A stretch of 64,000 nucleotides of DNA from Chitinophagaceae bacterium (GTDB taxonomy: Bacteria > Bacteroidota > Bacteroidia > Chitinophagales > Chitinophagaceae): assembly GCA_947454235.1 (NCBI GenBank), contig CANGIY010000002.1, forward strand, positions 62,001 to 126,000. Direction: 5' to 3'. Of this stretch, positions 1-64,000 are shown piece by piece. The position numbers were made by a program, and so were the translations under genes. The notes below the pieces were generated by a model. The model saw nothing but the letters and a program-made list of their open reading frames with translations. It was not told the origin of the DNA and ran no database searches. Each line of letters begins with the position of its first letter. Within the stretch, counting starts at the first letter, position 1.

Positions 1-2
1 AA

Positions 3-344
3 AGTATTTCAAAAGGCGAAGCGGTATTAAAAGTGGAAGTTCGTAATGAAATGACAAACCCTTATGGCAATATTCATGGCGGTATGATGAGCCTTGTTAT
101 TGATGAAGCTATTGGATGGGGAGTAGTTTCTATGGATACAGAAACCCATTACACATCACTTACCCTTAATGTCGATTTCCTTTATTCGCTGAAAGAAGGC
201 GAGTACTTGCGCGCACATTCAAAAGTATTAAGGGTAGGTAAGAAAATTATTAATGTTGAATGCCATGTCTATGATATGAACGGCAGAATATTAGCGCGAG
301 GTAATAGCAATCTTATTGCTACGGGCATGGAATTTGTCAATTAA
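3..344 (+). CDS. PaaI-like hotdog-fold thioesterase, 5' truncated by window edge
   Basis: Frame is open upstream of the listed ATG (..SISKGEAVLKVEVRNEMTNPYGNIHGGMMSLVIDEAIG); NxxGxxHGG hotdog motif. Confidence 0.75.
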   Translation, partial: SISKGEAVLKVEVRNEMTNPYGNIHGGMMSLVIDEAIGWGVVSMDTETHYTSLTLNVDFLYSLKEGEYLRAHSKVLRVGKKIINVECHVYDMNGRILARGNSNLIATGMEFVN

Positions 345-437
345 CTTTTAGTTTAAAAACGTTATGGCTTTCTTAAAGTAAGAAAGCCACCAATGCTGTT
401 TTCATGTGTTTGCGTCTTTTTTATAAAAGGTAAACAT

Positions 438-2408
438 ATGAGAAAGGTAGTTATTTTATTGATAATAGTGCTTGGCTATTTTAAGGCAAATGCGGGAAAA
501 ATTAAAGGTGAAGTTATTGACCCCAAAAAACGCGAACCTATAATTAACGCCAAAGTTCAGGCCTTCAAAGATTCGAACCAAAAAGGCGTTACAATTACAA
601 ATATTGATGGAGAATATTTATTTGACTCCTTAGAAGAAGGTACCTATACATTAGTTTATACTCACCCAGAATATAAACAAAAAACAATAACTGGTGTAAT
701 TGTTACGCTTAACGGAGTTGCCGAAATTAATGCGAAGATGTCAAACGGAGATTTGACAGCCGTTGTCGTGTATAGCAAACCATTAATTGCCAATAGAAAA
801 GCTCTTAGAAAAGCCCCGGTTGTTCAAACCGCAGATTTAATAACGACCGCTGCAGGCGTGCGCCAAAGTAAAAGAAGTGGCAGTTTGCTATATAGCGATG
901 GAGGAAGAGGTACAGGCAACGTATTTATAATAGATGGAGTACAAGTTAGGGGTTCAAGCGGTATTATAATAAATAGCAAGACAGAAGAAAGTTATAAGAA
1001 GGTAGAACGTAACGATTTCAAAAACGTGTTGACTGCTCCGGTTTCTACGATGTCAGTAGATGTTGATAGGGCTTCATATTCCAACATAAGACGTTTTTTA
1101 AATGATGACGAGTTACCGCCAGCAGATGCAGTGAGGGTAGAGGAAATGGTAAACTATTTCGACTATACTTACGCCCAACCACAAGGAAATGCTCCGGTGG
1201 CATTCGAGACAAATTTATCAAATTGCCCCTGGGACAGTCAACACCAACTGTTGCACATAGGCATACAAGCAAAAAATGTAAACACAGAAGATATTCCTCC
1301 TTCCAATATCGTTTTTCTTGTTGATGTTTCAGGTTCAATGATGGAGGAAAACAAACTGCCACTGGTTCAAGCTAGTTTGAATTTACTTGTTGATCAACTT
1401 CGTAAGCAAGATAAAATTTCATTGGTTGTTTATGCGGGAAATGCTGGATTGGTCTTGCCTCCAACAGCCGGGGATGAAAAAACCAAAATTAAAAATGCAA
1501 TTAATCAGCTAGTTGCAGGTGGCTCAACAGCCGGCGGAGAAGGTATTTTATTAGCCTACAAAATAGCCTCAGAAAACTTTATAAAAGGTGGTAACAATAG
1601 GGTAGTTCTATGTACCGATGGTGATTTTAATGTTGGGGTTACAAGCAACAGTGAACTGGAAAAGCTAATTGTTGAAAAACGCAAAACAGGGGTGTTTCTT
1701 ACTTGTTTAGGTTTCGGTATGGGTAATTATAAAGACGACCGCATGGAAATGCTGGCTGACAAGGGCAATGGAAATTACAATTATATCGATAATGAATCGG
1801 AAGCAAATAAAACTATGGTTAAAGAGTTTGGCGGAACTATGTTCACTGTTGCCAAAGATGTAAAATGCCAGATTGAATTTAACCCCAATTTTGTGAGTGG
1901 GTACCGCCTGATAGGCTATGAAAACAGGATATTGAACACTGAAGATTTCAAGGACGATGCCAAAGACGCGGGTGACATGGGCGCTGGTCATTCTGTAACT
2001 GTACTTTATGAAATTGTTCCAAAAGGAGTGCAAGACTCCAACCTCCAGTTGGTCGATTCACTTAAATATCAAATACCCTTTAGAGCAACTAATGCTGCCT
2101 CTGCATATGAATTAGCAACTATAAAAATGCGCTATAAAGAACCAGATAGTAATACAAGTAAAGAAGTTAGCCATGTAGTAGCTTACAATATTGATTCCTT
2201 TGAAAATACGAATGACAATGTTCGATTTTCCACTGGAGTTGCAATGTTTGGTATGTTAATGGGCGACTATTCTAAACTTGGCTCAATGAATTTCAAGCAG
2301 ACAATTAAAATTCTCGAAGATTGTGAGCACAAAGATGAATACCGCAGTGAATTACTCAAATTAGCTGGAAAAGCGTCGAAACTAAGAAAAGCAGTAGTAA
2401 AAAATTAA
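438..2408 (+). CDS. vWA domain protein with N-terminal carboxypeptidase-regulatory-like domain, TonB-plug-like segment and YfbK-type C-terminus
   Basis: Likely start at 438 (MRKVVILLIIVLGYFKANAG signal peptide); KGEVIDPKKREPIINAKVQA; VFIIDGVQVRG; MIDAS DVSGSMM; YEIVP.. Confidence 0.8.
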   Translation: MRKVVILLIIVLGYFKANAGKIKGEVIDPKKREPIINAKVQAFKDSNQKGVTITNIDGEYLFDSLEEGTYTLVYTHPEYKQKTITGVIVTLNGVAEINAKMSNGDLTAVVVYSKPLIANRKALRKAPVVQTADLITTAAGVRQSKRSGSLLYSDGGRGTGNVFIIDGVQVRGSSGIIINSKTEESYKKVERNDFKNVLTAPVSTMSVDVDRASYSNIRRFLNDDELPPADAVRVEEMVNYFDYTYAQPQGNAPVAFETNLSNCPWDSQHQLLHIGIQAKNVNTEDIPPSNIVFLVDVSGSMMEENKLPLVQASLNLLVDQLRKQDKISLVVYAGNAGLVLPPTAGDEKTKIKNAINQLVAGGSTAGGEGILLAYKIASENFIKGGNNRVVLCTDGDFNVGVTSNSELEKLIVEKRKTGVFLTCLGFGMGNYKDDRMEMLADKGNGNYNYIDNESEANKTMVKEFGGTMFTVAKDVKCQIEFNPNFVSGYRLIGYENRILNTEDFKDDAKDAGDMGAGHSVTVLYEIVPKGVQDSNLQLVDSLKYQIPFRATNAASAYELATIKMRYKEPDSNTSKEVSHVVAYNIDSFENTNDNVRFSTGVAMFGMLMGDYSKLGSMNFKQTIKILEDCEHKDEYRSELLKLAGKASKLRKAVVKN

Positions 2409-2448
2409 AATGCATCTCATACCCTGTCAAACATAGGTTTTAAAAGTT

Positions 2449-2498
2449 AGCTCCGGTTCATTTTTTCTCTTTAGAATGAATGCAACCGGAGTTGTTTC
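2449..2498. terminator. Hairpin between convergent genes
   Basis: ctccggtt (2451-2458) pairs with aaccggag (2484-2491), followed by ttgttt. Confidence 0.45.
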
Positions 2499-2512
2499 AA
2501 TAATCTGTGGTC

Positions 2513-3694
2513 TTAGCCTGCAATATCCATCAAATACCTTTCTAGTTTCTCGCTCACTGCATCCCAGTCAAAGCGGGAATGAATGATATCATATCCGGTG
2601 GTTCCGGTAGAGCGACGCAATGCTTCAGATTCTAACAATGCGATCACCGACTGAGCAAATGTTTCTTTGTCGGAGGCTAAAAATGCACCGTCCCCACTTG
2701 AAATACCTAGCCCCGCAAAACCTATATTTGAACAAACAACAGGAATACCCATTGCCATAGCTTCTAAAACTTTGTTTTGTGTACCTGCACCAAACCTTAG
2801 TGGCGCAACCACCACATCAGCTGAATCGTACATTGAAGCAAGGTCTTCAACAAAGCCCGTAACTTCAACGTAATCACACTTCAAGTCTAATACCCTGGGT
2901 ACAGGACGCTGTCCGGCTATAATGAATTTAACGTCAGAGAATTGTTTTTTAATAATCGGCAGAACATCTTGTACGAAGTAAACGACAGCGTCAACATTAG
3001 GTGCATAGTCCATATTACCTGTAAACAAGATTCTGGAACAACCGGAATAATCGTGGTTTTTAGCCTTAAAGGTCGTGGTGTCAACGCCATTAGGTAGCAA
3101 TTTCAGGTTGGTAAGCCTATGTTGTTGCTGCAGATACGTTAAGTCTTCTGAAGAACACACGAGTCCCAAGTTGTATTTGCTTAAAATGGGTTCATATTTG
3201 AGGACTCTTCTTTGCTCCATATTTTCAAAAATGGCACTTAAGAAACCCCGCTTCACATTTTTCCTGCGCTCCCAATACAGTGAAAATGCATCAGGTAAGT
3301 CCAAAATACGCGGCAACCCATTCATGTCTTTCATGTATGGCGACATGCGCAGGTGTTGCACATGGGCAGCGTCAAATTTGACTCTCTGTGTCAGTTCAGT
3401 TAAAGCAGCCTGCATTTCAGACGAGTTGAAATACAACACCTGAAAAGGTTCTGGTCTATATAGTCCTTTGAGGCACTCAACCGCGCTTTTCCATTTTGGC
3501 TGATAAACAAAATGTACTTCTTTAAAATACGGCTCGAGGTCTTTTTTGTATTGGAGGTCTTCTTCAGTTTGTGCGAAAGTAAGCAAGTAAAGCTCATGCC
3601 TTTTATACAACCTTTTTGCCAGATTGTAGATTTTAAGCTTATCGCCCCTGAAAGGTGGATAAGGCACCCTGTTTGCAAGAAAAAGGATTTTCAA
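2513..3694 (-). CDS. Glycosyltransferase (GT4-like, resembling TIGR03087-type sugar transferases)
   Basis: MKILFLANRVPYPPFRGDKLKIYNLAKRL; GTQNKVLEAMAMGIPVV. Confidence 0.8.
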   Translation of the reverse strand: MKILFLANRVPYPPFRGDKLKIYNLAKRLYKRHELYLLTFAQTEEDLQYKKDLEPYFKEVHFVYQPKWKSAVECLKGLYRPEPFQVLYFNSSEMQAALTELTQRVKFDAAHVQHLRMSPYMKDMNGLPRILDLPDAFSLYWERRKNVKRGFLSAIFENMEQRRVLKYEPILSKYNLGLVCSSEDLTYLQQQHRLTNLKLLPNGVDTTTFKAKNHDYSGCSRILFTGNMDYAPNVDAVVYFVQDVLPIIKKQFSDVKFIIAGQRPVPRVLDLKCDYVEVTGFVEDLASMYDSADVVVAPLRFGAGTQNKVLEAMAMGIPVVCSNIGFAGLGISSGDGAFLASDKETFAQSVIALLESEALRRSTGTTGYDIIHSRFDWDAVSEKLERYLMDIAG

Positions 3695-3706
3695 ATGAAC
3701 ACAGCT

Positions 3707-4423
3707 TTAGTTTATACCTGCCGTAAATTTATAACCTATTCCCCTAATTGAATGAAAATGAACAGGGTTTCTACTGTCCTTTTCAAAATATTTCCTGAAG
3801 TTAAGGATGAAATTATCGATAGTGCGGGTAGTAGGGTACACATTATAACCCCACACTATTTGCAATATTTGCTCGCGGGAAACCACCTGACCTTCGTGCT
3901 CAATCAATAGTTTCAATAGTGCGGCTTCTTTCTTACTAAGTTCTTGAGGCTGTCCGTTTTTGTCGGAGCACTCATGGGCTGAAAAATTAATTTTACAACC
4001 TGCAAACTCGTAATTATCGCCAACACTTTGTGGTTCCTTAATCTTTTTGTTTTTGACAATCAGTTTGTCAACACGCAATAAAAGTTCTTCCAGGTTAAAA
4101 GGTTTGGTAAGATAATCATCTCCACCTTTTTTCAAGCCTTCAACGCGGTCGCTGCTTGAGTTTCGGGCACTTAAAAACAAAATCGGCACATCGTTGTGTT
4201 GCATTCTGATGGTTTCACATATAGTAATACCATCAATTTCAGGCAACATAATGTCCAATATAATTAAGTCAAAATATTCGTTTTTTACTGTCTTCAGTAC
4301 AGCCGGGCCAGTTTCAGCAGTTGTAACCTCGTACCCCTCCAGTTCAAGATTGAGCTTAAGTGTTTCTCTGAGGCTTTCCTCATCTTCTGCAACCAATACA
4401 GAAGCCTTTGCGTTTTTCAGCAT
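3707..4423 (-). CDS. OmpR/PhoB-family response regulator
   Basis: VLVAEDEESLRETL receiver, DIMLPEIDG, KPFNLEELLLRV, winged-helix TTRTIDNFILNFRKYFE..RGIGYKF. Confidence 0.88.
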   Translation of the reverse strand: MLKNAKASVLVAEDEESLRETLKLNLELEGYEVTTAETGPAVLKTVKNEYFDLIILDIMLPEIDGITICETIRMQHNDVPILFLSARNSSSDRVEGLKKGGDDYLTKPFNLEELLLRVDKLIVKNKKIKEPQSVGDNYEFAGCKINFSAHECSDKNGQPQELSKKEAALLKLLIEHEGQVVSREQILQIVWGYNVYPTTRTIDNFILNFRKYFEKDSRNPVHFHSIRGIGYKFTAGIN

Positions 4424-4512
4424 GAAAAAAATGTGTTAGACTGCAAAAATAATGACAATATATCGACTACCGAAATTGTACCAGTGGTGCTAATGGTCAA
4501 ACAATTGTAGAA

Positions 4513-5241
4513 TTATGGCATTTTAGGTAATACGAAGGCATCAAGCGAGCTTACACCAATGATATTTTCGCAAACAAAAGCCTCGCCATACTCAACACCG
4601 ATGCGTTTCCCGAAAATCGCATCTCTGCCTTTTATGTTGTCAAGGAAGTTTGACGAAGATATGTAAGTCAGCGGTTCATTTGAATTCGGGTCGTGGAACT
4701 GGCTTTTGTAGCATTTTATTGCGTCCATTTTTTGTTCCATTTCATCAGAAATATCAATAATGAAATGCGGCTCAATATGCCTGTCCTGCATGAAATGAAA
4801 AATGCGTTTTGGGCGCCAGGCCGTTTGTAGTTGACCTTCCCACGTGGTTTCAATTTTAGAGAGCCCGGCGTAAAAACAAGCGTCAGCAATTAAACGACCA
4901 CCTCTTCCATGATCTGGATGACGGTCGGCCAGGCAATTGGCGAGTATGATTTCTGGTCGGTAATACCTTATGTATGAAATCAGTTTGAGCTGGTGTTCCT
5001 CATCGTTTTTGAAAAAACCATCTCTGAACTGCGCATTCCTTCGTTCGTAAACACCCATCATTTTTGCAGCGTTAGCGGCCTCGTTGTATCTGTCGGCGAC
5101 AGTACCTCTGGTGCCTAGTTCGCCTTCGGTCAGGTCAACAATGGCTACCTTGTCTCCTTTTCTGGTATGTTTAATAATTGTTCCGGCACAAGCTAATTCA
5201 ATATCATCGGGGTGCGCTGCAATGGCGAGTATCTTACACAT
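4513..5241 (-). CDS. bshB1: Bacillithiol biosynthesis deacetylase BshB1 (PIG-L/LmbE family)
   Basis: AAHPDDIELACAGTI; DLTEGELGTRG; HPDHGRGGRL. Confidence 0.88.
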   Translation of the reverse strand: MCKILAIAAHPDDIELACAGTIIKHTRKGDKVAIVDLTEGELGTRGTVADRYNEAANAAKMMGVYERRNAQFRDGFFKNDEEHQLKLISYIRYYRPEIILANCLADRHPDHGRGGRLIADACFYAGLSKIETTWEGQLQTAWRPKRIFHFMQDRHIEPHFIIDISDEMEQKMDAIKCYKSQFHDPNSNEPLTYISSSNFLDNIKGRDAIFGKRIGVEYGEAFVCENIIGVSSLDAFVLPKMP

Positions 5242-5452
5242 ATTTTGATTTTTGGGTAATTTATTTGTTCGGGTTTGTGGTGCAAAGGTCTATGAAAGTG
5301 ATTTATAAAAGTACTTTAGTCGTTTGTTTTTATGGCATTGGTTTTAAGAATTGAAATATTTTAACGATTTGCTTCATGAAAAAATACCAAGCGAAGAAAT
5401 AAAAATCCTGTAAAGCTTTCATTAACCTTGGTATTATTCACCTCTTTCAGTT

Positions 5453-5460
5453 TATTTTTG
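5453..5460 (+). promoter_or_regulatory. Putative -7 element TATTTTTG upstream of pfkA
   Basis: Matches Bacteroidota TAnnTTTG; a TTG lies at 5428-5430. Confidence 0.35.
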
Positions 5461-5471
5461 AATATAAATTA

Positions 5472-6449
5472 GTGAGTGTGAAAAACATTGGTATTCTAAC
5501 ATCAGGAGGCGATAGCCCGGGTATGAATGCAGCTATTAGAGCTGCGGTGCGTACAGCATTGTACAACAAGATGAACATCTTTGGTATAAGACGCGGTTAT
5601 CAGGGCATGATTGAGGGCGATATTTTCCAGATGAAAACAACCGATGTTTCGAACATCATTCAACGTGGGGGGACCATCCTTAAAACAGCACGTAGTAAAG
5701 ATTTCATGACCGATAAAGGCATGGAAACAGCTTATAACCAGCTTCTGAGTCACAATATCGAAGGGTTGGTGCTTATAGGTGGTGATGGTACTTTTCGTGG
5801 AGCAGTTAACTTCTTTTCAAGGTATAGTATTCCGGCTGTGGGTATCCCCGGCACTATTGATAAGGATTTAATGGGCACTGATTTTACCATAGGTTTCGAT
5901 ACTGCCGTGAATACTGCTATGGAGGCAATTGATAAAATCAGAGATACTGCTGAAGCCCACGACCGCGTTTTTGTGATTGAAGTTATGGGGCGTGATGCAG
6001 GCTATATTGCATTGAACAGCGGATTGGCTTGCGGTGCTGAAGATATTTTGATTCCTGAAGTGACAACCGACATCAATGCACTGTTACATAAAATAGAGTG
6101 TGATGAAACACGTAAAAAGAACGTTCACATTATTGTTGTTGCTGAAGGCGATGATTACGGTGGTGCCAATAAAGTGCACGAAGCCATTATTAGCCGGTTT
6201 CCGAAGCTTGATGTGAGAACTTGTATTTTAGGGCATATTCAACGTGGTGGTTCTCCTTCATACGCTGATAGGGTACTCGCCGGAAGGATGGGATTTTCGG
6301 CCGTAAATGCGCTGGTAAGTGGCAATACTCAAGTAATGATTGGGGTTATTAACGGAAACATTGTACATACTCCATTTGCACAAGTTGTAAAAGGTGAAAC
6401 TCCGATACCAACCGATATGATTGAAATGATTAAAGTGCTTTCCATCTAA
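5472..6449 (+). CDS. pfkA: 6-phosphofructokinase
   Basis: GILTSGGDSPGMNAAIRA; IGGDGTFRGA; GTIDKDLMGTDFTIGFDTA; VEVMGRDAGY-like region; GTG start. Confidence 0.93.
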   Translation: MSVKNIGILTSGGDSPGMNAAIRAAVRTALYNKMNIFGIRRGYQGMIEGDIFQMKTTDVSNIIQRGGTILKTARSKDFMTDKGMETAYNQLLSHNIEGLVLIGGDGTFRGAVNFFSRYSIPAVGIPGTIDKDLMGTDFTIGFDTAVNTAMEAIDKIRDTAEAHDRVFVIEVMGRDAGYIALNSGLACGAEDILIPEVTTDINALLHKIECDETRKKNVHIIVVAEGDDYGGANKVHEAIISRFPKLDVRTCILGHIQRGGSPSYADRVLAGRMGFSAVNALVSGNTQVMIGVINGNIVHTPFAQVVKGETPIPTDMIEMIKVLSI

Positions 6450-7486
6450 TGCCAGCAGAAACATTTGATGTTCAATTTTCGGGTGCAACGACGCGCTATA
6501 TGTTCGGCGATTCTATTCGATTTATTGAAGAGATAACGCATGGTAAACGTTTGATTTTCATTACAGATGAAAATGTTGCTTCAGTTCATTCCGCGTTTTG
6601 GAATGGAAAGAATAAAATCGTCATTCCGGCAGGCGAGGGAAGCAAGAATTTTACATTGGTTCAATCAGTATTCGAACAGCTCATAGCACTCGAAACCGAT
6701 AGAAAAACAGTATTGTTAGGTGTTGGTGGTGGAGTAGTTACAGATTTTACGGGTTTTGTAGCTTCAACTTACATGAGGGGTGTAGCATTTGGTTTTATAC
6801 CTACTTCATTGCTTGCAATGGTCGATGCTTCGATTGGTGGAAAGAACGGTGTCAACGTGGGACTACATAAAAACATGATGGGTAATATCAGGCAACCCTC
6901 ATTTTTGGCATTTGACACTAAATGGTTATCGACCTTGCCCCGAGAAGAGTGGAGCAATGGTTTTGCAGAGATTATTAAGTACGGCTGTATTTTCAGCGCG
7001 CCGCTTTTTGATCAGTTAAGTGCCCGTGATCTGAATTACTATTTAGAAAACGAAGCGGAGCTGGCATCTATCGTCAGGCAATGCGTTTTGTTTAAAAATC
7101 ATACTGTTATTAGGGATGAATTTGAGACAAATGAACGGAAATTGCTTAACTTTGGTCATACACTAGCACATCCTATTGAGTCGGTTTATGGTTTAGCACA
7201 TGGCAAAGCTGTTGCTATAGGAATGGTTTTCGCATGCCGTCTTTCAGAAATGGTGAATGGACTCGATACATCGGTGGCTAAGATTTTGGAAAATACACTC
7301 GTTAAGTACGAATTGCCACATTCATTCGACTATGATGTTTCCAGAATTGTTGAGATTCTGAAAATGGATAAAAAGAAATCGGGTAGTGCAATTGAATACA
7401 TACTATTGAATCAACTTGGGGAAGGAGTCATTTCCAAACTCGAGCGAACATACATTGAAAACGCGTTGTACTCATGCAAACATTAG
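6449..7486 (+). CDS. aroB: 3-dehydroquinate synthase
   Basis: GVGGGVVTDFTGFVASTYMRGV; PTSLLAMVDASIGGKNGVN; NFGHTLAHPIE; TAATG overlap with pfkA stop. Confidence 0.94.
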   Translation: MPAETFDVQFSGATTRYMFGDSIRFIEEITHGKRLIFITDENVASVHSAFWNGKNKIVIPAGEGSKNFTLVQSVFEQLIALETDRKTVLLGVGGGVVTDFTGFVASTYMRGVAFGFIPTSLLAMVDASIGGKNGVNVGLHKNMMGNIRQPSFLAFDTKWLSTLPREEWSNGFAEIIKYGCIFSAPLFDQLSARDLNYYLENEAELASIVRQCVLFKNHTVIRDEFETNERKLLNFGHTLAHPIESVYGLAHGKAVAIGMVFACRLSEMVNGLDTSVAKILENTLVKYELPHSFDYDVSRIVEILKMDKKKSGSAIEYILLNQLGEGVISKLERTYIENALYSCKH

Positions 7487-8757
7487 TATTGCCTGCGCAC
7501 CTGAAAGGCGCGATAGTAGTACCACCATCAAAAAGTATCACCCAAAGGGCTTATGCTGTTGCGCTTTTGCACAATGGTAAAACCACTATTTTGAATGCAG
7601 GTAATTCAGAAGATGAGTTGGCAGCATTAAATGTGATACAAAAGCTGGGTGCATCGTTGTATTCAATCGATGGCAATATTACTGAAATCCATTCTGAAGG
7701 TGTTTTTCCGATAGCGCGTGAAATAGATTGCGGAGAAAGCGGGCTGGCAGCCAGACTTTTTACACCAATTGCAGCACTTTCCCGTGTTCCTGTAGTAATA
7801 ACCGGTAAGGGTAGTTTGATGAAGCGCCCAATGGAGGGAGTTCAGCAGGCGTTTACTTCTTTGGGCGTCGATTTTTCTGATAATCAGGGTCATTTACCAC
7901 TCACTGTCCACGGTCCAATGCACAGCATGTCATTCAGCCTGAATGCATCTTTTGGTTCTCAGTTGTTGAGTGGTTTGCTATTTGCACTTGCTTTTTCAAC
8001 GAAGGATGTAGTAACAATTGAAGTGGCAGATTTGAAAAGTCGCCCCTATATTGATTTGACGCTTACTATGCTTGCAACTGCTGGCAGACCAATACAGCAT
8101 TTTAACTACACATCATTTCTCATCAATCCAGAGTTTTTTCACGAACCCGAAATTCTAGAAATTAATGTAGAGGGCGATTGGAGTGCAGCCGCTAATTTGT
8201 TGGTAGCAGGTGCAATTTCTGGTGAGGTAAATATCACTAACCTGAATATGGATAGTGCCCAAGCCGATAAAGCCATTTTAGATATACTTGAACAGGCGAA
8301 TGCTGAAGTTGCAATAGGTGAAAATGGTATAACCGCTACCCAAAGCCAGTTGTTACCATTTATTTTTGATGCCAACGATAGCCCCGATTTATTTCCGATC
8401 ATATCTGTACTGGCAGCATTTTGTAATGGGAAAAGCACTGTGTTTGGGCTATCAAGACTAATACATAAAGAAAGCAATCGCCAAAGTAGTATATGTGATA
8501 TGCTTACTGCCTTTGGTATTCACCATGAAATTGATGGCGACCGATTGATGATTGACGGAAATAGAAATGCGGTGTTAAAAACATGTACAGTTGATGGTTA
8601 CAACGACCACCGTATTGTTATGGCAGCAGCAGTAGCGTCGCTGCGCACCATTGATGGTGCCATAATAAGCGACTTTGAGGCTGTCAAAAAATCTTACCCT
8701 GGTTTTTGGAGCGACTTTGAAAAACTGGGAGGTTTGCATAAACTTGTGACCGATTAA
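7474..8757 (+). CDS. aroA: 3-phosphoshikimate 1-carboxyvinyltransferase (EPSP synthase)
   Basis: PPSKSITQRAYAVALL; CGESGLAARLF; DSPDLFPIISVLAAF; DGYNDHRIVMAAAVA. Confidence 0.93.
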   Translation: MQTLVLPAHLKGAIVVPPSKSITQRAYAVALLHNGKTTILNAGNSEDELAALNVIQKLGASLYSIDGNITEIHSEGVFPIAREIDCGESGLAARLFTPIAALSRVPVVITGKGSLMKRPMEGVQQAFTSLGVDFSDNQGHLPLTVHGPMHSMSFSLNASFGSQLLSGLLFALAFSTKDVVTIEVADLKSRPYIDLTLTMLATAGRPIQHFNYTSFLINPEFFHEPEILEINVEGDWSAAANLLVAGAISGEVNITNLNMDSAQADKAILDILEQANAEVAIGENGITATQSQLLPFIFDANDSPDLFPIISVLAAFCNGKSTVFGLSRLIHKESNRQSSICDMLTAFGIHHEIDGDRLMIDGNRNAVLKTCTVDGYNDHRIVMAAAVASLRTIDGAIISDFEAVKKSYPGFWSDFEKLGGLHKLVTD

Positions 8758-8769
8758 ACGTTTTTCAAC

Positions 8770-9753
8770 TTGAATACATTCGGGAAAATCTTTAGGATAT
8801 CAATTTGGGGTGAATCGCATGGAAATGCAGTAGGTATTACCATTGATGGTTGCCCTGCAGGTATAGCTATTTCAGAAAAAGATTTCCTTGAAGATTTAGA
8901 ACGTAGAAAAGGTGGAAGTGCACTGGGTACAACACCAAGAAAAGAGGATGACAACCCAAAAATTTTATCCGGTGTCTTCAAAGAGCACACTACAGGTGCA
9001 CCCATTACAATTGTATTTGAGAATAACAACACCCGTTCATCAGATTACGACGCGCAAAGGGCAATACCTCGTCCCGGTCATGCTGATTTTGTTTTAAATA
9101 AGAAGTTTCAAGGTTTTAATGATTATCGTGGAGGCGGGCATTCTTCCGGTCGCCTGACGGTGGCTTTGGTAGCTGCCGGCGTTATTGCAAAGAAAATAGT
9201 CAGTGAAACAAAAATCAGGGCGCAACTTATTGAGGCAGGTGGTAATCCCAACATCGAAGCAGCGATTCAAAAAGCAATTCAACAACAAGATAGTATAGGA
9301 GGTATTGTTGAATGTTCTGCCGATGGTTTACCTATTGGATTAGGGGAGCCTTTCTTTGATTCAATGGAATCGGTAATAAGTCACCTTGTTTTCAGTGTAC
9401 CTGCTGTAAAAGGCATTGAATTTGGCAGCGGTTTTGAGGCTGCTAAAATGACTGGTAGCACCAACAATGATTCAATAATCAACGAGTCAGGGACTACGTC
9501 TACCAATAATTCTGGAGGAATTAATGGTGGAATTACCAATGGTAATCAATTGTTATTCAGGGTAGTAGTAAAACCAACAAGCAGTACTCCTAAAGAACAA
9601 ACATCGTTCAATTTAGCCACCGGAAATATAGAATCTTTCGCCGTCAAGGGGCGTCATGACCTTTGTATCGCACTCAGGGCTGTTGTTGTTATTGAGGCAG
9701 TAACAGCGATAGCAATAGCTGATTTAAGCTTGCAATCGAGGGCACAACACTAG
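8770..9753 (+). CDS. aroC: Chorismate synthase
   Basis: MNTFGKIFRISIWGESHGNAVG; RPGHADFVLNKKFQGFNDYRGGGHSSGR; TTG start codon. Confidence 0.94.
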   Translation: MNTFGKIFRISIWGESHGNAVGITIDGCPAGIAISEKDFLEDLERRKGGSALGTTPRKEDDNPKILSGVFKEHTTGAPITIVFENNNTRSSDYDAQRAIPRPGHADFVLNKKFQGFNDYRGGGHSSGRLTVALVAAGVIAKKIVSETKIRAQLIEAGGNPNIEAAIQKAIQQQDSIGGIVECSADGLPIGLGEPFFDSMESVISHLVFSVPAVKGIEFGSGFEAAKMTGSTNNDSIINESGTTSTNNSGGINGGITNGNQLLFRVVVKPTSSTPKEQTSFNLATGNIESFAVKGRHDLCIALRAVVVIEAVTAIAIADLSLQSRAQH

Positions 9754-9754
9754 T

Positions 9755-11686
9755 TTACTCTACTCTGAAAGCTGGTTCCTCTGCTCTTGCTAAATCTTCA
9801 TATTTGTGCATGGAGTCAGGCTGCGCCAGCATTTTGTAGCTACGTGCAATGTTTTTCATCGATTCTTTGTGCTTGTTATTCACACCCAGTGCCTGCCTGA
9901 AATAAATGATGGCAGAATCAAACTGTTTTAGGTTCATATAGCACAAACCTAGATTATGAATGATGTCGGCACTATTGGGATTAATGGCAATGTCTTGTTT
10001 TAGAATTTCTCGTGCTGCCGGGAAGTTTTGTTTCATGAAGTAAATGCCTGCCAACCCGTTCAATGCAAGTGTATTTTTGGGATCGTCACGAAGTGTTAGT
10101 TTGTCGTGCAATTCAGCAGAATCAAGTTGTTTCATGGTGAAAAATGCCCGTGCCAGTGCCTGATGTGCGTCGTAGAAATGGGGTTGTAATGCTACAGCAG
10201 CCTGAAGGTATTTTACGCCATCATTCATTATTTGATTGGCCATGGCTGCATCGCCCGCGGCTGCAACATAGTTGGTTGTCATTTCATTCCCCAAATAATA
10301 GTTCAGTCGTGCATTTTCAGGGCGTTTTTGTACATCGGCAGAAAATAGTGTGTAAGCATCTTTCCATTCACTGCTCCGACTGTACGTCATAAAACTGAAT
10401 ACAGCAACAATTGGTATTACCACCTTCCATGTGTTGGATATAGTAAATAAATCCTTTTCAGGAGCAGCTTTGCCTACTACCATCTTTAATACTGCAGCAT
10501 TCGCGAGGCAAAAGCCTACTGATGACAAAAATAAAAAGCGTTCAGAAAGTACAGAACCTATTAAAACGAAGATATTAGTGAAAATACCCATTGAAATAAG
10601 GTAGAACAGTATGGCATAACCTATTACGTCTTTCTTGTTTTTAAAAAAACTGAAAACACTGTAACTGGCAAAACCAAGCGTCAAAAGCAGCCCCAATAGC
10701 GTCATTGGGGAGCCCCATGTTGCATTAGGTATAGTGTTAACGGCATAAGTACATACCAATGGATATGGAGCAATGAGCAACCTCAAATAATACCCAAGCA
10801 CATAAAAAATGGTTGGTAGGCGCTCTCCGAGGCTCTTGAATGCTACCAATTGGTTATCCATGTAGTTGAGGTAGGCTGTATCGTTGGCGTGATTTGCTGA
10901 CAAAATTGCACTCCTCAAAGCAAGGAAAATGCCAGCCACTACCACTGTTGCTCCTATTGTCATGAACTTCTTTTGTTTGGCGCCTTCAAACAAAGTGAAA
11001 TAGGTAAGGGGGATAATAGCTACAAATGCAAAGCTTGTTTCTTTAGAAAGAAATGAGAGTAATAAAACAATTGCACCACCTAATAACAAACCGATGTTCC
11101 CTGTTTTAATATATCGCCCAAAGCTGTACATTGCCATAAACGCAAACATGAAACTAAAAATTTCATCCCTGCTTTTAATGTTTGCAACTACTTCAGTATG
11201 AATAGGGTGTGCCGCAAATATTAAAGTAGTAATAAAAGCAAAACCGATGTTTTTTTCTCCCAGCAAGTCTTTTAAAAACAAAAACAGAAAAACCAGTGCC
11301 ATTGAAAAGTAAACCACATTGAAAAAGTGTTTCGGGCCGGGATTTACACCAAATACTTGTTCTTCCATTGCAAAAGCCACGAGCGATATTGGGCGGTAGC
11401 CATCGTTTGGCATTTTGATGTAACCCGCCAGGTATGGTTTTGAGATGATATCGCCAATACCCGCAAAACCCTTGGTTACGAATGTATTTCCATAAGTAAC
11501 CATTTGGTCATCCAGAACATAGCTGTTCGAGATTGTATTGGCGTATAACAGAAACCCGAATATAGCTAGTATAATCCACAGAGTTTTTACAGCGGGCATT
11601 TTAGAGAAAAAGCCTGAATTTGATTTTTCCTGCGCAGGCACTGTAGGGTTAGCGGCCTTGGTTGCAGCGACATTCTTTTTCGCCAT
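9755..11686 (-). CDS. Multi-TM glycosyltransferase-like protein with C-terminal TPR repeats (TMTC-like layout)
   Basis: HPIHTEVVANIKSRDEIFS motif; many TM helices; TPR units (NTLALNGLAGIYFMKQNFPAAREIL..). Confidence 0.78.
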   Translation of the reverse strand: MAKKNVAATKAANPTVPAQEKSNSGFFSKMPAVKTLWIILAIFGFLLYANTISNSYVLDDQMVTYGNTFVTKGFAGIGDIISKPYLAGYIKMPNDGYRPISLVAFAMEEQVFGVNPGPKHFFNVVYFSMALVFLFLFLKDLLGEKNIGFAFITTLIFAAHPIHTEVVANIKSRDEIFSFMFAFMAMYSFGRYIKTGNIGLLLGGAIVLLLSFLSKETSFAFVAIIPLTYFTLFEGAKQKKFMTIGATVVVAGIFLALRSAILSANHANDTAYLNYMDNQLVAFKSLGERLPTIFYVLGYYLRLLIAPYPLVCTYAVNTIPNATWGSPMTLLGLLLTLGFASYSVFSFFKNKKDVIGYAILFYLISMGIFTNIFVLIGSVLSERFLFLSSVGFCLANAAVLKMVVGKAAPEKDLFTISNTWKVVIPIVAVFSFMTYSRSSEWKDAYTLFSADVQKRPENARLNYYLGNEMTTNYVAAAGDAAMANQIMNDGVKYLQAAVALQPHFYDAHQALARAFFTMKQLDSAELHDKLTLRDDPKNTLALNGLAGIYFMKQNFPAAREILKQDIAINPNSADIIHNLGLCYMNLKQFDSAIIYFRQALGVNNKHKESMKNIARSYKMLAQPDSMHKYEDLARAEEPAFRVE

Positions 11687-11826
11687 GGTAGAATTTTAGA
11701 TAGACGCAAAAATAACTTTTTCAATCATGCTTTCCAGTATGTTGCTAAACTGTGTGGTAATGCCGTTGAAAACCCTACTTCGTTAGGCTCGAACTAAGTG
11801 TGTATGTTTGCACTTTAAACACAATC

Positions 11827-12738
11827 ATGAAAAAAGCATTGCTTCAAATGCATGCCGCTGTCCTTTTGTGGGGCTTCACGGGCGTGCTGGGGAGAGCTAT
11901 ATCGCTTGATGCACCGGTTTTGGTGTGGTACAGAATGCTGTTCACGGCATTGCTGATGGCAGTAATTGTTTTTGTACGTAAAATTCCGGTAAAGGTTACT
12001 CGTGCCGATTTTGCACAACTCATTCTCATTGGTTCTTTAATGGGTTTGCATTGGGTAGCGTTTTATGGCTCTATTAAGTTTTCAAACGCCACTGTTGCAC
12101 TTGTTTGCTTATCCACTGCAAGTGTATTTACTTCAACCCTCGACCCGTTTGTCAACAAGAGTAAGTTCGATAAGATTGAAATATTCCTTGGTCTAATTGC
12201 TCTAACTGGTGTCTTTCTTATTTACCAGTTTCAGGAGTTTTTCGGGCTGGGTATTTTGTTTGGAGTTATTGCAGCTATCCTAAGTTCTGTGTTTACAGTG
12301 TTCAATAAGCGAATCACTCAAAAATACCCTTCAAGAGTATTGGTGATGTATGAAATGGCAACAGGATGGGTGGTTATAAGTTTGCTATTGCCATTGCAGT
12401 TTATTTATTTCCCCAACACACGATTTATCCCATTATCGCCATCTCTGTTTTCAACCGATTGGTTCCATAACGACTGGCTTTGGTTGGTTATTTTAAGTTT
12501 GTGTTGTACCGTTTGGGCGCAATCACTTTCGTTGACAGCACTTAAAAAACTTTCTTCTTTCACTGTAACACTCTCAGTAAATCTGGAACCTGTTTATGGA
12601 ATGTTGCTAGCATTTGCCATTTACAATGAAAATAAGGTTTTAGGAGGCGGGTTTTACTTGGGTATTGCACTCATTATGCTTTCGGTAGTATTGCAGATGG
12701 TGCGAATGCTGCGTGGCAGAAAGTTGGCAAAAAAATAG
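11827..12738 (+). CDS. EamA/DMT-family transporter
   Basis: About 10 TM helices; LLWGFTGVLGRAIS; VTLSVNLEPVYGMLLAF. Confidence 0.85.
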   Translation: MKKALLQMHAAVLLWGFTGVLGRAISLDAPVLVWYRMLFTALLMAVIVFVRKIPVKVTRADFAQLILIGSLMGLHWVAFYGSIKFSNATVALVCLSTASVFTSTLDPFVNKSKFDKIEIFLGLIALTGVFLIYQFQEFFGLGILFGVIAAILSSVFTVFNKRITQKYPSRVLVMYEMATGWVVISLLLPLQFIYFPNTRFIPLSPSLFSTDWFHNDWLWLVILSLCCTVWAQSLSLTALKKLSSFTVTLSVNLEPVYGMLLAFAIYNENKVLGGGFYLGIALIMLSVVLQMVRMLRGRKLAKK

Positions 12739-12760
12739 GAGGTCAGTTTCCCGACCTCCT
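12737..12760 (-). terminator. Intrinsic terminator for the tlpA-like gene (minus strand)
   Basis: aggaggtc/gacctcct stem; on the minus strand it is followed by a T-run (tattttttt). Confidence 0.65.
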
Positions 12761-12782
12761 GAATACCATTACTTAAAGCTTA

Positions 12783-13271
12783 TTACTTAGCAAGTGCTTT
12801 AATTTTTTCAAAAATTTCTTTTTCACCACCTTCTTCGTAACCGGTATGTTTGTAAGCAATCTTGCCATCTTTACCGATAACGAGAATGAACGGTACGTTT
12901 TGGAAGTTCAAAGACCTTTTAAGATCTGAATTCGGGTCGATGTAGTATGGGAATTCCCAGCCTTGTGAAGTGCCGTAAGTACGTGCAATTCCTTCAGCCC
13001 TTGTCTCATCGATTGAAATGGTCACGTAATCAAAATCAACATCTTTCTTCCATGCAGGCAATTGAGTTGAAATGTTTTTGATTTCTTTTTTGCATGGAAT
13101 GCACCATGTTGCCCAGAAACTTACTACTGTAACACGACCACTTTTTATAATCTCGTTAAATGCAATTTTTTTACCTGTTTTTAGGTCTTTAATTTGCGTA
13201 GTTGGTAACTCCTGAGCTTGCAGGCTGAATGTCAATAACAATGTAGCCGCAGCCAAAAGTAATTTTCTCAT
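12783..13271 (-). CDS. TlpA-like periplasmic thiol-disulfide oxidoreductase
   Basis: Signal peptide; SFWATWCIPCKKE CxxC motif. Confidence 0.87.
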   Translation of the reverse strand: MRKLLLAAATLLLTFSLQAQELPTTQIKDLKTGKKIAFNEIIKSGRVTVVSFWATWCIPCKKEIKNISTQLPAWKKDVDFDYVTISIDETRAEGIARTYGTSQGWEFPYYIDPNSDLKRSLNFQNVPFILVIGKDGKIAYKHTGYEEGGEKEIFEKIKALAK

Positions 13272-13361
13272 AAAAATTTGTTTTTTAAGTCAAGAAGCGA
13301 AAACTTTGCCAAAATTAAAGATTGCAGGCAAATTCTGAAATTTTTAACAAAATCTGATTTC

Positions 13362-14960
13362 ATGAACAAATCGCTACTTACCTCATTTTTGTTATTCCTG
13401 TCAGCAGGATCGTATGCACAGGGCACTCTATCGGGTGATATTCAAACGAATGTCAATTTCTTTATTAAAGATACTTCGATAAAAGCGTGTTGCAACGAAC
13501 TGTATGAACACTACCTTACGGGTAGCGAAACATGGGTGAGCCTCAGGTATAACGTAAGTGGCTGGACATTCAATGTTCGCGGCGATGTGTTTAATAACTC
13601 GAACTTGTACAGTCCACAAAAGGCGCTTTCGGGTTACGGATTGGGTGCTTACAGTGTTTCAAAGGAAATGGGCGACCTCACTGTTTCACTCGGCTATTTG
13701 TACGAACAAATTGGAAGTGGTATTCTTTTCAGGTCTTATGAAGACAGAGGTTTGTTGATTGATAATGCATTGGTAGGTGCATCGCTCAAGTATAAAGTTA
13801 ATGACCACATTAACGTGAAAGCCTTTACTGGTCAGCAAAAAACATTGTTCTCGACCTACAAACCAATCATCAGAGGATTTAATGCTGAAGGCGATTTCGG
13901 TAAAGGTTCAGTGCATTTTTCACCGGGTTTGGGTGTCCTGAACAGAGCACTTGACCAAGCGAGTATGGACGTGATTGCTGGATCGATTAATGCTATGCCT
14001 GATACTGCAATGCGTTTCAATCCTAAATACAATGTGTTTGCTGCTACTGTTTACAACACATTGACTTACAAGAACTTCATGTGGTATGTTGAAGGTGCTG
14101 TTAAATCTTCAGAAGCCATCTGGAACATAAATGACAGTTTATTGGTTAACAAACCAGGCAATGTTATTTATACAACCATGAGCTGGGGTAAAAAGGGTAT
14201 TGCCATCAATGCGGCTGCAAAAAGAACAGAAAACTTCTACATGAGGGTATCTCCGAACGATAGATTACTGAACAGTGGTATGTTGAACTGGCAACCTGTT
14301 GTAGCAACCATCAGACCAGAGAGATTATTGTCGCGCTACACGCCTGCATCACAAGACAGGTCGGAAGCTGCTGGTTCAGTGAACGTAGTTGTTTCTCCGA
14401 ATGATAAATTGAATGTGATAGGCGCTTACACTCATATTGATAGGCTTGATGGTCAAAAACTGTTCAGAGAAGGGTATTTGGAAGGTAACTATACAGGGTT
14501 AGACAAATGGATTATTCAGCTCGGTTTGCAATACATGGAATACAATCAAAAAGTATATCAGGTGAGCTTCCCGGAAGGTATGCCAATGATTTATGCTTTC
14601 ACTCCGTTTACTGAGGTGACTTATCGCCTGAGCGATTCAAAATCAATGCGCTTTGAGGTTCAATACATGGATACAAAACAAGACTATGGTTCTTGGACTT
14701 TCTTGTTGGCAGAGTTCAACGTAGCGCCAAAATTCAGTATTTCTGTTTCTGACATGTATAACAACAACCCTAACTACAAAAACGTAAACGTTACGAAAGC
14801 TAATCACTATTACAGCGTTTATGGTGCGTTCACTAAGGGTCCGCACAGGCTATCGTTGGCATACGTTAAACAAGTTGATGGAATCAACTGTTCGGGTGGT
14901 GTTTGCCGATACGAACCTGCCTTCAGTGGTGTTAAAGCAACCTTCTCAACCAATTTCTAG
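13362..14960 (+). CDS. Predicted outer-membrane/secreted protein (DUF6029-like)
   Basis: Likely start 13362 (MNKSLLTSFLLFLSAGSYAQG); repetitive beta-rich sequence. Confidence 0.65.
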   Translation: MNKSLLTSFLLFLSAGSYAQGTLSGDIQTNVNFFIKDTSIKACCNELYEHYLTGSETWVSLRYNVSGWTFNVRGDVFNNSNLYSPQKALSGYGLGAYSVSKEMGDLTVSLGYLYEQIGSGILFRSYEDRGLLIDNALVGASLKYKVNDHINVKAFTGQQKTLFSTYKPIIRGFNAEGDFGKGSVHFSPGLGVLNRALDQASMDVIAGSINAMPDTAMRFNPKYNVFAATVYNTLTYKNFMWYVEGAVKSSEAIWNINDSLLVNKPGNVIYTTMSWGKKGIAINAAAKRTENFYMRVSPNDRLLNSGMLNWQPVVATIRPERLLSRYTPASQDRSEAAGSVNVVVSPNDKLNVIGAYTHIDRLDGQKLFREGYLEGNYTGLDKWIIQLGLQYMEYNQKVYQVSFPEGMPMIYAFTPFTEVTYRLSDSKSMRFEVQYMDTKQDYGSWTFLLAEFNVAPKFSISVSDMYNNNPNYKNVNVTKANHYYSVYGAFTKGPHRLSLAYVKQVDGINCSGGVCRYEPAFSGVKATFSTNF

Positions 14961-15056
14961 TTTGTTATCGTAGTACAAAGCTTTTGAGAAATCACCTTTT
15001 TTGGGTTAGATTTTATATGTACTATTGTGTAAAATTTATTTTACGTAGCCATACTT

Positions 15057-17486
15057 ATGCGTTTTTGCCGCATTTATACCGTATTGATTTGTATTCTTCT
15101 TCCATTTTTCGGGTGGGGGCAGGAATCGAATAAAACGTTGCGAGCGACAAAAACCAGTGAAAAAATCTCTGTTGACGGAAAGCTGGATGAACCTGAATGG
15201 GAAAGGGCAGAAAAAGCCACTGCATTCATCCAAAATGCGTTACACCCAGGTGATCCTTCTAATTTCAATACCGAAGTCAGTATTCTTTACGATAACGATG
15301 CTGTTTATGTAGGTGCAAGACTTTACGATCCACATCCCGACAGTATACTTCATCAGCTTTCAACCCGCGATGACCTCGAAGGATCAAATACCGATTGTTT
15401 TGCAGTCGTTTTTGATACTTATCACGACAGGCAAAATGGGTTTAGTTTCGGTGTAACTGCTGCTGGTGTACAGGCAGATGCTAAAGTGAAATTTGACGGT
15501 TACGACTATTCGTGGAATGCAGCATGGTTTTCAAAAACAACCATAGATAAAGAAGGGTGGGTGGTAGAAATGAAAATACCTTATTCAGCAATCCGTTTTT
15601 CAAAAGAAAAACAACAGGACTGGGGAATTAATTTTTACAGAGTCATAAGGCGCTATCGCGAAAAATCATTCTGGAGCCCGGTAATGCCGGGTGTGTCAAA
15701 TACACTCAATCAGGAAGGTTCTTTATTAGGCGTATACGATATTAAGTCGCCAATAAGGTTGGCACTCTTTCCGTATATTTCTGACTATGCTCAAACATCA
15801 ACAGGTGGCAAACCTACCAATGTAATCGATGGCGGTTTGGACATTAAGTATGGTTTAAGCGAGGCATTTACGCTTGACATGACTCTTGTACCAGATTTTG
15901 GTCAAACACTTTATGACGATAAAGTACTCAATCTTTCGCCGGTGGAGGTGAGGTACAATGAAAAGCGTTATTTTTTCACTGAAGGGCTTGACTTGTTTAA
16001 TAAAAACGACCTTTTTTACACGCGCAGGGTAGGTGGCACACCTGTCAATTTTAACAGGGCATTTGACTCGTTAAAAACCAATGAGATTGTAGAAAAGAAT
16101 CCAACAACTACGTCATTGTACAATGCTACAAAAGTGTCGGGCAGAACAAAAGGTAATTTAGGTATTGGTTTTTTCAACGCTGTGTCAGCGCCGGGGTATG
16201 CAATTTTACACAATACAATCAACCATACTGAACGCCAGATAGAAACTTCGCCATTGACTAACTACAACGTTTTGGTACTGGAACAAGCTTTTAAACACAA
16301 TTCTTACATCAGTTTTATTAACACTAATGTTTCGCGCAAAGAAGGGGCATACAATGCTGACGCTGCCGCGCTATTGTTCCAATACACTACCAAACAAAAT
16401 ACTTATGCATTAGATGGTTCGTACAACATGAGCTACCAATATGGAAATGGTGTTGACGTAAATGGTTTTAGGTACAACTTCGACCTTGGTAAAATCAAGG
16501 GCAATTACCACTGGACTTTGAAAGCTACAACCATTTCAGATAAGTTTAATCCGAATGATATGGGGTATTTGGGGCGGAACAATATATCGTACTACACTTT
16601 ATTCAATTCATATAATGTTTATAAGCCGTTTTGGTATTTTAATTGGGTGACGAATAATGTCTATGTCAATTACAACAGGGTTTTTAATCCTGATGTGTTT
16701 CAGTCGTTGAATTTCAGTGGCTCACACTATGGCATTCTTAAAAACTACTTGTTCATTCAGTTTTACTGGATCTATCAACCGCTATTAACTAACGATTATT
16801 ACGAACCAAGAACACCGGGAAGGGTGTATTTAGCTGCTCAATATTTTGAACCGGGTTGGGTATTTTCCAGCGATTACAGGAAACGTTTTGCACTCGATGG
16901 AGAATTGAATTTTACTCGATTCCCCGACCAAAATCGTAAAATGCTATATTGGTCGCTATCGCCTCGTTTCAGGGTGAATGATCAAATTATGCTCTATTAC
17001 ACATTCAGTTGCTCTAATAGTTTCAGAGAAGAGGGCTTTGTGAAAAAAGGGAATGTTGTTATTGATTCTATTTACTTCGGCAAGCGCAATGTAAATACGA
17101 TCGTCAACACATTAAGCGCATCGTATGTGTTCAATAATCGCATGTCGCTTTCAGTAAATGCACGCCACTATTGGTCTCAGGCTCATTACCTTGAATACGA
17201 CTACCTCAATCAGGAAGGTAAGTTAGATGCAATCAGTGAAAACGTTGGTAACTATGACATCAACTTCAATTCTTTCAACATTTATACTGCCTTTATTTGG
17301 CAATTCAGACCGGGAAGTGAGTTGAGTGCGGTTTATCAAAACAGCATTTATACCTCTGGACGCCAAATTACCAGTAACTACTTTGACAACTTCAATAACA
17401 CATGGAATTCACCGCAGAGCAATTCACTCTCACTTAAGGTTATTTATTACCTCGATTATCTTTCGTTGCGCAGGAAGAACAGTTAA
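15057..17486 (+). CDS. DUF5916-type protein with N-terminal CBM9-like domain
   Basis: ISVDGKLDEPEWERAEKATAFIQ; VVEMKIPYSAIRF; beta-barrel-like C-terminus. Confidence 0.78.
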   Translation: MRFCRIYTVLICILLPFFGWGQESNKTLRATKTSEKISVDGKLDEPEWERAEKATAFIQNALHPGDPSNFNTEVSILYDNDAVYVGARLYDPHPDSILHQLSTRDDLEGSNTDCFAVVFDTYHDRQNGFSFGVTAAGVQADAKVKFDGYDYSWNAAWFSKTTIDKEGWVVEMKIPYSAIRFSKEKQQDWGINFYRVIRRYREKSFWSPVMPGVSNTLNQEGSLLGVYDIKSPIRLALFPYISDYAQTSTGGKPTNVIDGGLDIKYGLSEAFTLDMTLVPDFGQTLYDDKVLNLSPVEVRYNEKRYFFTEGLDLFNKNDLFYTRRVGGTPVNFNRAFDSLKTNEIVEKNPTTTSLYNATKVSGRTKGNLGIGFFNAVSAPGYAILHNTINHTERQIETSPLTNYNVLVLEQAFKHNSYISFINTNVSRKEGAYNADAAALLFQYTTKQNTYALDGSYNMSYQYGNGVDVNGFRYNFDLGKIKGNYHWTLKATTISDKFNPNDMGYLGRNNISYYTLFNSYNVYKPFWYFNWVTNNVYVNYNRVFNPDVFQSLNFSGSHYGILKNYLFIQFYWIYQPLLTNDYYEPRTPGRVYLAAQYFEPGWVFSSDYRKRFALDGELNFTRFPDQNRKMLYWSLSPRFRVNDQIMLYYTFSCSNSFREEGFVKKGNVVIDSIYFGKRNVNTIVNTLSASYVFNNRMSLSVNARHYWSQAHYLEYDYLNQEGKLDAISENVGNYDINFNSFNIYTAFIWQFRPGSELSAVYQNSIYTSGRQITSNYFDNFNNTWNSPQSNSLSLKVIYYLDYLSLRRKNS

Positions 17487-17488
17487 AG

Positions 17489-18298
17489 TTACTTGGAGTA
17501 ACTTATCGCAATCCAGCCATTCAGGCTTTGTTTTTCGATAAATTTCAATCCCGCACCCGTGGCAGCATTTTGAATGATTTCGAAATCGTCTTCGAGCAAT
17601 CCGCTCATGATAATTTTGCCGCCCGACATAGTTTGCTCATGCATTTGTTCCATAAAATCGAGCAGAATGTGGCGATTTATATTCGCCAAAATCGTGTCGT
17701 AAGGACCAACAGGCAACGAGTTTGTGACTATTTTTTCAATCTTAGTGTGTTTACAATTGTTCCTCTCGAGGTTTTCATTGCCGTTCTCTACACACCAGTC
17801 GTCATTATCAATACCCAAAATATCGGTAGCCCCCAACATCTCAGCAAAAATGGCCAATACGCCTGTTCCGGTACCGAAGTCAAGTACTTTTTTGCCTTCA
17901 AATTTGTCTTTCTTCATGAGCATCATCACCAATTGAGTGGTTGAGTGATGCCCTGTACCAAATGACATTTTTGGGGTAATAACTATTTCATATGGTGTAG
18001 TTACTTTTAAATCGTGGAAATCAGCACGAATAGTACAGAAATCGCCAATGAACACCGGCTCAAAGTTTTTCTCCCATTCTTCGTTCCAGTTTTTAGGCTG
18101 AACTATATTGCTGGAATATTCAAATTCACCAATACAGTTTTTGAAAGCATCAATATCGAAATTAGCTTCAGGAATGCACGCTACCAGTGAATGTTCGGCT
18201 TGTTCGAATGCATCAAACCCAATCTCACCTAATTCGGCAATCAAAATCTCCTGGGCAGTTTCGTCTATGTTTCTTACAATTATTTGTAAAGTATTCAT
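17489..18298 (-). CDS. prmA: Ribosomal protein L11 methyltransferase
   Basis: TPKMSFGTGHHSTTQLVMMLM; VLDFGTGTGVLAIFAEMLGA; DTILANINRHILL. Confidence 0.92.
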   Translation of the reverse strand: MNTLQIIVRNIDETAQEILIAELGEIGFDAFEQAEHSLVACIPEANFDIDAFKNCIGEFEYSSNIVQPKNWNEEWEKNFEPVFIGDFCTIRADFHDLKVTTPYEIVITPKMSFGTGHHSTTQLVMMLMKKDKFEGKKVLDFGTGTGVLAIFAEMLGATDILGIDNDDWCVENGNENLERNNCKHTKIEKIVTNSLPVGPYDTILANINRHILLDFMEQMHEQTMSGGKIIMSGLLEDDFEIIQNAATGAGLKFIEKQSLNGWIAISYSK

Positions 18299-18307
18299 GC
18301 TTGTATT

Positions 18308-19906
18308 TTATAGTGTTATTGACTGCAACAGCGGACTTTTTTCCGGATAGTCGGTGTTGTAGTGTAGTCCGCGGCTTTCTTTCCTGAATTGTGCACCCTT
18401 AACTACAAGGTAGCCAATTGTAATCAGGTTCCTTAACTCGCAAAGCTGTGGCGAAAGTACAGATGTTTTGTAAAGCTCTTCGGTTTCTGCGTGAATTAAA
18501 TCAATGCGGTTCAGCGCTCGTCGTAATCTTATGTCGTTGCGCACAATACCTACATAGTCGCTCATCACCGACTGTAATTCTTTTAAACTCTGAGTAATCA
18601 GAATCATTTCACGAGGCTCTGAAGTGCCTTCAACATTCCAGTCAGGTATTTCATTGCAAAATGCTACTTTTTCAATGCGTTCAGCTATGTCTTCTGCACA
18701 ACGGTGAGCGAATACCAAAGCTTCTAAAAGAGAATTAGACGCGAGGCGGTTCGCTCCGTGTAACCCTGTGCTGCTGCATTCACCGCAAGCATACAAGTTT
18801 TGAATAGATGAGCGTCCTAGTTCATCGGTTTTTATACCACCACAGCAATAATGCGCTGCAGGAGCCACAGGTATCATGTCTTTTGAAACATCAATGCCTA
18901 TGCTTTTGCACTTAGAATAGATATTAGGGAAGTGTTCAAGAAATTTCTTTTCATCCATATGCCTGCAATCGAGAAAAACATGTTCAGTACCTGCTCTTTT
19001 CATTTCGTTATCGATAGCACGGGCAACAACGTCACGCGGGGCTAAATCTGCACGGGCGTCATACGATTTCATGAATGCTTCACCGATCTTATTTCTCAAA
19101 ATACCACCATCGCCCCTCACTGCTTCTGTAACTAAAAACGAAGGACTAATACCGGCTTCATACAAAGCAGTGGGGTGGAACTGAATGAATTCCATGTTTT
19201 CAACCCTTCCTTTTGCTCTATAAACCATGGCTATACCATCGCCTGTCGCAATTTTAGGGTTAGTTGTAGTTCTATATACTTGCCCAACACCACCAGATGC
19301 CAAAAGTGTCATTCGTGCCGGAATCTTTTCAATACAATTGCTCTGAAGATTCAACGCATAAACGCCATAACAAGTGATATCAGGGGTTGCCTTGGTTACT
19401 AAGTAACCTAAATGATGTTGTGTAATAAGATCGAGGACAAACCAGTGGTTATAAATCTTGATGTTGTCGTGTTTCTTCGCTTCTTCCATCAAAGCACGCT
19501 CAATTTCAGCCCCAGTAACGTCTTTGTGATGTAAAATCCTGAATTCAGAATGCCCACCTTCCTTGCCGCGCAAGTAGGTGCCTGACTTATCCATATCGAA
19601 GTTAGTACCCCAGTCAATAATTTCATTGACTCTTTCAGGGCCTTCCTTCACAACAATTTCAACAATGTGTTTACTGCAAAGCCCGTCTCCTGCAATGAGC
19701 GTATCTTCAATATGCTTGTCAAAACTGTCGTTTTCCATGTCGTTAACAACAGCAATGCCGCCTTGGGCGTACTTTGTGTTGGTTTCGTCAGTACTCGATT
19801 TTGTGAGAATGGTTATTGTTAGGTTGGGGTGCTTACGCGCCAGCTTCAAAGCTGAAGTAAGTCCGGCGATACCGGAACCGATGATTAAAATGTCGGTTTT
19901 GAGCAT
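18308..19906 (-). CDS. nadB: L-aspartate oxidase
   Basis: MLKTDILIIGSGIAGLTSALKLA; TKYAQGGIAVV; HGANRLASNSLLEALVFAHR; ORF track start 20020 is probably too long. Confidence 0.92.
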   Translation of the reverse strand: MLKTDILIIGSGIAGLTSALKLARKHPNLTITILTKSSTDETNTKYAQGGIAVVNDMENDSFDKHIEDTLIAGDGLCSKHIVEIVVKEGPERVNEIIDWGTNFDMDKSGTYLRGKEGGHSEFRILHHKDVTGAEIERALMEEAKKHDNIKIYNHWFVLDLITQHHLGYLVTKATPDITCYGVYALNLQSNCIEKIPARMTLLASGGVGQVYRTTTNPKIATGDGIAMVYRAKGRVENMEFIQFHPTALYEAGISPSFLVTEAVRGDGGILRNKIGEAFMKSYDARADLAPRDVVARAIDNEMKRAGTEHVFLDCRHMDEKKFLEHFPNIYSKCKSIGIDVSKDMIPVAPAAHYCCGGIKTDELGRSSIQNLYACGECSSTGLHGANRLASNSLLEALVFAHRCAEDIAERIEKVAFCNEIPDWNVEGTSEPREMILITQSLKELQSVMSDYVGIVRNDIRLRRALNRIDLIHAETEELYKTSVLSPQLCELRNLITIGYLVVKGAQFRKESRGLHYNTDYPEKSPLLQSITL

Positions 19907-20164
19907 AAAAATTGTGGTCGCGCTTAAAGTTGCGCTATAGGACTTCAAAATTAGGTGAAACATTTTTGAATTGTATTGAATCCTTGCGATACGGCATTTT
20001 TTCGAGAAATATTTATGCACAGTTGTGTTGCTATATCGAAAAAAAATTAGAACCTATGTGACTAAGATATTTCATATTATATCGTCTGAGCATTATCTTT
20101 GCTGCCTGAGTCACACTTTAAAACAGTGTGTAAAAAAAAGTTTAGGTTTATTTATAATTTCAAA

Positions 20165-21163
20165 ATGCTCGAAGGAAAGGACTTGTTAATGGCGACCAAA
20201 CAGTTCGCTAAAGAAATCAGGTGGAAGAGCTGGGTGCTTACGCTTACAACGCTACTGCTCTTGGTAGGATCACTTTTTGGTACAATTTATTTTCCGGTAG
20301 TTGGGGGGATATCTAATATCTGGGGGAGAATATTCTGCAGTGTTTTTGCTGCATTGATGCTTGCCAGGTTTTTTATCATTTTTCACGATTACGAACACCA
20401 CACTATTTTACGTGGTTCCAAAATAGCTGAAGTTATTTTTACATTGTTTGGTGCATACATGGTAACACCTCCTAGTATTTGGAAGCGTTCGCATGACCAT
20501 CACCATGCCAACAATGCAAAATTGTACAGTGCAAGTATTGGTTCATACCCAATAATGACCAAACAGAAATTTTTGGAAGCTGATAGCAAGACAAGATTTT
20601 ATTATCTGGCAGTGCGTCACCCGTTGAATATGTTTTTTGCATATTTTACGACCTTCTTGTACGGAATGTGTATCCAGTCGTTCATTAACAACAAAAAGAA
20701 ACATTGGGATTCTTTACTTGTAGTAATCATCCATGTTTCTATTGCAGTGTACCTGTTTGTGCATTTCGGTTGGGATACTTGGTTCTTAACATTCTTCCTT
20801 CCGTTCTTTATTTCTCACATGTTGGGTTCTTATCTGTTCTATGCTCAGCACAATTTCCCTGGTGCTAAGTACAGGAACAATACTGAATGGAATTACGTAA
20901 GTGCCGCTTTGGAGTCATCAAGTTACTTGAAATTAAATCCGTTCATGCAATGGGTAACTGCTAATATTGGTTTCCATCACATCCATCACTTGAATGCAAA
21001 GATTCCTTTTTATCGTTTACCTGAAACGATGAAGGCTTTCCCAGAGTTGCAAAAAGCAATTGTGACTACACTTAAACCAAAAGACATTATTGCTTGCCTT
21101 AAGCTCAAAGTTTGGGATCCTGAAACAAACAGGATGATTGGCAACGATGAACTTTTTGCATAA
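20165..21163 (+). CDS. Membrane fatty acid desaturase
   Basis: Histidine boxes HDYEHH, HDHHHAN, GFHHIHHLN; TM helices. Confidence 0.87.
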   Translation: MLEGKDLLMATKQFAKEIRWKSWVLTLTTLLLLVGSLFGTIYFPVVGGISNIWGRIFCSVFAALMLARFFIIFHDYEHHTILRGSKIAEVIFTLFGAYMVTPPSIWKRSHDHHHANNAKLYSASIGSYPIMTKQKFLEADSKTRFYYLAVRHPLNMFFAYFTTFLYGMCIQSFINNKKKHWDSLLVVIIHVSIAVYLFVHFGWDTWFLTFFLPFFISHMLGSYLFYAQHNFPGAKYRNNTEWNYVSAALESSSYLKLNPFMQWVTANIGFHHIHHLNAKIPFYRLPETMKAFPELQKAIVTTLKPKDIIACLKLKVWDPETNRMIGNDELFA

Positions 21164-21215
21164 AATTAATTTTCGCGCCAGGCAATAATTTAGTTGTTGT
21201 TTGGTTTAAATTTAC

Positions 21216-22034
21216 TTGCGGCCTTTCAAACTATACAATTTGAAATACCGCTTTTTTATGTGCCATACTAAATTTATTTTCAGTCAAATTTTATTCCTTG
21301 GCATCGTTTTGTCAGCCTTAATTGTGCCTAGGTCCTCTTGTGGGCAAACCACAATAGAGAAGATGATTTTAGACTCCATCACAAAATATGATGGTGCTCA
21401 AAATGAAGTAGTAAGACTTTCAGATTCTTCGTTTTTAAAGAATGGTTCGTCTTTGTACATTTTCAAAGCAAACAATCAAAAAAATGCTCTAGCTGGTATC
21501 AACGATACAACTGTTTTAGTCTTTAAGAAAATAAGTGGAAAGTGGAATTTGGCTAGTCATGTTAACCTAGAGTATATGCCAATAGCGACTCTGACATTAG
21601 TTGATTTGAACGGCGATTCATTAAATGATATTCGCCTTTCTTACCCTGTTATGAGAGGAAATTGTGTTTGCGTTGTATTGCTTTTTGACAATAAGAAACG
21701 GGAATTTTGTCATAACAAAGAGTTCGATTTGTTCAATGTTGGTTATGTTCCTGAATCCAAACAGCTACGTTCTTCAGGCCTTGGGGGCTTGTGGGACAAC
21801 AATAAAGCAATTTATCGAGTATCAAAAAACAACCACCTCACGTTAGTTCAATCAGCTAGTGAAGAAATCAGTAGCTCAGAGAATTATGGGGAAATAAAAA
21901 TAAAAACCCGCAATAAGAACGGAAATTATACAACTAAATTAATCAAAAGCACTGCCAATAAAACAGCCGAAACTTTCGATACGTTACTTTGGAGTGATTA
22001 TTTAAAATATTTTGATAGTGGCCAAGATTTGTAA
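21216..22034 (+). CDS. Hypothetical secreted protein (exact start uncertain)
   Basis: Long ORF with hydrophobic N-terminus; VDLNGDSLNDIRL calcium-loop-like motif. Confidence 0.5.
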   Translation: MRPFKLYNLKYRFFMCHTKFIFSQILFLGIVLSALIVPRSSCGQTTIEKMILDSITKYDGAQNEVVRLSDSSFLKNGSSLYIFKANNQKNALAGINDTTVLVFKKISGKWNLASHVNLEYMPIATLTLVDLNGDSLNDIRLSYPVMRGNCVCVVLLFDNKKREFCHNKEFDLFNVGYVPESKQLRSSGLGGLWDNNKAIYRVSKNNHLTLVQSASEEISSSENYGEIKIKTRNKNGNYTTKLIKSTANKTAETFDTLLWSDYLKYFDSGQDL

Positions 22035-22051
22035 TTGCCTTGCAATTACAT

Positions 22052-23464
22052 CTAACCTAACAATTCTGGGTGCTTTCTATTTACATGCAAAATAAACTCC
22101 CCGAACAGTGTGTTTGCCCATGCAAACCACGGTCTTGAAAATTGTTTCGCATCGTCTTTGTTGAATGCTTCGTGCATGAAACCGGTGTCGGCATGTGTGT
22201 TTAAAAGCAACTGAATACACTTTTGAATTTCTTCAGGGTTTTCAGAAGTTAAGCCGCGCATTGTAATTCCCAACGGCCAAATCATATTCAATCCTGCATG
22301 TGGTCCGCCTACACCTTCACCAACTCTTCCTTTGAAAAAGAATGGATTATCCGACGATAACACAAATTTTCTTGTGGACTTATAAATTTCAGTACGTTTC
22401 ATTTCAGGTATCAGGTACCCGAGCGAAAGTAGTGACGGCACATTAGCATCATCCATCAGTACATGGCTTCCGTACCCGTTTATTTCGTACGCATAAATAT
22501 CACCCACATTTTTAAACCTTACAATAGCATCTTGTAAGCCATTATCTATATCAGCTATTAATTCGTTCAACGCATCAAAATCGAACCTGATACTCATGGA
22601 CGTGAGCATTGCTTTCAATTTCTTCAACACATCGAGTGCAAAAATGTTTGATGGCACAAGGTATGGGTAGATTGTAGCATCATCACTAGGGCGGAACATA
22701 GAGCAAATGAGCCCGTTGGGTTTTGCCGGGTAGCCATAACCATCCATTGGTACACTATCGGTTGCATAGGGGCTGCTGCGCATAAAGCGATACGGCCCGC
22801 AGTTGTCTTTACGTTGTTGTGTTTTGAATGTTTTTACCACTAGCTTCATGGCCTCCACCCATTGTTCATCAAAAGGACTTTTATCGCCGGTAGTTGAATA
22901 GTAACCATAAGCCAACCTAATAGGGTAGCAAAGGCTATCAATTTCCCATTTGCGTTCATGTATACCGCTTTTCATGTCGGTATCGTCTTTGTGCCACGGA
23001 CTTACAATTGTATTGTTTTTATAAAAAGCATTGGCGTAGGGGTCTTTGATGATACATTTTGTTTGGCGGTTAATTACACCCGCTATCAGTTGTTTGAGCT
23101 TTTCATCTTTATTACAGAAAGCGATATAAGGCCACACTTGAGCCGATGAATCACGTAACCACATTGCGTCAATATCGCCTGTGATTACATAGGTGTCGGG
23201 TTTGCCGTTTACAATCTCGAATTCAACTGTTGTATCAAGTGTATTCGGGAAGCAATTACCGAACAGCCATCCAAGTTCTTTGTTGGCAATAGAACCCTGC
23301 ATTTCTTCAATGATGTCTTCAATTGCTTGTGACCTGAAGTTTCGTTTGCGCACCGGTACCCTCACCACCGGGAAAGAATCATTGGCACCAAATGCACTGG
23401 CACCCAATAACATAAATCCTGCTGATGCCAGCGACGCATGCCTTACGAATTTCCTTCTGTCCAT
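22052..23464 (-). CDS. Glycoside hydrolase family 125-like (exo-alpha-mannosidase)
   Basis: Start MDRRKFVRHASLASAGFMLLGA; DIDAMWLRDSSAQVWPYI; MDDANVPSLLSLGYL; GGPHAGLNMIWPLGI. Confidence 0.88.
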   Translation of the reverse strand: MDRRKFVRHASLASAGFMLLGASAFGANDSFPVVRVPVRKRNFRSQAIEDIIEEMQGSIANKELGWLFGNCFPNTLDTTVEFEIVNGKPDTYVITGDIDAMWLRDSSAQVWPYIAFCNKDEKLKQLIAGVINRQTKCIIKDPYANAFYKNNTIVSPWHKDDTDMKSGIHERKWEIDSLCYPIRLAYGYYSTTGDKSPFDEQWVEAMKLVVKTFKTQQRKDNCGPYRFMRSSPYATDSVPMDGYGYPAKPNGLICSMFRPSDDATIYPYLVPSNIFALDVLKKLKAMLTSMSIRFDFDALNELIADIDNGLQDAIVRFKNVGDIYAYEINGYGSHVLMDDANVPSLLSLGYLIPEMKRTEIYKSTRKFVLSSDNPFFFKGRVGEGVGGPHAGLNMIWPLGITMRGLTSENPEEIQKCIQLLLNTHADTGFMHEAFNKDDAKQFSRPWFAWANTLFGEFILHVNRKHPELLG

Positions 23465-23510
23465 GGCATAAATATAGAACGGAAAGGTTGAAAATGCAGT
23501 AGTTAAGGTT

Positions 23511-24989
23511 CTATTTTTGTCCTTTCTTGGCAGGTATTTGTTTCTTTTCGAAATCGATTGTATTGTCCCACCCCGGTTTAAGCGGAGTGCCACCCGCTGT
23601 GGACTGTGTAACTATTTCAGGTTGGCTGTGTTTAAACAAATCGCCCGGATCCCACGTTCCATTGTGGTTTTTATCTTCAAGTACTTTAAAATAGTACCTA
23701 CCCTGATTGAGGAATGGCATCGCGACCAAAGTGTCTGTAACTTTCTGATTATAAACAGTGTCTTTGTCGTTCATCGCAATTAACACAAAGTCGCCATTGT
23801 TGTATTTAGCTGGCAGGTGAACAGTCAGCTTGCCATAATCATCGTTTTCCTTTACCTGAAACGAGAATTTAGCAGGTTGAGCTTCCTTGCCACTTGTATC
23901 TTTTGCAAACCCTTTTGCAAGCTTCAATGTATATTTTTTGCCGGGACCCCAGTCGGGTAAAATGTTTACGCAGTTTTTATTGATTGAGTCTACAGTTAAC
24001 TGAAATAGAACCGAAGTGTGACTTTCTGCCGAATCTATTTGAAGCGTGATTTTTTCCTTCACAATCACTGGTTCTTGTGTGAACTTCAATTGTATCGGCA
24101 TTCGTTTATTCAATTGGCGATAGCTAAATGTCCGTTTGTTTTTATTGACAGTATCAATGTTGGTAGTGTAATTAAATGGCAAATCGGCTTTGGTTGCTGG
24201 AGCTTCCTTTTTATCGGGTTGAATGCCATCGCTGCCTGTTTTTTGTGCTGTGTCGGGAAGGTCGTACATGTAAAGTTCGGCCATTCCACCTGTTGTGTCA
24301 CCAGGCGAAACCAATTTGTCACTAAATGCAAGCCCTTCTCCCGGTCCGTCAAATATCAGGTTGTCGTTCTGGTCTCTGATGGCGAATATTTTAAAATCTC
24401 GTTTTGGTAATCCAGTAAACAAAAAGCCGCCCGATGAATTAGGTACAACTACATATTTAGGTTTGTGTTTGACCACTGCACTGTCTGATTCTTTTGCGTC
24501 GTACAATCCAACAATGATTTTTGTAGTATCGGGTGTACCGCTGTTTGCCCTAATAATTCGACCCTTTAAAGTGAGAGAATCGAAATAACTACCTGTGCTA
24601 AAACGATAGATGTAGTTTTTGAAAACGTTGTTTTCGTGCAAGTCTTTTATAGCATTGCCGAACGAAATAGTATAGGTGGTATTGCTATCTAAAAGTGTAT
24701 CTACTAACTTAACAGTTACTTTTTTATATGCACTTATTACAGTTGGATCTATAGGGAGTAGAGGTGAAATTTTTACTTCCTTACTGGCATCTGACAATAT
24801 TATGTACTCGTCAAAATTCAGTTCCAGCTTTTTAAAACGTGAATTAGTAAGGCTATCGACTGGCAGTACTTTTATAAGTTTAGGTGGGGTAGTGTCCTTT
24901 TTTCCACCTGTTGGGGTAGTGATGTTGGCACATCCAGCAAGTATAGAAGTAAATGCCAACATTATAAAATAGTGTACCCGTATTGTCAT
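23511..24989 (-). CDS. Lipoprotein with N-terminal bacterial Ig-like (Big_5) domain
   Basis: Lipobox-like LAGCANITTPTGGKKDTTPPKLIKVLPVDSLTNSRFKKLELNFDEYI. Confidence 0.75.
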   Translation of the reverse strand: MTIRVHYFIMLAFTSILAGCANITTPTGGKKDTTPPKLIKVLPVDSLTNSRFKKLELNFDEYIILSDASKEVKISPLLPIDPTVISAYKKVTVKLVDTLLDSNTTYTISFGNAIKDLHENNVFKNYIYRFSTGSYFDSLTLKGRIIRANSGTPDTTKIIVGLYDAKESDSAVVKHKPKYVVVPNSSGGFLFTGLPKRDFKIFAIRDQNDNLIFDGPGEGLAFSDKLVSPGDTTGGMAELYMYDLPDTAQKTGSDGIQPDKKEAPATKADLPFNYTTNIDTVNKNKRTFSYRQLNKRMPIQLKFTQEPVIVKEKITLQIDSAESHTSVLFQLTVDSINKNCVNILPDWGPGKKYTLKLAKGFAKDTSGKEAQPAKFSFQVKENDDYGKLTVHLPAKYNNGDFVLIAMNDKDTVYNQKVTDTLVAMPFLNQGRYYFKVLEDKNHNGTWDPGDLFKHSQPEIVTQSTAGGTPLKPGWDNTIDFEKKQIPAKKGQK

Positions 24990-25090
24990 CGAACGCCAAA
25001 ATTAGTTTGAAATAGTTAATAGCTGTACCTATAGCGTATTTAAAATTCCGTTAATGATGTTGGTGCTACTGAAAAAAGTTCAAAAAATAC

Positions 25091-25121
25091 TTTGCAGTTC
25101 GTGCCTATATGCTTACCTTTG
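25091..25121 (+). promoter_or_regulatory. Bacteroidota-type promoter of SRP RNA
   Basis: TTTG (25091-25094), 19-nt spacer, TACCTTTG (25114-25121). Confidence 0.7.
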
Positions 25122-25123
25122 TG

Positions 25124-25230
25124 CCCGCTGGCAAGTCTTATACGACCAGCTCCCTTTGAACCCTCCCAGGGCAGGAATGCAGCAAGAGTAAAAGGTTGTA
25201 GCGGTGCGATGTGAGTAACTTGCCAGTTTT
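25124..25230 (+). ncRNA. ffs: Bacterial small signal recognition particle RNA (4.5S-like)
   Basis: CCAGGGCAGGAATGCAGCAAGAG core; closing stem ctggcaagt (25128-25136) / acttgccag (25218-25226); T-run after it. Confidence 0.9.
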
Positions 25231-25233
25231 TTT
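25227..25233 (+). terminator. T-tract following SRP RNA closing stem
   Basis: ttttttt immediately after ...cttgccag. Confidence 0.55.
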
Positions 25234-25316
25234 ATGCCCATAGGTGTTCTGATCTGACCTCCGATTCCAATAATTTAGCTGTAGAAATTGCACCAAACTC
25301 CTTAAATTGTGCTACT

Positions 25317-26252
25317 ATGTCAACAAACATATTGATAGCGGGGATTGGTGGAGTAGGAGGCTTCTTCGGTGGGCTTCTCGCAAATGAGTTTTTCCAGTCA
25401 CCGGAAGTAAATGTATCCTTTTTGGCGCGTGGTGCACATTTACAGAAAATTCAAACTGAAGGATTAAAAATAGAATGGGGCACAAAAATCCTGAACGTTC
25501 GTCCCTACAAAGCAACAGATCACGCAGCAATTCTTGGTGAAGCAGATTTTATTTTGTTGTGTACCAAAAGCTATGACTTAGTTGCTACCATTGAACAAAT
25601 AAAACCGTGCATCAATGCAAATACGGTAATTATTCCCTTTTTGAATGGAGTTGACAGTGTACATCGTATTCAAAAACTATTACCCAATAATACTATTGCG
25701 GGAGGATGCGTCTATATTGTATCATCCATAAAAGAACCTGGTATTGTTCGAAATACCGGAAACATTCAAAAGTTGTTTCTTGGCTTGAATGGGGAACGAA
25801 ACCAAAGACTCCTTCAGCTTGTGAATTGGATGCAACAAGCCGGAATTGAAGCGCAATATTCTGATAATATACTCAACGTAATGTGGGAGAAGTTCTACCT
25901 TGTTGCAGCAAATTCCACCGCTACTTCTTACTTCAATTTAACGACAGGGCAAATATTGGCTGAACCCGATATGGCAAAAATGATGGAATTATTGTTGAAA
26001 GAAGTAAATCTTGTTGCCTCAGCGAGAGGCATTTTTTTTGAAACAGATATGGTAGAAACAACTGCCAGGAAAATCAGCAATTTGCCATTTGAGACAACGT
26101 CGTCTATGCAGCGTGATTTTTGGAAAAAAGACGGACGAACAGAATTGGAAACCATAACCGGTTACATAGTTGCAAGCGGGCTTGAGCTCAATATACCGAC
26201 ACCTACTTTTCAGGCTATGTATGAATCATTACTGCTAAAAAAAACAATTTGA
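25317..26252 (+). CDS. Ketopantoate reductase family protein (ApbA/PanE)
   Basis: ILIAGIGGVGGFFGGLLA; LLCTKSYDL; PFLNGVDS; MWEKFYLVAANSTATSYF. Confidence 0.85.
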   Translation: MSTNILIAGIGGVGGFFGGLLANEFFQSPEVNVSFLARGAHLQKIQTEGLKIEWGTKILNVRPYKATDHAAILGEADFILLCTKSYDLVATIEQIKPCINANTVIIPFLNGVDSVHRIQKLLPNNTIAGGCVYIVSSIKEPGIVRNTGNIQKLFLGLNGERNQRLLQLVNWMQQAGIEAQYSDNILNVMWEKFYLVAANSTATSYFNLTTGQILAEPDMAKMMELLLKEVNLVASARGIFFETDMVETTARKISNLPFETTSSMQRDFWKKDGRTELETITGYIVASGLELNIPTPTFQAMYESLLLKKTI

Positions 26253-26266
26253 TTGATAGAACCTTT

Positions 26267-27016
26267 CTAGCTATTTAAAGTAGCCAGAAAAAGTGTTTTG
26301 TCATCATCAGTTCGTGCATTAATGCGCTCTGAATTCAGGTATTCTGCTAGTTTTTGATTGAGTATAGTTTGTTTTTCGTCCGAATCTGCCATTGCGGCAA
26401 ACTTAAACATATCGTCAAAAAACGGAGCATGTACCTGCTGATTTTCATAGTTTAGCGTCAATAACTGAAGCCCATCAGTGAATAAAGCCACACTTTGAGT
26501 AGGGGTGTCTAAAATTTGAATTTTTAAAAAAGACTCAGCTTCTTCTTCTATCAGGAAGTGAGTGTGATTTTGGTACTCGCCATTGTCGGGCCACCAAACA
26601 GCTGAATAAATGCCTTCGCCTGTTTGGCGAACAATTGCACCATCACCGATTTGAAAAAAAATACTTTTGTCACTACTTAAAATACACCCAAGAATAGTAC
26701 TTAAATAATCATCGGGTGTTTTATCATTCTCTTGGGCTTCTGTGATTAATCTGTCTCGAAGATGCTCTACAAGGCTATAAATAAATGCTTCATCTACTTG
26801 GTTATTTTCAAGAAGATGTTCGGCAATCAAAGTGACACCGCTATTTACACAATACTGGGCTGCAAACGTGGCTTCCGACGCACTGCCGGCTCCATCAGAA
26901 ACCAGACAGATGAGTGTGCCATCAACGATGCGCCAACACAGTGCATCTTCCAGTTGTTTTTCATTGGCAACATGGTAAGTACCAATTGCGCTTGCACCTA
27001 TTGAACGCCAAATCAT
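26267..27016 (-). CDS. PP2C-like protein phosphatase
   Basis: ALCWRIVDGTLICLVSDGAGSASEA; FFQIGDGAIV; ALFTDGLQLL. Confidence 0.82.
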   Translation of the reverse strand: MIWRSIGASAIGTYHVANEKQLEDALCWRIVDGTLICLVSDGAGSASEATFAAQYCVNSGVTLIAEHLLENNQVDEAFIYSLVEHLRDRLITEAQENDKTPDDYLSTILGCILSSDKSIFFQIGDGAIVRQTGEGIYSAVWWPDNGEYQNHTHFLIEEEAESFLKIQILDTPTQSVALFTDGLQLLTLNYENQQVHAPFFDDMFKFAAMADSDEKQTILNQKLAEYLNSERINARTDDDKTLFLATLNS

Positions 27017-27687
27017 AATTCAGCCCAACCCGATGGTGGTAATAAATTGATTTGAGCCCCGGGAATCTTTGATGACACCATTTTCATAGAAGCTGAAAGC
27101 CAAACGAAGAATTCGCGGAACATGAGCCCCTTTAGCTTCAAGGGTGCTCTGCTCGAAATTTTTGAGAGTGTATCAATATCGGCCCTTTCAACACCAATAG
27201 CAAAGAAGGCAAATGACTTATTCGTTTCACCGTCTCTTATTTTTTCTGATGCTTCCTTCCAATTGTCTGTTGGTTCGCCATCAGTAATTAGTATTATCCA
27301 AGGTTTATAGTAAGAAATCCCTGCGCTTTTGTATTCTCTTTTACGCCTTGCAATCATATCAATTCCCCTGAGTATTGCTTCACCCATAGGAGTATCGCCC
27401 GTAGGTTCCAGCTCGCGTGGTGAAAAATGGGGTACAGTATGGAAGTCAGATTCAACTTTGACAGGGCCAAAAGTAACAACAGCAAGCTCTACTCTTTTTG
27501 ATGCAAGCGGGTCATTTGAAAGTTCCATTTTAAGCGTTCGCACGCCCTCATTTAATTGCCTGATAGGTTCTCCGCTCATTGATATTGAAGTGTCTAACAA
27601 TAACACACAAGGGCACCTGGGTTCAGGATTTTCAGCGAAATTATCACTGCCAAATGGTAGCTGTTCAAAAGATATGTACTCGTGCAT
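27013..27687 (-). CDS. TerY-like vWA domain protein
   Basis: MIDAS DTSISMSGEPIRQLNEGVRTL; TGDTPMGEAI; ILITDGEPTD; ATGA overlap with the PP2C gene. Confidence 0.85.
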   Translation of the reverse strand: MHEYISFEQLPFGSDNFAENPEPRCPCVLLLDTSISMSGEPIRQLNEGVRTLKMELSNDPLASKRVELAVVTFGPVKVESDFHTVPHFSPRELEPTGDTPMGEAILRGIDMIARRKREYKSAGISYYKPWIILITDGEPTDNWKEASEKIRDGETNKSFAFFAIGVERADIDTLSKISSRAPLKLKGLMFREFFVWLSASMKMVSSKIPGAQINLLPPSGWAEL

Positions 27688-27779
27688 GATTTACTTTTTA
27701 ATTTCTTTAACACCTTACCGCCAAGTAGAAAAGTGATTTGGCAAGCTTATTGCAAATATACTTTATAAACAGTAAAGTT

Positions 27780-28070
27780 ATGAAAACCACAATTGTTTCA
27801 GCCGTTCTGATTACTGTACTTGTAACAGTTTTTGCAAACTCTGCAGAAGCCCACAGGGGTTACCACAGGTGGTACAGGCCTGTAGTCTCTATTCGGGTGC
27901 CAATGCCTCAGGTGAGGGTTTGTCCGCCTGTATATCAAGCTTATGGCCCGGGAACTTATGTGCCACCTCCACCGCCTGTTTGTTACCGCGATTATCCGCG
28001 CTATCACAGAGGTTACGACCGTTGCTACGGTAGTTATGGTCGCCCTCATTACAGAAGGTGCTACAGGTAA
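27780..28070 (+). CDS. Small exported Tyr/Arg/Pro/His-rich protein
   Basis: Signal peptide MKTTIVSAVLITVLVTVFANSAEA then HRGYHRWYRPVV..YVPPPPPVCYRDYPRYHRGYDRCYG. Confidence 0.6.
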   Translation: MKTTIVSAVLITVLVTVFANSAEAHRGYHRWYRPVVSIRVPMPQVRVCPPVYQAYGPGTYVPPPPPVCYRDYPRYHRGYDRCYGSYGRPHYRRCYR

Positions 28071-28091
28071 TCAATCATGCTTGTGTTTTGA

Positions 28092-28124
28092 GGCCCGTCG
28101 ACTTTGGTTGGCGGGCTGTTTTAT
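28092..28124 (+). terminator. Putative terminator after 27780 gene
   Basis: gcccg...cgggc hairpin followed by tgtttt. Confidence 0.45.
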
Positions 28125-30808
28125 TGTACAATAACTTTAAATTTTTGGGCAACTCCATCGTTTAATACAGTTAGTAAGTATGAGCCTGGTACCAATCGCG
28201 ACTGTAGGTCTATTTCAATTTTTCCATTAGTTGGTACTTCATAAGAATCCTCAAAAATAGTTTTACCGCTAACATCCTCAATAATTACAGCCTTTGCTCC
28301 TGATTCGAAATTTCCATCGAAAGAAATAGTGAACTTTCCTGTATTTGGATTTGGGTAAACGTAGGTATTTCCTTTACTATGACCGATAGTGGGCGTTGAA
28401 AGTGGTTGTACCATTACTTTAATTCCATTACTGGTATCAGTTGATTTTGTGATACAAACCAAATTTGACAATAAGGTGCAGTAAACTGAATCGGTTTCGT
28501 ACACAGTAACGGAATACATGTTTGAATTCGCTCCGCTTACGGCCCTTCCATTTTTGAACCATTGATAAACAGGCATTGTTCCTTCATAACTTGGTTCTGC
28601 CGTTAGTGTAACAATTGTACCCGGAGCTACGGTTGGACCACCAGATGCCACGATATCAATATTAGGAGTTACGCGAGGGTAAACATTGAATCGTATTGAG
28701 TCGTCTGCATAAGTTGGTGACGGGCAATATTCTGAACTTACCAAGCGACATTTTACGTGTTCATCAAAATCAGGTACAAGTTGGTATGATCTGCCAGAAT
28801 CTACCAAAATTCCATTTTTATACCAAAACAAACCCGGTGTTCTTCCTCCATTTGTTATGTCGGTTGTGAGTGAAATTGAGTCGCCATTACAAATAATTGC
28901 TCCATTGTAACCATTAATTGAAACACTTGGGGCTACAATTGGGTGAACAGTCATACTGATTGTATTACTTGAAACAGTTGGAAATAGAATACAATGGGCG
29001 TCGCTGGTGAGTCGGCAATAAATATTATCTCTGTCAGACAGGGTAGAACTACTGAATTCGAAATTGTCAGCACCGATGGGTGTACCATTTTTGTACCATT
29101 GGAAGTGTGGTGCTGAACCCGGATTTACTGTTGTTGCGCTAAATGTTACACTTGTACCTGCACAAATTTCGTGTATGCCGGAAATTGAAACTGAAGCCCT
29201 TGGTAGCGCAGTAACGAAAATTGACGCGGTTGCTGTATCTGCAGCACAAGCAGTGCTTATAACGTAGTATACTCGCGATGTGCCTGAAGGTGCCCCTACC
29301 AAGGTTGAGTCGGACATTGACCCTCCACCAGTACAATACCATCTTCCTCCCGGATAATTAGGGCGAAAAGTTGCAGTTGTAAGGCTGCATATTTCTGATG
29401 GACCAGTGATGGAGGTACCCGAATACACACGAGTAATGTTGGCTGTAATGTATGTTGTATCAGTAGCCCATTCATCGTCCACTGAAATTGCAAAAGAGTC
29501 TAATCCAAAATACCCGCTATCAACCACATAATTCATACCGCTTCTTATAAGTAGGTGCCCGTCAGAAACAGCCGATGAGCTACCCGTAACTCTTCCGTGC
29601 CTTGGAGGAATCGCTACTTTCCAGGAAATATTTTGGAGCGTATCAGGGTCGGTGGCTACATTTTGAACAATCAACGAGTAAGGTCCCTGATTTTCACAAA
29701 GAGCTATCGATTGACGATGCCCTTCTACAAAATATGGCTTCTCATTGATGAAAATCTTCCTTATTCTGTAGTTAATGTAGTCACCAATATAATAGTCTCC
29801 GCTAGGGTGTATATACATACTTTGAGGGGTGTAATATAATGCAGTGTCTATAGAAACTGTATCACCATTATATCCATAAACAGACCCGGAATATGTATTG
29901 ATAATGCCGGTATTTTTTTGCACAACCCTTATTTTATTGTTGTTGATAAAATATAGGTCGCCATTTCTATCTAAACAGGGTGCCAATGGCCAGTGGATTT
30001 TTGCGGCCGTTGCCATTGCGCTATCACCTATAGAACCGTCGTGTCCATTTCCTGCTATTGTCGTTATGATGCCTGATGAGTGGTCAACTTTCCTGATTCG
30101 ATTATTGTATGTATCGGCGATTAACAAATTTTCATTTTGATCAACCGTAATATATGCCCCGGTTGAAAGCCAGGCATTCGTAGCTGGTATATTGTCAAAG
30201 TTGTAACCTGAAGTATCATTTCCTGCCACAGTAGTAATGGTTCCTGTTCCACTTACTTTTCTGATAATTCCCCCGCCCGAACCAATGTAAATATTATCAT
30301 TGATGTCTACAGCCACACCACAAGGATTACCAACCTCGGCGTTTGTAGCACTTCCGCCATCGCCGGTCCAGCCAAACGAGCCATTACCAGCAACTGTAGA
30401 TATTCTACCTCCCGAAGTAATTTTTCTTAACCGATGATGTCCTTGATCGCATACGTAAATATTATTGTGCTTGTCGCAGGCTATTCCGAACGGATTTTGT
30501 AAAGAGGCAGCAGTTGCATATCCACCATCACCTAAGCCAGTACCACCTCCCGCAAATGTTGTTATAATTCCATTCCGGTCTATTTTTCTTACTCTTGCAG
30601 CATCACGATCACAGAAGTAAACATTGCCCGCACTGTCGGCAGTTATACCAATAACATTACTAAAAGTGGCGTCTAAAGCAGGTCCATTATCGCCTGAATA
30701 ACCATATACACCATGCCCGGCAATAGTTGAAATAATCTGAGCCTGAGCTGGGCTCAGGAAAAGCAACCATATTACTATACAACATAGAATATTTGAAAAT
30801 GCCTTCAT
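28121..30808 (-). CDS. NHL-repeat beta-propeller protein with T9SS type-A sorting domain
   Basis: Repeated ISTIAG-GxxGxxGDG / NVYFCDRDAARVRKID units; C-terminal VYPNPNTGKFTISFDG..GSYLLTVLNDG. Confidence 0.86.
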   Translation of the reverse strand: MKAFSNILCCIVIWLLFLSPAQAQIISTIAGHGVYGYSGDNGPALDATFSNVIGITADSAGNVYFCDRDAARVRKIDRNGIITTFAGGGTGLGDGGYATAASLQNPFGIACDKHNNIYVCDQGHHRLRKITSGGRISTVAGNGSFGWTGDGGSATNAEVGNPCGVAVDINDNIYIGSGGGIIRKVSGTGTITTVAGNDTSGYNFDNIPATNAWLSTGAYITVDQNENLLIADTYNNRIRKVDHSSGIITTIAGNGHDGSIGDSAMATAAKIHWPLAPCLDRNGDLYFINNNKIRVVQKNTGIINTYSGSVYGYNGDTVSIDTALYYTPQSMYIHPSGDYYIGDYINYRIRKIFINEKPYFVEGHRQSIALCENQGPYSLIVQNVATDPDTLQNISWKVAIPPRHGRVTGSSSAVSDGHLLIRSGMNYVVDSGYFGLDSFAISVDDEWATDTTYITANITRVYSGTSITGPSEICSLTTATFRPNYPGGRWYCTGGGSMSDSTLVGAPSGTSRVYYVISTACAADTATASIFVTALPRASVSISGIHEICAGTSVTFSATTVNPGSAPHFQWYKNGTPIGADNFEFSSSTLSDRDNIYCRLTSDAHCILFPTVSSNTISMTVHPIVAPSVSINGYNGAIICNGDSISLTTDITNGGRTPGLFWYKNGILVDSGRSYQLVPDFDEHVKCRLVSSEYCPSPTYADDSIRFNVYPRVTPNIDIVASGGPTVAPGTIVTLTAEPSYEGTMPVYQWFKNGRAVSGANSNMYSVTVYETDSVYCTLLSNLVCITKSTDTSNGIKVMVQPLSTPTIGHSKGNTYVYPNPNTGKFTISFDGNFESGAKAVIIEDVSGKTIFEDSYEVPTNGKIEIDLQSRLVPGSYLLTVLNDGVAQKFKVIVQ

Positions 30809-30893
30809 CGTGTCAGACCTTGATTGTCAGTAGTTTGGGGTGTTGGGCATTCTTCTAAAAGATAAAATAAAGGTACTTAATTTCAGTGATTTA

Positions 30894-31685
30894 CTATGAA
30901 AGCTCAACTTTTTGCTTCAAAATCTGAAAGTACTGCACAGATTGTAACAAACGACTACCATACCAGCTAAAAAGCTCTCCATCAACTAAGATAATTTCTG
31001 CCTCAGGTAAAAGCGCCTGATATTCCAAAATGTGCCGGTCTTTAAATGGAAATGGTTCTGATGATAGTAACACAATATCTGGCTTTGCCGCGCATAGCTC
31101 TTCATCGCTTACAATAGGGTATCTTTCTTTGTGCGAAATGACATTTACCCAACCTATTCTTTCAATCATGTCATTGATAAATGTATCGTTACCAATACTC
31201 ATTTTAGGGTTATGCCAAATAAAATAGGCGACTTTCTTCGAGGCGTTATTCAGTTTTAATTCATTAAATGATGCTCTAATTTCTGCCGATATTTTAATCC
31301 CCATTTGGGTTTGGTCAACAATTTCACTTATTCTTTCAATCATTATCAGTGCGTCATCAAGCTTTTTGATATCACTGATCCAAACCGGAAAACTTTCAGC
31401 TAGTTGTTCTATTTGTTCCTTTGTATTCTCTTCTTTGTTAGCAATAATTAGATCGGGTGCCAGCGATATTATTTTTTCGATACTCAGATTTTTGGTGCCT
31501 CCAACCCTGGTTTTTTGTCTGAACCATTCATTAGGGTGAATACAAAACTTCGTGATACCTACAACTGTTTCGTTTAGACCCAAGTCGAACAAGAGTTCAG
31601 TTTGCGACGGCACCACTGAAATTATTCTCCGGGGCGGGTGGGGTATCTCAACCTTTCTTCCCAACATATCGACAAAAACGCCCAT
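30894..31685 (-). CDS. BtuF/FepB-like helical-backbone metal/cobalamin-binding protein without obvious signal peptide
   Basis: VDMLGRKVEIPHPPRRIISVVPSQTELLFDLGL; LAPDLIIANKEEN; KPDIVLLSSEPFPF. Confidence 0.78.
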   Translation of the reverse strand: MGVFVDMLGRKVEIPHPPRRIISVVPSQTELLFDLGLNETVVGITKFCIHPNEWFRQKTRVGGTKNLSIEKIISLAPDLIIANKEENTKEQIEQLAESFPVWISDIKKLDDALIMIERISEIVDQTQMGIKISAEIRASFNELKLNNASKKVAYFIWHNPKMSIGNDTFINDMIERIGWVNVISHKERYPIVSDEELCAAKPDIVLLSSEPFPFKDRHILEYQALLPEAEIILVDGELFSWYGSRLLQSVQYFQILKQKVELS

Positions 31686-31686
31686 T

Positions 31687-32046
31687 TTATTTCAATTTCC
31701 TGAAATTTAAGAATATGTACAGGCTGAAAGCTATATCAATTAAAAACAAGCCGCTCTTGTATGTTTGCCTATCGAATTCACTGTGAAGCAAAAAATATAC
31801 AATGATACTTGCGCAGGTAACCAATATATATCCAATGCCGCCCCATTTTTTTAGTGCTGTTGCACCTCCCCAACTTATTGTGTAAGCCACCATCCACAAA
31901 AAACCAATAATAGTCGCTTTCCCCATTATGCCTATCATAGTAAACATAGTGAAGAATAGCCCAATTATGTGAAATAGTAGCCCGATTGGGAAAAATAAAG
32001 GCGGTTGGGTTACAAATTCTTTTACGTTATTATAAGCTTTGCTCAA
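31687..32046 (-). CDS. Small integral membrane protein, unknown function
   Basis: About 4 predicted TM segments; 1-nt gap to the BtuF-like gene. Confidence 0.6.
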   Translation of the reverse strand: MSKAYNNVKEFVTQPPLFFPIGLLFHIIGLFFTMFTMIGIMGKATIIGFLWMVAYTISWGGATALKKWGGIGYILVTCASIIVYFLLHSEFDRQTYKSGLFLIDIAFSLYIFLNFRKLK

Positions 32047-32187
32047 TGCGAAAGTTGTATGGTTTGTTGAACTAAATTTGTTGCAAAATTAGTTACAGTC
32101 GTTAAAGTTGGTAAATATATCATTGTTAAGGTTAATTAAACGTAATTTGCTGCATCTATTTTTCCAAACTACAATCATCTCTTTTTT

Positions 32188-33861
32188 TTGAAACGTACAT
32201 TTAAAATATTGAAAAGGTTCTTCGGTGTTCTTGCGTCGATAGTTATCTTGTTTTCTATTTTCTATGTTTGGCGCGTCAAAATTCCTGCTCCTAAGGTTGA
32301 TGAAAGTGTTACTGTCAGCCATTATAAACGATTGCAAACGGGTAAAGATTCTTTTGCTGTAGGTAATAACTGGTTGCGAAAAAATAAGTTTGGTATTTGG
32401 GAAATGTACCTTGAGGGTGATGCCTATGAGCGAGGTTTGATTTATGGTGTTCTTGCTCGTGAACATGTACAACATCAGGAGAAAGTTTTTATCGATCAGG
32501 TTAATGTATTGGTGCCGAATAAGTTTTATCAGTGGTTTTTAAAGCTGTTTATTGTTTGGTTCAACCGTGATATTGATAAGTATATCCCTCAGGACGAATT
32601 GAAAGAGATTTACGGTATTTCGAAATCATTCTCTGATGAATATGACTATGTAGGTCCTAAATTTTACAGACTTCTATATTATCATGGCGCACACGACATG
32701 GGCCATGCGCTTAATGACTTTAATCTGGTTGGTTGTACTTCTTTCGCCGTCAACAGGGAATTTTCTAAAGACAGTACGTTGCTGATAGGAAGAAATTTTG
32801 ACTTCTACATGGGTGATAGCTTTGCTGCTCAGAAGTTAGTGATTTTTGAGGCACCTAAGAATGGCTATAAGTTTATTTCTTATGGTTGGGCGGGGTTTAT
32901 TGGTGTAGTATCGGGTATGAATGAAAAAGGTTTGACTGTTACAATAAACGCTGCTAAATCAGATGTTCCATTCAATGCTAAGGAACCAATTTCGTTGCTC
33001 GCACGTGAAATTCTTGAACACTCATCAAATATTACTGAGGCAATAGACTTAGCGAAGAAACGTGAAACTTTTGTCTCAGAGTCGCTTCTTATTGGTTCAG
33101 CATCTGATAATAAAGTGGTTGTTATTGAAAAATCTCCTTCGAAGATGGATGTTTACGAAAGTGCCACCAATTACACAGTTTGTGCGAATCACTACCAGGG
33201 GGCAACCTTTATGGCGGACTCTAACAACTTAAAAAACATTGAGAACAGTGATTCCCGCTTTAGGTTTGAAAGATTGAATGAGCTTTTGAAAAGGAATTTC
33301 CCCATTGATGAAAGTAAAGCAGCAAATATTTTGCGCGACAAACTTGGCGTTGGCGATCATTTTATCGGCTATGGTAATCCTAAGGCTTTAAACCAAATGA
33401 TTGGACACCATTCAGTAATTTTTAAACCACAACAAAGACTTGTTTGGTATAGCACACAACCTTATCAGCTTGGTGAATTTGTTTGTTATGACCTGAATAA
33501 AGTTTTCAGGCATGATACTGATGTGTATCAAACAGTATTGAATTTACCACCCGATACTTTTCTATCATCTGCCGATTACCCTAAATACGAATACCATAAA
33601 CATTGTAGGGAAGCCATAACTCGTTTTGTAATGTTGGGTATACCTATGGAAAACACTGGCTTCGATGTGGCACACTACATTCAGTCCAATCCCAAGAGTT
33701 ATATTACTTACATGAGTTTGGGTAATTATTTCAAAAAGAAAAACGAGTTCAAAAAAGCCACGGAGTACTACATTCAAGCGTTGCAATGTGAAGTTGCATC
33801 GATCAATGAGATTAACTCAATTAATAAGAACATTGTCGAATGCAACAAAAAAGGGCATTAA
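32188..33861 (+). CDS. C45/choloylglycine-hydrolase-like Ntn hydrolase with N-terminal TM anchor and C-terminal TPR-like tail
   Basis: NLVGCTSFAVNREFSKDSTLLIGRNFDF nucleophile-Cys context; GFIGVVSGMNEKGLTVTINA; TTG start. Confidence 0.75.
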   Translation: MKRTFKILKRFFGVLASIVILFSIFYVWRVKIPAPKVDESVTVSHYKRLQTGKDSFAVGNNWLRKNKFGIWEMYLEGDAYERGLIYGVLAREHVQHQEKVFIDQVNVLVPNKFYQWFLKLFIVWFNRDIDKYIPQDELKEIYGISKSFSDEYDYVGPKFYRLLYYHGAHDMGHALNDFNLVGCTSFAVNREFSKDSTLLIGRNFDFYMGDSFAAQKLVIFEAPKNGYKFISYGWAGFIGVVSGMNEKGLTVTINAAKSDVPFNAKEPISLLAREILEHSSNITEAIDLAKKRETFVSESLLIGSASDNKVVVIEKSPSKMDVYESATNYTVCANHYQGATFMADSNNLKNIENSDSRFRFERLNELLKRNFPIDESKAANILRDKLGVGDHFIGYGNPKALNQMIGHHSVIFKPQQRLVWYSTQPYQLGEFVCYDLNKVFRHDTDVYQTVLNLPPDTFLSSADYPKYEYHKHCREAITRFVMLGIPMENTGFDVAHYIQSNPKSYITYMSLGNYFKKKNEFKKATEYYIQALQCEVASINEINSINKNIVECNKKGH

Positions 33862-34045
33862 CTGCGGGTAAATAATTGCATTTTTAAGTAATATATCTGT
33901 GAATAAGATGTTAATTACGTGCCTTAAAATATTTAAATTTAAAAGATTGTGAGCAATAGATGTACTGAAAAGTGATTTTCAGCGTTATTTTTGTGTTGTT
34001 GTCGGTGAACAGTGTATTTGAAGTCCCTATTCGAAAAACCATTTT

Positions 34046-34234
34046 ATGAGCACAACCGAATTCAAACCTTTTGATGACACTCCCAAAAACGGTGTTTTGA
34101 CCAACTTAGTTGCAAAACTTTTGAAAAAAGCCAGCAATTTCTTTGAACCAGAAGAGATAGAAATCACCTTTAAAGAAGACCAGGGAAAAATAGTAAGTTA
34201 TACTTACACAAAACTCCCAACTAAAGGATTGTAG
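34046..34234 (+). CDS. Small hypothetical protein (62 aa)
   Basis: Isolated ORF with putative -7 TATTTTTG upstream. Confidence 0.4.
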   Translation: MSTTEFKPFDDTPKNGVLTNLVAKLLKKASNFFEPEEIEITFKEDQGKIVSYTYTKLPTKGL

Positions 34235-34298
34235 GAGCGGATACTCAAAAACTATTTTTTCTACTCTCTTGCAGGGTATAGAAAAGCTTTAGCTTTTA

Positions 34299-34784
34299 TT
34301 AAATCCATTTTTCATAGAGTAAACGGGTAACTGCATAGTTTTCTGATTCCAAGAACCGCTGCATTTCTGTATTGTTTGAAAGCGTGAATCTGCTCATTCG
34401 TTTGATTCCCAACTCTTTGTAGTGCTGTTCGAGATGGTGATTCATTGCTCTGTAAAGCCCCATTCTCCTAAATTGAGGGCTTACGTAACCATCTGAAATA
34501 TATAGCTCTTTACCTGTGTAAACTTCTATTCGACTCTCATCAGGTTCGTCAAGATAACCAAAAATGAATCCGGCCGGTTGATTGCCAACCATTGTGAGTA
34601 GGCAAAGTCCGTCGAAGTTCTCTTGCATGTCCATTAAATGTGCCATGTAGTTTTTCCCAATTTCACTCCAGGGTGCTGTTTTTTCAAATAACCGATGTTC
34701 GTTTACGTGCAGCGATTCCAGGAAATTGTTGATGATAGATTGGTTTTCTCTTATGAATATTGGTTTGATAACAATGCTAGCCAT
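34299..34784 (-). CDS. GNAT-family N-acetyltransferase
   Basis: AGFIFGYLDE; ISDGYVSPQFRRMGLYRAMNHHLEQH. Confidence 0.8.
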   Translation of the reverse strand: MASIVIKPIFIRENQSIINNFLESLHVNEHRLFEKTAPWSEIGKNYMAHLMDMQENFDGLCLLTMVGNQPAGFIFGYLDEPDESRIEVYTGKELYISDGYVSPQFRRMGLYRAMNHHLEQHYKELGIKRMSRFTLSNNTEMQRFLESENYAVTRLLYEKWI

Positions 34785-34934
34785 AGTTTAACTCAGTTAC
34801 ATGTGGAAAAGTGGTTGTTAAAGTGTTCAGCATTTTCTAAAAATTTGGTGTGCTCATCACAAATACAAAATTGGGTTCCTACCTTAGCGTTTTGAAACCC
34901 TTTTTGGGGTTTCTTCATAAAATTAGACATAAGA

Positions 34935-35660
34935 TTGGACGTTCAAATATTTATACCATGTTTTGTTGATCAATTATTTCCGGAAACCGGAATGAATATG
35001 GTCAAAGTACTTGAAAAGGTGGGTTGTAGTGTAAAATACAACCCTAATCAGACCTGTTGCGGTCAGCCTGCGTATAATGCAGGATATGCTGAAGAGGCTA
35101 AAGAGGTGGGCAGGAAATTTCTGCATGACTTTGCTGAACGGAAGTATATCGTTAGCCCGAGTGGTTCATGTACAGGGTATGCAAAAAAGAACTTTTGTGA
35201 GCTTTTTGATAACTCTGCCGATCATCTTTTAAGCAATCAGGTAGTATCGTACATGTATGAATTTACTCAGTTCTTGACTGAAGTTGTAAACATCGATTAC
35301 TTTGGTGCTGAATTCAATGCAAAGGTCACTTATCACGATTCTTGCGGTGCTTTGCGCGATTGTGGAATTAAAAGTGGCCCACGTCGTTTGCTGAGTAAAG
35401 TAAAAGGACTTGAATTGGTGGAGATGAACGATTGTGAAACTTGTTGTGGATTTGGTGGCACTTTTGCAGTGAAATATGAACCAATTTCTATTGGCATGGC
35501 ACAGTCAAAAGTGAGAAATGCTATAGAGACCGGTGCTCAATATATTGTATCAACCGACGTGTCATGTATGATGCACATGCAGGGTTACATAGACGCAAAT
35601 GGTTTGCCAATAAAAACAATTCATATTGCTGATATTCTCGCTTCAGGGTGGGAACTTTAG
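34935..35660 (+). CDS. LutA/YkgE-type (Fe-S)-binding CCG-domain protein
   Basis: Two CCG motifs: CCGQPAYNAGY and CCGFGGTFAVKY; VSPSGSC; TTG start. Confidence 0.88.
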   Translation: MDVQIFIPCFVDQLFPETGMNMVKVLEKVGCSVKYNPNQTCCGQPAYNAGYAEEAKEVGRKFLHDFAERKYIVSPSGSCTGYAKKNFCELFDNSADHLLSNQVVSYMYEFTQFLTEVVNIDYFGAEFNAKVTYHDSCGALRDCGIKSGPRRLLSKVKGLELVEMNDCETCCGFGGTFAVKYEPISIGMAQSKVRNAIETGAQYIVSTDVSCMMHMQGYIDANGLPIKTIHIADILASGWEL

Positions 35661-35713
35661 TGCAATAACAAAAAATCGTTTGTTTCAAAAGTTTTTTTTT
35701 TCGTCTTCATTAA

Positions 35714-37009
<1,296 letters not shown>

Positions 37010-37086
37010 TTAAATAAATATTTATAATTTCTGAAACAAAAATTTGGCAATCTCGTTAAACAATTAAAATTTTACGTTTAAACAGC

Positions 37087-37608
37087 ATGAGCGCTATGAA
37101 ATCAAGTACCAATAAAAAAACCGCCGGCAAAACAAGCGCTGACGAAAGCGCATCATCGGCTTCAAAGAAAACGTCTCCAAAAACCAAAAAGGCGGCAATG
37201 GAAGATGATGAGGATTTAGATGATGAACTGGATGAAGCTCCAAAGAAAGCGTCGAAAACAACCAAAGCATCGGCTAAAAAGAAAAAAGACGATGACGATG
37301 ATGATGACGACGACGATACTCCTAAAAAGAAGTCTGCTTCAAAAGCTTCGTCAAAGAAAAGTTCTGACGACGACGATGATGATGACGACGATTTGGACGA
37401 AGAAGATGACGATTTTGGAAAAGATGACTTTGAGGATGAAATTGATATAGACAAAGAATTCGAAGAGTTCGAACTTCCGAAATCAAAAAGCAAAACTCCG
37501 GGTAAAAAGAAAAGTTCATCAAAAGACGATGACTTTGATGATGAGTTCAAAGATTTGGGCTTTTTCAGTGAGTCGGGTGGGTTTGACGATGACGATGATG
37601 ACTATTAA
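37087..37608 (+). CDS. Low-complexity block-polyampholyte protein (Lys/Ser/Ala blocks alternating with Asp/Glu blocks)
   Basis: Continuous ORF between purA and pabB; KKKKDDDDDDDDDDTPKKKSASKASSKKSSDDDDDDDDDLDEEDDD.. Confidence 0.7.
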   Translation: MSAMKSSTNKKTAGKTSADESASSASKKTSPKTKKAAMEDDEDLDDELDEAPKKASKTTKASAKKKKDDDDDDDDDDTPKKKSASKASSKKSSDDDDDDDDDLDEEDDDFGKDDFEDEIDIDKEFEEFELPKSKSKTPGKKKSSSKDDDFDDEFKDLGFFSESGGFDDDDDDY

Positions 37609-37616
37609 TAATCTAA

Positions 37617-38900
37617 GTGCGTCAATTCTATAAAACGACATATAACATAGCAAGTCAGTCTGCTGATTTGCTTAAGGATAGGATGCTGAACTGGGCCAAC
37701 CGGTTCAGCATTCATCTTTTACTAGATAGCAATAGCTACAAACACACTATTGGTACCTTCGAATTTCTGCTGGGTGTGGGAACGGATGCTTCTCCAACAG
37801 TAACTAGCCATATTGCTCTTCAGAATCAACATGAGCGGCAATGGTGGCTGGGACATGTGAACTACGACTACAAAAACACGCTTTTTAAAGGTCTGCAAAC
37901 AAATAAAAAAGAGGTCAAGGCATTTTGTGACTTCTTCTTTTTTGCGCCTGATACCATCCTATACATCGAAAGAGATTCAACTGAATTAGTAATAGAGTCT
38001 ATTCATGAACCCGATTTGATTTGGAATGAAATACTGGAATGTGCACCTCAATTTGATGCGAAATTGCCAAAAGTAGATTTCAAGAAAGCCCTTGGGAAAA
38101 ATGAATATTGCGAAATTGTTGATCGTCTTAGGCAACACATTAAAGATGGAGATTGTTACGAGATTAACTTATGCAATTATGCCTATGCTAAAGATGTAGC
38201 AATAAACCCTGTTGCTGTTTTCAAGCAATTAAACAGTGCCTCACCTGCGCCATTTTCGGCTTTTTACAAAGTGGGGAGTAGCACAATGATGTGTTCTAGC
38301 CCTGAAAGGTATTTAACCAGAGTAGGCGAGCGCGTATACTCTCAACCTATTAAGGGTACAGCACGTAGAAGCCATATTGCAGCAGTCGACGAGCAAATTA
38401 AGGTAGACCTGCGCCAAAGTATCAAGGAGCGGGCAGAAAATGTAATGATTGTCGATCTTGTGCGCAATGACCTGGCACAATCGTGCAAAACGGGGTCAAT
38501 TCAAGTTGATGAGCTATTTGGTGTGTACACTTTTCCGCATGTACACCAACTCATTTCAACCGTTTCAGGGGTACTTAAAAATAGTAATGGATTTTCATTT
38601 TCGCCCATTGAAAAGTCATTTCCTATGGGTAGCATGACAGGTGCGCCTAAATACAAAGTGATGCAGCTTATTGAGCAATATGAAGCTGTGGCACGTGGTT
38701 TATTTTCAGGGTCTGTTGGTTATATAACACCTGATGGTGATTTTGATTTGAATGTAGTCATCAGGTCTCTTTTCTATAATGCCGGCACCCAACATCTCTG
38801 TTACCAGACAGGCGGAGCCATAACCTGGGACAGTGTCCCTGAACAAGAATGGGGAGAGATGCTGTTGAAAGGCGAAGCATTAGAACGTTTGTTTCGATAA
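37617..38900 (+). CDS. pabB: Aminodeoxychorismate synthase component I / anthranilate-synthase-I family
   Basis: DCYEINLCNYAYA; SSPERYL; QPIKGTARR; ENVMIVDLVRNDLAQSC; GSMTGAPKYKVMQLIEQYE; GTG start. Confidence 0.85.
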   Translation: MRQFYKTTYNIASQSADLLKDRMLNWANRFSIHLLLDSNSYKHTIGTFEFLLGVGTDASPTVTSHIALQNQHERQWWLGHVNYDYKNTLFKGLQTNKKEVKAFCDFFFFAPDTILYIERDSTELVIESIHEPDLIWNEILECAPQFDAKLPKVDFKKALGKNEYCEIVDRLRQHIKDGDCYEINLCNYAYAKDVAINPVAVFKQLNSASPAPFSAFYKVGSSTMMCSSPERYLTRVGERVYSQPIKGTARRSHIAAVDEQIKVDLRQSIKERAENVMIVDLVRNDLAQSCKTGSIQVDELFGVYTFPHVHQLISTVSGVLKNSNGFSFSPIEKSFPMGSMTGAPKYKVMQLIEQYEAVARGLFSGSVGYITPDGDFDLNVVIRSLFYNAGTQHLCYQTGGAITWDSVPEQEWGEMLLKGEALERLFR

Positions 38901-38972
38901 AATTTCAAAAAATTAAACAAAATTATCTGGCTTCTATACGTGTTTATAGGGGTTGTCTATTTATTTATTGAA

Positions 38973-39009
38973 AAAGTTGAACAAAATATTTTATTGTTTG
39001 TTCAACTTT
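38973..39009. promoter_or_regulatory. 13-bp perfect inverted repeat, candidate CarH/MerR operator
   Basis: AAAGTTGAACAAA (38973-38985) - 11 nt - TTTGTTCAACTTT (38997-39009). Confidence 0.7.
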
Positions 39010-39021
39010 CCCTTATTTTTG
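38994..39021 (+). promoter_or_regulatory. Putative promoter of the carotenoid operon
   Basis: TTG (38994-38996), 17-nt spacer, TATTTTTG (39014-39021); Bacteroidota -33/-7 layout. Confidence 0.6.
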
Positions 39022-39051
39022 TTTAAATTTGTACGAAATTAATTAAACAAA
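39018..39051. promoter_or_regulatory. Second, 9-bp inverted repeat overlapping -7 and reaching the start codon
   Basis: TTTGTTTAA (39018-39026) - 16 nt - TTAAACAAA (39043-39051). Confidence 0.5.
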
Positions 39052-39052
39052 G

Positions 39053-39964
39053 ATGGGGGCATACCAAATCAACGATTTAGAAAATTTGACAGGTATCAAA
39101 GCGCATACAATTAGAATTTGGGAAAAGCGCTATGGTCTTATTACCCCTGCGCGTACTGCAACGAACAGAAGGTTTTACGATGACGCACAGGTGAGGAAAC
39201 TGCTCAATGTAACAACGCTTCTCGCATACGGACACAAGATTTCAACTATCGCATCATACAGTGAGGAAGAACTTTTTTCGCACATCAATAAAGAGAATCA
39301 GGTTGATAATAATGACAGCTTGCGAACAAGCTATGTGAATGACCTGATTAAAACTATGATCTCATTTGACGAGGCGGGGTTTGAGAAAATATTTTCGGCA
39401 TCAGTGCTTCGATACGGTTTGCATGAAACGATGTTGAAAATCATTTATCCTTTTTTGCGCAAAACAGGTGTTTTGTGGAGTGTAAACAAGGCGGCACCTG
39501 TCGAAGAGCATTTTGCAACTGCAATTATAAAAAAGAAACTAATGGCGGCAATTGATGGGCTGCTTCCGGTTCAAAATAGCGAAAACAGATTTGTGTTGTT
39601 TCTGCCGCACAACGAATGGCATGAGATAGGTTTGTTGGTTGCGCATTATTTGTTGCGTTACAATAACATTCCAACCATCTACCTGGGACAGAATGTTCCT
39701 GACGCCGACATTGAGAAGATTCTCGAAAAACTGAATCCTAGATACATCATGCTGTTTTTCGTTACCAGTAAAACAGCTGATGGAATTGGTAACTATTTGA
39801 AATTTATTTCAGAAAAATGTAAGAATGCATCAATTCTTGTTTCAGGATACATGGACTTGCTGAATGAAGTGAAACAAATTCCACAAAACGTTGAAATTCT
39901 GCCTGATGTAAAACACTTGGAACGAATCATAGCTCAAATAAAAGTGGCGTCAGCCATGTCATAA
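39053..39964 (+). CDS. MerR-family regulator with B12-binding domain (CarH/LitR-type photoreceptor)
   Basis: MerR HTH YQINDLENLTGIKAHTIRIWEKRYGLI; W142-x9-E152-H153 (VLWSVNKAAPVEEHF); E188-W-H190-E-I-G. Confidence 0.88.
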   Translation: MGAYQINDLENLTGIKAHTIRIWEKRYGLITPARTATNRRFYDDAQVRKLLNVTTLLAYGHKISTIASYSEEELFSHINKENQVDNNDSLRTSYVNDLIKTMISFDEAGFEKIFSASVLRYGLHETMLKIIYPFLRKTGVLWSVNKAAPVEEHFATAIIKKKLMAAIDGLLPVQNSENRFVLFLPHNEWHEIGLLVAHYLLRYNNIPTIYLGQNVPDADIEKILEKLNPRYIMLFFVTSKTADGIGNYLKFISEKCKNASILVSGYMDLLNEVKQIPQNVEILPDVKHLERIIAQIKVASAMS

Positions 39965-39974
39965 TTTATATCGT

Positions 39975-41456
39975 ATGCCAGCAAGAAACAAAAATGTAGC
40001 AGTGATTGGTAGTGGGTTCTCCGGACTTGCGGCAGCGTGTTTTTTAGCGCGTGAAGGTTGTAATGTTACCGTCTACGAAAAAAATAGTACTGTAGGCGGT
40101 AGGGCAAGAGCTTACCAGAAAGATGGGTTCTTCTTCGATATGGGTCCAAGCTGGTATTGGATGCCTGATATTTTTGAACGCTTTTTTGCTGAATTCGGGA
40201 AAAAGCCATCTGATTATTACGAATTAGTGAAACTTGATCCAGGTTTCCAAATGATTTTCGGTGATGACGACATTCTGCCTGTTCCGGCTAATTTAGATGC
40301 TTTGTATGCTTTGTTCGAATCAATAGAAAAGGGTAGTGCTGAACAGCTCAAAAGGTTCATGAAAGAAGGCGAGTTCAAATATAAAGTAGGGATGAAAGAC
40401 CTTGTGTACAAACCTGCTTTTTCATGGTTTGAATTCGCAACGAAAGATGTGATTACAGGTGCCTTGAAAATGGATGTTTTTAAAAGCATGAGCGCGTACG
40501 TTCGTCGTTTTTTCAAAGATGCACGTTTAAGGGCATTGATGGAATTTCCTGTACTTTTTCTAGGTGCAATGCCCGATAAAATACCTGCTTTGTATTCGCT
40601 AATGAACTTTGCAGCTCTTGATATGGGGACTTGGTATCCCATAAAAGGAATGGCAGAAATTCCAAACGCTATGTATGCGCTTGCGAAAGAGCTGGGTGTG
40701 CACTTTGAGTTAGATTGTGAAGTAAAGCGTGTGATTATTGAACGAGATAATGTCACTAAAGTAAGTACTTCAAAAGGTGTGTTTTTGGCCAACGGTGTTG
40801 TAGGTGCAGGCGATTATAACCACATTGACCAACACATTGTACCCGAAGAATTTCGCAACTACAATGCAGACTACTGGGAGAAAAAGACATTTGCGCCGAG
40901 TTGCCTGATCTTCTATATAGGTGTCAATAAAAAAGTAAAGCGCCTCATTCACCACAACCTGTTTTTTGATACCGACTTTGATAAACATTCAAAAGAAATC
41001 TATCAAAATCCGCAATGGCCTGAAGATCCGCTCTTTTATGCGTGTGTACCGTCAAAAACCGATTCAAATGTTGCTCCGGAGGGAATGGAAAATATATTTA
41101 TACTCATTCCGGTTGCGCCAGGGCTTGAAGATTCAGAACCTGTACGTGAAAGGTATTATGGTAAAATAATAGAACGCCTGGAAAAGTACACGGGAGATGC
41201 TATTGCAGCACATGTCGTGCATAAAAGAAGTTACTGTATCAACGATTTTAAAGCCGACTACAATGCATTTAAGGGCAATGCCTACGGATTAGCAAATACA
41301 TTGATGCAAACAGCAGTTTTAAAACCATCATTAAAAAACAAAAAGCTTTCAAACTTGTTTTACGCCGGTCAACTAACAGTACCTGGTCCGGGAGTACCAC
41401 CTGCGCTTATTTCGGGGCAGTTGGCAGCAGAACAATTACTAAAGACATTCAACTAG
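39975..41456 (+). CDS. crtI: Phytoene desaturase
   Basis: VAVIGSGFSGLAAACFLAREGCNVTVYEKNSTVGGRA; PGPGVPPALISGQLAAEQLL-type C-terminus. Confidence 0.92.
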   Translation: MPARNKNVAVIGSGFSGLAAACFLAREGCNVTVYEKNSTVGGRARAYQKDGFFFDMGPSWYWMPDIFERFFAEFGKKPSDYYELVKLDPGFQMIFGDDDILPVPANLDALYALFESIEKGSAEQLKRFMKEGEFKYKVGMKDLVYKPAFSWFEFATKDVITGALKMDVFKSMSAYVRRFFKDARLRALMEFPVLFLGAMPDKIPALYSLMNFAALDMGTWYPIKGMAEIPNAMYALAKELGVHFELDCEVKRVIIERDNVTKVSTSKGVFLANGVVGAGDYNHIDQHIVPEEFRNYNADYWEKKTFAPSCLIFYIGVNKKVKRLIHHNLFFDTDFDKHSKEIYQNPQWPEDPLFYACVPSKTDSNVAPEGMENIFILIPVAPGLEDSEPVRERYYGKIIERLEKYTGDAIAAHVVHKRSYCINDFKADYNAFKGNAYGLANTLMQTAVLKPSLKNKKLSNLFYAGQLTVPGPGVPPALISGQLAAEQLLKTFN

Positions 41457-41463
41457 AAATACC

Positions 41464-42300
41464 ATGAAAGAACTATTTGACCAAGTATCAGCAAAATGTA
41501 GCAAGACTACAACCAACTCGTACAGCACGAGTTTCTCTTTGGGCATCAAGTTCCTTGATGCGCATCTTCATGGCCCAATCTATGGCATTTATGGTTTCGT
41601 TCGCTTTGCCGATGAAATCGTTGATAGTTTCCATAACTACGATAAATCGTCATTGTTAGATGAGTTTAAAAAGGAAACCTGGATTGCTATTGAACGTAAA
41701 ATCAGTCTTAATCCAATACTCAATAGTTTCCAGCACGTTGTCAATAATTACAACATAGAAAGGGAATTGATAGAGTGCTTTTTCAAAAGCATGGAAACAG
41801 ATTTAAGTGAAATTGAACACTCTCGCGAGTCATATAATGAGTATATACTCGGCTCGGCAGAAGTTGTAGGGCTGATGTGTCTAAGGGTATTCACCAACAA
41901 TGATGCGCAGCTATACCAAGATTTAAAGCCATTCGCAATGAAGCTGGGTGCTGCGTTCCAAAAGGTGAATTTCCTGCGCGACCTTCAGGCAGACTACAAT
42001 ACTCTTGGCAGAACTTATTTCCCCGGTCTTGACTTTAGCCAATTCACAGCAAAAGAAAAAGAACACATTCAAAAAGAGATTGAACAAGATTTTGATGATG
42101 CCCTGGTAGGAATCAGAAAATTGCCAGCCTCTTCAAGACGGGGAGTGTACCTCGCTTATTTTTATTACCGCAAGTTATTCCTGCTCATAAAGAAAACACC
42201 AGCGGAAAGAGTAATGAATACAAGAATTAGAATTTCAAACCACCGTAAAATCGGATTGATGTTTCAATCAATGGTTAGACACGGCTTAAATCTTTTATAA
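41464..42300 (+). CDS. crtB: Phytoene synthase
   Basis: TNSYSTSFSLGIKFL; FVRFADEIVDSFH; QKVNFLRDLQADYNTLGRTYFP. Confidence 0.92.
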   Translation: MKELFDQVSAKCSKTTTNSYSTSFSLGIKFLDAHLHGPIYGIYGFVRFADEIVDSFHNYDKSSLLDEFKKETWIAIERKISLNPILNSFQHVVNNYNIERELIECFFKSMETDLSEIEHSRESYNEYILGSAEVVGLMCLRVFTNNDAQLYQDLKPFAMKLGAAFQKVNFLRDLQADYNTLGRTYFPGLDFSQFTAKEKEHIQKEIEQDFDDALVGIRKLPASSRRGVYLAYFYYRKLFLLIKKTPAERVMNTRIRISNHRKIGLMFQSMVRHGLNLL

Positions 42301-42794
42301 TGGTAAGAACTGGCTTAATCAATATCGCATTGTTAATGTCAATCAATGCACCGGCTTACAACATTAATGCTGTAAGAAAACTATACTATGATGCTGCTAA
42401 AAACAGCAATAACAAGGAGTCGTTTTATGAAGCAGTAACTACAATGCCTGAAAACGACGCGCTTATTTCGGGATACAAAGGCATAGCCACAGTTCTGATG
42501 GCTGAATGCGTTTATAATCCATACAGTAAGCTTAGTTACTTTACAAAAGGCAAAAGGCAACTGGAGGCCGCCATAGCAAAAGATCCGTCCAGTGTTGAAC
42601 TGGTTTTTTTGAGGTATTGTATCCAAACCAATGCTCCGTTCTTTTTGCAATACAATGGCAATATTGAAACTGATAAAAAAATGTTGCTTTCAAGATGGTC
42701 TTCATTAACAGATGCTGATTTAAAAAAAAGAATTGCAGACTACATGAAAGACTCAAAATTTTGTAATTCAGCAGAGAAAAAAGTGTTTTCATGA
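42300..42794 (+). CDS. Unknown alpha-helical protein inside the carotenoid operon
   Basis: TAATG overlap with crtB stop and ATGA overlap with idi start; hydrophobic N-terminus. Confidence 0.7.
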   Translation: MVRTGLINIALLMSINAPAYNINAVRKLYYDAAKNSNNKESFYEAVTTMPENDALISGYKGIATVLMAECVYNPYSKLSYFTKGKRQLEAAIAKDPSSVELVFLRYCIQTNAPFFLQYNGNIETDKKMLLSRWSSLTDADLKKRIADYMKDSKFCNSAEKKVFS

Positions 42795-43303
42795 TTGAAA
42801 TGATGATTCTGGTTGACCAGAACGATAATGAAATAGGTACTTTACCCAAGCTTGAAACCCACGAAAAGGGTTTACTGCATAGGGCTTTTTCAATATTTAT
42901 TTTCAATAACCAGGGGCAAATGTTGTTGCAGCAGCGGGCAGCAGCTAAATACCACTCCCCACTTTTATGGACAAATGCCTGTTGTAGTCACCCGCGGTTG
43001 GGAGAAACTGTGCTTCAAGCAGCCCAAAGAAGGTTGCAGGAAGAAATGGGTTTCGTCACCGGACTTACGCCGAAGTTTTCATTCATATACAAGGCTGAAT
43101 TTGATAACGGACTTACAGAGCATGAATTAGACCATGTATTGGTTGGGACTTTTGATGGTACTCCAGTTATTAATAAAGAAGAGGTAGAGGATTATAAATG
43201 GATGTCAATGAATGAATTAAACAAAGACATGATGGTTAACCCCCACCTTTATACGGTTTGGTTTACGATATGCATGAACGAATACCTTAATCATTTAAAG
43301 TAA
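42791..43303 (+). CDS. idi: Isopentenyl-diphosphate delta-isomerase (type I, Nudix)
   Basis: LLQQRAAAKYHSPLLWTNACCSHPRLGETVLQAAQRRLQEEMGF. Confidence 0.92.
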   Translation: MIEMMILVDQNDNEIGTLPKLETHEKGLLHRAFSIFIFNNQGQMLLQQRAAAKYHSPLLWTNACCSHPRLGETVLQAAQRRLQEEMGFVTGLTPKFSFIYKAEFDNGLTEHELDHVLVGTFDGTPVINKEEVEDYKWMSMNELNKDMMVNPHLYTVWFTICMNEYLNHLK

Positions 43304-43313
43304 AAGAAAGTGT

Positions 43314-43772
43314 ATGAAAGTGTATGAATTAAAAAGGGAGCAAGTGTTGCCTTTGTCTCAGGATGAAGCATGGAAGTTTTTCTCTACACCACTTAATCTT
43401 GCAACTATTACCCCTCCAGAACTCGATTTTAAAGTGCTTTCCAAGCTTGATGGGAAACCTATTTATTCAGGAATGATTATCAGCTATATAGTTCGTCCAT
43501 TATTTAAAATTCCCCTGCGTTGGAAGACTGAAATTAAGGACGTGCTTGCCCCAAATAAATTTGTAGACACTCAATTGAGAGGTCCTTATAGACTGTGGGA
43601 ACACACTCATATCTTTAAGCCAGTTGAAGGGGGAGTGCACATGACTGATATTGTGAAATACGCGTTACCGTTGGGTCCGTTGGGTACTATAGCGCATAGT
43701 TTAGTTGTGAAACAACAACTCAAACGCATTTTCGATTTTAGAGAACAAAAACTGAGAGAACTTTTCAATTAA
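43314..43772 (+). CDS. SRPBCC (START/Bet v1-like) family protein
   Basis: LPLSQDEAWKFFSTPLNLATITPPELDFKVL; LRGPYRLWEHTHIFKPVEGGVHMTDIVKYALPLGPLG. Confidence 0.78.
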   Translation: MKVYELKREQVLPLSQDEAWKFFSTPLNLATITPPELDFKVLSKLDGKPIYSGMIISYIVRPLFKIPLRWKTEIKDVLAPNKFVDTQLRGPYRLWEHTHIFKPVEGGVHMTDIVKYALPLGPLGTIAHSLVVKQQLKRIFDFREQKLRELFN

Positions 43773-43776
43773 TAGT

Positions 43777-44247
43777 ATGTTAGACGCCATTATTTTAACT
43801 GGTACTTTTTTTGGTATGGAAGCGGTAGCTTGGTTAGCCCATAAATACATTATGCACGGCTTTTTGTGGGTATTGCATGAAGATCATCACAAGAAAAATC
43901 CAACTTCATTTTTTGAAAAGAACGATTACTTCTTTCTCATTTTTGCCATTCCCGGAATCCTGTGCTTAGCGCTGGGATTATACACTTCGTTAACCCACCT
44001 CTTTTATATTGGACTAGGAATTACGATTTACGGCTTTGCTTATTTCATGGTGCATGACATTTTCATTCACCAACGATTTAAGTGGTTGCGAAATAGCGAC
44101 AATGTCTATTTCAGGGCTATCAGGCGAGCGCATAAAATGCACCACAAACACCTTGGTAAGGAAGAAGGTGAGTGCTTTGGTATGTTGATGGTGCCCATTA
44201 AGTACTTTCTTGCAGAAATAAAAAGCAAGCAACAGGTCAATGTCTGA
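43777..44247 (+). CDS. crtZ: Beta-carotene hydroxylase
   Basis: His motifs HKYIMHG, HEDHHKK, HDIFIHQR, RAHKMHHKH. Confidence 0.88.
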   Translation: MLDAIILTGTFFGMEAVAWLAHKYIMHGFLWVLHEDHHKKNPTSFFEKNDYFFLIFAIPGILCLALGLYTSLTHLFYIGLGITIYGFAYFMVHDIFIHQRFKWLRNSDNVYFRAIRRAHKMHHKHLGKEEGECFGMLMVPIKYFLAEIKSKQQVNV

Positions 44248-44950
44248 GCACTATACATACATTTGGGTTGATGTATTGTGCGTGGTATTTCCGTTCATAT
44301 TTTCGTTTCATCCCAAAATCGGGTTTTCGAAGCAATGGAAGTACTTTTTAACACCATGGCTCGTGACCGCACTATTCTTTGTGGTTTGGGATATATTTTT
44401 CACTTCAATCAATGTTTGGTGGTTTGACAGTAGGTACGTTATTGGAATGTGGTGGCAGGGTATGCCTGTAGAAGAGTACCTGTTCTTCCTTTGTATTCCT
44501 TATTCTTGTGTCTTTACCTATCATGTGCTCACAAGCCTTTTAAAGGTTGATTTCACAAAATGGGAGCAGAAGGCAAAAGCTTTTACAATTTATGTTTTAA
44601 TCCCGGTATTGGTTATTGTAGGCACTATTTACCACAATCGATATTACACGTTTTCAACGGCTATTTTGTTAGCTATTGCGCTAATCATAGCTGTCTTAGT
44701 TAGGTTTAAGTATTTTGCGCAATTCTATTTTTCTTACTCAATACTCTTAATACCTTTCACAATATCAAACGGAGTGCTGACAGGTAGTTTTTTAGGCAGG
44801 GTAGTAGTACATTACAACAATACACACAACCTTGGAATCAGAATGTTGACAATACCGGTTGAAGATATTTTTTACGGAATGTTACTCATATTTATGACTG
44901 TATTGCAGATGGAGTACCGTAAATCACTTGTTGTAAAATCGGGTAGGTAA
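44240..44950 (+). CDS. Lycopene cyclase (fused CrtYc/CrtYd-type heterocyclase domains)
   Basis: MWWQGMPVEEYLFFLCIPYSCVFTYH; IPVEDIFYGMLLIFMT; multi-TM. Confidence 0.85.
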   Translation: MSEHYTYIWVDVLCVVFPFIFSFHPKIGFSKQWKYFLTPWLVTALFFVVWDIFFTSINVWWFDSRYVIGMWWQGMPVEEYLFFLCIPYSCVFTYHVLTSLLKVDFTKWEQKAKAFTIYVLIPVLVIVGTIYHNRYYTFSTAILLAIALIIAVLVRFKYFAQFYFSYSILLIPFTISNGVLTGSFLGRVVVHYNNTHNLGIRMLTIPVEDIFYGMLLIFMTVLQMEYRKSLVVKSGR

Positions 44951-45469
44951 ACCGTCTAAGCTCACCTTGTTATTCTTCAATTTATACTCTTCTAGTCCGT
45001 CCTTCCCTTTTTTATCAGCCCATTTATCAGCATGGTCGCGTTCCCCGGCATATTCATACAACGGAACTGAATAACCACAGGAAGTTTGAACCTGATATAT
45101 ATCGGCGACAATAAACTGGCGAGTTGCTGGCTTCAAATCAAAATGTTGTGCTATTTCATCCCATTCCGCATCACCAGGAATCACTGTGTAACCTTTGCCA
45201 TATAATCGCATGATGTTAGGAGGGCCGTCAAAAGCACAAAACATGATAGTGATGCGCCGGTTCTCTTCTACATGCGCAGATGTTTCATTGCCGCTGCCTA
45301 TCAAATCCATGTAAGCTACCTTAGAGTCAGAAAGCACTCTGAAAGAATCCAGTCCTTTTGGAGAGACGTTGATGTGCCCATCACCTGATAATGGTGCCGA
45401 CCCAATGAAAAACATCTTTTGCTTTGCAATGAAGTTTCTGTGATTTTGATTAATTGCTTTGTAGAACAT
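44924..45469 (-). CDS. Pyridoxamine 5'-phosphate oxidase-like FMN-binding protein
   Basis: KQKMFFIGSAPLSGDGHINVSPKGLDSFRVL; RITIMFCAFDGPPNIMRLYGKG. Confidence 0.8.
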   Translation of the reverse strand: MFYKAINQNHRNFIAKQKMFFIGSAPLSGDGHINVSPKGLDSFRVLSDSKVAYMDLIGSGNETSAHVEENRRITIMFCAFDGPPNIMRLYGKGYTVIPGDAEWDEIAQHFDLKPATRQFIVADIYQVQTSCGYSVPLYEYAGERDHADKWADKKGKDGLEEYKLKNNKVSLDGLPTRFYNK

Positions 45470-45493
45470 CGGTAATAGGTTGAAGGGGAGTTA

Positions 45494-46054
45494 CTATTTA
45501 TTGAACATGGTCATTGCATTCCCAATACCAGTAGTTGACCAAGCTTCTACGGCATCAACACTTTTTAGAATAGTGAGTTTCACGAGCTCTATTTCGTCTG
45601 TTTTCCACTTGCCTAAAACATAATTTACTTGTTGGCCCTTAGGATAGTTATTTCCAATACCAAACCTCAGGCGAGGGTAGTTTTGTGACTGTAGTAAAAG
45701 TTCAATATTCTTTAGCCCATTTTGACCGCCGGCACTTCCTGAAGCCCTTAGCCTGATGGTGCCCAATGGTAGTGCAAGATCATCGCAAACAACCATCACA
45801 TTTTCTAATGGTATTTTCTCTTTATCAATCCAATACTTGAGTGCTTTACCGCTTAGGTTCATGTAGGTAGTTGGTTTAATAACTACGAACGTGCGGCCTT
45901 TGAATTTCACCTCACTGTGAAAAACATGCCTGTCAACCTTGAAAGTTCCGCCGTGCTTAATAACAAAAGCATCAGCCACATCGAAGCCAATATTATGACG
46001 GGTTGCATCGTATTCATTCCCGACATTGCCTAATCCGGCTAAAAGATATTTCAT
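45494..46054 (-). CDS. pth: Peptidyl-tRNA hydrolase
   Basis: LLAGLGNVGNEYDATRHNIGFDVAD; KPTTYMNLSGKAL; GSAGGQNGLKNI. Confidence 0.93.
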   Translation of the reverse strand: MKYLLAGLGNVGNEYDATRHNIGFDVADAFVIKHGGTFKVDRHVFHSEVKFKGRTFVVIKPTTYMNLSGKALKYWIDKEKIPLENVMVVCDDLALPLGTIRLRASGSAGGQNGLKNIELLLQSQNYPRLRFGIGNNYPKGQQVNYVLGKWKTDEIELVKLTILKSVDAVEAWSTTGIGNAMTMFNK

Positions 46055-46073
46055 ACTGCGAAAATAATGTAAA

Positions 46074-48302
46074 CTATCTGACTAGGGTCACATCACCCTT
46101 ATAGAACTTTTTGGGTCCCGTCAGGCATTCAGCCTCCATGTAATAGTAATAGGTGCCAATTTCACACGGAACGCCATGAAATTTGCCATCCCAGCGTTCT
46201 GCTGCATCAGTAGATAAGAACACAAGCTGCCCGAACCTGTTAAAAATCGAAAGCTTAAAAGTTTTCATGTTACCCCAAGTAACAACTTTGAATTCGTCGT
46301 TCAGGTTATCATTATTTGGGCTGAAAGCTGTTGGGAAAGATACATTACAACAACGCTCAATTGGACCGTAAATCAAAGCGGCCGAATCAACACACCCAAA
46401 CGCATCGGTGGCAACAACGGTAAAAACTTCAGTATTGTACAAAGTAGTATAAATTCCACCTGAGTCGCTTAGAATAGAATCGGCAGGGCGCCAATTATAC
46501 TTAATTCCTCCGCTAGCTTCAAGGTATATTTTATCTCCATAACAAATTACCCTTGGTAAACCTATTTGCACGGGTGTTGGTAGTTTATGTACGGTAGCTC
46601 TTACACCTACCTGACCGGAACTGCATGTTTTATATTGCTCAATGAAGTACCAATAAAAGTCGCCGGCCGTACTCGTTGAAACTGTCGGAGGCGAAGAAAG
46701 TAAAGAGCCGGCCGAAGTGTACCATGCAATTGTAGCTCCTGTAGCTACTGGCGGTACATTGAGAGTGACTGTTGGTGCTCCTACACACAAATCAATTATT
46801 TGACTATCAAGGGCTATTTTACCACTATCTACAATTGTAAGATTGACAGTATTGGCGCAGCTTGTATCACTTTTTAGGATGACAGTGTATGAACCGGGCG
46901 CCAAACTATCGAATCTGTAAACAACGGCGGTTGTCATTGTATCAGAATACGCATCAACTAAAGTTGCGCCTTGCCAAAGTTGGAAGTGCCTTGGTGAATA
47001 ACCATTTTGAAGCGTAAACTTGATCCACGCTTTTTTATAACACTGAGTTGGTGAAACAACTTCCAGCAAAATAGAAGGCGGATCAGCGATATTAATGGTA
47101 TAGGCTATGGTTTGCGAGCTTGCGATAGGGCAATGGTTATTTTTGAGAGTTACGTAAAACGTATAAATACCCGGTGTAACTGTGCTCAAATTCCAGTCGA
47201 AACTACCGCGTGGTGCAAGTGATCCATTATTGGAAAAATTCAGTGTTGCACCTGTTGGCAAATTGGCTACAGAAAGGGTAGTACTATCACCCGACGGATT
47301 GTTGATGTCAATTAAAAACTGAATCGAAGAATTGCTTTTGCAGGCATTTAATGTAATTGTGGAAGTAGATGTATCTGTTACAGCTGCAGCGCCTACCAAA
47401 TTTGAAATGTAAGAAGTTGGTGGTGCGCCATTGCAGTTATTCATTATAATAAATGTCATTTCCCGCTCTGAAGTGCCAATAAGTACGCCACCACGGTACT
47501 CCAGGACTCTATTCACTACTAGTGCTCTTTGTATAGCACTTGCAGTAAAGGTCATTTGCCCATTCATATTATTGTATGAAAAACTTGAGGCTGCCATGGG
47601 GTGCAGGTAGCTATAGCCTGCATTATAAGACACTTGTATATTTGTGTGTAGATTGCCATTTACCGCGGGAACTAATTCAAACGACAGTGAGTCTCTTTCA
47701 GCATCAAAGGCACCTTGATTATATTCACTTCTTTGATTGAGGCAATAATAAGGAGTTGGAACTGCTGAATAAATGGGTGAATTGTTTTCGTCTGTCGAAT
47801 TATTTAGTAGTGCATCAAGGCTCATGTTTGAACCAGATTGTATGTTGGTGATATTATCTGATCGTCCTGCTGCATTGGTATTTATACGATAGTATTCACC
47901 ATAAAACGTGAAATGCCAATCAGCACTTCTTGAAGGCATTGTATAGGTTGCAGAATAAACGAATTTCTTAATTCCGGGCAGTGTACCAAATCGGCAAGTA
48001 GTTGAATCTTTTTGATTTGGGCAAACCGGTGAAACTTCTTTTCCGCTCGACGTATCGTAGCGCATAACTAATGTATCAACAAATGTGCCTGATTTTGAAA
48101 CGAATATTACAGGCGACATACCAACCAGCGGGTTAGCTGACGTTATTTTTCCACAATCGCCATACATAGTTAAAGTCACTTTATACTGCATTCCGGTTAA
48201 ATGCGTGTACAGCAACTCGCCACCATATATATGTGAAGCACTTGTTTCAAATTGCTTCAAGCAAAGCAAAAAAAGAAGTGCTAAGGATTTAAATATTTTC
48301 AT
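46074..48302 (-). CDS. Secreted protein with gliding-motility-type T9SS C-terminal domain
   Basis: Signal peptide; C-terminal FPTAFSPNNDNLNDEFKVV..FNRFGQLVF..WDGKFHGVPCEIGTYYYY. Confidence 0.88.
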   Translation of the reverse strand: MKIFKSLALLFLLCLKQFETSASHIYGGELLYTHLTGMQYKVTLTMYGDCGKITSANPLVGMSPVIFVSKSGTFVDTLVMRYDTSSGKEVSPVCPNQKDSTTCRFGTLPGIKKFVYSATYTMPSRSADWHFTFYGEYYRINTNAAGRSDNITNIQSGSNMSLDALLNNSTDENNSPIYSAVPTPYYCLNQRSEYNQGAFDAERDSLSFELVPAVNGNLHTNIQVSYNAGYSYLHPMAASSFSYNNMNGQMTFTASAIQRALVVNRVLEYRGGVLIGTSEREMTFIIMNNCNGAPPTSYISNLVGAAAVTDTSTSTITLNACKSNSSIQFLIDINNPSGDSTTLSVANLPTGATLNFSNNGSLAPRGSFDWNLSTVTPGIYTFYVTLKNNHCPIASSQTIAYTINIADPPSILLEVVSPTQCYKKAWIKFTLQNGYSPRHFQLWQGATLVDAYSDTMTTAVVYRFDSLAPGSYTVILKSDTSCANTVNLTIVDSGKIALDSQIIDLCVGAPTVTLNVPPVATGATIAWYTSAGSLLSSPPTVSTSTAGDFYWYFIEQYKTCSSGQVGVRATVHKLPTPVQIGLPRVICYGDKIYLEASGGIKYNWRPADSILSDSGGIYTTLYNTEVFTVVATDAFGCVDSAALIYGPIERCCNVSFPTAFSPNNDNLNDEFKVVTWGNMKTFKLSIFNRFGQLVFLSTDAAERWDGKFHGVPCEIGTYYYYMEAECLTGPKKFYKGDVTLVR

Positions 48303-48446
48303 GTAGCTAGATTCTCGGGCTATAATTACAAAAATACCTAACTTTTGAACATCATTTCTAAAGTATAGTTTAAATCTGGAATTATTACGGGGACTTTACA
48401 CTCTGTCAGGGTGTTTGGCGTAAATAGTAAGTCGAAAAGGTAACTA

Positions 48447-49679
48447 TTACATAATTAAGCCTGCAATAGTAGCAGAAAGGTATGATGCCAAAGTGCCGCA
48501 CAACAAGGCTTTCAACCCAAGTTTAGCTAAATCGCTCCTTCGTTCAGGTGCCAATGCTCCAATACCACCAATTTGCATACCTACACTCGCAAAGTTGGCA
48601 AAGCCACATATCGCAACTGTTACTATCAGATTGCCTTTTGAAGTAACAACCGGAAGGGCTTTCGAAGTTAGATTTTTAAAAGCGATGAACTCGTTAATAG
48701 TTATTTTCTGCCCTAAAAGTGTAGCAACATTTTGAACATCTTGTGTTGGTACGCCCATTGACCACGCCATAGGGTAGAAGAGTTTACCGAAAATGAAATC
48801 GAGCGTCAACTGGTGGTTGATGTGCATCAACAAATAATTGATTAGCTCGATGAACGCAATGAAACCAATGAGCATGGCAATTACGTTCATGGCAATTTTG
48901 AAACCATCAGCAGCGCCATGCGATATGGCATCAATGAAATTACTGTAGCCACTTTTAACGTCCAGTTTTACTGATCCAAAAGTTGGTGATTCTTCTGTTT
49001 CAGGGAATACAATTTTAGAAATAACCAAAGCTCCTGGAGCAGCCATCAAACTTGCAGCCATCAAATAATCGGCAGGTGCACCCATACTTGAATAAACTAC
49101 CAGAATACCTCCGGCTATACATGCAAGGCTGCCACTCATGGATGCGAGCAATTCGCTTTTTGTCATTGTCGGTATATATGCTCTGATCATTACTTGAGCT
49201 TCCACCTGCCCAACAAACGCACTTGCTACGTTACTTAACGCTTCTGATCCGCTTACTTGCATAATAAACTTCATGCCTTTAGCAATCCATTGAACAATAA
49301 ATTGCATAATGCGTAAGTAATAGAGTATTGCAACAATGATACAAACCAGAATGATAGTCGCAGTGATATTGAACGCAAAAACGAAATTTGGTGCCATGCC
49401 GTAACCCTTTACCTGCCCACCGTCGCCTACAACACCAACACCGCGATAAACAAAACCTGCACCTTTTTGTGCGAACCCTTCTATTTTCTCCATGCCTTTT
49501 CCGAGATACTGGAAAAAACGGTTAACAGCTGAAACTTTGAGTACCAATAGCGCAATCACCGTTTGCAACCCAAGCCCGCTAAGTACCAGACGTAAGTTGA
49601 TTCTTTTCTTATTATTGGAAAAAGCAAAAGCGATTCCTAAAATGAGCACAATACCTATCAAACCTGTGAGTCTCTCCAT
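48447..49679 (-). CDS. NupC/CNT-family nucleoside transporter
   Basis: FVGQVEAQVMIRAYIPTMTKSELLASMSGSLACIAGG; CGFANFASVGMQIGGIGALAPERR. Confidence 0.88.
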   Translation of the reverse strand: MERLTGLIGIVLILGIAFAFSNNKKRINLRLVLSGLGLQTVIALLVLKVSAVNRFFQYLGKGMEKIEGFAQKGAGFVYRGVGVVGDGGQVKGYGMAPNFVFAFNITATIILVCIIVAILYYLRIMQFIVQWIAKGMKFIMQVSGSEALSNVASAFVGQVEAQVMIRAYIPTMTKSELLASMSGSLACIAGGILVVYSSMGAPADYLMAASLMAAPGALVISKIVFPETEESPTFGSVKLDVKSGYSNFIDAISHGAADGFKIAMNVIAMLIGFIAFIELINYLLMHINHQLTLDFIFGKLFYPMAWSMGVPTQDVQNVATLLGQKITINEFIAFKNLTSKALPVVTSKGNLIVTVAICGFANFASVGMQIGGIGALAPERRSDLAKLGLKALLCGTLASYLSATIAGLIM

Positions 49680-49830
49680 AAATTCACTAAAAGGATTGCA
49701 AGGTAAAAAATATGTATTGAATACCAGTCGAAATCAGTTCAAGAAGTAGTGAATAGTTGCTATAATTTGTTTTTTCTGTTTTGTACATATGGCAGTCAAT
49801 TATTTATCACCTTTAAAATTTAATTTATCT

Positions 49831-51483
49831 ATGCGTTCTTTATTTTTTGTTTTGATGTACACCTTTGTCCTTGGATTTAATGTAATTGGAAAAGATGGAG
49901 GGATGGAGAAAAGTGCTCCTTTTGAATGCCCGGGTTACGGAATGAGTAAATTATTTCAGTTGAAAAACGGTAACACTTTTCTTGTTCATTTTGGGCAAAC
50001 ACAAGGATTAAACATCAAGGTTTTTGACAATACACGAAAGAAAACAGTTGATTTTGTAGCTAAGTCTAAGTTTTTCGACACCGAGAACCCGCGAAATACG
50101 AAGCTTGAAGGTGTTTACGAGCTCTCAGGCAACATCGCGTTATTTTTAACGGGGCTTGAAGGGCAAAATATTATCATGACGAGAATGATCATTGATGGAA
50201 ATACTGGGAAAATTTTAAGTGATGAGAAAATTGCTGTAGTTGAAAAAGTATCAATTTGGGCTGGGTACATGATAGCATTCGCACATTCTTCTCCTCCCGA
50301 TATTTTTGTTGAAAAGGACCCTAATTCCGACTGTTATGCTGTTATTGTCTACAACGATTTAGCGCATGAAACCAACAAAAGAATATTTGTACAACATTTC
50401 AATGGCGACCACAAACTAATTAATGCGGCCTATTTCAATGCTCCGAACAGTAACTTTAAGATCACCAGATATCTTTCAGCAGCAGTAGACGGTGATAAGT
50501 GTGTTTTCTTATCAACTTATGCATCTAGCGGAAAAAATGCAAAAAGCGGTCTATCTGGTGCATTCGTTTCAAAACTTTCTGCGGGATCAAAGAACTTTGA
50601 AAATAAGGCTATACCGAATACTGAAAAAAACCGTACCGTTTCTTCAATTCTAAGGTTCAATCCCAAAAACAATAAGTTATACTTGCTCAAAGAATATTTC
50701 GTCAGGAAAACATTTATTGACAGCGTTTTCGATGCTGAATTATATTGTATGAATGCCAATTCGCTAAATGTTTTATTCTCCAAACAGTTTGAAATAAATA
50801 AAATTCAATCAGCCGTTGATGCGCCTGTAAAAAAGAAATATGAGTTTGCTGGAAGACCAGAAAATATGGTCATAAATGCTGATAATTCAATTTCTATCCT
50901 TATGGAAGAAACGATGGTTTCAAAAACATCTAATTCAAGGGGTACGCGATCAGGTGGTTATAAAATGATTAATCAGACAGGGATATCAGTTTACAGTGAC
51001 GCTGGAGTCGAATTGAATGGTTATTGGTGTAATAAAAGTCAAATCAACAATAATCTTTCTGCGCAAAAAGAAATGTGCTACCGAGAACACGGACGTTGGT
51101 ATGCAGCTCGTAGCAAACCTTTCTTAGGAATGTTTGAAAATAATGCCGACCAATATTGCTCTTACGAATACATTGAAACATCAAAAGGGAAATATGTGTT
51201 ATACAACGAGCTTCCGGAAAACTTTGAAAAGTACTTTAAACGTCAGCCCGATGCAATTAGGACTTACAGTAACACAGTAGCTCTTCTTTGGAAATTAGGA
51301 GCGACTGAAAACGACAAGTTAAAATCATTATATGGCTCGTATAGTGCCGATAAACATTCATTCAACTATATTTTCTCAGGGAATTATGATAAGTCAACAA
51401 ACACGTATACTACTGTTGCCATTGATGTAAATGGTAAGGAAAAAAATGCACACGTAATTTGGATGGACTTAGACCAAATGTAG
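49831..51483 (+). CDS. Hypothetical secreted protein
   Basis: Likely start 49831 with signal peptide MRSLFFVLMYTFVLGFNVIG; long ORF. Confidence 0.6.
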   Translation: MRSLFFVLMYTFVLGFNVIGKDGGMEKSAPFECPGYGMSKLFQLKNGNTFLVHFGQTQGLNIKVFDNTRKKTVDFVAKSKFFDTENPRNTKLEGVYELSGNIALFLTGLEGQNIIMTRMIIDGNTGKILSDEKIAVVEKVSIWAGYMIAFAHSSPPDIFVEKDPNSDCYAVIVYNDLAHETNKRIFVQHFNGDHKLINAAYFNAPNSNFKITRYLSAAVDGDKCVFLSTYASSGKNAKSGLSGAFVSKLSAGSKNFENKAIPNTEKNRTVSSILRFNPKNNKLYLLKEYFVRKTFIDSVFDAELYCMNANSLNVLFSKQFEINKIQSAVDAPVKKKYEFAGRPENMVINADNSISILMEETMVSKTSNSRGTRSGGYKMINQTGISVYSDAGVELNGYWCNKSQINNNLSAQKEMCYREHGRWYAARSKPFLGMFENNADQYCSYEYIETSKGKYVLYNELPENFEKYFKRQPDAIRTYSNTVALLWKLGATENDKLKSLYGSYSADKHSFNYIFSGNYDKSTNTYTTVAIDVNGKEKNAHVIWMDLDQM

Positions 51484-51490
51484 TTGTCAA

Positions 51491-52003
51491 TTAAGCTGGT
51501 ATCGTAACTCTTGAAGCTAACCAGCTTTGATTGAGCGGTACTAGCCAGTTAGTCATTAGTTCTTTCTTGTTGGTAACTACATTATTAAACACTGGTGTTT
51601 CTCCATTAATGAAGCCTTTATCAATGGCATATTGAATTTGATTGAATGGCAACATTTCAGCTTTTTCATTGCGCAAAAAAGTAATCATCATGCGGTCGAA
51701 GAAGTTGACATCGTATTGTCGTTCAATACTTTTAATAACTCTGACAGAACTATCGGTACTGCATCCTGAAACGTGCGTGTCTGATTCGTCGGCAATTACT
51801 ACTACAAACTGACGAAACAACAATTGCGCCCAACCTTTTACTTTATCTCCATGCGACAACCATTGAGAATAGAACTGGAACAACTGCTCGTTGATTTCTT
51901 TGGCTTCTTTATCAATAAAAGCGCGACTGCTTTGGTACACCCAAACGCGGGAATTATCTGAGAATTCGGCAGGAATCAACGATTCTAGAGTAGTGTTGAA
52001 CAT
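51491..52003 (-). CDS. Conserved Bacteroidota hypothetical protein
   Basis: Likely start 52003 (MFNTTLESLIPAEFSDNSRVWVYQSSRAF). Confidence 0.6.
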   Translation of the reverse strand: MFNTTLESLIPAEFSDNSRVWVYQSSRAFIDKEAKEINEQLFQFYSQWLSHGDKVKGWAQLLFRQFVVVIADESDTHVSGCSTDSSVRVIKSIERQYDVNFFDRMMITFLRNEKAEMLPFNQIQYAIDKGFINGETPVFNNVVTNKKELMTNWLVPLNQSWLASRVTIPA

Positions 52004-52179
52004 GATGCAAAAATAGTGAAATAGGGTGTAAATAACCCACATACTACTATTTTTAGGTATATGGTAGTGCTTCAATCCCTACAGTTGTGTTAAAAGATGG
52101 CATAAATTTTGGAATTCGCTTACAATTACGTATATATTTACATACTTTTGCAAACTTTTAAAAACCGTCTCTTCTACAA

Positions 52180-53229
52180 ATGAAGTTGTCTCAATTTAAG
52201 TTCGACCTTCCCTTAAATTTAATTGCCCAACATCCTGCAAAAAAACGTGAAGAAAGTCGCCTGATGGTCATCTACAAAGACACAGGTAAAATTGAACATA
52301 AAGTATTCAAAGATGTTTTAGGCTTTTTCCATGACAAAGACGTTATGGTCGTGAATAACACTAAGGTGTTTCCGGCTCGTCTTTATGGCAGGAAAGAAAA
52401 AACAGGCGCAAAAATCGAAGTGTTTTTGTTGCGTGAACTCAACAAACCACATCATCTGTGGGATGTTATTGTTGACCCTGCACGTAAAATTCGTGTTGGT
52501 AATAAGCTTTATTTCGGCGACAACGACGAGTTGGTGGCAGAAGTAATTGACAATACCACTTCTCGTGGCCGTACCATCAGGTTTTTGTTTGACGGTGATG
52601 AACATGAGTTCAGGAAGATGCTTGACGTTTTAGGTGAAACTCCACTCCCTAAGTACATTAAGCGCAAGCCTGAAGATGAAGATCGCGAGCGCTACCAAAC
52701 AGTATACGCAAAATACGAAGGTGCCGTTGCTGCTCCAACAGCAGGTATGCACTTCAGTCGTGAATTGATTAAAAGACTTGAAATCATTGGTGTGCGTTTT
52801 GCAGAAGCTACATTACACACAGGTTTAGGCACTTTCAGACCTATTGAAGTTGAAGATCTTTCTAAACATAAAATGGACGCAGAGTACTTCAAAGTTGATG
52901 ACTACGCTGCGAACATTGTAAATCGTGCAAAAGCTGAAAAACGCCATGTATGCTCAATAGGTACAACTACTATGCGTGCATTGGAAAGTTCAGTAACTGC
53001 ACAAGGTTATTTGAAACCTGAAGAAGGTTGGACAAATTTGTTTGTTCACCCACCTTATGAGTTTTCAATTGCTGATTCATTGATTACAAATTTCCATTTG
53101 CCAAAAACTAGCCTGATGATTATGGCTTGCGCATTCGCAGGTTATGATTTGATGATGCACGCTTACGAGACAGCGATTAAAGAAAAATACCGATTCTTTA
53201 GCTACGGCGATGCAATGTTGATTATTTAA
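52180..53229 (+). CDS. queA: tRNA preQ1(34) S-adenosylmethionine ribosyltransferase-isomerase
   Basis: [59 protein letters not shown]. Confidence 0.94.
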
Positions 53230-53249
53230 TTTTTCAGAATGTAATTTTC

Positions 53250-53288
53250 AAAAGCAGGAAGAATTCATTCTTTCTGCTTTTTTCTTTT
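53250..53288 (+). terminator. Intrinsic terminator after queA
   Basis: 14-bp stem (one G-T pair) aaaagcaggaagaa/ttctttctgctttt, loop ttca, T-rich tail. Confidence 0.75.
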
Positions 53289-53475
53289 AAGCGTATAAAT
53301 ATTTTTGTAGTCAAAGTAATTACTTAAAAATGTCTTGAACGCTTCGATGCAGAAAAATAATATAAATATCACGGGTTTTAGGTCCCTAATGTTCTAATTT
53401 TTGAATGATGTTTTTTATATTTGACGAATCTTGTTTTAAGGCTTAGCTAAACAAAGCAATAATTTTTTATTATTT

Positions 53476-53883
53476 ATGAGTGCATCAAACGGAAGCCTGC
53501 CAATAGCATTAGTAATTGAAGATGACCCAACCATTAAGTTAATTTTGAACAGAACCCTTGAGCAAAAATTCAAGACGGTTTCTTTCAATAATGCGCTTGA
53601 TGCTTTGGGGTATCTACACGATGGTAACCTGCCTGATATTATTATATCAGACCTCAATACACCCAACATGGGTGGTTTGGAGTTGATTGGTCAGTTAAGG
53701 GCAAGTGGGTTTTTTAGTGCTATTCCGGTTCTTGTTCTTTCAGGTGAAGAGAGTACTGAAATGCGTATAAAATGCCTTGATTCAGGTGCTGATGATTATG
53801 TTGTTAAACCTTTTAATCCGAGGGAATTAGTTTCAAGACTCAATGCAATTTTGCGTAGGGTGGGGAAGTTGGAATTTAACTAG
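53476..53883 (+). CDS. Stand-alone receiver-domain response regulator
   Basis: ALVIEDDPTIKLIL; IIISDLNTPNMGGLEL; LVLSGEE; DYVVKPFNPRELVSRL. Confidence 0.87.
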   Translation: MSASNGSLPIALVIEDDPTIKLILNRTLEQKFKTVSFNNALDALGYLHDGNLPDIIISDLNTPNMGGLELIGQLRASGFFSAIPVLVLSGEESTEMRIKCLDSGADDYVVKPFNPRELVSRLNAILRRVGKLEFN

Positions 53884-53888
53884 TTTGA

Positions 53889-55094
53889 ATGGCTGAAATT
53901 TCGAAAGAACAAAAAACAAAAAAAGGCATAATCGCTTTGTTGAATATCGACGAAGCCAATGCTGCTATTATTAAAGATTGTGACTTCGGGTTTGAAACTG
54001 AATATATATATTTCAAAAACGGAGTGGAACTTTGCACCCGTTGGGAAAAGGAATCACTGAATATTGTTTCTATTATTTCTCAGAGCGAAGTTATCGCACC
54101 TCTAGGAGTGTATTTATTGGAAACCATTTCCAAAAACGGGAATTTACCTAACGTTCCTTATTTCCTTATTTCAAATAAAATAAACGAGAATCTTTCTAAA
54201 ATTTGTTTGAAATCAGGAGTTGCTGATGTCTTTAAAACCCCGGTCAAAAAGCAGTTTCTGGAACGAAGACTTAGTTTTCTGGTCAACCATTGGAAAGAAC
54301 TTCAAACGAAACCACTCGCCGATAAAATACCTACTTATAAAACACCTTTCATCAAGCGTTTATTTGATATTGCCTTTGCGGGTTCTGTATTATTACTGCT
54401 TTCTCCGTTCTTACTCATTCTTATTATAATTATGAAGTTGGAGTCTCCTGGTCCAATATTCTATTATTCTTTAAGAGTAGGTACCGGCTATAAGATTTTC
54501 AAATTCTACAAAATCAGGTCGATGTATGTTGACGCTGACAAGAGATTGAAGGACTTAAAACACCTCAACCAGTATAGCGGAAAGGACGCTGGTGCAGTTA
54601 CATTTGACGTAAACTCGCTTTGCGACCACTGCATTAAAAATGGCACTAAATGTACACGTCTTTTATACGCCGACCAGCACTCGTGGTGTGAGAAAGACTA
54701 CATCAACACGCGCAAGGCACTTGCTGATAACGCTTTTATCAAGATTAAAAACGACCCTCGAGTTACTCGAATTGGAAAAGTTTTACGTAACACGAGTATC
54801 GACGAGTTGCCACAATTATGGAATGTACTGATTGGTGACATGAGTATTGTTGGTAACAGGCCTTTACCACTTTACGAAGCGGAAAAACTAACCACAGATA
54901 AATATGCTATGCGCTTCATGGCTCCGGCAGGTATTACGGGTTTATGGCAGGTAGAAAAACGTGGAAAAGGTGAAATGTCATCAGAAGAACGTATGATGCT
55001 GGATAATGCTTATGCAGAAAACCATAGTTTCGTAAATGACATAAAACTAATTTTGAAGACAATCCCGGCATTGTTTCAAAAGGAGAATGTTTAG
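53889..55094 (+). CDS. Sugar transferase (polyprenyl phosphate glycosyl-1-phosphate transferase family) with N-terminal degenerate receiver-like region
   Basis: [81 protein letters not shown]. Confidence 0.88.
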
Positions 55095-55108
55095 TTTTTT
55101 TGGCTTTT

Positions 55109-55537
55109 TTAGAAATCTTCAATAAACAGTTTTTTTGTGCTTTCGGTAGGAATCATGCATTCTGCCGATCTACCAAACCATTTAATTCTATTGCGCGCTA
55201 TTAAGTCATAGATTCCGTCTCGTATCGGTCTTGGAATTATAATAAACACATTTCCAATAGAGTAGGGTAATCCAATTAAACGTATTATTTTAAGTGCAGC
55301 AGCAGACTTAAAGTGAAATTTACTGCCGTCGTAGTATATAACCGTACTTAAATCGAGATTTGGTTGATTAAGATGTTTGAGCACTTTTTGCCCTGCTACA
55401 GACTGCAAGGAAGCGAACTTAAGCACACTCTTTCTATCATGCTTGATCAGGAATTGCACCGAGCCATTACACAGATTACAGGCGCCATCAAATAATACTG
55501 TGTGTGCCGGTAAATGTTGAATGACTAAGGATTCCAT
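55109..55537 (-). CDS. DCC-family thiol-disulfide oxidoreductase
   Basis: VLFDGACNLCNGSVQFLIKHDRKSVLKFASLQS. Confidence 0.85.
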   Translation of the reverse strand: MESLVIQHLPAHTVLFDGACNLCNGSVQFLIKHDRKSVLKFASLQSVAGQKVLKHLNQPNLDLSTVIYYDGSKFHFKSAAALKIIRLIGLPYSIGNVFIIIPRPIRDGIYDLIARNRIKWFGRSAECMIPTESTKKLFIEDF

Positions 55538-55540
55538 AAT

Positions 55541-55909
55541 TTATTTTTTTACTGGCCTGAGTGTTGGTGGTGGATTAATACCAAAACCATGGGGGCGCAA
55601 AGCATTTTGAGGAGGAGGAGGTACGTTAACTGGTGCTGGAGGTTGGGGTTTAGGATTCAGTTTAGCGTCTACGAGCGAATCGGCTTTCAGTTTTACCTGA
55701 ATCTTTTTGCGCAAGTTAAGGTCTCTCTTTGCGTTTTCTTCTATTTCTTTCTTGCGAACTGTAGCAATTGAATCTACCTTATGCTTGATTTCTTCTTTTG
55801 AAAACACACGTTCAACAGCCTTTTCTTTGTTACAAGAAAAAAGGGCTACGCCGGCAAATACCACCCAAAATAACTTTCGAAGCATACTTAAGCACAAAAT
55901 TAGTAACAA
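55541..55909 (-). CDS. Small lipoprotein with Pro-rich C-terminus
   Basis: Lipobox-like VALFSCNKEK; PKPQPPAPVNVPPPPQNALRPHG. Confidence 0.6.
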   Translation of the reverse strand: MLLILCLSMLRKLFWVVFAGVALFSCNKEKAVERVFSKEEIKHKVDSIATVRKKEIEENAKRDLNLRKKIQVKLKADSLVDAKLNPKPQPPAPVNVPPPPQNALRPHGFGINPPPTLRPVKK

Positions 55910-56017
55910 ACTATAGACGCAAAATTTGTGCCACAGCTAGCGAAAGAAATTAACACATTATTTGTGATAACTACCTCTGTTTTTGCGTTTAAATCAGTCA
56001 GATTTAGTAATTTTATT

Positions 56018-56674
56018 ATGGAAATGCGCCGATTGTTCAAAATATATTGCCTTTTTGCTTTAGTCTGCTTGGGTAGTTATGCTACTAAGGCGCAAGAACA
56101 TGGTCCTTACGACACGATAATGGTTGGAGGGCTGGAAATGAATGGTGTTATTTATCCACATGTCTTCCTGGCCGATTTTGAGACACACAGCACCTATATG
56201 TCTCCTGAGGAGCGCAAACGCATTGGCAGGTTGAGGTACAATATTTCAGTGACGTATTATTACGCTCTTACAGCTTCTACAGTATTTAGCCAAATTCATA
56301 AAGATATAACCACTATGGATAGGCGGAGGGATAAAAAACAATACCTGAAAAAGGTAGATAAAGAGCTTGACGCTGTTTTTAAAACTCCATTAAAAAATTT
56401 GGCTGTAGATCAGGGGCATGTGTTAATAAGACTTATTCAACGCCAAACCGGACAAAACTGCTATGACATAATTAAAGAAGTGAAGGGGGGAATGTCTGCA
56501 ATGTTTTGGCAGTCAGCGGGTGTGTTCTTTAATAACAATCTGAATAAGGATTATGACCCGAATGGAGAAGATAGAGACATTGAAAGATTGGCAAGGGAGC
56601 TTGAAGAATCTGCTAATTATAGGTATCAATTGATAATGCAGGCTGAGATGATGAAAAAGATTACGAAACGTTAA
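56018..56674 (+). CDS. DUF4294-type secreted protein
   Basis: GGLEMNGVIYPHVFLADFETHSTYMSPEERKRIGRLRYNISVTYYYA. Confidence 0.75.
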   Translation: MEMRRLFKIYCLFALVCLGSYATKAQEHGPYDTIMVGGLEMNGVIYPHVFLADFETHSTYMSPEERKRIGRLRYNISVTYYYALTASTVFSQIHKDITTMDRRRDKKQYLKKVDKELDAVFKTPLKNLAVDQGHVLIRLIQRQTGQNCYDIIKEVKGGMSAMFWQSAGVFFNNNLNKDYDPNGEDRDIERLARELEESANYRYQLIMQAEMMKKITKR

Positions 56675-56830
56675 CAAATGTGCATTAAATGTGCATAAAA
56701 ATTTCCAAATCGTTCAAAAAGTGTGGATTTTTTGTTAATTAATTGTTATTTGGAAGCTAAGAATTTGAGTTTTTCTCGTTTATTCGGAACTTGCACTGAA
56801 TATTGAAAAATATTATAAAACAGTTCAGCA

Positions 56831-58369
56831 ATGAGATACATTTTACTCATTTTTTTAGGCATTACATTGGTTACCAAGTCTTTTGGTGTCCTACCGCCTG
56901 TAATTCTTGAAAATACGGGGAATGCACCTTCAGCAACCCGAATCGCGTTTGTTGTAGGAAATGACGTTTATGAAGACAAAGTCCATTTTCCGACTTTGAA
57001 AGTATGCAAAAACGATGCAGACAGCATGGCTAAGGCACTCAAAGAGTGCGGCTTCTATGTAATTTCATGTAAAGACGGTAACAGAAAAGCTATAATGGAC
57101 AGCATGGGCAAATTCATCAAGCGTTTGCCTGAATTTGACGTAGCTCTCTTTTACTATTCAGGTCATGGTACTGAGATGGATGGAAGGAACTACATAATTC
57201 CAACCGACCTGATGAACCCAAAGAAAACGAATGAAGTAGTAAAACTCATGTTTAAGAATGCAGCTATTGACATTCAAGGTACTGTTATGGCTGAATTTGC
57301 AAAAAGGCAGGAGAAATACAATTTCCTGATTATTGATGCGTGCCGCATTTCACTCGATGATTTTGTGCCGGGTGCAAAGTCGCCTGTAAAATCGGAGAAC
57401 GAAGGCTTCAGCAAACCAGATCAGAAAATGGGAACTACCGTTGTATATGCAACAGGCAGAAGCCAGAAATCGTTTGAGAGCAAGGGAGAGAACAGTATTT
57501 TTACTAATGAACTCTTGCGCCAGATTTTAATTCCGAATGTGAGCTACAGAGATGTTTTTATGAAAGCATCACAGGCAACTATGGATCTTGTAGCGCAACA
57601 CCCTAATGACTATGTCGGATTGCAACAACCTCAGGTTATTGATATGATTTTCAAGAACTTCCAGTTTGTATCTAAACCAGTACAAAAAGAAGTGTTGCCA
57701 ACTATCATTCAACCTGCCGGCAACCCGGTGGTGGTTAAACCAGCCATTAGAGAAGCTGAAGACTTGACAAGGTACCAAAAGGCAGATTTGAGTTACGGCT
57801 ACATGGATCCTGATAAAAACATTGCTATTCCAGCACAATTTGAACTTTGTGATGAGTACTTCCATGATGAACGTGCATTCGTTGTTGTCAACAAAAAATA
57901 CGGTTATATCAACAAAAAGGGAAGGGTAGCTATCAAATGCGATTACGATAAGGCGTATTCATTCTCTGAAGGTTTAGGGGCTGTTTACAAAAACGGACTT
58001 TGGGGCTTTTTGAACCCTGATGGAAATATTGTTGTCAACTTCCAGTTTGTTTCTGTCGCGCCATTCTCTGAAGGTCTCGCAGCCGTAAAAGTGAACGATA
58101 AATACGGCTTCATAGATAAAGAAGAAAAACTTGTACTTGGGTATAATTACGACGAGGCAGGTTCTTTTTTCAACAATAGGGCATGCATTAAAAAGAATGG
58201 TCGTTATGGCTTTATAGATAGAGACGGAAAAATTGTAATCCCGTGCATTTATGAAGAATACGCATCGTTCAAAAATGGCTATGCAAGGGTAAAAATCGAC
58301 GATAGAATACTAACTCTTTCTCCTACAGGTGAAGTGATTAAAGAAGTATTCCTGACAAATAGATATTAG
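56831..58369 (+). CDS. Exported caspase-family (C14) protease with C-terminal WG repeats
   Basis: Signal peptide; RIAFVVGNDVYED; YYSGHGTEMDGRNYIIPTD; FLIIDACRI; repeated YGYINKKG/WGFLNPDG/YGFIDKE/YGFIDRDG. Confidence 0.88.
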   Translation: MRYILLIFLGITLVTKSFGVLPPVILENTGNAPSATRIAFVVGNDVYEDKVHFPTLKVCKNDADSMAKALKECGFYVISCKDGNRKAIMDSMGKFIKRLPEFDVALFYYSGHGTEMDGRNYIIPTDLMNPKKTNEVVKLMFKNAAIDIQGTVMAEFAKRQEKYNFLIIDACRISLDDFVPGAKSPVKSENEGFSKPDQKMGTTVVYATGRSQKSFESKGENSIFTNELLRQILIPNVSYRDVFMKASQATMDLVAQHPNDYVGLQQPQVIDMIFKNFQFVSKPVQKEVLPTIIQPAGNPVVVKPAIREAEDLTRYQKADLSYGYMDPDKNIAIPAQFELCDEYFHDERAFVVVNKKYGYINKKGRVAIKCDYDKAYSFSEGLGAVYKNGLWGFLNPDGNIVVNFQFVSVAPFSEGLAAVKVNDKYGFIDKEEKLVLGYNYDEAGSFFNNRACIKKNGRYGFIDRDGKIVIPCIYEEYASFKNGYARVKIDDRILTLSPTGEVIKEVFLTNRY

Positions 58370-58393
58370 ACAAGTAATACTTAACTAGAACTG

Positions 58394-58427
58394 AATGTGG
58401 CTCAATTCGAGCCACATTTTCTTTTTT
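58394..58427 (+). terminator. Intrinsic terminator after caspase-WG gene
   Basis: aatgtggctc (58394-58403) / gagccacatt (58409-58418) then tttctttttt. Confidence 0.8.
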
Positions 58428-58552
58428 ACCTGTTTGCCAGTTAATTTTCAATGGCTTGTAACATTTTCTAAATTTCTGCGATATACCTGTTCCGCCGCAA
58501 TCTTGCTGCAACAATCAAAATATATAATATCGAAAATCGTTACTTTAGCACT

Positions 58553-61500
58553 ATGAAACTTTATGGACTAGTCGCTTTGAGCGCAATTTCATTGAGCGCA
58601 GGCGCACAGGAATATTGGCAACAAAAAGTGGATACTAAAATCGAGGTGCGCCTTGATGATCAAAAGCATTTGTTGCACGGCAAAGAACAAATCACGTACA
58701 CCAACAATTCAAATGACACCTTAAAGGTCATTTACATGCATGTGTGGCCCAATGCTTATAAAAACGATGAAACTCCCTTTGCGCAACAAATGGAGAAGCA
58801 TAAAAAGTCAGATTTTTATTATTCTAAGGCACAGGATAAAGGGTATATAGATAGCCTTGACTTTACGGTTGATGGTAAAAGCATTGATTTTTACTTGCCT
58901 GAAAGTACTCCCGATATTGCTAAATTAGAATTAAAGAAGCCGTTATTGCCACATCAATCAATAAAAATTGAAACTCCCTTTTTGGTAAAGATACCAAAGG
59001 TGTTTTCACGTTTAGGGCATACCGGCAACGCTTATTTCGTTTCGCAATGGTTTCCTAAACCGGCGGTGTACGACAAGAAAGGCTGGCACCCGATTCCCTA
59101 CTTGAACTTAGGTGAGTTTTACAGCGAGTATGGCAGCTATGATGTAGCTATTACTTTGCCGAAGAACTACATTGTTATGGCAACAGGCAATTGTACCGAT
59201 GCATTTGAAAATGCATGGATGGACAGTCTAGCAAATAAGCCAATGCCTTCAGACACAACCAAAGCAAACATCGAAAGTTCTGTAGTAACTAAGACTTTGC
59301 ATTTTCATGAAGATAATGTACATGATTTTGCATGGTTTGCTGATAAGCGTTGGATTGTTCGCAAAGACACAGTTTTCTCTCCCGGCAATAATAAACTGGT
59401 TACTACCTGGACTGCATTTTTACCTGTACACCAAAAACAGTGGGCAAAAGGATGTGACTACCTGAAAACTACTGTAAAACACTACGGCGAGTGGGTTGGT
59501 CCATACCAGTACAACACTATTAAGGCTGTTGAAGGCGATATGTTCGCTGGCGGCGGTATGGAATACCCTACGGTTACTATTATTGATAGAGAGTCTGCAG
59601 GTTCATTGAGCAAGGTCATTATTCACGAAGCTGGACATAACTGGTTTTATGGCATGTTAGGCAGCAACGAACGTGACCATGCCTGGATGGATGAGGGGCT
59701 GAATACATTCCATGAACAAAAAACATCAGAAGCCATCAGGAATGATACCTCAATAACTTTAAAAGGCAAAAAGTCTGGTATTTCAATCAATATTGATGAA
59801 TCGGTATTGTATGGACAAGGTGCTAGGGTGAATGATGATCAGCCTATTGAGATGACATCAGAAGACTACACTTCATTTAATTATGGAATAGATATCTACT
59901 ACAAAACCGGCATTATGTTGCGCTACCTGGAGTCGTACATGGGTGAAGCTGATTACATAGCAGGCATGAAAAACTATTACGATAAGTGGCATTTTAAACA
60001 CCCTCAACCTGAAGACTTCCAACGTTGTATGCAGGAAAAAACCAGTAAGAATATCGATTGGTTGTTCAAAAACATGTTCACTACCGATAAGGAAATTGAT
60101 TTTTCAATAGTTGGTGCTACAAAAGACGGTTCTACTACAAAAGTAACAGTGAAAAATAAAAGCGGTTTAGCTGCACCTATTAAAGTTGAAGCTTACAAAA
60201 ACAAAACGCAGGTAGGCAGCGCATGGGCTGAGCCATTCAAAGAGCGCGTGACATTGACTTTACCAGTAACCGATTGGGACTATTTGAAAATTGACAGCCT
60301 GACACCTGATGCACACAGCTATAACAACTACTATAAAAATGGCGGACTTTCTCACAGGTACGGTCTTGCACTAAAACCGTTTTTAGGGTTTAATCTAGGC
60401 AAAACACAACCAATTTCTTGGATGCCTTCAATGGCTTACAACCAGTATGACGGTTTTATGTTAGGGTTAGCTTTGCATAATATCACTTTCCCTGAAAATC
60501 ACTTCAGGTTTGCAGCGACACCATTGTACGGATTTGGTAGCCAGACGTTCAACGGTGCGTTGACTACAGGTTATTTCTGGTACCCAAAACGCGTGAAAGA
60601 AGTGGAGTTGCAGGGTGATTTTAAAACGTTCCATTACAATGAATCTTTGAAAGACATTTCAAGCGCTGAGCCAATTTATGCACGTTACATGAAATCTGCT
60701 GTTGGCTTGAATATCCTCTTCAATCAGCCCAACAGTGAAGGGCATAACGACAGGCTATTGTCGCCTATTCGTAGGTCATTGTTGATTAAAGCATATAGCA
60801 TTACAGAAGAACAATTTAATTTCGGCACTTCGACTACTTTGAATCAGGTGCAGAACATTTATGGATTGGTGAGGTATAAGCATGAAAATACACGACTTTT
60901 TAACCCTTATAGTTACAAATTAGAAGGACAGGTGCATAAAGATTTTGCAAAGCTTTCGTTTGAAGGAAATGCAAAGATTGACTACAATACGAAGAAGAAA
61001 GCACTTTATGCAAGGGTATTCCTGGGTAAGTACTTTAAATCGAACAATGAAGCAAGTGCTGTTAGTCGCTATTCATTTGCTTCGTCTTTTCAGGGGGTGA
61101 ATGATTATCTTTATGACGGTACATACATCGGTAGAAATGCTGGTGACCATGTTGCTGCGCAGCAAATTTCAATTCAGGAGGGCGGTTTTAAAATCCCGGT
61201 TTATGGAAATGTAGATAGGAGTAGCGACTGGATTGCTACCTTGAACCTGACCAGTGATTTGCCTATAAAACTGCCGTTGAGGTTGTTTTTAGATGCGGGC
61301 TTTATTCCTAACACCAATCCAACTCCAAAGAACAACAGTGCAGCAAGCTTTATTTATGACGGAGGGGTAGAGTTAAAAATCATAGACAATGTATTGAGTA
61401 TTTATTGCCCATTGATAAAAAGCAGCGACTACCAAAACTATCTTCAAAACACTTACGGAGGAAAAGCATTTGCAAGAGGTATCTCTTTCACCCTCATGTT

Positions 61501-61558
61501 GCAAAACCTGAATTTCCTCAAAACCACTTCTTACATTCTTAAAAATTCAGGGGCATAG
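58553..61558 (+). CDS. M1-family metallopeptidase
   Basis: Signal peptide; GGGMEYPTVTII; VIIHEAGHNWFYGMLGSNERDHAWMDEGLNTF (HExxH..E). Confidence 0.88.
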   Translation: MKLYGLVALSAISLSAGAQEYWQQKVDTKIEVRLDDQKHLLHGKEQITYTNNSNDTLKVIYMHVWPNAYKNDETPFAQQMEKHKKSDFYYSKAQDKGYIDSLDFTVDGKSIDFYLPESTPDIAKLELKKPLLPHQSIKIETPFLVKIPKVFSRLGHTGNAYFVSQWFPKPAVYDKKGWHPIPYLNLGEFYSEYGSYDVAITLPKNYIVMATGNCTDAFENAWMDSLANKPMPSDTTKANIESSVVTKTLHFHEDNVHDFAWFADKRWIVRKDTVFSPGNNKLVTTWTAFLPVHQKQWAKGCDYLKTTVKHYGEWVGPYQYNTIKAVEGDMFAGGGMEYPTVTIIDRESAGSLSKVIIHEAGHNWFYGMLGSNERDHAWMDEGLNTFHEQKTSEAIRNDTSITLKGKKSGISINIDESVLYGQGARVNDDQPIEMTSEDYTSFNYGIDIYYKTGIMLRYLESYMGEADYIAGMKNYYDKWHFKHPQPEDFQRCMQEKTSKNIDWLFKNMFTTDKEIDFSIVGATKDGSTTKVTVKNKSGLAAPIKVEAYKNKTQVGSAWAEPFKERVTLTLPVTDWDYLKIDSLTPDAHSYNNYYKNGGLSHRYGLALKPFLGFNLGKTQPISWMPSMAYNQYDGFMLGLALHNITFPENHFRFAATPLYGFGSQTFNGALTTGYFWYPKRVKEVELQGDFKTFHYNESLKDISSAEPIYARYMKSAVGLNILFNQPNSEGHNDRLLSPIRRSLLIKAYSITEEQFNFGTSTTLNQVQNIYGLVRYKHENTRLFNPYSYKLEGQVHKDFAKLSFEGNAKIDYNTKKKALYARVFLGKYFKSNNEASAVSRYSFASSFQGVNDYLYDGTYIGRNAGDHVAAQQISIQEGGFKIPVYGNVDRSSDWIATLNLTSDLPIKLPLRLFLDAGFIPNTNPTPKNNSAASFIYDGGVELKIIDNVLSIYCPLIKSSDYQNYLQNTYGGKAFARGISFTLMLQNLNFLKTTSYILKNSGA

Positions 61559-61580
61559 CTCAAAGCAGTATTTAACCATA

Positions 61581-61623
61581 AAAAAGCCCCAACTTAGTTT
61601 TAAATCCTACGTTGGGGCTTTTT
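61581..61623. terminator. Bidirectional intrinsic terminator
   Basis: aaaaagccccaac (61581-61593) / gttggggcttttt (61611-61623) between convergent genes. Confidence 0.85.
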
Positions 61624-61638
61624 CAACGATTATAGTGG

Positions 61639-62865
61639 TTACCCCTTGTTAAAAGACAATTTTGCAATTCTGAGCATTGCTCTAAAACGCGATTTTACAA
61701 AAGTCATGGATGGAATAGTAACAGGAGTAGCTTTGTATTTGCGCGGTTGAATGTGGTCAATTGCTTTGTTGTAACTATTGAAGCACATTTCCATACTAAA
61801 GTAATTCAATGCCAGTTCTCTTGCAGCACTTGCTCTTTTTTCAGCAGGTACCGATATTAGTTGTATTAGCTTTTTAGCACCGTCATCAACTTTGCCCACA
61901 TCGTAAATTCTGAAGCAATCATTCGCCAATTCATCACTTTCAAGGTCTTCGACGCCACTTACACGAGTGCCTAAAAAACCGCAGCCTGAAGCGAGTGCTT
62001 CCATCATTGAAATTGGCATACCCTCGAAGTTTGAGGGCAAAAGCAAAATATCTGATTCTGTCAGCATGCTGTAGACCTCACTTTGAGACTGCCATCCCTT
62101 GAGTGAAATGTTTTGTTCTAAACCAAGGTCTTTAATGAGTTTCACCAAATCGTTTTTGTCGGCGTCACCATCACCTACCACATTCAATTCAAAATTAATC
62201 CCTTCTTTTTTTAGTTCATTGCCCAGCAATGCAAGGTCTTTAATGCGTTTTTGGTAATGATTCAGTCTGCCCACATAAATCAAGCGAGTGGGTGAGTGAT
62301 TGAAAAATGAAGTGCGTGCCGATGGTAATGCAATGCCACACGGTATTGTGAACATTTTTTCGGATCCTATCTCCTGCGTTTCTTTTAGAGTTTTTGTTGT
62401 GACTCTATTTGATACACTGGTGTATAAATCAATGTCGTTTTTATACTGTGCTGCCAGTTTATAATAATGCCCTTCATCAGCATGAAGTACGCCTACTAAA
62501 GGGTAGGTAGCCCTCATTTCCCATGCCGACTTCCATATAGAAGCGTCGTCAGAAAGAATGATTGGGGTGCTTATAGGTACGTTTTCAGAAAGCAATTGCT
62601 TGTAAAAGAACTCCCTGTATTCGGGTGCGCCAAACTCAAATTCTTGTCCAGCCTTAGTAGTAACTAATTTTACTTTATTTGGTTGACTCTTAATGAGTTT
62701 AATGAGTGTTTCTTTACCCTTACCTGAATAAAACTCCTCGCTTGGTTCTATAGTTACGAAATATGTTTCATAACCGTTATTAGAATAATAAACTGCAAAA
62801 TCTGCCATCCAGCGGGTGACACCACCTCTGTGATAGGGATGGCACAGAAAGGCTATTCTGTTCAT
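61639..62865 (-). CDS. Glycosyltransferase (GT4-like)
   Basis: IYVGRLNHYQKRIKDLALLGNEL; LLLPSNFEGMPISMMEALASGCGFLGT. Confidence 0.83.
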   Translation of the reverse strand: MNRIAFLCHPYHRGGVTRWMADFAVYYSNNGYETYFVTIEPSEEFYSGKGKETLIKLIKSQPNKVKLVTTKAGQEFEFGAPEYREFFYKQLLSENVPISTPIILSDDASIWKSAWEMRATYPLVGVLHADEGHYYKLAAQYKNDIDLYTSVSNRVTTKTLKETQEIGSEKMFTIPCGIALPSARTSFFNHSPTRLIYVGRLNHYQKRIKDLALLGNELKKEGINFELNVVGDGDADKNDLVKLIKDLGLEQNISLKGWQSQSEVYSMLTESDILLLPSNFEGMPISMMEALASGCGFLGTRVSGVEDLESDELANDCFRIYDVGKVDDGAKKLIQLISVPAEKRASAARELALNYFSMEMCFNSYNKAIDHIQPRKYKATPVTIPSMTFVKSRFRAMLRIAKLSFNKG

Positions 62866-64000
62866 TCTGAATACGGATTATAACCCTGAGAAACCATATT
62901 GTACCACTTAGCAAAGCAGATTATTCTCCACGGAACGAAATCGAATTTTCTTTTTCCGGCAATCATATCTTCCAAATAGTTTTTGACTTCTGTTGGTTCT
63001 AGAATTCTTTCACTGAACTGCTTGCAAGCCTTATCTATTTCTTGTCTGAACCATTCAGTACCTTCTTGTTTCAACCAAAGTTCTTCAGGAGTTACAAATC
63101 CCATCTTGTCTTTCCTGTTCTCAATCATTTCAGGAATTACGCCATGCATGGCATCACGTAAAATCTGTTTTCTTACACCGTTTTTGTAAATAAAACGCTC
63201 TGGTAAACTAAATGTGAATTCAACGAAATTCACGTCTAAAAATGGGGTTCTTGATTCTACGCTCCACGCCATTGAATTGTGGTCTTCATACCTTAACAAT
63301 GCAGGTAGAGGTTCAAGGTACATTTGGCGCTTTAAGTTGTGGCTAAGGTTAACCGAAGGAGTCGAGAATCGTTCGGCCGTATGCCCTCCCTTAATAAAAG
63401 TCACCTTGTTTTCACGTGTAATTCGAAGCTTCTTAGGCATCACTTTACGCAAAAAAGGATGTGCGACTTGTGCTGCGGCAATTAAAAAACCTTTTGGATA
63501 GTTACCGTGGGCTTTTTTATATGCGTTTATTTCGCTTAAAAGCCCCGCAAAGTTATTAGAAGTGAGCAACCCGGTATAGAAAGGAATATCATTTCCACCA
63601 TAGCCTGCCAACTGCTCATCAGCACCTTGTCCGTCAATCATTACTTTCAGCCTTGCCTCATGGGTAGCTTTAAAAACTGCCCATTGACTAAATTGAGAAG
63701 TGCTTCCCGTTGGTGCATCCTGATGCCAGATAAATTGATCAATTTCACCCATTAATTGATTGAAGCTTGGGAAAGTTCGGTGCGGATGAGCACCAGTTTT
63801 TTTGATGACCTCATCAGCAAATTTCCACTCATCAAATTTCGGATCCGCGTAGCAAGCGGTAACAGTTTCCTGGCCTGCAAAATCTCCTTTTTCTTTCAAA
63901 AGGTCGGCCGCAAGGCATACAATGCTCGAACTATCCAGTCCCCCCGAAAGGCAAGAACCTACTTTTACATCGCTGCGTAAACGTAATTTAACGGCATTTG
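62862..64000 (-). CDS. Asparagine synthase (glutamine-hydrolysing)-family protein, 5' end beyond window
   Basis: Frame continues to window edge on minus strand (NAVKLRLRSDVKVGSCLSGGLDSSSIVCLAADLLKEKGDFAG), SGGLDSS PP-loop; VESRTPFLDVNFVEFTFSLP. Confidence 0.88.
   Translation of the reverse strand, partial: NAVKLRLRSDVKVGSCLSGGLDSSSIVCLAADLLKEKGDFAGQETVTACYADPKFDEWKFADEVIKKTGAHPHRTFPSFNQLMGEIDQFIWHQDAPTGSTSQFSQWAVFKATHEARLKVMIDGQGADEQLAGYGGNDIPFYTGLLTSNNFAGLLSEINAYKKAHGNYPKGFLIAAAQVAHPFLRKVMPKKLRITRENKVTFIKGGHTAERFSTPSVNLSHNLKRQMYLEPLPALLRYEDHNSMAWSVESRTPFLDVNFVEFTFSLPERFIYKNGVRKQILRDAMHGVIPEMIENRKDKMGFVTPEELWLKQEGTEWFRQEIDKACKQFSERILEPTEVKNYLEDMIAGKRKFDFVPWRIICFAKWYNMVSQGYNPYSE

Follow-up and report, generated by a model that had tools for sequence, protein, structure and literature searches.

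A CarH-like vitamin B12 light-sensing repressor very probably sits on a 34-base palindrome at the head of the carH-crt operon, blocking the promoter of these genes in the window, i.e., the 64,000-nucleotide stretch of the Chitinophagaceae bacterium contig analyzed here. The CarH-family repressor whose gene follows directly is likely to use this palindrome as its operator, with the dark AdoCbl-CarH form repressing its own operon. The sites themselves, their conservation, the spacing rule, the gene context, the co-occurrence with carH, and the overlap with a conserved -7 box are all read directly from the sequences; the respective features are listed in Table 1.

Table 1. Regulatory elements and genes of the carH-crt region, in window coordinates
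Feature	Position	Strand	Sequence or description	Basis or remark
Core operator	39018..39051	.	34-base inverted repeat TTTGTTTAA-N16-TTAAACAAA	Conservation before carH, N16/N17 preference, carH co-occurrence
Core half-sites	39018-39026, 39043-39051		TTTGTTTAA and TTAAACAAA	Second repeat of the initial annotation
Everted repeat	38973..39009	.	13-bp perfect repeat: AAAGTTGAACAAA (38973-38985), N11, TTTGTTCAACTTT (38997-39009)	
Half-site cores within the everted repeat	38977-38985, 38997-39005		Auxiliary sites	Scores of 19.1 and 9.5
Upstream half-site	38913..38921	+	TTAAACAAA	Highest-scoring half-site of the window (21.3)
Probable -7 element	39024..39031	+	TAAATTTG	Inside the operator; TAnnTTTG conservation
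-7 box of the initial annotation	39014..39021	+	TATTTTTG	Matches the consensus; position not conserved
Predicted transcription start	39036..39037	+		4 to 5 nt past the -7 box (rule of PMC6847099)
Possible -33 element	38997..39000	+	TTTG	Sequence only; 23 nt ahead of the -7 box, inside a half-site
carH-like regulator gene	39053..39964	+	MerR DNA-binding domain, then B12-binding domains	Pfam and PDB matches
crtI-type phytoene desaturase gene	39975..41456	+		NCBIfam CrtID above cut-off
crtB-type phytoene synthase gene	41464..42300	+		Pfam SQS_PSY
Rest of the operon	42300..44950	+	Small protein (42300), idi (42791), SRPBCC-like ORF (43314), crtZ-like ORF (43777), lycopene cyclase (44240)	

The regulator gene is the first of eight closely packed genes on one strand, with a gap of 10 nt between carH and crtI. 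In Pfam, its product matches MerR_1 (7.6e-15), B12-binding_2 (1.7e-6), and B12-binding (1.1e-5, the last of these below its own cut-off), and its best relatives in PDB are the Thermus CarH chains 3whp and 5c8d (E of ~1e-21). Against the NCBIfam CarH equivalog NF052513, it scores 99.8 bits at a cut-off of 400 and is therefore named CarH-like here and placed outside that family. The AdoCbl residues W131, E141, H142, and H177 (the Wx9EH and ExH motifs) are kept in the window regulator and in 70 of the 70 aligned proteins. Among the downstream genes, the roles of the ORFs at 43314 and 43777 are assigned by resemblance only, with no Pfam match. The small ORF at 42300-42794 has no Pfam or NCBIfam match, and ORFs of similar size occupy the same place in relatives (loci L070, L079, L086, and L088). 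Elsewhere in the window, positions 37087-37608 encode a 173-aa low-complexity protein with Asp, Lys, and Ser runs, located between a purA-like gene and pabB.

Conservation of the core repeat was assessed in a set of ∼780 genomes, with loci gathered by CarH protein similarity alone. The repeat occupies the corresponding position ahead of carH in congeners as well as in other genera, with a strong preference for the N16 or N17 spacing. Its left arm (TTTGTTTAA, TTAGTTTAA, or TCTGTTTAA) lies at -31 to -43 before carH in all 10 congeners, and a facing TTAAACAAA-like arm is found just ahead of the ATG or TTG start in 7 of them. Each arm contains TnnACA (as TTAAACA or TTGAACA in every arm), and in 124 half-sites of other genomes the T, A, C, and A of this motif are conserved at 91 to 97%. 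Among convergent TGTnnA/TnnACA pairs in 41 carH flanks, start-to-start spacings of 24 (31 pairs) and 25 (19 pairs) predominate, and no other spacing occurs more than 8 times; a search of the same flanks for tandem 11-bp direct repeats of TnnACA yielded a single same-strand pair versus 50 convergent ones at 24 or 25. Exact copies of the repeat are present in 42 of 94 carH-containing genomes of the family versus 2 of 56 genomes without carH (Fisher test, 1e-8), and in 46 of 71 versus 2 of 28 genomes of the class (9e-8), P values that overstate the evidence, as related genomes are counted as independent. The occurrence of the repeat in many genera and several families holds irrespective of these values. 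In the class sample, a copy lies 20 to 207 bp from carH in 18 genomes; approximately half of the carH-containing genomes have no exact copy, and degenerate copies are common. The initial annotation had taken its sites for binding sites of the CarH-family regulator encoded directly downstream, and the conservation, the co-occurrence with carH, and the common TnnACA half-site all point the same way.

In Bacteroidota, promoters carry TAHHTTTG at -12 to -5, the start follows 4 to 5 nt later, and the -33 element is weak or poorly defined (PMC6847099). Of 38 carH promoters, 19, that of the window included, have a TAnnTTTG motif within the repeat on the gene strand, and none has it on the opposite strand. 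Its commonest location is repeat base 7 (9 of 25), which in the window corresponds to TAAATTTG. The promoter string originally proposed (TTG at 38994-38996, N17, and TATTTTTG) puts the TA four bases ahead of the arm, an arrangement seen in 2 of 25 cases, the window being one of these; this assignment gives way to TAAATTTG, within the repeat spacer, as the probable conserved -7 box. The predicted start leaves a leader of ∼16 to 17 nt and places the repeat at about -18 to +16, so the proposed overlap of the sites with the promoter of carH and the crt operon stands for the predicted promoter. Of 39 promoters of the sigma genes discussed below, 18 have a TTG 20 to 22 nt ahead of the -7 position, between the two repeats.

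Upstream of the core lies a set of further half-sites. A half-site weight matrix, trained on the 124 half-sites from other genomes only and applied to both strands of the whole window, has its four best matches at 38913 (21.3), 38977 (19.1), 39018 (18.5), and 39043 (14.7), with the next best anywhere at 13.6; the fifth site, at 38997, scores only 9.5. All the strings of the initial annotation were recovered on re-reading the window sequence, and its half-site spacings of 20, 21, and 25 nt are correct. The 13-bp perfect repeat is likewise real and above chance. With loops of up to 30 allowed, the 64 kb contain just two inverted repeats that pair perfectly over 13 bp or more, and Markov shuffling of the window leads one to expect none; shuffling the intergenic region, at 22% G+C, gives a P of ∼0.006. 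The half-sites at 38913, 38977, and 39043 share one orientation, at successive distances of 64 and 66 bp, and their N16 partners lie at 38888 (2 mismatches), 38952 (3), and 39018 (0); the first of these partners, TTTGTTTCG at 38888-38896, falls within the terminal part of pabB. The genome has other exact copies of TTTGTTCAACTTT (loci L003 and L004), which were considered as sites and rejected, being remote from light genes and looking like chance occurrences.

A role of the 13-bp everted repeat as a hairpin that terminates or impedes pabB transcription, with no connection to CarH, is unlikely; this reading concerns that element only and is compatible with the proposed CarH operator at 39018 to 39051. 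The repeat lies 73 nt past the pabB stop and would form a stable RNA hairpin (-13.1 kcal/mol, z of -4.0), but it has no G+C-rich stem with a T run, the terminator scan finds no terminator there, and the left arm, taken with its flanks, comes close to the best sites in its half-site matrix score. The terminator reading was set aside.

The initial annotation had combined the everted and the second repeats into one four-site operator with two-turn spacing, on which a CarH tetramer would form the main repression complex. This is distinctly unlikely. All four sites do exist, those at 38977 and 38913 score like true half-sites, and one relative (L085) has a weak half-site at the offset of 38977 (score of 10.0), the sole such case. 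Nevertheless, neither the everted pair with its 11-nt gap nor the 21-nt direct spacing occurs in any of the ten congeners, all of which have at least the core left arm, and the arm at 38997 scores poorly. The four-site layout is thus no conserved design, the convergent 25-nt pair alone being conserved, and the suggestion of a lineage-specific architecture holds for the extra upstream sites and fails for the core repeat, which is class-wide in Bacteroidia. Judging from the comparison with congeners, the auxiliary sites of the everted repeat are apparently private to the window genome. The half-sites at 38913 and 38977 should not be ignored, because of their high scores, and may serve as extra cooperative sites in this genome; together with 38997, they probably add affinity or cooperative contacts, in the window genome only. 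A CarH tetramer on these sites is plausible.

The possibility that the regulator is a MerR-type activator, or a B12 sensor without light control, is also quite doubtful. MerR relatives are often activators, and classical MerR activator operators consist of an inverted repeat between the two promoter elements. The window shares with them the inverted repeat and the MerR-type DNA-binding domain, but here the repeat lies over the -7 box and the predicted start site, outside the spacer between the promoter elements. Against a loss of light control, the target genes are classic light-stress genes. Of the light-sensing signature GxxW, EH, GxxH, and GxxxP (PMC11796333), the regulator has GVLW, EH, and GQNVP; the GxxH element reads NEWH, and GExH is found in many relatives. 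A point in favor of a sensor without light control is His132 of Thermus CarH, the residue of the light-state bis-His ligation, whose replacement in H132A permits photolysis and leaves the protein mostly tetrameric (PMC10442372). This position is occupied by Ser in the window regulator and by His in only 2 of 70 aligned proteins, the other 68 being devoid of it. Judging from the alignment, Bacteroidia CarH proteins that lack His132 appear unable to reach the known light end state by the same route, which is where an unmodified transfer of the Thermus model is weakest. His132 is not known to be indispensable across CarH proteins, and those without it would either switch in another way or have another residue take over the role.

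In relatives, the repeat precedes carH, a light-type ECF sigma gene, or crtI (directly before crtI itself in another family of the class), as well as folE/queD and photolyase genes, including a photolyase with an SRPBCC-like gene, and fasciclin-like (assigned by eye) and other genes. Where an ECF sigma gene lies between carH and crtI, it commonly has two copies of the repeat 55 to 57 bp apart, as in most relatives (L071, L072, L108, and others). With this constant pair of operators, the gene looks as if it encoded a light sigma factor of the LitS type. The frequency of the repeat before the sigma gene in many genera could suggest that another regulator, e.g., a factor linked to this gene, binds the repeat instead of CarH. 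This is very unlikely: the repeat follows the presence of carH, its half-site equals the known CarH half-site, and in the clade of the window the genomes with the repeat before carH lack the light-type sigma gene (best matches of at most 28 to 29%), so the repeat does not depend on that sigma factor. It is most improbable that the conserved bases amount to no more than promoter and translation-start signals (TAnnTTTG and a Kozak-like, A-rich leader), since, for all the fit of the -7 box and of the A-rich right arm beside the ATG to Bacteroidota signals (PMC6847099), such a reading leaves unexplained the symmetric left arm, the fixed N16/N17 spacing, the copies far from start codons, and the double copies.

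In most congeners, crtI has a further copy of the repeat immediately ahead of it. This copy is missing from the window genome, as fits its short carH-crtI gap. Another perfect copy of the operator is present in the window genome (L065, 4722-4755; G000:C6:93221-93254), 3 nt upstream of the start codon of a gene for a TonB-dependent receptor, possibly a light- or B12-controlled transporter. A one-mismatch copy (L143, 1501-1534; G000:C6:28511) is found ∼30 nt before queD (PTPS) and folE (GTP cyclohydrolase I). Because the same queD-folE pairing behind the repeat recurs in two further loci (L081 and L083), pterin synthesis looks like a part of the regulon. Genes for secreted fasciclin-like proteins repeatedly stand behind the operator in different families (L053, L082, L122, L125, L136, and L140). 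Copies with two mismatches number 24 in the window genome versus 10 in the reversed control and are thus partly due to chance.

The CarH operators of Thermus thermophilus and Bacillus megaterium consist of three or four tandem 11-bp direct repeats with a TnnACA half-site (PMC8156234, PMC9304148). The Bacteroidia system resembles them in its regulator with MerR and B12 domains, the TnnACA half-site, the overlap of operator and promoter, and the carotenoid gene targets; unlike in the tandem direct repeats, here two half-sites face each other 24 or 25 bp apart. The CarA/CarH operator of Myxococcus xanthus spans a region of ∼55 bp with two inverted repeats upstream of and over the -35 box (PMC9304148), comparable with the double repeat of the sigma genes in Bacteroidia. 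Those inverted repeats were once proposed as the CarA operator, and later work concluded that direct repeats are recognized (PMC9304148), a precedent that, by analogy, would count against reading an inverted repeat as the operator; unlike in Myxococcus, 11-bp direct repeats are absent here. Many Bacteroidia relatives, with a repressor gene beside ECF sigma and crt genes, resemble the LitR/LitS system, in which a light ECF sigma factor is under LitR control, but in the clade of the window carH directly precedes crtI, with no such sigma gene. In the open-access literature, no CarH/LitR operator was found for Bacteroidota, one described elsewhere being possible, and the inverted layout of CarH half-sites is not reported in the open-access CarH operator papers examined; a text search with the letters of the repeat gave no relevant paper among the matches listed. 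The operator appears to share the half-site and the mode of action of CarH and to depart from the tandem direct repeats, the inverted layout being what seems new.

From these observations, we infer protein binding, its dependence on AdoCbl and light, the oligomeric state, and repression. Two TnnACA-type half-sites, facing each other with 25 bp between centers, would enclose the -7 box and the transcription start along with the bases immediately ahead of the start codon. In the dark, AdoCbl-CarH on the core repeat would deny RNA polymerase access to the -7 box and start site; light would break the Co-C bond, CarH would be released, and the operon would be expressed, an instance of negative autoregulation. 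Possibly, and here the proposal is a tentative one, CarH in Bacteroidia has kept the half-site and has a 24/25-bp inverted repeat in place of the tandem 11-bp direct repeats, with two DNA-binding domains, related by the two-fold axis of the oligomer, holding one operator, and with a light switch that works without the bis-His end state in proteins mostly lacking His132.

In Chryseobacterium lacus, a light-induced carotenoid operon has been described without a known regulator (PMC7064467). The rule TTTGTTnAA-N16/17-TTnAACAAA can be searched for in genomes and would outline the probable light and B12 regulon of the whole class Bacteroidia. The same findings raise the questions of how one photoreceptor family may read both direct and inverted half-sites and how it may switch without His132.

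Follow-up and report, generated by a model that had tools for sequence, protein, structure and literature searches.

A CarH-derived regulator at a Bacteroidia carotenoid operon with a changed cobalamin-tail pocket and a predicted inverted operator

Here we analysed a MerR-type regulator gene that heads a carotenoid (crt) operon in a 64,000-nucleotide stretch of Chitinophagaceae DNA (the window). By computation, the regulator descends from CarH and has kept the adenosyl cap and the axial His, its pocket for the cobalamin tail has changed, and the operator is associated with the regulator. The best explanation, to which we give about an even chance, is an autorepressor derived from CarH, altered in both its cofactor pocket and its operator, that governs a regulon probably responsive to light. 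Coordinates are collected in Table 1.

The regulator and the crt operon

The TtCarH crystal sequences were matched by residues 2-240 of the regulator (phmmer, E ~1e-21), and hhalign paired 276 columns of its family profile with those of a CarH-type profile at a probability of 100%. An AlphaFold model from an 80-sequence alignment (mean pLDDT 93.7) resembles the cobalamin domains of CtMerR, TtCarH and photocobilin over residues 89-296, with Z of 20-21. The Pfam B12-binding model scored 1.1e-5, below its cut-off, and the NCBIfam CarH model NF052513 gave 99.8 bits against a cut-off of 400. The sequence, profile and fold matches support descent from CarH-type proteins, and by the same alignments the match to the Wx9EH-type motif is homology and not a chance hit. 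The first-pass annotation had described the reading frame at 39053-39964 with W142, E152-H153 and H190 at their codons, and the translation agrees. It had also placed the gene at the head of a crt operon; crtI indeed begins 11 bp past its stop codon.

The genes past crtI are, in order, CrtB-like, idi, SRPBCC-like, CrtZ-like and one for a lycopene cyclase domain. A small open reading frame inside the operon (42300-42794, +) has no assigned family and has relatives at other crt loci of the regulator family. Outside the operon, between purA and a chorismate-binding-like gene, lies a low-complexity reading frame rich in Lys, Ser and Asp with long acidic runs (37087-37608, +).

Table 1 Features of the regulator, its predicted operator and the crt operon in the window.
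Feature	Position	Strand	Evidence
CarH-derived MerR-type regulator, 303 aa	39053..39964	+	homology searches, fold match, profile alignment
N-terminal MerR DNA-binding domain	39053..39262	+	Pfam MerR_1 7.6e-15, residues 4-69
W142, adenosyl-stacking Trp of Wx9EH	39476..39478	+	aligned with TtCarH W131; W in 167/172 family members
E152-H153 of Wx9EH	39506..39511	+	E in 171/172, H in 160/172 family members
H190, predicted lower axial ligand	39620..39622	+	aligned with TtCarH H177; H in 161/172
F235, replaces tail-contacting Ser222 of CarH	39755..39757	+	ungapped spacing, hhalign in same register
S264-G265, replaces GG of B12 motif	39842..39847	+	alignment, hhalign
Weaker third operator copy, 2 mismatches	38889..38920	.	
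Second, facing half-site pair TTGAACAA...TTGTTCAA, spacing 21	38977..39005	.	
Predicted main operator TTGTTTAA-N16-TTAAACAA	39019..39050	.	word search, spacing counts, genome association
TAAATTTG, match to -7 element TAnnTTTG, within operator	39024..39031	+	
crtI, phytoene desaturase	39975..41456	+	NF058655 723 bits, cut-off 640
crtB-like, phytoene/squalene synthase family	41464..42300	+	squalene/phytoene synthase models, below cut-offs
idi, isopentenyl-diphosphate isomerase	42791..43303	+	TIGR02150 over cut-off
lycopene cyclase (CarR domain)	44240..44950	+	TIGR03462 over cut-off

Retained adenosyl cap and axial histidine

The Wx9EH motif of CarH is present in the regulator. Ungapped pairing with TtCarH sets W142 against W131, E152-H153 against E141-H142 and H190 against H177, so that all of these residues fall in cobalamin-site columns, where the first-pass annotation had assigned them. 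The segment E188-W-H190-E-I-G193 (39614-39631) conforms to D/ExHx2G/P with its axial His. SignatureFinder describes a light-responsive cobalamin domain by GxxW, EH, GxxH and GxxxP (PMC11796333). Three of these four are found in the regulator, as G139xxW142, E152H153 and G212xxxP216, and N187xxH190 stands in place of GxxH. Asn187 may be tolerated, since the Gly of GxxH works through its main chain.

The Trp, Glu and two His residues are each kept in 93-99% of about 172 Bacteroidia homologues. Among 118 representatives of the family (<60% identity), the Trp is kept in 114, the Glu in 117, and the residues equivalent to TtCarH H142 and H177 in 110 and 109. The Trp and Glu are adenosyl contacts in CarH (PMC10442372). 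Such strong constraint on the cap and the axial His argues for a ligand with an adenosyl-like upper group.

A changed tail pocket

CarH homologues are defined jointly by Wx9EH and by ExHx2G-x41-SxT/V-x22-27-GG (PMC8156234; PMC9304148). The first-pass annotation had credited the regulator with the full CarH signature; Wx9EH and ExHxxG stand, and the SxT/V and GG elements do not. At exactly the x41 spacing past G193 we found F235-F236-V237, and S264-G265 lies where GG is expected 22-27 residues further on. The same annotation had recognized this late GG as degenerate (ILVSGY); Phe235 in place of the Ser, and Ser143 in place of the photoproduct ligand His132, had gone unremarked there. The spacing from G193 to position 235 is unchanged in 171 of 176 family members. 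In AerR, hydrogen bonds to the dimethylbenzimidazole tail come from Thr189 (equivalent to Ser222) and a conserved Gly (PMC9144470), so the changes in the regulator strike the tail site. Ordinary AdoB12 may not fit the pocket, since Phe235 and Ser264 stand in for residues that touch this tail or leave space for it, and the altered site argues against classical cobalamin binding. Methionine synthase, an IcmF-like protein and the B12 subunit of a mutase, all of the same genome, retain the Ser and GG.

The regulator departs from CarH at other positions as well. Where TtCarH has His132, the cobalt ligand of the photolysed state, the regulator has Ser143; loss of this His alone is not disqualifying, because CtMerR is light-responsive with Arg at this position (PMC11796333). 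The dimer pair of CarH, Arg176 and Asp201 (PMC10442372), is replaced by Trp189 and Asn214, and the interdomain link is longer than in TtCarH.

The family across Bacteroidia

Homologues were found in 89 of 149 Bacteroidia genomes and in 115 of 149 genomes of the order. Across 172 Bacteroidia sequences, Ser222 is kept in nine, the position otherwise holding mostly F, V, I, H or Y. The first Gly of GG is likewise kept in nine, being otherwise mostly S, A or T, and the second Gly in 164 (166 among 176 members). The same pattern, a bulky residue at the Ser222 position and a replaced G247, extends to the 118 representatives. In the other classes of the phylum, every CarH-type protein has S, A, T, G or N at Ser222, and most have GG. 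By these counts, the pocket changes are clade-wide in Bacteroidia.

In the tree, the Bacteroidia family forms one clade (support 0.87) with TtCarH outside it. The clade adjoins five proteins of other classes in which the Ser is mostly kept (4/5) and loss of GG has begun. This sister group (L169, L171, L184, L211, L212) has QxHxxG and a partly degenerate GG, and appears to represent an intermediate state. Divergent members without the cap or axial His also occur (L098:2505-3383 (+), L148:2386-3252 (+), L163:2277-3230 (+), L164:2393-3283 (+)), for example with H177 changed to Q along with H142 to E; these are probably B12-independent side branches. A cobalamin adenosyltransferase gene (PF01923) is present in the regulator's genome. 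As a test of AdoCbl use, co-occurrence with this gene is uninformative, since PF01923 is found in 146 of 149 genomes; CobA/BtuR is found in one of 149.

Operator and promoter

A de novo word search upstream of 181 family genes returned TTAAACAA as the top word, present in 61 sequences against 10 expected and in 23 of 393 control upstream regions. The outward pair TTGTTTAA-N16-TTAAACAA occurred exactly, with a slightly degenerate half-site, 24 times against 0.0 in shuffles, and 48 times against 3.4 with one mismatch per half. The exact operator was also present in 14 of 123 representatives (<60% identity) and in none of the shuffles. The window copy is a perfect inverted repeat of 32 bp lying 2 bp ahead of the start codon. 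The facing orientation at spacing 21 is enriched as well (21 against 4.7, one mismatch per half).

CarH operators are tandem 11-bp direct repeats, nnnnTnnACAn, which share the recognition core TnnACA (PMC9304148). The half-sites here are instead inverted and 24 bp apart, and exact 11-bp direct repeats show no excess upstream of family genes. TnnACA is nevertheless present within the half-site, and the recognition motif of the MerR domain, RIWEKRYG here and RQWERRYG in TtCarH, has RIWEKRY close to RxWERRY. With up to 3 mismatches, the operator did not rise over background in the window or the genome; genome counts use only copies with at most one mismatch. The papers listed by a literature search on the operator word were all unrelated.

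The operator contains TAnnTTTG, the Bacteroidota -7 promoter element known from Bacteroides promoters. Of 46 family operators, 12 have it on the gene strand, with 1.2 expected, and none on the other strand. Protein bound at the predicted operator would sit over the promoter, which points most naturally to repression; the regulator likely acts as a repressor.

The predicted regulon

The 4.17 Mb genome holds four perfect operator copies and one with a single mismatch. These lie ahead of the crt operon, PTPS-FolE (31 bp, L228) and a TonB-dependent receptor gene (5 bp, L229), upstream of a gene encoding a PETase-like secreted hydrolase (L230), and in the interval that separates plsY from a lipoprotein-like gene (L226). 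Copies in other genomes stand just before genes for an ECF sigma factor (L272, 1 bp), crtI (L274), crtZ-like (L277, L278), SRPBCC-like (L273), FolE (L275), PTPS (L280, L284) and a fasciclin protein (L279). At L289:2009-2728 (+), a predicted operator ends 6 bp ahead of a bacteriorhodopsin-like gene, which suggests that rhodopsin is part of the regulon in that genome. Secreted DUF4397 proteins repeatedly follow the operator (L270, L271, L283, L285, L287), possibly reflecting a new function in light or oxidative stress.

Genomes with the regulator have a mean of 2.37 operator copies (0.56 for a reversed-pattern control), and genomes without it 0.65 (control 0.48); the per-genome association gave a Mann-Whitney P of 2e-11 without phylogenetic correction. 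Two counts weigh against the best explanation: the operator stands ahead of the regulator gene in only some 25-33% of the family, and crt genes are absent within the inspected stretch at about half of the family loci. Near the regulator at ~180 loci we found an ECF sigma gene 74 times, crtI 62, photolyase 11 and FolE 10. The ECF-type sigma gene mostly lies just downstream, often between the regulator and crtI (L272:1553-2059 (-), L106:2667-3170 (+)); in the window, none is present between 39964 and 39975.

The operator sites across Bacteroidia point to an undescribed regulon, probably under control of light. Light is the most likely signal by analogy, because class II LitR of Pseudomonas has a folE-containing light regulon (PMC9758184). 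We place much more weight on the connection of the regulator with the operator and the crt genes than on the identity of the ligand. A literature search found no account of Bacteroidia light sensing for carotenoid and rhodopsin production. Light induction has been reported in a Chryseobacterium without known car/lit regulators (PMC7064467), and in flavobacterial crt clusters a MerR gene has only been noted (PMC4732338, PMC11855829). The combination of a named regulator, a 32-bp operator and a predicted target list is directly testable. A photoreceptor without the classical tail pocket, if confirmed, would inform what B12-type light sensors require and could provide new green-light switches.

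Proposed mechanism and alternatives

We infer repression, the identity of the ligand and the response to light. The regulator would repress its own gene and the crt operon by binding the operator across the -7 element and blocking RNA polymerase. The cavity between the four-helix bundle and the Rossmann fold would be occupied by a small molecule, in the most likely case an adenosylated corrinoid, with W142, E152 and H153 above it and H190 below. Photolysis of the Co-C bond would alter the oligomeric state and release the promoter. The corrinoid would either have its nucleotide tail bound unlike in classical CarH or be without the usual tail. The same regulator probably governs a small regulon of crt and PTPS-FolE, with rhodopsin, ECF sigma, fasciclin and DUF4397 genes in relatives. 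AdoB12 binding, light sensing and DNA release form the leading hypothesis for function; for the ligand, an adenosyl-corrinoid bound without a classical tail pocket is the most likely reading, and we judge it roughly as probable as all others together. Slightly short of an even prospect is the broader proposal of a Bacteroidia-wide family of photoreceptors or tetrapyrrole sensors derived from CarH. Its members would have kept the cap and axial His and given up the cobalamin-tail pocket, and would use a corrinoid that has no tail or is bound in another way, or a different tetrapyrrole, to control a light regulon of carotenoid, pterin, rhodopsin and sigma-factor genes through a new inverted operator.

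The regulator shares with TtCarH (class I LitR, 5C8D) the MerR domain, the four-helix bundle and Rossmann fold, Wx9EH, ExHxxG, the position at a crt locus and the TnnACA core. Because the SxT/V and GG elements, the dimer pair and the direct-repeat operator are all missing, and the score lies under the NCBIfam cut-off, it should not be filed as CarH proper; it is CarH-like by descent and by place, and probably by logic. CtMerR of Chloracidobacterium thermophilum (8JBS), in the best fold-match group (Z 20.7-20.9), is similar in its cap, its axial His and the lack of His at position 132, but it retains the Ser and GG (CISAT...VIGGAA).

An unlikely alternative is a B12-independent regulator in which the conserved residues are now structural and the signal comes from a partner protein, as in CarA/CarS or class II LitR with LOV. 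Relatives of this kind exist (PMC9304148, PMC9758184), and two B12-motif positions and the CarH dimer pair have been lost here. However, the Trp and Glu hardly vary over many families, and the ~180 family loci showed no conserved gene for a photosensory partner next to the regulator. M. xanthus CarA, also a CarH-type repressor of crt genes, has the opposite pattern, keeping the B12 motif and lacking the Trp, and was rejected as a type for the regulator. Class II LitR (PplR/PmlR) resembles our prediction in its folE-containing regulon, but is without a recognisable Rossmann domain for B12 binding and acts together with LOV proteins; the Rossmann-fold match excludes this type. The MerR-like MliR of Bizionia (PMC9478572), which has no effector domain, was likewise rejected.

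More doubtful is a cavity occupied by heme or a porphyrin, which lack a nucleotide tail, with the same repressor and operator. The signal would then be heme or porphyrin level, redox or oxygen, or porphyrin photochemistry. An altered tail pocket beside a retained axial His and cap would suit such a ligand, and the SCHIC domain of AppA has the same fold with an altered tetrapyrrole pocket. SCHIC, however, has lost the capping Trp, has its ligand His shifted by two and carries no DNA-binding domain; W142 and H190 of the regulator are in CarH positions, so the SCHIC type was rejected. The invariant Trp and Glu, adenosyl contacts in CarH, also speak against heme or a porphyrin.

It is improbable that the regulator is an ordinary AdoB12-binding CarH whose tail fits by a local strand adjustment, with Thr/Ser234 replacing Ser222: Thr or Ser occurs at 234, one residue ahead of the Ser222 position, in 131 of 176 family members, the second Gly is widely kept, AerR has Thr at the tail contact and retains one Gly, and such a slip could preserve the contact in much of the family, but the spacing and hhalign register are unchanged and the regulator itself, with Leu234-Phe235, has no hydroxyl in either register, which rules the slip out there.
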